Virus record (IMG/VR): IMGVR_UViG_3300033148_001810
Coordinates: 1-28,950 of that record
DNA from: a virus
DNA length: 28,950 bases
Direction: 5' to 3' (one strand)
Shown: piece after piece, positions 1 through 28,950 of the stretch
Position numbering within the stretch: position 1 is the first letter of the stretch
How the letters are laid out: the number at the start of each line of letters is the position of its first letter
Notes under the pieces: model-generated
Seen by the model: only the letters and a program-made list of their open reading frames with translations
Databases searched by the model: none
Told to the model about the DNA's origin: nothing
Made by a program: the position numbers and the translations under genes

Positions 1-121
1 TTCCGTCTCCTAGAGCAACCCGTGAGGCTACACCGTAGACATTAATAGCTTGATGGTAGAACTGGATAGTTTTCGCTAACCCATCTCTGTTTAGCAGAAA
101 ATCACGCCTTTCTGTTTCCAT
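1..121 (-). CDS. Hypothetical protein, N-terminal part (cut by window edge)
   Basis: The first 40 codons of a gene that runs off the left edge. It starts METERRDFLL, and a good ribosome binding site (AGGAGAT, 4 bases before the ATG) fixes the start. The visible part is charged at the N-terminus and then helical-looking (AKTIQFYHQAINVYG), with no recognised motif. It is the most downstream visible member of the leftward small-gene operon that begins near 2051. A function cannot be assigned from this fragment. Confidence 0.7.
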   Translation of the reverse strand, partial: METERRDFLLNRDGLAKTIQFYHQAINVYGVASRVALGDG

Positions 122-157
122 CTCTATCTCCTCTTAGACATGTGGGGTTAATCAGGA

Positions 158-325
158 TTATTTTTTAATACATTTCAATACAGGCTTTCTGGATGATTTA
201 TAATTATTTGTATTGTGCTGTATCAGAACCTTTGCTTCCTGACAGGATTTAGCATTAGTGAATTCAATCGACTTGAAATCTCCAGCAGTAAAACCATGTA
301 TCCATATTATTAATATCCACTTCAT
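158..325 (-). CDS. Small hypothetical protein, possibly exported (55 aa)
   Basis: A 55-residue reading frame starting MKWILIIWIHGF and ending KCIKK. The AAGGAGAG upstream supports a start here; an ATG five bases earlier is followed at once by a stop codon in its own frame. The first 12-15 residues are strongly hydrophobic and could be a short signal peptide or membrane anchor. Two cysteines follow (in NAKSCQEAK and LKCIKK). This would fit a small exported or periplasmic phage protein, but the family is not recognised. It sits in the leftward early operon between the 138-aa zinc-finger-like gene and the gene cut by the window edge. Confidence 0.6.
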   Translation of the reverse strand: MKWILIIWIHGFTAGDFKSIEFTNAKSCQEAKVLIQHNTNNYKSSRKPVLKCIKK

Positions 326-361
326 TTCATCTCTCCTTATACCCTTTGACTTTAGATTGAA

Positions 362-778
362 CTACCAAGGCACATCAGCCTTACCGTAACATTCAAATAA
401 TCCGATTTTAATTCTGTGCTTTTCAGTACCATGCCCAGGCGTCCATATTGGGCCTATGAAGTTAATCGTTTTGGCAAAGCTGTAAATTCCATAAGTTCCC
501 TGAGCCTGCCATTCTCTGCATTCATCCCAATGATCACCACCACTTGCAGAAACAGGACAGAATTTCCCATTATCCAACATGATAAATCTGATAGGCCCGC
601 CACATTTAGTGCATTTGTGCCTTTCTGGTTCTGGCACAGGCTTTCCTTTGAAATATCGGGTTGTTTTTACTTTTCCCGGCTTATTGTTATCTTCCCTGAA
701 ATGCTGTTGATTTACGCCTCTTCCTCGTATCGGTTTCTTGCTCATTTCTTTAATCTCTGATTTTGGACATAGTTCCAC
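362..778 (-). CDS. Zinc-finger-like hypothetical phage protein (138 aa)
   Basis: The basic N-terminal half (GRGVNQQHF...KPGKVKTTRYF) is followed by a probable zinc-binding core: CTKCGGPIRF at about residues 56-65, then CPV and HWDEC about 18-30 residues later. The pattern C-x2-C ... C/H ... C resembles small phage proteins that bind zinc and perhaps nucleic acid. The start chosen is GTG at 778, preceded by AAGGAAAGG; an internal ATG (MSKKPIRGRG) 11 codons in is an alternative with a weaker site. The C-terminal 40 residues (GIYSFAKTINFIG...KADVPW) are not recognised. It is part of the leftward early operon. The DNA-binding role is an inference. Confidence 0.7.
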   Translation of the reverse strand: MELCPKSEIKEMSKKPIRGRGVNQQHFREDNNKPGKVKTTRYFKGKPVPEPERHKCTKCGGPIRFIMLDNGKFCPVSASGGDHWDECREWQAQGTYGIYSFAKTINFIGPIWTPGHGTEKHRIKIGLFECYGKADVPW

Positions 779-785
779 CCTTTCC

Positions 786-1085
786 TTAATTGGTACTATA
801 ACCGCCTAAGTTAGGTTCCCTTGCCATGTAAACATAGCCTAGCCAAATAAGCTCACTGGACAGGTGTCGTCCCTTTATTAGTGAGAACTACCGCTTTTTA
901 AAGTCTAGCGTCCGACATAAACCACACAGATACGTTCTGCCGTTGGTATACCCGAAAACGTGGCTCAAATCGTAGGCAATAAAAAAGCCCCTAAAGTAGT
1001 GGTGTTCACACGAGGTACAATGGAACCTCCACCACTCTTTAAGAGCCTTTAAATCATTGTTGTATTGTCGGCTGGTGTGAAACAG
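786..1085 (-). pseudogene. Interrupted Cys-rich reading frame without an ordinary start
   Basis: This 376-base stretch between the genes at 1155 and 778 has no complete gene. One minus frame from 1085 reads 65 codons of protein-like sequence with two CxxC pairs (HCTSCEHH and YLCGLCRTL, about 29 residues apart), like a small zinc ribbon. It then meets a TAG at 888-890 and continues in frame for 33 more codons (..MAREPNLGGYSTN) to TAA at 786, just before the ribosome binding site of the next gene. There is no ATG, GTG or TTG; the first codon after the upstream stop is CTG, three bases after GGAG. It could be a decayed gene, a CTG-started zinc protein, or a chance frame across an RNA hairpin. 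Confidence 0.3.
984..1050 (-). terminator. Large hairpin followed by a T-run
   Basis: The arms 984-1004 and 1030-1050 are imperfect inverted repeats of 21 bases, with GTGGTG/CACCAC at the core. On the minus strand the right-hand arm is followed by TTTTTTATT. An inner hairpin GAGGT-8 bases-ACCTC sits in the loop. The arrangement resembles an intrinsic terminator or structured RNA downstream of the small gene at 1155-1319. It overlaps the Cys-rich reading frame, so only one of the two readings may be meaningful. Confidence 0.45.
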
Positions 1086-1154
1086 TTACTCCGACAAAGT
1101 AATTATAACAATCTATCTATATTAATCAACCCGCATTTATATGGTATGATGGGG

Positions 1155-1319
1155 CTACTTGATCAATTCACATAAAGCATCAAATAATCTGTCAGCTTCT
1201 TTTTTCTCATGGTAAGCAGAGCCTCGGTATCCTTCAGAATCTTCCTCATTATTGAAGACACCATAATCAACCTCAGCCTTAACCCATTCACGAAAAGCTT
1301 CTAATTGTTCAATGTTCAT
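1155..1319 (-). CDS. Small acidic hypothetical protein (54 aa)
   Basis: A 54-residue frame starting MNIEQLEAFREWVKAE, with an excellent ribosome binding site (TAGGAGATAATT-ATG). The protein is acidic and helical-looking, with no cysteine pair and no membrane segment; the end is DRLFDALCELIK. The general look (short, acidic, amphipathic, early operon) is common among phage host-takeover proteins, but no family is recognised and nothing specific can be claimed. It lies downstream of the 48-aa gene, with a hairpin between the two. Confidence 0.65.
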   Translation of the reverse strand: MNIEQLEAFREWVKAEVDYGVFNNEEDSEGYRGSAYHEKKEADRLFDALCELIK

Positions 1320-1330
1320 AATTATCTCCT

Positions 1331-1362
1331 ACCCCGTCTGTGGCCTGTCTGATGGCGGGGGT
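1331..1362 (-). other. Intercistronic hairpin before a ribosome binding site
   Basis: ACCCCG at 1331-1336 can pair with CGGGGGT at 1356-1362 (one bulged G). On the minus strand the hairpin starts at the stop codon of the 48-aa gene and ends directly before the TAGGAG that serves the 54-aa gene. It may protect or punctuate the small-gene transcript. On the plus strand it is followed by TTTATTTT, but no plus-strand gene precedes it. Confidence 0.35.
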
Positions 1363-1509
1363 TTATTTTGATTCAGCCACAATATGTTTAATGGACTCTT
1401 GCACTTTTTCCTCGGTATCTGCCTTTGTTGGAATAAACCAAGTTGAATAGGTCACGCCCCAACTCTCTCCATCCAAAAACGCTTTCCTGATAATTTCTTC
1501 TGTAGTCAT
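1363..1509 (-). CDS. Small hypothetical protein (48 aa)
   Basis: A 48-residue frame starting MTTEEIIRKAFLDGE and ending HIVAESK, preceded by AAAGGAGAAGAGAT, a strong ribosome binding site. The opening segment (EEIIRKAFLDGESWG) resembles the start of small phage proteins built on a short helix and a WGVTYSTWF strand. No catalytic or binding motif is visible. It lies in the leftward early operon between the 115-aa and 54-aa genes. Confidence 0.65.
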   Translation of the reverse strand: MTTEEIIRKAFLDGESWGVTYSTWFIPTKADTEEKVQESIKHIVAESK

Positions 1510-1530
1510 ATCTCTTCTCCTTTAGGTACG

Positions 1531-1680
1531 TTACCTAGCCCGTAGTTTCTTTGCAAACGCCCGTACGGCCTCTGCATCCTGTGTTATAATGAATCAAGTC
1601 CTTACAAGCATCTTATTCCAGAAGCCGTATCTTGGCGGCGGTAAGCTCTGCAATAGGCCGTCAATCGAGTATTGGCGCAG
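1531..1680 (-). other. Gap with a short interrupted reading frame
   Basis: The 194 bases between the genes at 1704 and 1509 hold no complete gene. One minus frame from CTG at 1680 reads 28 codons (SIDGLLQSLPPPRYGFW...), meets TGA at 1594-1596, then reads 20 codons ending ITQDAEAVRAFAKKLRAR and TAA at 1531, just before the next ribosome binding site. Open runs of 28 and 20 codons are expected by chance, so this is recorded as a possible gene remnant only. Confidence 0.2.
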
Positions 1681-1683
1681 TTA

Positions 1684-1703
1684 CCCCTCTGAAATATGAG
1701 GGG
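1684..1703 (-). other. Perfect hairpin directly after a stop codon
   Basis: CCCCTC (1684-1689) and GAGGGG (1698-1703) form a perfect 6-bp stem with an 8-base loop. On the minus strand it follows the TAG of the 115-aa gene with no gap. No T-run follows, so it is more likely an mRNA-stability or translation element than an intrinsic terminator. Confidence 0.45.
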
Positions 1704-2051
1704 CTATTTAAGATCATCCAAATCCACTTTAATAGTCTTCTTGCCATCGTTTAGTCTGCTTATGGTGATAGGGTCTGCTTGGGGTGCCTTAAGGCTATCC
1801 ATCAATTCGTTAAAGGTGAAGTCTGAGGGGCGCTTGCGTAAGGATGATTCTTTCCACACGCCGACAATATCGGGTCTAGGCTCTGGCTCGACTTTATATC
1901 TCCATGCCTTTTCTAAATGCTCTCCAGTGATAGAATCAACCGCTGTTGTGAAGTATTTAGCCACAACAGTTACTTCGGCCAAATTTACATCGGGATAATC
2001 CAAACTCAAAACTAGCACATCTTCGCCTACTGCAAACTTTGGATAACTCAT
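1704..2051 (-). CDS. Hypothetical phage protein (115 aa)
   Basis: The first gene of the leftward early operon. It starts MSYPKFAVGEDVLVLS, with an almost ideal ribosome binding site (AGGAGGTGATGAG-ATG). The N-terminal half looks like a small beta-barrel (FAVGEDVLVL, LAEVTVVAKYF, AWRYKVEPE), in the style of SH3-like domains. The C-terminal part (SSLRKRPSDFTFNELMDSL...) is basic and helical. No family is recognised with confidence. The plus-strand frame over the same bases lacks a ribosome binding site and was discarded. Being first in its operon, it is probably strongly expressed. Confidence 0.75.
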   Translation of the reverse strand: MSYPKFAVGEDVLVLSLDYPDVNLAEVTVVAKYFTTAVDSITGEHLEKAWRYKVEPEPRPDIVGVWKESSLRKRPSDFTFNELMDSLKAPQADPITISRLNDGKKTIKVDLDDLK

Positions 2052-2177
2052 CTCATCACCTCCTAGTAAGGGTACAAGTATCGTATATTACTCTCGGTAA
2101 GTCGCATTAAATTGGCTTGGGGTGGTATCAAAACAAACGAATTCACAGGCTTTAATTCCTTTGCTAATGTTAGCCAC
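2052..2177. promoter_or_regulatory. Divergent intergenic region between the two early operons
   Basis: The leftward operon starts at 2051 and the rightward row of genes at about 2178, so both early promoters should lie here or just inside. A loose sigma70-like pair on the plus strand is TTCACA and TAATGT with 17 bases between them, close to 2142-2170. No convincing consensus pair was found for the leftward direction. The assignment rests mainly on gene orientation. Confidence 0.4.
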
Positions 2178-2429
2178 ATGGAAAACAAAACCGAATGCGG
2201 CAAATGTAAGAATTTCAGATTATATCTAGGAGCTAAATATGATGGGTTCTGCACAGCTAAAGCAGGTAGCGGGATACTCAGTTACTCGCTCATTAAGGGA
2301 TGCAAGAAGTCTAAAGCTATTACATCCACTGTGTATGCCGAACCATCACCTAGACGATGCAAAGAAATCCCTGCTCCTAAAGTACAACAACGGGGATTTA
2401 TTTACAGAATACGACATTTATTTGATTAA
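2178..2429 (+). CDS. Small Cys-rich, zinc-binding-like phage protein (83 aa)
   Basis: From the ATG at 2178 the protein reads MENKTECGKCKNFRLYLG and has four well-placed cysteines: C-x2-C near the N-terminus, GFCTAK, and LIKGCKK. This spacing matches small phage proteins thought to bind one zinc ion. An in-frame TTG at 2112 would add 22 residues. Neither start has a clear ribosome binding site, so the start is uncertain. The C-terminal 35 residues (SPRRCKEIPAPKVQQ...) overlap another same-strand frame (2335-2454), so one of the two tails may not be translated. Confidence 0.55.
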   Translation: MENKTECGKCKNFRLYLGAKYDGFCTAKAGSGILSYSLIKGCKKSKAITSTVYAEPSPRRCKEIPAPKVQQRGFIYRIRHLFD

Positions 2430-2454
2430 CGTACTTATTGAGGTGGGAATATGA
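2335..2454 (+). CDS. Very small hypothetical protein overlapping its neighbour (39 aa)
   Basis: A frame starting MPNHHLDDAKKSLLLKYNN and ending YLINVLIEVGI. Its TGA lies inside the ATGA that starts the next gene at 2451, the usual arrangement for translational coupling in this operon. The composition is protein-like (acidic N-terminal helix, hydrophobic C-terminal helix). It overlaps 95 bases of the Cys-rich gene in another frame and has no ribosome binding site of its own. It could also be the true tail of a frameshifted product starting upstream at 2239. Confidence 0.35.
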   Translation: MPNHHLDDAKKSLLLKYNNGDLFTEYDIYLINVLIEVGI

Positions 2455-2648
2455 AAGCGACTGAAATGATTTACATCGACAGACTTGATTTAAGTGTGAA
2501 TATCGCTGTTGATTTTGATGATGTTAAACAAGCTTATGAGCTTACTATTGAAGGCGGCGAATGGTACTTGACCGAAAAAGAACTTAACCAGATTAGCAAT
2601 CTAATAAACAAAATGAAAAAAGTACACAAGACTCGGCAAATCCCATGA
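2451..2648 (+). CDS. Small hypothetical protein (65 aa)
   Basis: A 65-residue frame starting MKATEMIYIDRLDLSVN, with GAGGTGGGAAT before the ATG as ribosome binding site and an ATGA overlap with the frame upstream. The first half looks like a beta-hairpin (IYIDRLDLSVNIAVDFDD), then a strand (AYELTIEGGEWYL) and a helix (EKELNQISNLINKM). No known motif is seen. Its stop (TGA) overlaps the ATG of the 100-aa gene, consistent with an early polycistronic unit. Confidence 0.65.
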   Translation: MKATEMIYIDRLDLSVNIAVDFDDVKQAYELTIEGGEWYLTEKELNQISNLINKMKKVHKTRQIP

Positions 2649-2947
2649 GCCTTAGCAGATTAGACGCATTACAGATAACACAAGGATTAACTATGAGCGG
2701 TATAGATACACAAATGGTAAAAAGGCAGTTTCTCGGCAAAGATGTCGAGCTGAGAGTTAAATACATCTACCACAAGGCTATAGGGGCCACTGAAAGCCCC
2801 GCAGAGGACGCAAGAGCAGAGATCATATCTATCTCGACCATTCACTTCGTCCCAGATTGGATAGCTCACAAGCAGTATAAGGAGCTTGCAGTATCGGATG
2901 AGGAATTGGAATCAATTGAAGAAGAAATTTTAGATAGCTTGTTATGA
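2645..2947 (+). CDS. Acidic hypothetical protein (100 aa)
   Basis: The longest frame starts with the ATGA overlap at 2645. A second ATG at 2693 (MSGIDTQMVKRQF) has a better ribosome binding site (AAGGA, 6 bases before it), so an 84-residue product is possible. The middle contains strands (DVELRVKYIYHKA and AEIISISTIHFV), and the end is a highly acidic helix (SDEELESIEEEILDSLL). This reads like a small alpha/beta fold with an acidic tail, possibly a protein-binding surface. No family is recognised. Confidence 0.65.
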   Translation: MSLSRLDALQITQGLTMSGIDTQMVKRQFLGKDVELRVKYIYHKAIGATESPAEDARAEIISISTIHFVPDWIAHKQYKELAVSDEELESIEEEILDSLL

Positions 2948-2970
2948 GCTGAATACCGGGAGAAATTAAA

Positions 2971-3225
2971 TTGATTAAACTTAACGATAAATTCAAAGCT
3001 AAGCACGATGGCCGCCAGTGGGTATTGTACGAAACCTATATGGGCAAAGGTAAGGATAAGCAGCCAAAGGAGCAGGTTAGAGAGTCTTACCACTCCAGCT
3101 TACGTCAGGCATGTCAAAAGGTTGTAGATGTCTCTGCTGCAAGCTGTGGTGATGCTGAGATGATTATTAACATGCTGAACAAAGCAGGATGGGTGCTTGA
3201 GGGTAAAGCAAGGGGATACTTGTGA
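2971..3225 (+). CDS. DUF5405-like small phage protein (84 aa)
   Basis: It starts at TTG (read as MIKLNDKFKAKHDGRQWVLY) with GGGAGAAATTAAA before it. The pattern of an N-terminal I-x-L-N-D-K-F, a K-x-D-x2-x-W-V-L-Y strand and a central S-Y-H-S-S-L-R-Q-A helix resembles DUF5405-type phage proteins, whose role is unknown; the match is by memory of the pattern only. The last residues (AGWVLEGKARGYL) are followed by a TGA that overlaps the GTG of the next gene. Confidence 0.65.
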   Translation: MIKLNDKFKAKHDGRQWVLYETYMGKGKDKQPKEQVRESYHSSLRQACQKVVDVSAASCGDAEMIINMLNKAGWVLEGKARGYL

Positions 3226-3362
3226 GCTTATGGTGGATATACCCAATACTGGGTCTAGCGGTATCAATTGTGCTTTATAAGCTGGCTAAGTCTGCGCCTA
3301 TTGAAGACGAACACGCCTCAATGTACCTAGATGGGTGGGACGAGGACAGGGAGGACTTATGA
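3222..3362 (+). CDS. Small single-span membrane protein (46 aa)
   Basis: A 46-residue frame starting GTG-AGC-TTA-TGG, overlapping the previous stop as GTGA. Residues 3-19 (LWWIYPILGLAVSIVLY) form a clear membrane-spanning helix. The tail is strongly acidic (APIEDEHASM...DGWDEDREDL) and probably cytoplasmic or periplasmic depending on orientation; the lysines just after the helix favour a cytoplasmic tail. Early small membrane proteins of phages often act in superinfection exclusion or inhibit host membrane enzymes, but nothing here identifies a target. Confidence 0.55.
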   Translation: MSLWWIYPILGLAVSIVLYKLAKSAPIEDEHASMYLDGWDEDREDL

Positions 3363-3562
3363 GCAAAGTTTTATGGGATAAAACGGGTTCTGATGGCCTG
3401 CAAGCCTGATGAATTACGCGACTTGTTGCTAACGGTAAAGGCATGTTTAATGTGAATCCCTTGCAGGGGCGAAGCAAAAAGCAAGCAATAACTTATTACT
3501 GCTAACGAGTGGATAATAAAGGTCGAGTCCACTATATCCCGCCTATTAAAAGGAAATTGTGA
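3359..3562 (+). pseudogene. Broken small gene with three in-frame stops
   Basis: The frame starts with an ATGA overlap with the upstream stop (MSKVLWDKTGSDGLQA). It hits TGA TGA at 3407-3412, then continues for 30 codons (ITRLVANGKGMFNVN...) to TAA at 3503-3505, then 18 codons (RVDNKGRVHYIPPIKRKL) to TGA at 3560, which overlaps the next ATG as TGATG. Both ends are coupled exactly like the intact neighbours, and the translated pieces look protein-like. This suggests a decayed gene. The open runs alone are short enough to occur by chance. No other frame here holds a gene longer than about 20 codons. Confidence 0.35.
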
Positions 3563-3729
3563 TGAGCAAAATTATGAATCAGATGTTCCTTGGCAGTAAG
3601 CTAGATACCGATTTTAACGAGATATTTTGCGATACTGTTATCGAGGATTTACCTGAAAAAGAGTATAATGAACAGCTAGAAGAATTTGGCGATAATGCCA
3701 ATAAAGCCGGGGAAATACCCCCATTTTAA
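3562..3729 (+). CDS. Small acidic hypothetical protein (55 aa)
   Basis: A 55-residue frame starting MSKIMNQMFLGSKLDTDF, with AAAAGGAAATTG before the ATG and a TGATG overlap upstream. It is very acidic (DTVIEDLPEKEYNEQLEEFGDN) and ends in KAGEIPPF. The composition fits a small soluble helical protein. It is the last gene before the recognisable replication-type gene at 3758 and may be co-translated with it. No known motif is visible. Confidence 0.6.
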   Translation: MSKIMNQMFLGSKLDTDFNEIFCDTVIEDLPEKEYNEQLEEFGDNANKAGEIPPF

Positions 3730-3757
3730 CGTTGGGCTAACCAACAAAGGAACCACA

Positions 3758-4357
3758 ATGAAAGCACCACAAAACAACTCTGGTAATGATTTTGAAAAGC
3801 ACCCGTCAGGATGGGCGCTCGGAGTCTGTACACGGATAATCGATGTAGGCACTCACTGGAATGATCAGAAGCAGAAAGACCAGCGCAAAATAATGGTCGT
3901 GTTTGAGTCTGAGAAATTAATGGATGAAGGTGAATTTAAAGGACAACCTTTCTTATTGTTCAATAATTTCAACTACTCCATGTATCAAAACTCCATGCTT
4001 TGTCAGTTTATCGAAGATTGGTTAGGCCAGCGATTCTCAGAGCAATCAGAAGCGGATAACTTTGATCTATCCACGCTGATTGGAAAGCAGGCATTTATGA
4101 ACATTGTCCACAATGACAAGTATGTGAATGTCCAGACCATCGGCCCGGTTCCAGATGGAATGACCGCTCCAACGCCTAAAGGCGATCTTATCTTAATTGA
4201 TCAGGACGACTTAGAACCTGCAATGGTTGAGAAATTAACTGACAAGATGAAAGAGCGGGTTATGGGATCAAAGGAACGGACAGGGCCAAAACCTGATACA
4301 ACCGTTACCGAGCAGCATGACGAACGGAATCCGCCAGCATCTAACTACGATCAATAG
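3758..4357 (+). CDS. Phage replication protein, NGO0469-like (199 aa)
   Basis: The start chosen is the ATG at 3758 (MKAPQNNSGNDF) because AAAGGAACC precedes it; the frame is open from 3686, but those codons overlap the previous gene. Conserved pattern: an N-terminal strand pair GVCTRIIDVGT (21-31), DQRKIMVVFESE (41-52), PFLLFNNFNYSM (64-75), a long helix with FIEDWLGQRF (84-93), then FDLSTLIGKQAFMNIVHN (102-119) and a final strand. This order is typical of phage proteins annotated as replication initiation protein, NGO0469 family, which look OB-fold-like and sit near Gp157-type and recombination genes. The tail (150-199) is polar and probably disordered. A single-strand DNA role is inferred from family context. 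Confidence 0.7.
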   Translation: MKAPQNNSGNDFEKHPSGWALGVCTRIIDVGTHWNDQKQKDQRKIMVVFESEKLMDEGEFKGQPFLLFNNFNYSMYQNSMLCQFIEDWLGQRFSEQSEADNFDLSTLIGKQAFMNIVHNDKYVNVQTIGPVPDGMTAPTPKGDLILIDQDDLEPAMVEKLTDKMKERVMGSKERTGPKPDTTVTEQHDERNPPASNYDQ

Positions 4358-4365
4358 CCGAGGCG

Positions 4366-4381
4366 CTCCCCGAAAGGGGAG
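4366..4381 (+). promoter_or_regulatory. GNRA hairpin holding the ribosome binding site of the next gene
   Basis: CTCCCC-GAAA-GGGGAG forms a perfect 6-bp stem with a GNRA tetraloop, 8 bases after the stop of the NGO0469-like gene. The right arm GGGGAG is the only Shine-Dalgarno-like sequence before the ATG at 4391 (9 bases away), so the hairpin would hide it. This may tune translation of the Gp157-like gene or couple it to the gene upstream. Confidence 0.5.
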
Positions 4382-4390
4382 TGATTTACT

Positions 4391-4870
4391 ATGAAATTAT
4401 ACGAATTATCAGCCCAATATGATCAAGCTCTAGCTAATCTTTCGGATATGGACTTACCTGCTGAGGTTGTTGACGACACCTTAGAGGCTCTGTCAGGCGA
4501 GATCGAAGAAAAGGCTATCAACGTAGCGAAGTACTATGAAAACCTCTTAGCTGACGCTACAGCTATCAAGGAAGCTGAATCTAAGATGGCTGCAAGACGT
4601 AAAGTTATCGAGAAGCGGGCTGCAAGTCTTAAATCTTACCTGAAAGCCAATATGGAGAGGACAGGTATTACTGAAATTTCATGCCCATACTTCGTGGTCA
4701 AAGTTAAAAAGAATCCTCCAAAAGTGGTGGTCGATGATTTAGAGGCAATACCGCTTGAATTTAAGAAGGAGGTTCCTGCTGTCTGGAGGGCTGACTTACC
4801 AGCGATTAAGAAAGCGGGCGGCTGTACTGGAGCGAGAATCGAACAAGACACAAGGATAGATATCAAATGA
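4391..4870 (+). CDS. Gp157-like phage protein (159 aa)
   Basis: This matches the Sipho_Gp157 pattern: a helical N-terminus (KLYELSAQYDQALANL), a long charged helix to about residue 95 that includes EEKAINVAKYYENLLAD and the K/R-rich KMAARRKVIEKRA (65-77), then a compact C-terminal strand region with VKVKKNPPKVVV (103-114). The K-x-N-P-P-K/S-V box is the hallmark I rely on. Gp157 proteins have been linked to phage resistance in streptococci, and in many phages they lie beside single-strand DNA-binding or recombination genes, as here. The exact biochemical activity is unknown. Its likely ribosome binding site lies in the hairpin upstream. Confidence 0.75.
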   Translation: MKLYELSAQYDQALANLSDMDLPAEVVDDTLEALSGEIEEKAINVAKYYENLLADATAIKEAESKMAARRKVIEKRAASLKSYLKANMERTGITEISCPYFVVKVKKNPPKVVVDDLEAIPLEFKKEVPAVWRADLPAIKKAGGCTGARIEQDTRIDIK

Positions 4871-5034
4871 AAATGCTACGAAAGCTAATCAATTTCCTAC
4901 TCAGCACCCCCTCATGGGGGCCAGCAGAGATGATGTCAACAGAGTTAAAGCCTAACCGTGGGCCTATGTGCCGAAGGTATACGGGCGCTGAATTAGCCGA
5001 TTGGCGCAGGATGATGATTAAGAATTATGGATAG
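4867..5034 (+). CDS. Small basic hypothetical protein (55 aa)
   Basis: It starts with an ATGA overlap with the Gp157-like gene and reads MKMLRKLINFLLSTPSWGP, ending in IKNYG. The N-terminus is basic and hydrophobic, like a short signal or amphipathic helix, and the C-terminal part (CRRYTGAELADWRRMM) is basic. Its TAG lies inside the first codons of the next gene (8-base overlap). No family is recognised. Confidence 0.55.
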   Translation: MKMLRKLINFLLSTPSWGPAEMMSTELKPNRGPMCRRYTGAELADWRRMMIKNYG

Positions 5035-5245
5035 CAAATCAGAAATATACCGGCAGAAGGTGCTGCGTGGGGAGAATCCGAGGACTGAGGCTAAACCCCT
5101 CTATACCATGCAAGAAGCCGAGCGGAAGGTGGTGGAGAAGATATTGGCGCACCCGCACGAGTTAAAAATCCAGAAGTGGACTCCGGGTTTAACTTGGCTG
5201 GACTGCAATTACGTTGACGAGATACTGGCAATTTTAAATGAATAG
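5027..5245 (+). CDS. Hypothetical protein (72 aa)
   Basis: A 72-residue frame starting MDSKSEIYRQKVLRGE, coupled to the previous gene by an 8-base overlap. It is charged, with probable helices at EAERKVVEKILAHPH and VDEILAILNE and a central WTPGLTWLDCNY. It may be a small all-alpha protein. No binding motif is visible. Its end overlaps the start of the 69-aa gene (ATGAATAG), continuing the chain of coupled small genes. Confidence 0.6.
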   Translation: MDSKSEIYRQKVLRGENPRTEAKPLYTMQEAERKVVEKILAHPHELKIQKWTPGLTWLDCNYVDEILAILNE

Positions 5246-5447
5246 CCTCTGCACATTGTTATTCCTACTAGCCCCGCCAGGATGGACAACTGGAGACGCT
5301 GATTTAGACTGCATGATGTACCTACAGCAACTGGAAGCCGCAAGCAGAGAGGACAGAATAACGACCTGCTGTGTTAACGGATACACTGAACGTAGAAACT
5401 GGCCTCACCGCAATAGACCTGAGATGTCTTATGTGGGCCTTGAATAG
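5238..5447 (+). CDS. Small hypothetical, possibly exported protein (69 aa)
   Basis: It starts by overlapping the previous stop (ATGAATAG) and reads MNSLCTLLFLLAPPGW. The first 12 residues are hydrophobic and could be a short signal peptide, though no clear cleavage site or lipobox is seen. Cysteines occur at DLDCMM and TTCCVNG, which would suit an oxidising compartment. No separate ribosome binding site is present, so expression would depend on coupling. Function unknown. Confidence 0.5.
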   Translation: MNSLCTLLFLLAPPGWTTGDADLDCMMYLQQLEAASREDRITTCCVNGYTERRNWPHRNRPEMSYVGLE

Positions 5448-5456
5448 GAGATAATA

Positions 5457-5705
5457 ATGAATAATATTGAAATAGATTTTGGTAATGATGGGTTTAAGAT
5501 AAGCGCGGAACTAAAGTTGGACGGCAATATGTGGTGCGTTGGCATTGGCCTCAATTTGCAGGAAGGACTTCATGCGTTTGATAAATACCCCGCCACAGCG
5601 ATATATAATTTTAAGGCTGCGTTTAGAAACTACACCCCAAGCAAGGTATCTGAAATCCCCCAGCTTGAAGGGACAAGGGAATCGCTGGCTAAACTGAAGG
5701 TATAA
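5457..5705 (+). CDS. Small conserved-looking phage protein (82 aa)
   Basis: A strong ribosome binding site (AGGAGATAATA) precedes MNNIEIDFGNDGFKIS. The protein reads as a beta-rich domain (FKISAELKLDGNMWCVGIGLN) followed by an amphipathic helix (PATAIYNFKAAFRNY). This strand-strand-helix layout is seen in many small phage early proteins annotated only as hypothetical. The tail (SEIPQLEGTRESLAKLKV) is polar. No function can be proposed. Confidence 0.65.
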   Translation: MNNIEIDFGNDGFKISAELKLDGNMWCVGIGLNLQEGLHAFDKYPATAIYNFKAAFRNYTPSKVSEIPQLEGTRESLAKLKV

Positions 5706-5761
5706 CAACCAAGACACATAGACCTGTATTGAATGAGTCGGGGAAGTATTAGGAGGTTGAG

Positions 5762-5983
5762 ATGAAGAAATATTACATGCACACAATAAATAGAGAGCCT
5801 GCATTTTTTGATGGGTGGCAAATCACTTTTGGGGTGAGGTATAGCCCGCACAAACATAACCTATTGTCTGCATCATTAAAACAGATAAGAGCCGAACAAA
5901 AACTTACGAAGAAGAATCGAGAATTTGCAGGCTTCGATTACGAAGTTGGGGAATACGGATATTTAGTAGTTTACGGATTATAA
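5762..5983 (+). CDS. Small hypothetical protein (73 aa)
   Basis: An excellent ribosome binding site (AGGAGGTTGAG) directly precedes MKKYYMHTINREPAFFDG. The N-terminal half is aromatic and strand-like (AFFDGWQITFGVRY), followed by a basic helix (LKQIRAEQKLTKKNREFAG) and a C-terminal strand (GEYGYLVVYGL). No motif is recognised. It is separated from its neighbours by 56 and 27 bases and has its own strong translation start, so it is probably expressed independently of coupling. Confidence 0.65.
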   Translation: MKKYYMHTINREPAFFDGWQITFGVRYSPHKHNLLSASLKQIRAEQKLTKKNREFAGFDYEVGEYGYLVVYGL

Positions 5984-6010
5984 CACCCACTACACTGTGA
6001 TGGAGGAGAG

Positions 6011-6217
6011 ATGATGAGCTTACCGCCAATTACTGAAGAAGATAAGCCCGCTATTGAGTCAATAATTAAAAGGCTGAAACGGTTAAGAAAGCGTGATGCC
6101 GAACATCAATCAAGAGCCAATAACGGTAGCTCATACGGAAATCCAAATCTTGATGATGCCATTAAAGGGCTTGTCGACTTTGGAGCTATGAAGGGTTGGT
6201 GGGGCTTTCAGGATTAA
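6011..6217 (+). CDS. Small basic hypothetical protein (68 aa)
   Basis: GGAGGAGAG precedes tandem ATGs at 6011 and 6014 (MMSLPPITEED). The middle is a very basic helix (IIKRLKRLRKRDAEHQSRAN) that could bind nucleic acid. The C-terminus (LDDAIKGLVDFGAMKGWWGF) is hydrophobic and tryptophan-rich. The combination could be a small DNA- or RNA-binding protein, but this is composition only. Its last bases overlap by 4 the antisense gene ending at 6214. Confidence 0.6.
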   Translation: MMSLPPITEEDKPAIESIIKRLKRLRKRDAEHQSRANNGSSYGNPNLDDAIKGLVDFGAMKGWWGFQD

Positions 6218-6513
6218 TTATGGCTATCTGCATGGCTATTAAACCTAATAATATGGGAGGCAAGTTCTTTTGAGCAATCTAGAGTTTGGATTATGGGTAT
6301 TTTTTGCGGTTCTGTATTCTGTGGTAATGGTTTGGCTGCTGATTGATATAGTGGCGAGCTTGGTGGTTCGTCGATTACGCGGTAAATGTCATACCCAGAC
6401 AGAGACAGAAACAGTCCCAAGAGAATCAGTACAGCCTTCTTGTTCTCCAGTAAAGGATGAACCCAGTTCTCAGAGAAGGTCTTGAACCAGTTAGAATTTG
6501 AAGGAGTAGCCAC
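6214..6513 (-). CDS. Small single-span membrane protein, last late gene (99 aa)
   Basis: It starts at GTG (6513), overlapping the YadA-anchor gene by 23 bases. It reads MATPSNSNWFKTF, with one membrane helix at about residues 27-45 (AVLILLGLFLSLSGYDIY) and a proline-rich outer segment (EPPSSPLYQSAAKPLPQ). A single N-terminal span with a proline-rich tail is compatible with a spanin-like or accessory lysis protein, and the position directly after the lysis genes fits, but no lipobox or coiled coil proves it. It converges with, and overlaps, the rightward operon's last gene. Confidence 0.55.
   Translation of the reverse strand: MATPSNSNWFKTFSENWVHPLLENKKAVLILLGLFLSLSGYDIYRVIDEPPSSPLYQSAAKPLPQNTEPQKIPIIQTLDCSKELASHIIRFNSHADSHN
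6270..6485 (+). CDS. Small membrane protein at the end of the rightward operon (71 aa)
   Basis: It starts at TTG (6270) with GGGAGG 9 bases upstream. The TTG overlaps the stop of a 17-codon frame (6220-6272, MAICMAIKPNNMG...) as TTGA, suggesting coupling. Residues 5-29 (EFGLWVFFAVLYSVVMVWLLIDIVA) form one long membrane span, followed by a basic stretch (RRLRGK) and a polar, Ser/Thr-rich tail. Almost its whole length lies antisense to the late minus-strand gene 6214-6513, which also encodes a membrane span. Composition and ribosome binding site support it, but the antisense partner could be the only real gene. Confidence 0.45.
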   Translation: MSNLEFGLWVFFAVLYSVVMVWLLIDIVASLVVRRLRGKCHTQTETETVPRESVQPSCSPVKDEPSSQRRS

Positions 6514-6847
6514 TACCTATCCCTATATTGCCATCCTCGTACCCCAGAGAGCCGCTAAGAAGCCCACTGTCCTTGTTGAACCGTTTACCAATGGCGAAGC
6601 TAATCGCGTTAGAGCCGTTCATAGAGCCCACAGCGATTGACCCTTGAAGTGGAATATACCTGGAATCAAGATGTAGGTTTGAGGTAGCCATCGCCATCGC
6701 AGATTTAATGTCTTTCTTGATCGTGGTTGTATTGTTCACCACGTATTCATGGTGGGAGCCAGAGGCGAATATATCCGATGGGCCTAAGACCATCAGCAGG
6801 ATAAATATCACAATTAGCACGATAGATTCAAGGTGTGGATATTTCAT
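6491..6847 (-). CDS. YadA-type trimeric outer-membrane anchor, phage-encoded (118 aa)
   Basis: Residues 1-29 look like a signal peptide or membrane helix (SIVLIVIFILLMVLG ... FASG). A short stalk (HHEYVVNNTTTIKKDI) leads into AMAMATSNLHLD, then four amphipathic strands: GSIAVGSMNGS, AISFAIGKRF, SGLLSGSLGYE, NIGIGSGYSFKF, ending in Phe. This is the layout of the YadA membrane-anchor domain, where three chains make one 12-stranded barrel, and the C-terminal Phe is the usual outer-membrane assembly signal. No passenger adhesin is present. Placed right after the holin gene (4-base overlap), it may permeabilise the outer membrane at lysis or modify the cell surface; both are inferences. Confidence 0.65.
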   Translation of the reverse strand: MKYPHLESIVLIVIFILLMVLGPSDIFASGSHHEYVVNNTTTIKKDIKSAMAMATSNLHLDSRYIPLQGSIAVGSMNGSNAISFAIGKRFNKDSGLLSGSLGYEDGNIGIGSGYSFKF

Positions 6848-7350
6848 TTTTGCCCCATTAATTCAGTTTTCTTCTTGCTGCCAGCACTTGAGCCAAAGTA
6901 ATAATTCCCCACCTGAGTAAGCATGGCTGTCAATGCGCCAAGTAAAATACTTACCGGCTGCATGGCTTTGTCTGGGATGTCGGCAAAAGCTATGGCGTAT
7001 AAGGTAGCAAAGAACCCAATAACGATTACAGTAGCGAGTATCTTAGGGGCATTATCTCCGGTCTTGATCTCACGCTCACGGGCGTTGGCCCGGTCATCAG
7101 AAGCAATGCGCTCCAGATCAACACCGGCCTTCTCCATGTCCGTTTTAAACTTAGCGTCAACCTCTTTGACTTTCAGCAGGTCGGCAGGAGAGGCGTTAGC
7201 CAGAGCTAACTCGACCTCATCCTTGCCCGCATCTTCATTGCCTAACAAGGCTCCACCAAGGGCTTTAACCGCCATGCCAGCGACAGGCCCACCAAGAGCC
7301 GTAGCAATAGTCGGCGCGATACTGCCTAGCAAACTTTTCCAATCATCCAT
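6844..7350 (-). CDS. Holin, 3TM superfamily (168 aa)
   Basis: The protein starts MDDWKSLLGSIAPTIATALG, an amphipathic N-terminal segment rich in Gly and Ala to about residue 37. A charged helical linker follows (GKDEVELALANASPADLLKVKEVDAKF), then two clear spans at 102-123 (PKILATVIVIGFFATLYAIAFA) and 130-152, and a basic tail (SKKKTELMGQK). This is the pattern of the holin of 3TMs family. The start at 7350 is chosen over the TTG at 7365 because GGAGGAAGTAGCA leads into this ATG. It would form the inner-membrane lesion that releases lysis enzymes. Confidence 0.8.
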   Translation of the reverse strand: MDDWKSLLGSIAPTIATALGGPVAGMAVKALGGALLGNEDAGKDEVELALANASPADLLKVKEVDAKFKTDMEKAGVDLERIASDDRANAREREIKTGDNAPKILATVIVIGFFATLYAIAFADIPDKAMQPVSILLGALTAMLTQVGNYYFGSSAGSKKKTELMGQK

Positions 7351-7352
7351 TG

Positions 7353-7646
7353 CTACTTCCTCCAATATACCCGCGCTTCTTTAGTTAATGTGGAAATACT
7401 TTCTTTATTCTCCTGACTGCGAGCATCAAGATTCTGCACGAAAGCAGCTGTAATTATACCCTGTTCTCGAATCTTCCTCACATCACTGACAATACTTGCC
7501 ATCCCATTGGTGACAGTATTGGAATTAGTTGTGTAGACATAAGTAATCAGACCCATGAATAACATAATAAGACTACCAGTGAGGCCAAAAAGCACCTTTA
7601 TCACTGTTACCCCGTCAGAGCTTCTATGTTTATGTTGCGGTTCCAT
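7353..7646 (-). CDS. Single-span membrane protein in the lysis cassette (97 aa)
   Basis: A polar N-terminus (MEPQHKHRSSDGV) is followed by one membrane helix at about 16-38 (IKVLFGLTGSLIMLFMGLITYVY). The rest is a polar, probably coiled helical segment (IVSDVRKIREQG ... LDARSQENKESISTLTKEA). The layout, N-terminal span plus periplasmic helix, resembles inner-membrane spanins or XhlA-type holin partners. It overlaps the DUF5675 gene by 17 bases and ends 2 bases before the holin start, so the three are one unit. No lipoprotein partner was seen, so the spanin label is not secure. Confidence 0.65.
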   Translation of the reverse strand: MEPQHKHRSSDGVTVIKVLFGLTGSLIMLFMGLITYVYTTNSNTVTNGMASIVSDVRKIREQGIITAAFVQNLDARSQENKESISTLTKEARVYWRK

Positions 7647-8055
7647 TCTGCCACCTTATTGTTAGTGTGTGTTCTGATTCTCTCGCAAGAATAGCTAAGA
7701 AATACTCCATAGCATGTCGTGAGCTAATAACATTCCAGCTATCCCCTATATTCCTGCCTAGCCCTATACAGCCTGCAAGCTCTGATTGTTTATTCGCTAC
7801 ATGGAAAAGTATTCCCCAGCGTTTATCGGGGGCTTCCCAATGAGTAACACCATCACCTTCCAGCGCCCATGTCTCACCATGTCTACGAGAATTATGAGGG
7901 ACTAATTTATAATCCCCATCAGGTATACAGGAGATATTCGACCTATTATCAAGCCATTCCCTCTCAACTGAATAAAGGGTCATACCTTCAATCTCTAGCT
8001 CCCCAAACGTACCTTTACCGGGGATAGAGCCGTATCTTGTAAGGGTTAGGTTCAT
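7630..8055 (-). CDS. DUF5675 family protein, possible lysis enzyme (141 aa)
   Basis: The family pattern is clear: LTRYGSIPGKGTFGELEIEG near the start, LYSVEREWLDNRSNISCIPDG (27-47, the W-L-D-N ... S-C-I-P-x-G box), YKLVPHNS, then WGILFHVANKQSELAGCIGLG (80-100) with the H and the GCIG cysteine conserved. DUF5675 proteins are common in phages beside lysis genes and are sometimes proposed as peptidoglycan hydrolases, but the activity is not established to my knowledge. It takes the place where an endolysin would be expected, before the membrane proteins of the cassette, and no other endolysin is visible in the window. Confidence 0.75.
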   Translation of the reverse strand: MNLTLTRYGSIPGKGTFGELEIEGMTLYSVEREWLDNRSNISCIPDGDYKLVPHNSRRHGETWALEGDGVTHWEAPDKRWGILFHVANKQSELAGCIGLGRNIGDSWNVISSRHAMEYFLAILARESEHTLTIRWQNGTAT

Positions 8056-9888
8056 TTAATTACCAACGTAAAATCTGATAGCGCCTAAATCTACCTCTGG
8101 CCCAGACCCAACATCTACAGTGACCGCGCCAGTGCTTGCAGTGATAAAAAGCCTTGCATGTGCGTTATTACCGCTAGTAGTAAAATAATGATTGAATCCT
8201 GGTCTTAGCTCTAATGGGAAAGTGAATATAGTCGACGAGCCAGAAGATACACTACCTCGGCAAGTAACTAACCCTTCTGCGTCTACTCGATAACCTGCCT
8301 GTGCAAAGGGAGTTCCAAATTCGTTAACCCAGCTATTTTCCAATGTAGGCGCAACCCACAAAGCATCTCGCCCCACACTCAAGATACCTCCCTCGACCTG
8401 ATCTCTGAATATGCCGCTATACGCATAAGGTAAGGATTCTGGTGGCTGGATGACAATATTTGGAGCAACTAAGGTTAAATTTGAGCTTTGCTTTATTGGG
8501 TAATGGCTATGCACTACACCCTCCGTTCCCTGCACAGTCTGGTTAACGGGTACAGAAAAAGTATCATCATTTATTCTCGTAATTACATGCTCACCATCTA
8601 TGTTCGGCGTTCCGTTTGTACCTGTAAATGTATGCGTGTCTTGATCGGTAAGACCATGTCCAACCACCGTAACAACAGCCGGATTAGCTACACTTATATC
8701 TGTAATGTCTTGATCTGCCAAAAGATCAAATCTCGTACCATTCACGTTAAATCCAACTAAGGATGCTGCGGCAGAAGCATCTAACCTAAATCCATAGACT
8801 GGATCACCTCCAGTAAGTTTTTCTCCGCTGCAACCTAAGAATGAAAACGGGCCTAATGGGTGAGAAGGAACAGCTCCAGTGAAGTTCATATGCACATAAG
8901 AGCCAGAAAAAGGAACCATATAAGTTCCGATGAATGACCAGCTGCCCATTGATTGAGTAACTTCCATATAAATACAAGCCGCAGCCGCATCGGTTGATGA
9001 GTTGATAAGGTATAAGTTGCCAGTTGCTACGCTAACTAGGTTAGTAGATGTAGTTAAGCTATCAACAGATAAATCATCTGCTGCACTTGTGTAAAAACAA
9101 TATTTCCCACCGCTGCCTAGATTATGTACGTACAAGTCACCCCATGTATTAACTTCAGAAGCGATAGAATAAATAGCGGCTACACTGAAAGTACCCTGTA
9201 TTCTTAGGAGGTCTATATTGTGGTGGCCCGCTGAATTAGCCGAATTCCTACCAAGTAATAACCCGGTTTTTGGATGATTTGCGGGATCAGTTTCAATCGC
9301 AAAATCTTTTAAAGTAACAAAAGATGCACCTTTCAAAGACAGGACAGAAGCCCCTGTATGCTGCCCATAAAAGGTTGTTGCCCCCAAATACCCGACAACC
9401 TCATCAAACTTTCCTCTACTGTCGCCGGTTAGTTTAAGACCCCAGAATAGCTGTAACTCACTGGTTAATAGGTATGACCCGGCAGGGGCATGTACATGCC
9501 CTCTCTTGGTCAGCTTTACAGAATCAATAGCATTCTGGATTGCTGTAGTATCATCCGTACCAGTATCGGCTACTCTGTCATAATCACCCTTCGCGCCATA
9601 TCTTCTTACGTCACCTACAGGATATTCGTAATCCGTTACACCTGTCTCCCCAGCTAGGATAGGATAGTAAATAAGATGATAGCCTTTAGTACCATCGTCT
9701 GTAACGATAGAAGCAAGGTCATCAAAAGCTGATTCAGTAGCGTCATTAATCGCAGTAGCAAAGACCTGATTAGGGTCGCTTAGCTTACCTTTAATGGTTG
9801 CCCATTTTACTTTGTTGTCTTCAGAGATAGACCCATCATCGTTAGGGGGTGATGTGTTATATCCGCTTTGACTAGGCTTCGAGTACAT
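8056..9888 (-). CDS. Tailspike with pectate-lyase-like beta-helix (610 aa)
   Basis: Residues 1-58 form a virion-attachment module (YNTSPPNDDGSISEDNKVKW) shared with the 334-aa fibre protein. Residues about 92-160 carry the pectate-lyase-3 start (DVRRYGAKGD...DTTAIQNAIDS, HAPAGSYLLTSEL), followed by repetitive short strands to about 390 as expected of a right-handed beta-helix. Residues 393-458 (VVTVVGHGLTDQDTHTF...DDTFSVPV) are an inserted FCCH-like domain. The C-terminal 100 residues (NEFGTPFAQAGYRVDAEGLVTCRG...) resemble a tip or trimerisation domain of receptor-binding proteins. Likely a trimeric spike that binds and perhaps cleaves surface polysaccharide. Catalytic residues cannot be named by eye. 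Confidence 0.8.
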   Translation of the reverse strand: MYSKPSQSGYNTSPPNDDGSISEDNKVKWATIKGKLSDPNQVFATAINDATESAFDDLASIVTDDGTKGYHLIYYPILAGETGVTDYEYPVGDVRRYGAKGDYDRVADTGTDDTTAIQNAIDSVKLTKRGHVHAPAGSYLLTSELQLFWGLKLTGDSRGKFDEVVGYLGATTFYGQHTGASVLSLKGASFVTLKDFAIETDPANHPKTGLLLGRNSANSAGHHNIDLLRIQGTFSVAAIYSIASEVNTWGDLYVHNLGSGGKYCFYTSAADDLSVDSLTTSTNLVSVATGNLYLINSSTDAAAACIYMEVTQSMGSWSFIGTYMVPFSGSYVHMNFTGAVPSHPLGPFSFLGCSGEKLTGGDPVYGFRLDASAAASLVGFNVNGTRFDLLADQDITDISVANPAVVTVVGHGLTDQDTHTFTGTNGTPNIDGEHVITRINDDTFSVPVNQTVQGTEGVVHSHYPIKQSSNLTLVAPNIVIQPPESLPYAYSGIFRDQVEGGILSVGRDALWVAPTLENSWVNEFGTPFAQAGYRVDAEGLVTCRGSVSSGSSTIFTFPLELRPGFNHYFTTSGNNAHARLFITASTGAVTVDVGSGPEVDLGAIRFYVGN

Positions 9889-9892
9889 TTTA

Positions 9893-10108
9893 CTATTTAA
9901 TCCTGTATTTTATATAAAAGATATTCTGGTCATCAGGTTTTCCTTTGAGGCCATCGTTTAATCTTGACGAGTGCCAAAACCCATAGCTACCATCCTTGCT
10001 TTCAATCTGAACAATGCCTTTAAAGTCCTTATCCTGATGGCTGAAATCGTCCTCCATATCATAACCAAGACCTATAGACAGGCTTAATGACAGAAGAAAA
10101 CTATTCAT
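9893..10108 (-). CDS. Small exported beta-strand protein between tail genes (71 aa)
   Basis: It overlaps the fibre gene as ATGA and ends 4 bases before the tailspike start. The first 12 residues (MNSFLLSLSLSI) are hydrophobic and could be a short signal peptide. The rest is strand-like and amphipathic: GLGYDMED, FKGIVQIES, YGFWHSSRLNDGL, NIFYIKYRIK. The final strand pair with WHSS...N...Y loosely recalls the end of small outer-membrane barrels such as PagL-type enzymes, but it is far too short for a full barrel. Function unknown; it may be a tail-assembly helper or an exported accessory protein. Confidence 0.5.
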   Translation of the reverse strand: MNSFLLSLSLSIGLGYDMEDDFSHQDKDFKGIVQIESKDGSYGFWHSSRLNDGLKGKPDDQNIFYIKYRIK

Positions 10109-11109
10109 ACCGAGTTATATCCGTAGCCAGTTAACCATACATAAATGTTGGTGGCTTCAGTGCTAGATACCCAATACAACTCAAATACACCTGAAGAGGA
10201 AAATGGTATTTTAGTCACGCTATAATCTAAGGCATGTCCATGCCCTGCCGCATTGGTGTAATACCCGGTGGTCAAAATACCAGTATCAATCCCATAAGCT
10301 TCAGAGCTACCATCGCCCCTAGCGGCAAGGGTGGCAGAACGTACTGTATTGGCTGCGGTAGCAGAATCAGTCGCACTTGCATATATTCTCAATTCCACCC
10401 AGTCAGCGCCTAGAGGCACACTATCCAAAACGGCCCAGATGTGATCTGCCCCACTACCTGTTGGGCCTATTGACTCCCATGTAACGGCTGATACTGTTGA
10501 TGTAATATTAAGTTGGGTATTTGAGATGTTGGCATTGCCGCTTGCATTGTTTACAAATAAACCCATCCTTCCCGCGAGAGTCTCTGGGGTTATGAAAACA
10601 TCTGATGCTGTCCCAGCATCCGCTTGTGCTTGCGTAGCAATTTTTACTTGAACCGTCTGAAATCCACTAGCAGCAGCATTCACTACGAAACGGATATAAT
10701 CTAAAGAGTTCATGGTTACATCGGCAGTCACCGTGTTAATAGTGTCTGTAGAGGTAGTACGGGCCATTGTAATAACATTAGAACCTGTGTTCTTTACATC
10801 ACAGAACCAACCCGCTGTCAGAGTAGCTGCGTCTCCAAGAGTCGGGGTAGAAGCTCCTGACATCTCGATAAACTGATTATTATGACTAGCTCCAAGGGTC
10901 ACAGCAGCACTAACTACTGAAATAGGGCCATAGTCTAAAGCTGTATTAATATCAGTGTTTATAGCTTCAGCTAAAGTCTTTGGGGGGTCGGTCAGTTTAT
11001 TCTTTATCGTTGACCACTTAACCTTATTAGCCTCACTCGTAGCCCCGTCATCACTGGGGGGCGTTGAGTTATAGCCTGATATTGAGTTTGAACTGTACTT
11101 TGCTCCCAT
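10105..11109 (-). CDS. Tail fibre-like protein (334 aa)
   Basis: Residues about 13-58 (YNSTPPSDDGATSEANKVKW ... AINTDINTALD) match the N-terminus of the 610-aa tailspike, so both probably dock on the same tail site. Residues 64-157 look like a small beta domain (SAAVTLGASHNNQFIEMSG, FCDVKNTGSNVITM) common in phage fibres. Residues 158-182 (ATQAQADAGTASDVFITPETLA) are the typical fibre box A-T-x-A-x-A-D-A-G-T. The C-terminal 150 residues are Ser/Thr/Ala-rich strands, probably the receptor-binding tip (TTGYYTNAAGHGHALDYSV). A virion adhesin role is well supported; the receptor is unknown. Confidence 0.75.
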   Translation of the reverse strand: MGAKYSSNSISGYNSTPPSDDGATSEANKVKWSTIKNKLTDPPKTLAEAINTDINTALDYGPISVVSAAVTLGASHNNQFIEMSGASTPTLGDAATLTAGWFCDVKNTGSNVITMARTTSTDTINTVTADVTMNSLDYIRFVVNAAASGFQTVQVKIATQAQADAGTASDVFITPETLAGRMGLFVNNASGNANISNTQLNITSTVSAVTWESIGPTGSGADHIWAVLDSVPLGADWVELRIYASATDSATAANTVRSATLAARGDGSSEAYGIDTGILTTGYYTNAAGHGHALDYSVTKIPFSSSGVFELYWVSSTEATNIYVWLTGYGYNSV

Positions 11110-12413
11110 TATTTTTTCCTCACCACGCTTGATACCTTCCCTAAAACAGCAAATCTAGCAAGAGATTCTGCTCCTCTTTGTATTTTACCTTTACCGTGGG
11201 CTGCAATCTCTTTGGCAGATTTTGGAATCATAGTCTCAACAGCGTCAATAAGTTTATGTGATTTATCTAAAGTTGCCCTCACCCTAAGATCGGGGACAGA
11301 TTTATCAATAATATCATTAATGGAACCTCTTAATGATCTTACTACATCATTAAGAGGCAGTTCTTCAGGAGTATCAAAGACCGTTTTCTTTTTGTTCTTC
11401 ACTAACCTATCAAACTCCCTTCTTGCCTTAAGTAATCCGGCCGGTGTATTTGGGTGCTTGTCTAAAATATCCTTGCCTAATTGGACGAAAGCCTTAAGTC
11501 TTTTTTGACTTTCCAGTGGAACTAGCACATTAGTCTTCATGGCCTTATCAACTTCAAAATCAATAAGCTTATTTACTCCGTCTCTATTTATCCTTACTTT
11601 GGATGGGGCAAGCCTTTTATCAAGAGCGTCAAGCGTCTTAGTGATCTCTGACTGGATGACGTTCTGGTTTCTCAGTAAAGTGTTCTTTGGCCTAACGGCT
11701 CTTAATTTACCAACCTCTGTCGATACAGCTTTCTCGAAGTCCGTTAGATCAATCTCCACTTTCTTCCCAACCTGTCTTGAGCGAGAGGCTAATTCCTTCA
11801 TTTGAGTAGGGGTCGTATTCCTTAAAATAAGGTTATCAGTAAAGGTTTCTCTCTTTGTTCTTGCCTTTGCAGTCCTGCCAGCTCTCGTAGCCCTAAATGG
11901 AGATAGCGCAGACAGGACATTCGCCGCCGCTCCAACTTCCGCCATCGGCTTGGGGTGCTTTTCTTCTAAGGCTGAAAGCCCTTGCCCTACGGACTTAATT
12001 CCAGACATTAAAGAGCGGCCAATATCGGTGCTACGGAATGCAGCCATACCTCCCCGCGCTGTTCTTGCAGCTTCAGGGAACGCCCCTGCCAGCTCTGAGA
12101 TACCGGAAGAGATACCCTCGCCAACAACGTCTAAAGCCCCTCCAGCGACCTGGCCGGCTGTTTGAAGGCCAAGACTAGGTAGCCCCATTCTTTTATTCGG
12201 GTCAGTCTCTCCAGAGACGATATGACCTGCTAAACCAGCAATATTCTCACCGCGCTCTGCAAGTCTTTCTCCAGACCTCTCTAGGAACGATTGTTCTTGG
12301 GGCACTTGAGCTATAGGGGTCTGCCGCTCTTGAGCTTGGACAGCAAGCATTCTCTCCTTCTTTAATTGAAGGAGCCTGATTCTTTTCTGGATGTCTTCTT
12401 TTGAAACGGCCAC
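11109..12413 (-). CDS. Probable internal virion / DNA-ejection protein (434 aa)
   Basis: A mostly helical, basic protein. An N-terminal coiled stretch (KEDIQKRIRLLQLKKERMLAV) is followed by a Gly/Ala-rich amphipathic region at about 80-175 (GLQTAGQVAGGALDVVGEGI, AAANVLSALSPFRATRAGR) that could contact membrane. Then comes a long, Lys/Arg-rich helical half (TLDALDKRLAPSKVRINRDG ... LLKARREFDRLVKNKKKT). Proteins with this make-up between nozzle and fibre genes of podophages are usually carried in the capsid and ejected with DNA. It overlaps the next gene by one base (TAATG). No enzymatic motif is visible, so the call rests on composition and position. Confidence 0.6.
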   Translation of the reverse strand: MAVSKEDIQKRIRLLQLKKERMLAVQAQERQTPIAQVPQEQSFLERSGERLAERGENIAGLAGHIVSGETDPNKRMGLPSLGLQTAGQVAGGALDVVGEGISSGISELAGAFPEAARTARGGMAAFRSTDIGRSLMSGIKSVGQGLSALEEKHPKPMAEVGAAANVLSALSPFRATRAGRTAKARTKRETFTDNLILRNTTPTQMKELASRSRQVGKKVEIDLTDFEKAVSTEVGKLRAVRPKNTLLRNQNVIQSEITKTLDALDKRLAPSKVRINRDGVNKLIDFEVDKAMKTNVLVPLESQKRLKAFVQLGKDILDKHPNTPAGLLKARREFDRLVKNKKKTVFDTPEELPLNDVVRSLRGSINDIIDKSVPDLRVRATLDKSHKLIDAVETMIPKSAKEIAAHGKGKIQRGAESLARFAVLGKVSSVVRKK

Positions 12414-13660
12414 TATAGCTGGCTCTCTAGCTCGGCTATTTCAGCGTCTATATCCGCAACACTTCTTTTTGCTGAAGGTTTATTAACTAAAGGCGTAGTG
12501 AATGCTTTAGGCATGGAAAGAGCTTTCAGCTTTTTGGTGTATGCCCCGCCTCTCTTTCTCTGATCTCTGTACATTGGTAATAAGGTTTTATTATAAGACT
12601 CTATCTTAGACTGTAGTGTTTCAGCTAAAAGCCTGCGAACAATCTCAGGGTGTCGGGTTGCATCAGGCTCCCCACCCATAGCCATAATTACACGTTTAGC
12701 ATCATACTCAGTCATAACGCCGGGGCCGACAACCTCTTTTCGGAATTTACCAAGAAGACCTTGCAGTTTGCCCTGCTGCTCAAGAACAGAGAGGTTTTCA
12801 GGAGAAAGATCGCCACCAAACATGGTTTTGGCTTTCCCTACCCACTTGTTCACCAATAATTCAATACCATGAGGCGACTTGGCTACACGTTTCATGTATC
12901 CGGTCATCGTCCTCACACCGTTTTCTGTATCAGCCATCTCTGTTCTTAGAGCCAACAACTGCTTTGGCTTCATCTTCTCTTGCCCCGTACTAGATGGGGT
13001 TACTTTTCTTGCACCATAAGGGAGAGGCTGCTCATTCCCTTGTTTGTCACGATAAATCCATTGGCGACTCTCTTTGTCGAGGAACGCTCTTACTTTATCT
13101 CTGTTAGGTAGTTCAAATTCGCCAGCATTCCCTATTGATGCAGCTTTGTTTGATGGGGGAGCAAATGATTCAGCAAGACCTTTAGTCTGGGCCTGAAACT
13201 CAGGAGTTAATGCGCCCTGCTGTGTAGCCATCTGTAATGCTTGCTGCTGGTTAAATGATGGCCCAGAGGCAGGTATTTCAGGCAAATCAGGTTGCCCTTG
13301 CTGAACTGGCCCTTGCTGCTGAAAAGCATCAGGAGTTCCGCCATAGATGTTTCTGCCTAGTATCTGCTGCTGTTTCTTCTTTCTAGTCTCTCGATCTTGA
13401 GCAAACTCTAAAGCTTTTCCAAAAACCCCGGCTACGCGAGGATTACGCTTCTGCCATATCTTCACAGTATCCTGATCTACCAGACCTGAACTGATTTCTT
13501 TTATGGATTTGGCTACCACGGGGTCGTTCATATTCGCCCCACCACCAGACCGACTCTCATAAGTAAGCCCCATAGCCTGAGCTTTACGGCCAAGGCGCTG
13601 ATCCTCTGTTTCCACCTCTTGCTGTTGAGGCTGGACTGACCTTATGTTGTTAAAAGGCAT
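12413..13660 (-). CDS. Probable internal virion protein, Gln-rich (415 aa)
   Basis: The start at 13660 (MPFNNIRSVQPQQQ) is chosen over a longer frame to 13726. The ATG follows an ideal AGGAGGTGGACTCT and overlaps the previous stop by one base, while the longer frame would run through the neighbour's glycine codons. The first 180 residues are Gln- and Pro-rich low-complexity sequence (GPVQQGQPDLPEIPASG, FNQQQALQMATQQG). The remainder is helical (KPKQLLALRTEMADTENGVR, LLAETLQSKIESYNKTLLPMYRDQ), ending in a short coiled coil (SVADIDAEIAELESQL). It fits the set of ejection or inner-core proteins; no family is recognised. Confidence 0.65.
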   Translation of the reverse strand: MPFNNIRSVQPQQQEVETEDQRLGRKAQAMGLTYESRSGGGANMNDPVVAKSIKEISSGLVDQDTVKIWQKRNPRVAGVFGKALEFAQDRETRKKKQQQILGRNIYGGTPDAFQQQGPVQQGQPDLPEIPASGPSFNQQQALQMATQQGALTPEFQAQTKGLAESFAPPSNKAASIGNAGEFELPNRDKVRAFLDKESRQWIYRDKQGNEQPLPYGARKVTPSSTGQEKMKPKQLLALRTEMADTENGVRTMTGYMKRVAKSPHGIELLVNKWVGKAKTMFGGDLSPENLSVLEQQGKLQGLLGKFRKEVVGPGVMTEYDAKRVIMAMGGEPDATRHPEIVRRLLAETLQSKIESYNKTLLPMYRDQRKRGGAYTKKLKALSMPKAFTTPLVNKPSAKRSVADIDAEIAELESQL

Positions 13661-14328
13661 TAGAGTCCACCTCCTCCGCCGGAGGAACCGCCACCACCCA
13701 TCCCAAAGCTGCCGGAGTGCGCCCATGCCTCCATCTTGGCTGATGAATCAGTCCCAGTGGCAGTAAGAACACTTGCCTCAAGTCTTGCGCGGTCATCAGC
13801 AATGCCTCTCAAATAATTAGCTTGTTCTAAATCTCCTTGGGCTGCAAGAGCTTCAGCGTTAAGCATCATTTCATCTATGGTCATCCCGGTCTTTATCGAG
13901 TCTTGTACCGCTAAAGCCCGCTGGTCAGAGAGCTGCGTCTGCTGTGCGGCAGACTGTACTGTTTGCGCTTGCTGTGAAAAACTGGAGCCTCCCAAGCCTC
14001 TTCGTCCTATATCTTGCTGTAAAGCGCCCCGCTCCTGAGCCTGCTGCTGTTCAAGTCCGCGAGTTCTGGCCTGCATAAAAGGATCGCGATTCGTGAAAAG
14101 TTGCCCCCTTAACTCCCCCATGCTGCCTCCAAACTGGCCCACGGCTTCACCGAGCCTTTGTTGACCCGATGCAACCGAAGAAACGCCCTCCTCTTGAAGT
14201 CCTCGAATAGAGGGGTCGAAAGAAATCCTCCCACCAGATCGGGATGAAAAGTCTGTCCCAGAAAAAATCGGTTTAGTCTGCGACTTTGACTTTGAAAATT
14301 TCTTGCTTGGTGAAGATGATACGCTCAT
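13660..14328 (-). CDS. Probable virion protein with Gln-rich helix and Gly-rich tail (222 aa)
   Basis: A Ser/Lys-rich N-terminus (SVSSSPSKKFSKSKSQTK) is followed by long Gln/Ala-rich helices (TRGLEQQQAQERGALQQDIG, RRGLGGSSFSQQAQTVQSAA). The R-R-G-L-x-G-S-S-F-x-Q-Q box is one I associate with small structural proteins of podophages encoded next to ejection proteins. The tail is almost pure Gly/Ser (FGMGGGGSSGGGGGL). The codons of that tail (GGA GGA GGT) double as the ribosome binding site of the next gene. Likely a capsid-internal or ejected protein; assignment by composition and position. Confidence 0.6.
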   Translation of the reverse strand: MSVSSSPSKKFSKSKSQTKPIFSGTDFSSRSGGRISFDPSIRGLQEEGVSSVASGQQRLGEAVGQFGGSMGELRGQLFTNRDPFMQARTRGLEQQQAQERGALQQDIGRRGLGGSSFSQQAQTVQSAAQQTQLSDQRALAVQDSIKTGMTIDEMMLNAEALAAQGDLEQANYLRGIADDRARLEASVLTATGTDSSAKMEAWAHSGSFGMGGGGSSGGGGGL

Positions 14329-14331
14329 AAT

Positions 14332-14868
14332 CTAGCCCCGTTTCTTTCCTTTAACTGAATAAATATAATCATCCCCTGTGGGATTGCCGTTTTTTAACTT
14401 TCCAACATAGTGTAGTACACCATAACTACATACTCGATCTGCTGCGGATCGCCATTTGTTTGCTGTTATTACAAACACACACCCCACTTTTCTTGAGTTC
14501 CTAGCCCATTGTAAAAAAGAAACCGCTGACCTAAGTTTATTCCTTTTAGTGGCCCAAGGGAAAAATGATACGTGGGGTTCGATCTTCCATCCAGAATTAA
14601 TCAGCCAAAACACTCCTACTGGGCCAAATCCGTCAAACTGCTTGTTCTTGTCTTCAACAATGAGAATTTCAGCCTGCCTGCCAAGTAATTCTCCCTTAAA
14701 CTCCGCCTCATCAATATCTTTAGAAACCCCCTCTAAAGGCTCTTTCTGATGAGCAATCCATAATATCTTAAAGTCTTTATGATACTCATCCCCATCATAT
14801 AGCTCAAATGGTCTTAAATTTGGTCTCGAATGGCGGAATAGTCTCTCGCGCTTTTCTCTTGGTTTCAT
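14332..14868 (-). CDS. Phage protein with GNAT-like look (178 aa)
   Basis: After a basic opening (MKPREKRERLFRHSRPN), the order of elements suggests an acetyltransferase-like fold: FKGELLGRQAEILIVEDKN, GPVGVFWLINSGWKIEPHVSF (a central strand pair), then FPWATKRNKLRSAVSFLQWARNS (helix) and VFVITANKWRSAADRVCSYG (strand and helix), ending LHYVGKLKNG. Many podophages carry such a protein near nozzle and internal-core genes, and some are annotated as GNAT-like internal virion proteins. The acetyl-CoA loop (R/Q-x2-G-x-G/A) is not evident, so it may be structural rather than enzymatic. It overlaps the nozzle-like gene by one base. Confidence 0.55.
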   Translation of the reverse strand: MKPREKRERLFRHSRPNLRPFELYDGDEYHKDFKILWIAHQKEPLEGVSKDIDEAEFKGELLGRQAEILIVEDKNKQFDGFGPVGVFWLINSGWKIEPHVSFFPWATKRNKLRSAVSFLQWARNSRKVGCVFVITANKWRSAADRVCSYGVLHYVGKLKNGNPTGDDYIYSVKGKKRG

Positions 14869-16433
14869 TATATCTCTACTTTGAGTACGTCAAATTCCTG
14901 TGAACTGGTTATTGAGGTTAAAACATTTACTCCCGGCCCCCTTCCTATGGCAGAGAACCCTTTAGTGGCATTCTTGTAAGAAAGAGAGAATCCAGTGTTA
15001 AAGTAATAAGAACCGCCAAAGTAAGCACTTCCATTAAAATGAGAGGCTGTATCACCAACTCCCGGCCCCTCTAAAGGAATAGAACAGCGGTTCGTCGAGA
15101 AGTCATCTGCCCACTCAAAGTCCATGATTAAAGTCGTGGACGAGATTCTGCGGTAAAAAACCCTACCCCTCAAACGGTCTCGATTAACCCTGATCTCCCT
15201 ACCATCCTCAGATTGTACTCTTTGGATAAATCCTGTTTTACGAGTAGCTTGAACATCTGTATCCCCATTGTCTCCAGTTCCCGTACCGTCTAAGCGATAT
15301 ACGTTCCCAGAGCTGTCACCAAAGTAAACATAGTAATCAGAAGCCGTATTTCCCCCAGCCTCTCGAATATAAACCGCCGCATTGGTCGAAAAACTAGACG
15401 TGTGGTCTGTTTTATACAGCATCCACGGACTCCACTCAGTTCCTAGCAAATCTTTAAACAAAACCAGTAATTTGTTACTTCCGGCAAAGAAATAAACCTT
15501 CTGTCGAGACTGGTCGTAAATCGTGATAGCGTCTGAGAGACCTGAAGTAGAGGATCGTATCCACTTTGATAAGTCGTTAGCAGAAACGTCTCCAAAACGG
15601 TCTGTGCCTACCAGAGACTCGATTACACCGTCTCTCTTCATGTAGACTACGTCATTACCTATAGAGCGCATAGTCTCTGTACCAGCCGCAGCAGAGGCCG
15701 TATAAAAGGGTGTCCATGCAAAATCATTCGCATCCACGCCTGTTAGCTTCCACAATCTCCCGCCTTCGGTTGAAATGATTAAGATGTTCTGAAATAGCTC
15801 AACCCCGTTTATCGGCAGAAGGTCAGGGGTCGTCATAAAGAACGCCTCTGTCCCTGTGGCAAAAGTACCCGTAGAAGCTCTTTCAGTCGTATCGTAAGAA
15901 GTAGGGTTTTCAAAGGCTGACCCCACCATTAAATGAGGGGTATCGGTACTAGCCGTGACGTTAAAGAGCCACATCCTGCCTAAATGCACTACTCCATACT
16001 TAGCGTAAAGGTCTACAGGCTCAATCCCTGTTGTTAGGGTAGAAAGCGTTGACCCGTCCCACTTCTTAACCACTGTTGCTTTGGCAATATCGGTTATTAT
16101 CGTATATTCATCTAAAGACCAGAAAGTTCCTCTTAATTTGGAGTTTGACGCTACCGACCCTTTTGAGGTGAATGAAGCTGCGCCATCCCAGTCGTAGACC
16201 GTATCGCCAGCCTGGATTATGGTAGTTTCTGTGCCATCATTTTTGATTAATTGAACAATACCCCGAATATCAGAAGCATTCGTAGCTGTACCCATAGAAT
16301 CAAAAGGTTTTCTGGGTCTGAAAGAGGTTTGGTTAAACCCTAATTCAGAATTGAATCCTTCAATACATTCTTCAGGAGCGACGAGGGCCATGTCTTGTTC
16401 ATTTAAGCCGCCTGAAAAGACAAGCGTTGCCAT
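14868..16433 (-). CDS. Tail nozzle / stabilisation-like beta protein (521 aa)
   Basis: A long beta-rich protein with propeller-like repeats: FWSLDEYTIITDIAKATVVKKWDGS, YAKYGVVHLGRMWLFNVTAS, GVELFQNILIISTEGGRLWKLTG, GNDVVYMKRDGVIESLVG, DQSRQKVYFFAGSNKLLVL, and DYYVYFGDSSGNVYRLDGTG. Blades of this kind, directly after an adaptor gene, match the tail nozzle of SU10/phiEco32-like phages and the functional equivalent of P22 gp10. The conserved opening (FSGGLNEQDMALVAPEECIEGFNSEL) is also typical. It would close the DNA channel below the adaptor ring. The overlap with the adaptor gene is one base. The family is not proven by search. Confidence 0.65.
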   Translation of the reverse strand: MATLVFSGGLNEQDMALVAPEECIEGFNSELGFNQTSFRPRKPFDSMGTATNASDIRGIVQLIKNDGTETTIIQAGDTVYDWDGAASFTSKGSVASNSKLRGTFWSLDEYTIITDIAKATVVKKWDGSTLSTLTTGIEPVDLYAKYGVVHLGRMWLFNVTASTDTPHLMVGSAFENPTSYDTTERASTGTFATGTEAFFMTTPDLLPINGVELFQNILIISTEGGRLWKLTGVDANDFAWTPFYTASAAAGTETMRSIGNDVVYMKRDGVIESLVGTDRFGDVSANDLSKWIRSSTSGLSDAITIYDQSRQKVYFFAGSNKLLVLFKDLLGTEWSPWMLYKTDHTSSFSTNAAVYIREAGGNTASDYYVYFGDSSGNVYRLDGTGTGDNGDTDVQATRKTGFIQRVQSEDGREIRVNRDRLRGRVFYRRISSTTLIMDFEWADDFSTNRCSIPLEGPGVGDTASHFNGSAYFGGSYYFNTGFSLSYKNATKGFSAIGRGPGVNVLTSITSSQEFDVLKVEI

Positions 16434-17056
16434 TAACCATATCTCCGACCATATCCGGCGGAAGGGTTTGTAGGGGTCATCAGGGAAAGCAAAGCGGCCA
16501 TCGAGTCAGAATACTCGGCATCCTCAGACATTCTCTGCACCTGTAGGGAATTTTCCATCATCTTGAACCGTCTTGCAGCACAAGAAACAAAGGTCTGAGC
16601 CTCTTCCTCGTTATGGAAAGGAAGCGTGTCGTTATATGCAGTAACAGAAACACTCTTCTCGTAATCATAAGAAAGACTGCGCCCGTTATAGCTAGATTGT
16701 GGGACTGAGTAAAAGGCTACTCTCTTTGTAGTCGTAGCATCCCAATACCATGCCCACGGGCCGCCTTTAGTTGTTTGATATTGGTAGTCCTGATCTCTTA
16801 AAGCATCCTCACCACCTGTATATTCATAAATTCTTACATTATCAACAGAGTCGTAAAAAGAAGGTTTCTTACCGTAGAAACGGACAAAATCACTCTCTAA
16901 AGCATACGTTCTCGTACTTGTTACAAGAGCGATCGTAGCAGAGGCTTTTTCGTAAGGAATAAGCTTATCAGCGATTAAAATGTTTAATTCGCTTTGAATA
17001 GCAATTTGAGCTAATTCAGAATCAGCAGCGTGTTGGGTATCTGTAAAGTCGGCCAT
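16433..17056 (-). CDS. SU10-like phage adaptor (head-tail connector), start uncertain (207 aa)
   Basis: The pattern HAADSELAQIAIQSELNILIADKLIPYE, then TYALESDFVRFYGKKPSFYD, WAWYWDATTTKRVAFYSVPQ, and a C-terminal helical EEAQTFVSCAARRFKMM, fits the phage adaptor family that binds beneath the portal. The first ATG is at 17056, but the frame stays open and strongly protein-like upstream to about 17128 (IIDFVTGVNRLLRINQII), the part expected at the N-terminus of such proteins. No ATG, GTG or TTG lies in that extension. An ATG at 17139 is in the wrong frame by one base across a run of six G. The true product may therefore be 24-28 residues longer. Confidence 0.65.
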   Translation of the reverse strand: MADFTDTQHAADSELAQIAIQSELNILIADKLIPYEKASATIALVTSTRTYALESDFVRFYGKKPSFYDSVDNVRIYEYTGGEDALRDQDYQYQTTKGGPWAWYWDATTTKRVAFYSVPQSSYNGRSLSYDYEKSVSVTAYNDTLPFHNEEEAQTFVSCAARRFKMMENSLQVQRMSEDAEYSDSMAALLSLMTPTNPSAGYGRRYG

Positions 17057-17151
17057 TGAGTCATCGTCACCGCCGATAATTTGGTTGATGCGAAGAAGCC
17101 GGTTAACGCCAGTAACAAAGTCGATGATACACCCCCCATTAAATTAGTAAG

Positions 17152-17172
17152 AAAGGGGGCTTTCGCCCCCCT
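17152..17172 (-). terminator. Terminator-like GNRA hairpin after the capsid gene
   Basis: GGGGGC-GAAA-GCCCCC (stem 17155-17160 with 17165-17170) lies just downstream of the major capsid stop codon, followed on the minus strand by TTTCTTACTAATTT. The stem is strong, but the T-run is short and broken, so partial termination is likely. Such an element would let the capsid gene be expressed more than the tail genes downstream. Confidence 0.6.
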
Positions 17173-17186
17173 CCCTCTCAGCTAAC

Positions 17187-18266
17187 TCAGTTCAAATCTG
17201 AGGCTAAAGTAACAACTTTTACGATCCAATTATCGTTCAAGATTTTCGTACCATGCCATGCTTTCCACGCGATAGACCCTACCTCGTTGAACATATCAGC
17301 AACACCGCTAGAGCCGGGTTGATGAACAATCAGTTCAACTGTAGGCAGTTTGTCGCCCATCATGTAGATTTCCTTGGACTGCCGTTCGCCAAGACCTACC
17401 GTACCTACTGCTTCACGCCCGTATATGTAAGAACTATACAAGTCATTTGCAGCCACAGAAGCTCCCCGGAAGGAGTCTGAGGTAGAAGTAGTACCGCCGC
17501 CCGTTTCAATGGGAGCGATCTCGGTAGAACACCAGCGAACACCTTTGACAGTACCAAACTCACCCGTGAAGGTTTGCGTGTAGCCACCATACTGCTCAAT
17601 ACCGATAAAGCCGGTAAGCTCACGAATGTCCTCTTCAACATCAGAGTGGCAAATACCCATATATGAAGCTCGGATAGGTTGTGAGTTGTAGTTGGTGCTA
17701 CCAGTACCTTGTGTAAAAGTCTTCATGGCAGACTGTCGATTTAGCTGATTTACAGCGTACTTAATATCAACCGCTTTCATCTCTGCAATAGTGGCAGAGT
17801 CAGTCGCAGCACCAGAAGCGAATCGAACCACCGTTGCATTACCAAACTCGGTAGCAGCAAACAAGTTCAATGATTCACCAGCATTAGCGCCAAGAGTATC
17901 CATCAGTGCCATTGTGTTGGAGTTGACGTTAAACAGGTCAATTTCCTCAGTGGTTATGATGGCATTACCCGTTTTAGCCATTGCTTTGGTAATATCGGTG
18001 ATGGTTGGTTTAACAGTAGATCGACCTGCACCAAAGGCCAGAGGGCCATTTTCGGTTAATTCAGATAGATTTGCTGTTATTGGGGCAAGGTTCTCAATAC
18101 GCCGCCATTTTACTGACAAAGAACCCTGTCGTTTTTCAAGCGACCCCGGAAGCGTCTCATTAAAATAAGGACACACTTTCTTGGCCGCACTCAATAGACC
18201 CCGCATCAACACATAGTTGACCGGAGCCTGTACGGTACTCGTTAAGTTACTAACATTTAAAGCCAT
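17187..18266 (-). CDS. Major capsid protein, N4-gp56 family (359 aa)
   Basis: Length and order fit the N4-gp56-type HK97-fold capsid protein. The N-terminus is ALNVSNLTSTVQAPVNYVLMRGLLSAAKKVCPYFNETLPG; the E-loop region is KRQGSLSVKWRRIENLAPIT; the A-domain strands include ASYMGICHSDVEEDIREL; and the late box is IYGREAVGTVGLGERQS followed by LIVHQPGSSGVADMFNEVGSIAWKAWHG. The last box (Y-G-x-E-A-x-G-x-V-G-L-G ... S-x-A-W-K) is the diagnostic one. It follows the scaffold gene by one base and is followed by a terminator-like hairpin, consistent with high expression. It forms the icosahedral shell. Confidence 0.9.
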   Translation of the reverse strand: MALNVSNLTSTVQAPVNYVLMRGLLSAAKKVCPYFNETLPGSLEKRQGSLSVKWRRIENLAPITANLSELTENGPLAFGAGRSTVKPTITDITKAMAKTGNAIITTEEIDLFNVNSNTMALMDTLGANAGESLNLFAATEFGNATVVRFASGAATDSATIAEMKAVDIKYAVNQLNRQSAMKTFTQGTGSTNYNSQPIRASYMGICHSDVEEDIRELTGFIGIEQYGGYTQTFTGEFGTVKGVRWCSTEIAPIETGGGTTSTSDSFRGASVAANDLYSSYIYGREAVGTVGLGERQSKEIYMMGDKLPTVELIVHQPGSSGVADMFNEVGSIAWKAWHGTKILNDNWIVKVVTLASDLN

Positions 18267-18267
18267 G

Positions 18268-18915
18268 TTAACCTCTCATTTGATTCTGCCACTTCGCGTC
18301 GAAATCAGCCTGGGATAAACCATCCCATTCACTGTTAGTATCCGACTGTGACGTTTTAGCCATAGTCTGTAGAGACTTCTTGGCGGCTAGCTGGTTTTCA
18401 GTTAATTGAGAGTCTTGCTTAATGGCAAACTTTGAAGAGTATTTGTCAGCAACAACATCAAGCGCCTTATCAAAGGCAGCCTTGTTCTGACCGCGATTAT
18501 CCCAAATCTTCTTAAAAGCGGGATTTTTATCGTACTCCATTCTCAAAGCGACTTCTGCCATATCAGGATCAACTCCCAACTTCTCATTTACCTTGGCTAC
18601 CGCACTACTAACATCAGCATCAGCCTTCTGTTGGGCGGCCTGATCCTCGTAACCCTTAACTTGACTAGCCAAATTCTCAACAGTCGTGTTTAGGGCATTA
18701 AGGCTATCAGCCTGCTGACGGTTATACTGATTAAAAGCGTCAGGGTCAGAAATTGGATCAGGACTCCAGTTTTGCTGTTGTGCCTGTTCCGGTTGTGCTT
18801 GAAAGTTATTTACCTGCTCCTCAACATTAAACTCTTGGGAAATAGTTTCCAAGGTTTCTGGGGCGGCTTCTACAGTCTCAGTTGGCTCTACGCTCTCACT
18901 GGCTTCATCACTCAT
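18268..18915 (-). CDS. Scaffold-like protein (215 aa)
   Basis: Acidic N-terminal third (SDEASESVEPTETVEAAPETLE), a Gln-rich linker (FQAQPEQAQQQNWSPDPISD), a long coiled helix (NALNTTVENLASQVKGYEDQAAQQKAD), then a charged C-terminal region ending ADFDAKWQNQMRG. Acidic, helical and directly before the capsid gene is the classic position and make-up of a phage scaffolding protein, which guides shell assembly and leaves before packaging. It overlaps the 65-aa gene upstream by 8 bases. Identity rests on composition and order. Confidence 0.75.
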   Translation of the reverse strand: MSDEASESVEPTETVEAAPETLETISQEFNVEEQVNNFQAQPEQAQQQNWSPDPISDPDAFNQYNRQQADSLNALNTTVENLASQVKGYEDQAAQQKADADVSSAVAKVNEKLGVDPDMAEVALRMEYDKNPAFKKIWDNRGQNKAAFDKALDVVADKYSSKFAIKQDSQLTENQLAAKKSLQTMAKTSQSDTNSEWDGLSQADFDAKWQNQMRG

Positions 18916-19105
18916 CGTGAACTCCTATTTTAAGTAAACTTGTTAAAATATCAAATCCTTCCTGTCTGGAGGATTCATGCTTCCATTTCTCCGTATTATC
19001 ACTACCCGGAGTATAGCTTGGAATTATTGGTCTTAAAGATAAAATCTGTTCTTCCATATCTTCCCATAAGGGATAAGACTTCATGTGAAGTAGAAAATTA
19101 TTCAT
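18908..19105 (-). CDS. Small conserved-type protein between portal and scaffold (65 aa)
   Basis: It overlaps the portal gene end and the scaffold gene start by 8 bases each. The protein reads MNNFLLHMKSYPLWEDMEEQ ... IPSYTPGSDNTEKWKHESSR. The layout, aromatic start (YPLW), acidic helix, P-S-Y-x-P-x-x-D-N-T-E-x-W, recalls a small protein often found in this slot in podophages with N4-gp56 capsids. Role unknown. Tight coupling suggests it is made together with portal and scaffold and may assist procapsid assembly. Confidence 0.65.
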   Translation of the reverse strand: MNNFLLHMKSYPLWEDMEEQILSLRPIIPSYTPGSDNTEKWKHESSRQEGFDILTSLLKIGVHDE

Positions 19106-21227
19106 TATCTCTTATCGCCTTTTTAATCTCTGCAACCCTTTCGGACATTGGGCGGTTAGATTTCTCCATTAATGCCTTCAAATCACTGTCTGTCTTGGAG
19201 AATCGTTTTTCGACACTATCTTCCATTTCTTTAGCTCTACTGGAAAGAGTTTCGCTTTGTTCTTCCATAACGTCCTGAATCTCAGCAACGGCTTTAATAA
19301 TTTCCCTTATTGTTACTTGAGAATCCTCTGATTCGGAATCGCTCTTTGCTTGAGCCTCAATAATCTTAAGATTAGAGTCTAAAATATCCAGTTTGGCCTG
19401 TAGCTCTGCCTTGTCCTCAGATAATGCGGCCTGCATCTCTGTCTTGATTCTTGTCTCTTCAATTCTTGCACCATTAACCGCCTGTTGGATGTTAAGTTTC
19501 TTCTCCAGCTCAAAGTTTTCCTGCTCCAACTGAGAAATAGCCCCTTGGGCCTCTTCCTGTATCTGCTGAACAATAGCGTTAACTTCATTACCTTCATTAA
19601 TTTTCAGGAATTGCTCAGGATTTTTAACCCCAGAATCCATAAAAGCCTGCTTAAGTATAGCTTCAGGATCTAGTAGCGGCCTAAACAGGTCGCTTCCTGC
19701 TGCCATCGTAGTAACACTTAACATCTTTTGCGCTCTTTCTTCTTCTCCCAAAATGCCCTTAGATCCAACTACGTCAAAATGAACATTCTGCGGAAGCTCT
19801 TTCTTGGTCATCCACATAAAGTCTTTTGCGCCCATCTCAGGGTTATAATAGGAATACTTCTGTAACCCAGTCTTATTGAATTCATGCTGCATATACAAAA
19901 ATGTCTTTAAAGAGAAATCCAGCTTATCCACGAAGTCTACAACCCTCACCTCACCTCTTTGGGCTTGATGCCTTGTAGCGGTGGCAGAGCGCTCTACAGG
20001 CTGTCCTCCTCCGGCTCTAGCAGCGTCTACAGAGGTAGACTGACGTACTTGGTCAAGTATGAACGAAAGCGCGGCAAGGGCTACGTCTGGGTCTCCAGTG
20101 GCAATCTCTTTAAAGTTAGCTAAGCCTTTGGTGGGCGTTTTAACTCCCGGAGCGATAATTGGCCCGCCATTTAAGACGAAATTAGGATCATTTCCTTCAT
20201 AGACAATCGCGGGTTCTACGTGCAAATCGACAGAATCCAGTGTCTTATTGGCTAGTTTAGAAGCCATTTTATGCAAGGGAGCTGTTTTTATTAGGGGAGA
20301 CGTATAGTAAGGGTCTCTTACGTCCATCCTCTCGTATCCATTATAAATCACTCTTGGATAGGGTAGTTTCGCGGGAGAGAAGTAAACAAACGTCCCGTTA
20401 GCAAGTATGACTTCGGAGTTAGGTAGGAGAATATCACCGTCATTTCTGGAGATGGTTATATCTCCAAAATACTTGACCATTTCTATATCTTGGGTCTCAA
20501 TATCCTTATTATTATTGGTTCTTTTCTTAACTTTGGGTATTTGAGATGGCATCCAGCCTCCGCCCTTCTTCTCTTTTAGAAGATAAAGCGGAAGGTACTC
20601 TTTAATAATCATTGACCCGTTGTAGAACGTATTAGTCCCCAATGTAGAAGGAGAGGGGTCGGGATAACAGTTCCACATTGAATGAGGCTTCCAAACTGGA
20701 GACTTTGTAGACTGAACGCCTGTACCTTCGTGGATTTTTAGGGTGGTTTCCTCATCTACCTCAACTACAAACCCCCCATGATGGAGGGCTTCATGGACTG
20801 AAAGGTTCAACCGCTCCTTAAACCCGAAATCGGCATGTTGCTGAGACATAAACGCTCTTGTAGCATTGTCTAAAGGGCGATCTTCTTCTTGCTCTATATC
20901 GGAGTGGACTTCAAACCACATCCTATTATTGGGAAACAGGAGCCTCATGGTATCAGCAGTAACTATTTCAGAAGCTCTGGCTAGTTCCCCTAACTCAATG
21001 ACATTATGCCAATCTCCGGTGTCTTTCTTGTCTTTCTTCATTGCCTCCACGGGAATCATGGCAACTTGGCGATCTACTTCTGCCCATATCCTTTCGTGCT
21101 GCTTACGGAAGGTGTCATTTTCCCTCGACTTTAGACAGGTGGTGACGAATTCGGCCACTTTATCCCAGTCTTTCTGAGTAATACGGCGCTTTTTGACCTG
21201 TTTTGTGCCTTCTGTTGATTCTGCCAT
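19098..21227 (-). CDS. Portal protein with C-terminal coiled coil (709 aa)
   Basis: Large size, position directly after the large terminase (2 bases) and before scaffold and capsid identify the portal. Features include an N-terminal helical region (DWHNVIELGELARASEIVTADTM), SHSMWNCYPDPSPS-type wing strands (KPHSMWNCYPDPSP), and the clip/stem region around YPRVIYNGYERMDVRDPYYTSPLIK, with SVDLHVEPAIVYEGND following. From about residue 545 to the end the protein is a long charged coiled coil (QEEAQGAISQLEQENFELEK, AELQAKLDILDSNLKIIEAQ), matching the barrel or crown extension of large podophage portals. Twelve copies form the DNA channel at one vertex. Confidence 0.8.
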   Translation of the reverse strand: MAESTEGTKQVKKRRITQKDWDKVAEFVTTCLKSRENDTFRKQHERIWAEVDRQVAMIPVEAMKKDKKDTGDWHNVIELGELARASEIVTADTMRLLFPNNRMWFEVHSDIEQEEDRPLDNATRAFMSQQHADFGFKERLNLSVHEALHHGGFVVEVDEETTLKIHEGTGVQSTKSPVWKPHSMWNCYPDPSPSTLGTNTFYNGSMIIKEYLPLYLLKEKKGGGWMPSQIPKVKKRTNNNKDIETQDIEMVKYFGDITISRNDGDILLPNSEVILANGTFVYFSPAKLPYPRVIYNGYERMDVRDPYYTSPLIKTAPLHKMASKLANKTLDSVDLHVEPAIVYEGNDPNFVLNGGPIIAPGVKTPTKGLANFKEIATGDPDVALAALSFILDQVRQSTSVDAARAGGGQPVERSATATRHQAQRGEVRVVDFVDKLDFSLKTFLYMQHEFNKTGLQKYSYYNPEMGAKDFMWMTKKELPQNVHFDVVGSKGILGEEERAQKMLSVTTMAAGSDLFRPLLDPEAILKQAFMDSGVKNPEQFLKINEGNEVNAIVQQIQEEAQGAISQLEQENFELEKKLNIQQAVNGARIEETRIKTEMQAALSEDKAELQAKLDILDSNLKIIEAQAKSDSESEDSQVTIREIIKAVAEIQDVMEEQSETLSSRAKEMEDSVEKRFSKTDSDLKALMEKSNRPMSERVAEIKKAIRDNE

Positions 21228-21229
21228 TT

Positions 21230-22687
21230 CTACCAGTTCCCTAAGCCCTGTGGAGTATGTTGTTTAATCTGTCTCATCACTTTAACTTCAGCATGTCTTC
21301 GTGCCATTACCGCATATCGAATAGCAGACATCATATCATCATTAAACGGTACTATTTTCCCATCCTTACGGTGGTACATGCCCAATTCTTCCCAAAACAT
21401 CGTAACCGAGGAAAAGACCTTAAATCGGCCTGTTTCCATCATTTCCAGCATTTCCATAATGCCAGACTCAACAGACTGAGAACCTTTGCCTTCCTGCTCT
21501 CCAAGACCGGGGGGATTGGTAAAATAGGTATGATGCATCTTCACCCCCAATTCACGGTATCTGTCAGCTAAAGGTTTGCCTGAACCTTTCTCAGTCTGAA
21601 GACCATCTTTCGGCCAGCTTACTGGAATCCAGTCACCCTTTCTTTTAATCGCCTCCGCGTGCATCGGGGGTAGAGTACGTTGTTCTTTGTACCCATCATA
21701 GATCACAACTGAGTCTGCTTCCCTGTCCCATGCAATAAAAGCACAGGCAAAGGGATGATCCCAGCCGAAGTCTATACCGTTTATTCTAGGCCAATGTGCA
21801 GGAATTTCAAATGGTTCAACTTCAATTGTTTCACGTGGAACAGAAAAGACTAATCCAGACCCCATTAAAGGTTCGCCTTTCGCTCTCATAGCCCTCTCAT
21901 GTTTAGGAACTCCAGCGAGTTTCTGCTCTCTTAATTCTGGGGTCATATGGGGCGCATCATCCCACGTAGCCCTGATTAATGCCTGTCCGGGCTTTAAGTC
22001 CTGAAGGAAGTTTCGCACAACCTCTGTAATCCCTTCTTCTGGGGTAAATGTTATGTATTCAATCCCATTAGTAGAAAACTGAGATCGAGCTATTTGCGAC
22101 TGTACGTCTGGTGGAGGCTCTTCATCAGGCCAAGCAACATCATACCTATGTCCCATGAACTTTTTCGGCCCTTGCTCATAGGCTCTAAAGTAGACCTCAG
22201 AATTTGAACCCGATATGTGACTAACAAGAACAGAGTCGAAGGCATTATTGACTCCTGGCTTTCTATTAGTTTTAACGATGCATCTCTTTGGGACTGACCC
22301 AGCGCCGAGCATTTTCTCATCAGATGGGTCTCCAAACATCTCCCGTTGGCATATATCCCTAGCGGTTTCGTTGGTATTAGACCCCACAAGGACTTTAACT
22401 GATTTATCAAACCTATGACCTTTCCACCAATCGGGGTAAAGACCTGTAAGGTGCATGGCCGTTTCCATTGCGCCAGAATATGTCTTTCCTATTTGATTGG
22501 CGCACATCAAAGCCCTTTGAATGGACAGATGGGCCTCATTCTTATCTGAAGGAATACAAACAAAGTCACCAAACCCTTTAGCGTGGTGAAATCTTATCTG
22601 GTAATCATAGGGAGCGTAAAATTCTAGCTTATTATACTTCCTGTACTCCTGTAGCTCCTCTACAGCCTCAAGAATGGAGTTATCCAC
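21230..22687 (-). CDS. terL: Terminase large subunit (485 aa)
   Basis: ATPase half: a Walker A-like CANQIGKTYSG at 62-72 (deviant G-K-T loop) and Walker B YDVAWPDEE at 182-190 with the catalytic glutamate. A coupling segment YITFTPEEG follows at 211-219. Nuclease half: GIDFGWDHP at 304-312 provides the first catalytic aspartate, and further acidic residues lie towards the C-terminus. Length is normal. It drives DNA into the procapsid and cuts it. It overlaps the preceding glycosyltransferase gene by 8 bases, so the inserted glycan cassette is transcribed into it. In most phages the small subunit is adjacent; here it lies about 6 kb upstream. Confidence 0.9.
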   Translation of the reverse strand: MDNSILEAVEELQEYRKYNKLEFYAPYDYQIRFHHAKGFGDFVCIPSDKNEAHLSIQRALMCANQIGKTYSGAMETAMHLTGLYPDWWKGHRFDKSVKVLVGSNTNETARDICQREMFGDPSDEKMLGAGSVPKRCIVKTNRKPGVNNAFDSVLVSHISGSNSEVYFRAYEQGPKKFMGHRYDVAWPDEEPPPDVQSQIARSQFSTNGIEYITFTPEEGITEVVRNFLQDLKPGQALIRATWDDAPHMTPELREQKLAGVPKHERAMRAKGEPLMGSGLVFSVPRETIEVEPFEIPAHWPRINGIDFGWDHPFACAFIAWDREADSVVIYDGYKEQRTLPPMHAEAIKRKGDWIPVSWPKDGLQTEKGSGKPLADRYRELGVKMHHTYFTNPPGLGEQEGKGSQSVESGIMEMLEMMETGRFKVFSSVTMFWEELGMYHRKDGKIVPFNDDMMSAIRYAVMARRHAEVKVMRQIKQHTPQGLGNW

Positions 22688-23366
22688 GTTGGTTACAGTT
22701 CTGCATTAGTTTTCGCTCTATAAACCATTCTTCGGAATATTCACATCCCTCATATTCGTGGAAATAGGGGCCGCCAACGGTGAAATGAACTAACTTGGCA
22801 TCAGGGTTAGGATCAAGCTCAGAAACTAGATGGTTCCAGTCTTTCGGAAGCTCGCCAATTGAATCAGTCCAGTTAAACCTGTGAAGGTCAAGCCCAGAAG
22901 CAGTATCGACGTAATCAGGAGTAAGTCGCTTACAATGATGGTGAGAGCAGTTAAAAAGAATAACGCTTGACCAATTCTTTCGAGGATAAGCATACTGCTT
23001 TGTCCCAAGGTACTTAGTTTCATCCTTTGGTGTGTAGTCATGTTTAACGACCTGAACCGCTCTGGTGAAATCCTTTAAGTCCCATAATTTCTTAATATCA
23101 TCTAAAACCATCATGTCAGCATCAATAAAGATTGCATACCCCTTATAACCGTTTAAATAAGGGACAAGAAATCGCGTAAACGCGAACTCATTTGATTGTT
23201 TTGGGTCAATCGACCTATTGTGTACCGATTTGAGCAAAGACCTTTTTATAGGTATAAAACTCACCGGCACGGTAGCTCTGGAGAGAATCGAATGTGTTAG
23301 CGTATGCCATGCGACAGATTCAGCTTGGTCGAATCCGATATATATCGGTATTGCTTCTTGGCTCAT
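22680..23366 (-). CDS. Glycosyltransferase, GT8-like (228 aa)
   Basis: The order GFDQAESVAWHTLTHSIL (11-28), FAFTRFLVPYLNGYKGYAIFIDADMMVL (61-88, containing the D-A-D metal-binding triad), RKNWSSVILFNC, and HFTVGGPYF near the end is that of a GT-A fold enzyme of the GT8/glycogenin-like type common in marine and freshwater phage contigs. It should transfer a sugar from a nucleotide-sugar using Mn2+ held by the D-x-D. Acceptor and sugar are unknown. It is the last gene of the glycan cassette and is coupled to the large terminase gene by an 8-base overlap. Confidence 0.75.
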   Translation of the reverse strand: MSQEAIPIYIGFDQAESVAWHTLTHSILSRATVPVSFIPIKRSLLKSVHNRSIDPKQSNEFAFTRFLVPYLNGYKGYAIFIDADMMVLDDIKKLWDLKDFTRAVQVVKHDYTPKDETKYLGTKQYAYPRKNWSSVILFNCSHHHCKRLTPDYVDTASGLDLHRFNWTDSIGELPKDWNHLVSELDPNPDAKLVHFTVGGPYFHEYEGCEYSEEWFIERKLMQNCNQRG

Positions 23367-23393
23367 TTTCTTCTCCCTTTACCATTATCACTA

Positions 23394-24041
23394 TTAAAGT
23401 CTCTCTATGTCATCTTCACCAAAATAAGTTCCCGTTTGAACCTCAACAACTACCATCGGTTCCTTATTGTCATTTATTAGCTGATGAATCTCTTGTTTTT
23501 TAATAAACTTATATGAATTGTCTTCAGTAAAAATCCAATGTTCGTTTCTGAACTTATGCCTTTGCAGACTTATAGCCCTTCCCGGCAAAACAGTGAGAAT
23601 TTTTACCTTAAAATCTTCATCATACAATGTTCTATAAAACCCCCAGTCTCTCTGGACTATCTCAGAACTAGACGAGGTTTTCCCTCCGCCAATATTGAAT
23701 AGCAGGGAAACGCCAGTATCATTACATAAATTAATCTCAGGAGTATTCTCTTCGTGCCTATCTCCGCCGTTAGCAAAGAAATCTGGCCTCAAAGACCTAA
23801 TTGCTTCCGATACAGTATTGTCAGCATCATCCACAGGATAGACATAACTTACCCCCTTCATAGAAAGAAGAATCTCTTTCCTATGGTCAAACGGCATATA
23901 GTAGAATCCCTTTTTCCTCTTTAGCCAGCTATCTGAGTTCAAAGCAACAACAACAGAACCGTGTTTAGCCGACTCGTTTATATACCTGATATGCCCCGGA
24001 TGGATTGGATCAAAACCACCAGAAACAAGAACCGTCTTCAT
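23394..24041 (-). CDS. Nucleotidyltransferase fused to a phosphomannose-isomerase-type cupin (215 aa)
   Basis: Residues 1-130 are a cytidylyltransferase-fold domain like RfaE2/HldE: GGFDPIHPGH at 8-17 (H-x-G-H nucleotide site), VVVALNSDSWLKRKKG (30-45), FFANGGDR (88-95), and a Ser-rich SSSSEIV (123-129). Residues 131-215 match the end of type II phosphomannose isomerase: WGFYRTL, VLPGRAISLQRHKFRNEHW (151-169, with cupin ligands H162, E167, H168), EIHQLIN (H186), EVQTGTYFGEDDIERL (200-215). The cupin seems to lack about 15-20 residues between W169 and the following strand, keeping the metal ligands. Likely activates a sugar phosphate (mannose or heptose type) for the cassette. Confidence 0.75.
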   Translation of the reverse strand: MKTVLVSGGFDPIHPGHIRYINESAKHGSVVVALNSDSWLKRKKGFYYMPFDHRKEILLSMKGVSYVYPVDDADNTVSEAIRSLRPDFFANGGDRHEENTPEINLCNDTGVSLLFNIGGGKTSSSSEIVQRDWGFYRTLYDEDFKVKILTVLPGRAISLQRHKFRNEHWIFTEDNSYKFIKKQEIHQLINDNKEPMVVVEVQTGTYFGEDDIERL

Positions 24042-24559
24042 TAGAGTGCCTTAATCATCATCACCAGAGAAACCCCGTTATCGGAGACAGGTAGCACAAG
24101 ATGAGTCATGCCATCAATGACCCGGTTACAGCCAAATCCCGGTCTTTCAGGTGTGTAGTAGTCGTCGAAGACTAAAACACCGCCCGGATTTAAAAGATGG
24201 GCTACAAAGTTAAAATCAGACTGTATGGTTTCAATTGAATGCCCTCCATCAATAAAGGCAAAATCCACCTTCTTGTCAAAGGTCATCAATGTGTCAGAAG
24301 TCAACCCTTTGTACAGAGTGTGAGGAATGTCCTTCAAGACCTTATGAGCGTTCTCTTCGGTACACCGGCCTTTGCCATTCATCTCTTTCTCATCAAGATT
24401 AAGATCACCTCCTTCAAATACATCGAAGCCGTAATAGTGGTCGAACTTGAACGCTTTGTACCATTCAACCGGCCTTACCGCTTTGTGAGTTCCGATCTCT
24501 AAAACCGTTTTAGGTTTCTGCTCTTGAATAATATCAATTATCTGATTGTAGCGCAGCAT
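24041..24559 (-). CDS. SAM-dependent methyltransferase, class I (172 aa)
   Basis: Motif I is TVLEIGTHKA (18-27), with the acidic residue of the next strand at YGFDVFEGGD. DFAFIDGGHSIETIQSDF (99-116) and LLNPGGVLVFDDYY (122-135) are the typical post-I and motif IV regions of the Methyltransf_24 group, which often methylates sugars or small glycans. It overlaps the Gmd gene by 26 bases and shares its last base with the start of the fusion gene. In this context, O-methylation of the cassette's sugar is the simplest reading; host or phage nucleic acid as substrate is less likely, since no target-recognition domain is present. Confidence 0.75.
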   Translation of the reverse strand: MLRYNQIIDIIQEQKPKTVLEIGTHKAVRPVEWYKAFKFDHYYGFDVFEGGDLNLDEKEMNGKGRCTEENAHKVLKDIPHTLYKGLTSDTLMTFDKKVDFAFIDGGHSIETIQSDFNFVAHLLNPGGVLVFDDYYTPERPGFGCNRVIDGMTHLVLPVSDNGVSLVMMIKAL

Positions 24560-25457
24560 CTAGCATTTCCTCTATTAACATCTCAAATGTATATTCTCGC
24601 TCCCATCCTATCCCTTCAGCTCTTGACGGGTCTCCGATTAAAGCATTCACTTCGGTAGGTCGGTAGAATTTAGGGTCAACGTCAACAAAGTGCGTGTACT
24701 CAAGATCAACGTAAGAAAAAGCAATATCAAGCAAGTCTCGTATTGATCTTCCTTCTCCGGTAGCAAGAACGTAATCACCCGGCTCTGGCTGCTGCAACAT
24801 TAACCACATGCCCTTAACATAATCTTTTGCATGTCCCCAATCTCTTATAGCCTCAAGGTTCCCTAAAGCAAGCCTTTCCTGCTTTCCTTTAACGATGTTT
24901 GCTACACCTTGGACGATCTTTTGTGTAACAAATTCAGCTCCGCGTCGAGGAGATTCATGGTTAAACAAAATCCCCGTGCTCGCGTGTAAGTTATAAGCCT
25001 CACGGTAGTTTATCGTTGACCAGTGAGCTGCTAACTTCGCTATTCCATAAGGACTACGAGGATGAAAGTAAGTCCTTTCATGCTGAGGTGGCGGGGACGA
25101 GCCAAATAACTCAGAAGTTGATGCTTGATAGAACTTACAGTTTAAATACCTCGTAGCCTCTAACATATTTAAAGCGCCGCCAGCGTTTATATCGAATGTC
25201 GCTTTAGGTGAGTTAAAAGATTCATGGACAAAACTCATTGCGGCCAGATTGTAAATTTCGTCAGGCGCAACATCTAAAACTAATCGAATTGTATTGGGGT
25301 CTGTAATATCTCCAGAAACTACTTTTACACCCTCTGGAAGCTCTTTAGGGGCCACAGTCCTTCTTACTAATCCATAGACATCGTAACCCTTATCTAAAAG
25401 CAGTTCACTTAAATAGAAAGAGTCCTGACCGCCAAGGCCGGTTATAAATGCTTTCAC
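24534..25457 (-). CDS. gmd: GDP-mannose 4,6-dehydratase-like (307 aa)
   Basis: An extended short-chain dehydrogenase. The NAD(P) loop is TGLGGQDSFYLSELLL (6-21), a Gmd-type G-x-x-G-Q-D-x-x-Y-L. STSELFG lies at 113-119 (Gmd signature S-T-S-E), the catalytic Y137-x3-K141 is in SPYGIAK, and FNHESPRRG is at 165-173, which is characteristic of Gmd rather than RmlB. It converts GDP-mannose to GDP-4-keto-6-deoxymannose, the precursor of fucose, rhamnose and perosamine. At 307 residues it is shorter than usual (about 340-370). The start is GTG, overlapping the stop of the 56-aa gene (GTGA). A GDP-heptose dehydratase role is an alternative given the HldE-like neighbour. Confidence 0.85.
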   Translation of the reverse strand: MKAFITGLGGQDSFYLSELLLDKGYDVYGLVRRTVAPKELPEGVKVVSGDITDPNTIRLVLDVAPDEIYNLAAMSFVHESFNSPKATFDINAGGALNMLEATRYLNCKFYQASTSELFGSSPPPQHERTYFHPRSPYGIAKLAAHWSTINYREAYNLHASTGILFNHESPRRGAEFVTQKIVQGVANIVKGKQERLALGNLEAIRDWGHAKDYVKGMWLMLQQPEPGDYVLATGEGRSIRDLLDIAFSYVDLEYTHFVDVDPKFYRPTEVNALIGDPSRAEGIGWEREYTFEMLIEEMLDAALQSDN

Positions 25458-25624
25458 TTAAGAAGTTCCGATACATCTACATTTCCATTCCATCTTTTTA
25501 CAACCCATCGGCCATTCTCTACTCTAATGTCACTAACACACTTTGAATAGTAGCCAAGATTGCGCCTCAACTGACGGTATATCGCCTCACCAACATTCCT
25601 TGCTTTTATTGTATCTAATGACAT
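25454..25624 (-). CDS. Small hypothetical protein in the glycan cassette (56 aa)
   Basis: A 56-residue frame starting MSLDTIKARNVGEAIYRQL and ending NVDVSELLK. It overlaps the end of the preceding glycosyltransferase gene by 10 bases, and its own TGA overlaps the GTG of gmd, so it fills the only gap in the cassette exactly. It is basic (YRQLRRNLGYYSKC), with a WVVKRWNG strand pair. No family is recognised. The fit to both neighbours is the main argument that it is real. Confidence 0.6.
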   Translation of the reverse strand: MSLDTIKARNVGEAIYRQLRRNLGYYSKCVSDIRVENGRWVVKRWNGNVDVSELLK

Positions 25625-26304
25625 AGTTTATTCTTCCTGTTTCCTTTATGGTGAACCATATATTTACCGAGTTTCGTTTTACTCAAAACATCAAGGGATT
25701 CGCCTTTCTTCCAGTTTGGAGTTAAGTTATTGCCCATTCTCCCCTTAGCCCAGTCGAAACAATAACAATCATGCCATCCCTTCTTTAAACCGAAAACAAG
25801 CCCTTTCTGTAAAGTTGCCTTATACCTTTTCTCGAAGATTTCAAACTCTTCATGTTCTGTATCAAAGCCAACAACCCCGCATTCAGTATAAAGCCCCTCT
25901 CTGCCCATAAAGACTAAAGACCTGTCCTTAAACAAATTAATTAAAAGGTCTTCAGGAATTTGTTTTTTAAACTCCAAATCAGCATCTAGCCAGTAAATCT
26001 TCCCGCCTTCCTTGAAAGCATCGAACTGACAGAACATCTTTCTACAAAACTTATTTAGGTCGAAATTATAATTGTAAAATGGCCCACCCATACCGTGAGC
26101 CTTTGGAATGTCTTTAATGTTTTCTAGGAATGAATTAACCCCCACTATCCCAAAGAAATCTCTTTTCTCCAGTTTTTCATGCTCAAAGTCTATCGGTTCT
26201 TCCAAGTAAAGAATGATTTTACCCGGCCAGTTGTCGATAAACTTTAAAAAGTGATGACCGTACTTCTTGTATCCTTCAGCAGAGAAAGAGGTCACTCCAA
26301 TCAT
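25615..26304 (-). CDS. Putative glycosyltransferase, GT-A like (229 aa)
   Basis: The N-terminus MIGVTSFSAEGYKKYGHHFL reads like an enzyme that senses a donor. GKIILYLEEP forms the second strand, and GKIYWLDADLEF (101-112) carries the D-A-D metal motif at the end of a strand, preceded by the helix KFCRKMFCQFDAFKEG. YTECGVVGFDTEHEEF and HDCYCFDWAK follow, in the place where acceptor-site residues usually lie. This arrangement fits a small GT-A glycosyltransferase of uncertain family. It is coupled to the 60-aa gene by ATGA. Confidence 0.65.
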   Translation of the reverse strand: MIGVTSFSAEGYKKYGHHFLKFIDNWPGKIILYLEEPIDFEHEKLEKRDFFGIVGVNSFLENIKDIPKAHGMGGPFYNYNFDLNKFCRKMFCQFDAFKEGGKIYWLDADLEFKKQIPEDLLINLFKDRSLVFMGREGLYTECGVVGFDTEHEEFEIFEKRYKATLQKGLVFGLKKGWHDCYCFDWAKGRMGNNLTPNWKKGESLDVLSKTKLGKYMVHHKGNRKNKLCH

Positions 26305-26483
26305 TTTAAATGACCGTTCATCAGATTTCTGGTTGTTATTTTGGTAGGGTTTAGTCTGTTCTTATCACAGTACCTTTCGAGTATCTGTATCTCTTCTGCA
26401 ACCTGCTTTAAAGCTTTAGAGACAGCCATTTTATTTTCAATCAGTTCGGCAAGTCTTTCCAGAATAACACTAAGGTCTTTCAT
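26301..26483 (-). CDS. Small coiled-coil-like protein (60 aa)
   Basis: A 60-residue frame starting MKDLSVILERLAELIENKMA, with heptad-like spacing of hydrophobic residues through about residue 35 (VSKALKQVAEEIQILERY), then a basic end (KNRLNPTKITTRNLMNGHLK). It overlaps both neighbours by 4 bases (ATGA). It is probably a small helical oligomer. Its link to the glycan enzymes is positional only. Confidence 0.6.
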   Translation of the reverse strand: MKDLSVILERLAELIENKMAVSKALKQVAEEIQILERYCDKNRLNPTKITTRNLMNGHLK

Positions 26484-26674
26484 GTAAAATCCTCCATAGA
26501 GACAGGGCGATCAATTGTAGATACAAGTGTCGCTACATCTATAATCCTTGTATGTTTAATGGTGGCTACTTTAGCTTTTGGCTCATAGCCTCCTTTAAGG
26601 CTTGCTATTGCTGGCGCAGCGGCCACAAGACCAAAGCTAAGGCCCGCCTTTTTAAGAAAGTCTCTTCTTTTCAT
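26480..26674 (-). CDS. Small protein with a twin-arginine (Tat) signal peptide (64 aa)
   Basis: From the ATG at 26674 (GGAGATTAC before it, ATGA overlap with the previous stop), the protein begins MKRRDFLKKAGLSFGLV. R-R-D-F-L-K-K matches the Tat consensus (S/T-R-R-x-F-L-K), the h-region AGLSFGLVAAAPAIA is moderately hydrophobic, and A-I-A|S is a good signal-peptidase site at about residue 24. The mature part would be only about 40 residues (KGGYEPKAKVATIKHTRIID ... SMEDFT), with no cofactor motif. A longer frame to 26734 was rejected because it has no supporting site. Tat export of so short a phage protein is unusual; function unknown. Confidence 0.7.
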   Translation of the reverse strand: MKRRDFLKKAGLSFGLVAAAPAIASLKGGYEPKAKVATIKHTRIIDVATLVSTIDRPVSMEDFT

Positions 26675-27234
26675 GTAATCTCCATTTTGTAAGTCTCTCT
26701 CAGAATAGAGAGTAATTCGTTTTCTTTTACCCAATCGTGCTTTGGTAAATCGCCCTTCCCACTACGTTTAATGCCATTATTTCTTGTAAATTCGATGGAG
26801 GGGTCTAAGAGAGTATCGAAGCCGAATAGCTTTATCTTTTCAGGCTTCCATCTATGGATAGATATTAAGATAGCCGCCATTCCCGTTGAAACGCAGGGAT
26901 GAGAGGCTGTTTGTCTAAAGCGGGCATTCCACGTATTTATAAATCCGAGAGGGATCATTAATGGCTTTTGTAGCTTAACCATCACTTGAGCAGAAGTACG
27001 AATATCAAAAGCACCGTTTTTAGGATAACCCCAGTATTCAGGGGCATCCATTTTATAGAACGTGCCCATAATTTCAGTTGTAGCACAAAGAGCGTCCACT
27101 TTAGAACCGTAGTCGTTTGTCCACATCACAGTATGAGAGCCTTTTAATCGAACAACTTTATCGAAAGAGTCTATCTGTTTTCCTCTCTCTGCACCCTTCA
27201 AAGACGGGCCGTGTCCGACTATAGCTACGTTCAT
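26671..27234 (-). CDS. GT29-like sialyltransferase-type protein (187 aa)
   Basis: The opening MNVAIVGHGPSLKGAERGKQ followed by IDSFDKVVRLKG (residues 1-32) parallels sialylmotif L (V-x-G-N-x-x-x-L-x-G ... G-x-x-I-D-x-x-D-x-V-x-R). HPCVSTGMAAILISIHRW with KIKLFGFD (112-140) parallels sialylmotif S (P-S-T-G ... Y-G-F). KHDWVKENELL (165-175) provides the H-x4-E of motif VS, with H166 and E171. Such short GT29-like proteins are found in bacteria and phages, where the donor is often unverified. It is therefore a probable glycosyltransferase; use of CMP-sialic acid is not proven, and no sialic acid synthesis gene is in the window. Confidence 0.65.
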   Translation of the reverse strand: MNVAIVGHGPSLKGAERGKQIDSFDKVVRLKGSHTVMWTNDYGSKVDALCATTEIMGTFYKMDAPEYWGYPKNGAFDIRTSAQVMVKLQKPLMIPLGFINTWNARFRQTASHPCVSTGMAAILISIHRWKPEKIKLFGFDTLLDPSIEFTRNNGIKRSGKGDLPKHDWVKENELLSILRETYKMEIT

Positions 27235-27524
27235 AGCTTCATTTGAAACATCTTACGAAGGTCGTCAATTACCTTTATACAAGGCAGGACTTCACTTTCG
27301 GTCTCCGGGTATCCGGTTACGAGAACGCCAAGGACTGAATGTAGCTCGGTGAGCATATCGTAGTAATCAACAGGGTCTACGTCCTGTTTGCCTATTCGAC
27401 CCATAAACTCGATGAAGGGGTCGAACTTTTCTTCAAGTCCATTAAAGTTGATTGTCAGGGCTGAAAGGTAGCCTTGAATGTCTTTGGTATGATCAAGAAA
27501 GTTGTTCAGGTCTTCGGGCATCAT
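27231..27524 (-). CDS. Hypothetical acidic helical protein in the glycan cassette (97 aa)
   Basis: A 97-residue frame starting MMPEDLNNFLDHTKDIQGYL and ending DDLRKMFQMKL. It is mostly helical and acidic, with LTELHSVLGVLVTGYPETES in the middle. There is one cysteine (EVLPCIKVIDD) and no membrane segment or catalytic motif. It overlaps the upstream gene by 32 bases and the downstream one by 4. A structural or partner role for the neighbouring transferases is possible but unsupported. Confidence 0.6.
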   Translation of the reverse strand: MMPEDLNNFLDHTKDIQGYLSALTINFNGLEEKFDPFIEFMGRIGKQDVDPVDYYDMLTELHSVLGVLVTGYPETESEVLPCIKVIDDLRKMFQMKL

Positions 27525-28578
27525 GGCTTATCGCTCTCTGATAGTCTTTAGGGGTGTTGTAAATACGGACTGAATTATAGACGGGTGACTGAAGATTGCC
27601 AAGAAAATAATACCATAAAGAGTTGTGGACTTCCCCAGTACCCCTCTTAGGTCTTATTGCGTGACATTCCTTACCTAGCCCTCCGGCTTCGTGAACGGTG
27701 GTCTGAGTGACTGTGACGACCTTATCCAAGCAGGAAATAAGGGCAAGATGGTTCTCCATATCCCCTAAGGGGTCAATTCCGAGGTCAACGATACCTTCGG
27801 GGAGGTCTTCGATCCATTCTCCTTTGGGGTGGGAAAGATACTGGAGATTGATATAAGTCGCGTCTTCGCACATAAGGTCTGCTGGAGATAGGTCTCCATG
27901 ACGGGCTTTCCATCCGATGCCAATCTTTCTATTAGGTATTCCATCTAGCACCACCTTCCACTTATTGACTAAAGAGGGGTCGGGTTTTAAATAAGGTTTA
28001 CCGGGGAAATGTTTTTTATCCCTACGGTAGAACATAAAGAGGTCTGCAAGAGCTACAACGTAAGTCCCTTCCTCATATTCTAGTTCGCCTAATCTTTGTC
28101 TTGGGGTGCATTTTATTCTAAAAGAGCGCTCAAACATAGGGATTAGCTTGGGATAGGTCTGAAATTCAAGCTTTTCATGCCCTAGACGGACAATTAACTC
28201 AGGAATGGCAGAAGCAAACAAGAGCTCATCACCAACACCTTGTTCACCAAGAATAACAAGCTTTTCACAGTCTTGACCATCCCAGCGAGGGAGATCAAAG
28301 GTATATCCATTAAAACTACGATAAGTCATGGCCCAGTCTGAGCGGTATTCCCACCCATCCCAGTTATCAAACCTTCCTAATCTTAAGCGGGCAGCACAGA
28401 GATTCCATCTGAAATCTGGAGGGTAGAGATTATAATCTATCTCCTTAGCATTCTTAATGACAGACTTAAGGTCTTTCTTCAGTCTGGAACGCTTTAACTG
28501 AGAAATATCCGTTTGATTGATTACTTCACATACTTCCGCATATTCTTGCTGCCAAGTCATAATTGCCTCGTCGGTCAA
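27493..28578 (-). CDS. GT9 / heptosyltransferase-like protein with helical N-terminus (361 aa)
   Basis: The N-terminal ~100 residues are helical and TPR-like (FRWNLCAARLRLGRFDNWDGWEYR is the repeat-type segment). The GT-B part begins LVILGEQGVGDELLFASAIPEL (107-128), the glycine-rich first loop of GT9 enzymes. KIGIGWKARHGD (218-229) lies in the donor-domain position, and VVTVTQTTVHEAGGLGK (287-303) matches the C-terminal T-x-x-x-H-x-A-G-x-L-G box. Proteins of this TPR plus GT9 type are common in phages and in bacteria that glycosylate surface structures. A heptose-type donor would suit the HldE-like domain nearby. It starts 1 base after the small terminase ends. Confidence 0.7.
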   Translation of the reverse strand: MTDEAIMTWQQEYAEVCEVINQTDISQLKRSRLKKDLKSVIKNAKEIDYNLYPPDFRWNLCAARLRLGRFDNWDGWEYRSDWAMTYRSFNGYTFDLPRWDGQDCEKLVILGEQGVGDELLFASAIPELIVRLGHEKLEFQTYPKLIPMFERSFRIKCTPRQRLGELEYEEGTYVVALADLFMFYRRDKKHFPGKPYLKPDPSLVNKWKVVLDGIPNRKIGIGWKARHGDLSPADLMCEDATYINLQYLSHPKGEWIEDLPEGIVDLGIDPLGDMENHLALISCLDKVVTVTQTTVHEAGGLGKECHAIRPKRGTGEVHNSLWYYFLGNLQSPVYNSVRIYNTPKDYQRAISHDARRPEQLS

Positions 28579-28920
28579 TCAATTAATAGTCCTCTTAAAG
28601 TCAGGAGCCAGCATAAGAGCCTTCTCCTTACCAACAGCAGTCACTAAACGATCAAATACCTCTTCCTGACTAACAGGAGAATCCTGAGAAACCTGTATGT
28701 CAGCAGATGTAAGATCAGGTAAGTTCTTCCTCAATAAAATCTCTATACCCTTAACCTGACTAGAAGATAACTCTATCTTCCTGGGTGTACCATCATCATT
28801 CTTTGTACCATTAGGTTCATCCTCACCCAATACATAACCCTGTAACCGCTGTAACAACTTAGTCGTCTTGATCTTCTCACGAGTCTTAGGATCAACCCAT
28901 GTTCTCTTCCTAGCAGCCAT
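28579..28920 (-). CDS. terS: Terminase small subunit-like (113 aa)
   Basis: A basic N-terminal part (MAARKRTWVDPKTREKIKTT KLLQRLQGYV in two pieces) is followed by the conserved IELSSSQVKGIEILLRKNLP DL (49-70) and a helical C-terminus (VFDRLVTAVGKEKALMLAP). The L-S-x-x-Q-V-K-x-x-E-I-L-L-R-K-x-L-P-D-L box is typical of small DNA-binding proteins taken as small terminase subunits in podophages, where they recognise the packaging site and hand DNA to the large subunit. A ribosome binding site (AAGGAG) precedes the ATG. It is the first gene of the late block in the window, about 6 kb from terL. Confidence 0.7.
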   Translation of the reverse strand: MAARKRTWVDPKTREKIKTTKLLQRLQGYVLGEDEPNGTKNDDGTPRKIELSSSQVKGIEILLRKNLPDLTSADIQVSQDSPVSQEEVFDRLVTAVGKEKALMLAPDFKRTIN

Positions 28921-28950
28921 ATTAGTAACTCCTTATGTAGCGTTTATGCC

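Follow-up and report, generated by a model that had tools for sequence, protein, structure and literature searches.

In a published survey, 91 of 677 phages, approximately 13 % of the surveyed phages of Gram-negative hosts, were without a recognisable spanin, and an OMP is suggested as a possible o-spanin in a passage that gives no example (PMC6139136). This leaves to be explained how such spanin-less phages breach the outer membrane. We analysed a 28,950-nucleotide stretch of viral DNA (the window; positions 1 to 28,950 of IMG/VR record IMGVR_UViG_3300033148_001810) in which a gene for a probable YadA-type anchor lies within a lysis operon, providing a concrete candidate for such a role together with a candidate partner gene. 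The value of the locus lies in permitting a direct test of the question and not in a proven mechanism, and it points to a wide, little-studied set of YadA anchors encoded by phages.

The anchor gene and its protein

The gene (6491-6847, minus strand) encodes 118 amino acids and, on the evidence of the ORF list, Pfam, a homologue and fold matches, its product is very probably a minimal YadA-type outer membrane anchor without a passenger domain. The ATG start has GGGG ahead of it, and the ATGA at 6844-6847 is common to the holin gene. Residues 1-28 (6764-6847, minus strand) have the features of a Sec-type signal peptide, recognised from the sequence with no predictor and coinciding with a predicted AlphaFold2 helix at residues 4-21. 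Cleavage is expected after IFA; the signal-peptidase-like site falls between IFA and SG in the window protein and between VFA and SG in a relative from a second phage contig, L002 (IMGVR_UViG_3300033143_000660). The mature N-terminus is a 13-residue tip, SGSHHEYVVNNTT (6725-6763, minus strand), whose residues are the same in both proteins on sequence comparison. It carries VVNNTTT, an N@d-type VxxNTxx heptad of the kind that marks trimeric coiled coils, and VVNNTT(T/K) is kept in both proteins. Residues 53-118 (6494-6691, minus strand) constitute the beta-strand anchor by Pfam, AlphaFold2 and Foldseek, ending in GYSFKF and thus in a terminal Phe. A passenger (head and stalk) domain is absent, only the approximately 13 residues and a short segment lying between signal and anchor. 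An earlier note on this DNA had described, giving no strand, a 118-residue ORF with an N-terminal hydrophobic segment, a terminal Phe, no passenger domain and a four-base overlap with the holin gene, and each of these features was borne out, the first by the ORF list, sequence and AlphaFold2 model together.

The L002 relative shares 62 % identity with the window protein over the best segment and 54 % over the whole length. A search of named phages with the window protein and a search of genome contigs gave no match, and a second viral scan using the two-sequence alignment as query returned L002 again and nothing else. Over residues 70-118 the window protein matched the Pfam YadA_anchor profile (PF03895) at 18.6 bits (E 0.0021), short of the 22.7 bits set as gathering cut-off, while the L002 relative scored exactly at that cut-off (22.7 bits, E 1e-4). 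A profile built from the two proteins placed YadA (2lme) first among PDB matches, weakly (E 0.053), and an NCBIfam search gave no match. AlphaFold2, run on the window protein as a monomer with the two-sequence alignment (pLDDT 64), predicted the signal helix followed by five strands (53-61, 66-76, 79-91, 95-104 and 107-115). Against 350,542 PDB chains, Foldseek gave this model ranks 1-4 to AtaA (transmembrane domain, with TpgA-N) and to three Hia anchors (best E 7.5e-3), and in a viral library the first four ranks were phage YadA-anchor proteins headed by the anchor-only g139 of phiR1-RT. In the model of the L002 relative the elements follow one another as in the window protein; Foldseek with that model did not retrieve autotransporter anchors. 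The assignment as a YadA-type anchor made in the earlier note was upheld by the homologue at the Pfam cut-off and by the top Foldseek matches of the window model, and the protein would presumably trimerise into a 12-strand barrel.

The lysis cassette and the search for a spanin

The locus comprises five closely packed minus-strand genes, of which the anchor gene is the fourth. At the head of the cassette is a DUF5675 protein (7630-8055; PF18925, E 5.9e-20; phrog_1501), a probable endolysin by position, followed by a 97-amino acid protein (7353-7646) that by ORF list and hydropathy has an N-terminal TM segment and a helical-looking tail of approximately 63 residues. The latter has no family match and is a candidate i-spanin-like or accessory protein by its layout. 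The third gene (6844-7365, with a likely ATG start at 7350 and GGAGG ahead) encodes a holin-type membrane protein of phrog_1544 (E 3.6e-25) whose relatives lie beside endolysin genes. Although PHROGs lists phrog_1544 as being of unknown function, 66 of the 79 IMG/VR loci carrying relatives of this protein have a same-strand endolysin motif, and the reading of the neighbour as a holin-type lysis gene, and hence of the locus as a lysis cassette, is sound. The placement of the anchor in a lysis cassette, as originally proposed, thus holds by the ATGA overlap as well as by these loci.

The fifth gene (6214-6513) starts within the end of the anchor gene, overlapping it by 23 bases, and encodes a 99-amino acid protein with one N-terminal TM segment, a Pro-rich tail of approximately 52 residues and a single cysteine (Cys 80), as judged by ORF list and hydropathy. 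From this layout it is a candidate inner membrane partner of the anchor. Since the start of each later gene lies within the end of the preceding one, the holin, anchor and 99-amino acid genes are probably translationally coupled, and the anchor protein would be made late, from the lysis operon.

None of the 79 loci around relatives of the window holin had the anchor gene; with the 19 loci around relatives of the L002 holin included, only L002 did. In L002 the pair of anchor and one-TM protein recurs, but the holin ahead of it (phrog_31219) is not homologous and the endolysin (phrog_894) is a different one; neither resembles its counterpart in the window (phrog_1544 and DUF5675). The L002 gene after the anchor encodes a short one-TM protein of 81 amino acids with a periplasmic tail and cysteines at positions 67, 69 and 71. 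Its similarity to the 99-amino acid window protein is confined to the surroundings of the TM segment (score 39, reached by 6 of 2000 shuffles) and is, on this alignment, weak but probably real. A different outer membrane-type protein can also hold the slot behind the holin: in L041, a phage with an L002-type holin, the gene straight after the holin (4365-4874) has a C-terminal PagL match of 20.5 bits (E 5.5e-4), below the cut-off of 23. This PagL-like protein, a lipid A deacylase candidate, ends in Phe and had no relative in named phages.

The two anchor genes differ sharply in conservation along their length. Codons 1-41, covering signal peptide and tip, are near-identical: 11 codons differ synonymously and 4 non-synonymously, and the DNA of codons 31-40 is the same, whereas beyond codon 41 the DNA identity falls to about half. 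Judging from this pattern the anchor genes are mosaic, the exchange of signal and tip being more recent than that of the barrel. The most conserved part of both lysis-cassette copies is the exported tip and not the barrel, and recent recombination would account for part of that conservation.

Scans for strict, relaxed and AWAC-type lipoboxes in all frames identified no o- or u-spanin ORF in the window or L002 cassette, and a signal peptidase II lipobox is absent from the anchor protein itself. The Rz i-spanin profile PF03245 had no match in the L002 record or in G000, the linear record of 40.8 kb that contains the window and may be a fragment. The earlier observation that no convincing o-spanin is present was confirmed for the cassette by the lipobox scans and PF03245. 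A weak phrog_456 match at window 2271-2387 (11.6 bits) was rejected as a spanin, being outside the cassette and produced by a model that also fires in 13 of 14 control genomes. Only one small ORF with a clear lipobox turned up in the G000 record; it encodes a 130-amino acid lipoprotein on the minus strand (L012 7239-7631, corresponding to G000 about 36138-36530), approximately 30 kb from the lysis genes and with no family match; this distant lipoprotein may itself act as an o-spanin.

YadA anchors in other phages and in known systems

Using the YadA anchor from gp201 of Salmonella phage SKML-39 as query, we obtained 107 named phage records with YadA anchors. The majority of the inspected records (phiEco32, FSL SP-076, SKML-39, RF1, MED16, AAM22 and others) encode adhesin-like proteins whose passengers are coiled-coil or collagen-like, and many such proteins are annotated as tail protein or adhesin. 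Some are anchor-only forms of 122-146 amino acids: phiR1-RT g139 (122), CGG4-1 gp256 (140), SdyM_006_117 (130), KLB31 MVRL156 (138) and Vibrio XC31 QAX96202 (146), all well above the Pfam cut-off. The anchor-only genes of T4-like phages lie near tRNA, 57A- and 57B-type genes, and anchor genes of other phages are found among dUTPase, RNA polymerase or tRNA genes, for example; in phiR1-RT the lysozyme is 8 kb from g139. None of 17 regions inspected had a YadA-anchor gene beside an annotated holin, many genes in these regions being unnamed such that a holin could be unannotated. With approximately 107 phage records, the inspected ones not beside an annotated holin, an automatic tie between YadA anchors and lysis is weakened, and for the wider phage family we favour the idea, also raised in the earlier note, that the anchor affects receptor access. 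The anchor-only proteins point to a function within the infected cell. A survey of N4-like phages reported the YadA domain in 19 genomes, speculated on pathogenicity and filed the genes as possible virulence genes (PMC10654107).

The window protein shares with YadA, Hia and AtaA (PF03895) a signal peptide, a coiled-coil motif, a C-terminal strand anchor with an aromatic end and the fold matches, but differs in its lack of a passenger, its score below the Pfam cut-off and its location in a phage lysis operon. It has the N-terminal signal, short stretch and YadA anchor without a large passenger that are seen in g139, gp256, SdyM_006_117, MVRL156 and QAX96202, although the genes of those proteins do not lie in a recognised lysis cassette and several of them share an AGIAGVAAMxNIP-type stalk that is absent here. 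A phage-encoded YadA anchor is likewise found in phiEco32 gp119, FSL SP-076 and SKML-39 gp201, where it carries collagen-like or coiled-coil passengers and is often called a tail protein or adhesin. Rz/Rz1 offers the parallel of an overlapping pair of membrane genes in a lysis cassette, with one product for each membrane (predicted here from sequence), but the putative outer membrane component of the window is a barrel-type anchor and not a lipoprotein, the gene order is reversed and there is no sequence match. In the AtaA-TpgA and SadA-SadB systems, too, an autotransporter is accompanied by the gene of a partner that faces the periplasm; their partners, however, support or help to assemble adhesins and are not lysis proteins. 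The protein type is thus already known in phages and its place in a lysis operon is what is new. To our knowledge an anchor in a lysis operon with an overlapping inner membrane partner, in two phages with unrelated lysis genes, has not been described, and literature searches that paired YadA with either spanin or holin turned up nothing relevant among the papers listed.

Possible roles of the anchor

We infer, with a probability of about 0.4, that the anchor acts as the outer membrane disruption component of lysis, substituting for an o-spanin and contacting the 99-amino acid protein as its inner membrane partner. The anchor would be exported by Sec and then inserted by BAM, forming a trimeric barrel of 12 strands, with the short coiled coil and 13-residue tip outside the cell and the barrel serving as a foothold in the outer membrane. 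The 99-amino acid protein would bind the periplasmic side of the barrel with its Pro-rich tail, which if extended would be long enough to span to the outer membrane, and once the wall had been removed by the endolysin the pair would pull both membranes together. This spanin-like role is supported by the fold and family matches, by the overlaps with the holin gene (ATGA) and the 99-amino acid gene (23 bases), by the reappearance of both genes after an unrelated holin, by the missing lipobox ORF in either cassette and PF03245 match, and by the PagL-like protein in the same slot of L041. It also agrees with the knowledge that an autotransporter anchor can bind a partner in the periplasm (PMC13082670) and with the suggestion of an OMP as o-spanin in the spanin survey (PMC6139136). 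It is weakened by the restriction of the arrangement to two contigs, by the location of inspected phage anchors, including anchor-only T4-like forms, away from annotated holins, by the better conservation of the tip than of the barrel and by the weak likeness of the partner proteins. The score of the window protein under the Pfam cut-off and the failure of the L002 model to match autotransporter anchors count against it too, as do the possibly fragmentary state of G000 and its lipoprotein gene at about 36.1-36.5 kb. Whether these genes represent a new spanin class in some phages without lipoprotein spanins, with a trimeric beta-barrel anchor as outer membrane subunit and an overlapping one-TM protein as inner membrane subunit, is more doubtful, and we consider it somewhat unlikely.

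A tentative alternative, almost as likely as the o-spanin-like role, is a surface shield: a trimer made late in infection would expose its tip on the cell surface and block or mask the receptor used by the phage, sparing progeny from loss on already infected cells or debris, in the manner of the superinfection exclusion or progeny protection described for the lipoprotein Llp of phage T5. The identity of the tip in two phages although their barrels differ is consistent with such a shield. In other phages the genes for anchors, anchor-only forms included, sit away from lysis cassettes, which fits as well, and the surface-sugar cluster of the phage makes an investment in the cell surface possible. 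The tight overlap with the holin gene within a lysis operon argues against it, and the tip is the same at the DNA level too, which points in part to recent exchange. The truncated product of an adhesin or aggregation factor gene, acquired beside the lysis genes and with no lysis role, is conceivable given the full-length autotransporter-like proteins in many phages and the accessory genes, such as SadB and TpgA, with which bacterial autotransporters travel; the presence of both genes at this position in two phages whose holins are unrelated, and the excess of synonymous over non-synonymous changes in the first 41 codons (11 versus 4), make this improbable.

An overproduced small barrel could also load BAM late in infection and weaken the outer membrane without any partner. 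A short barrel-type protein dependent on export and the BAM route, encoded in a lysis operon, would suit this mechanism, but the conserved tip and the recurring downstream TM protein are left unexplained and we give it little credence. We rejected as main idea the open barrel perforating the outer membrane, an earlier proposal to which a barrel-type anchor without a passenger lends itself. The pore-filling helical segment of YadA and Hia is apparently kept (KKDIKSAMAMATSNL, aligned with YadA; unresolved in the AlphaFold2 monomer), which together with conservation of the exported tip makes an open pore very unlikely. The overlapping downstream gene for an inner membrane protein with a periplasmic tail renders the bridging of the two membranes more plausible than a pore. 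The anchor may instead be a virion protein, one phage record terming its YadA protein particle-associated, but the presence of a signal peptide speaks against this. Finally, an uncleaved signal anchor may allow a single protein to touch both membranes, although the I/V-F-A site suits cleavage by signal peptidase I and a linker of only approximately 30 residues precedes the first strand.

Other features of the window were recorded alongside the lysis locus. The surface-sugar gene cluster (22680-28578, minus strand) encodes a family 8 glycosyltransferase, a cytidylyltransferase fused to a mannose-6-phosphate isomerase C-terminal domain, a methyltransferase, a GDP-mannose 4,6-dehydratase and a family 29 glycosyltransferase. 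An 84-amino acid protein at 26480-26734 (minus strand) consists of a Tat-type signal, RRDFLKK, and little else, with a weak Pfam Tat-signal match below cut-off. An N-terminus of the type MG(A/S/T)KY...SGYN.TPP.DDG, found at 10105-11109 in the window, recurs in related phages (L018, L019, L021 and L023), and the tail spike at 8056-9888 opens with a similar start, SGYNTSPPNDDGSISEDNKVKW; by its sequence this recurring N-terminus resembles an exchangeable tail-spike adaptor.
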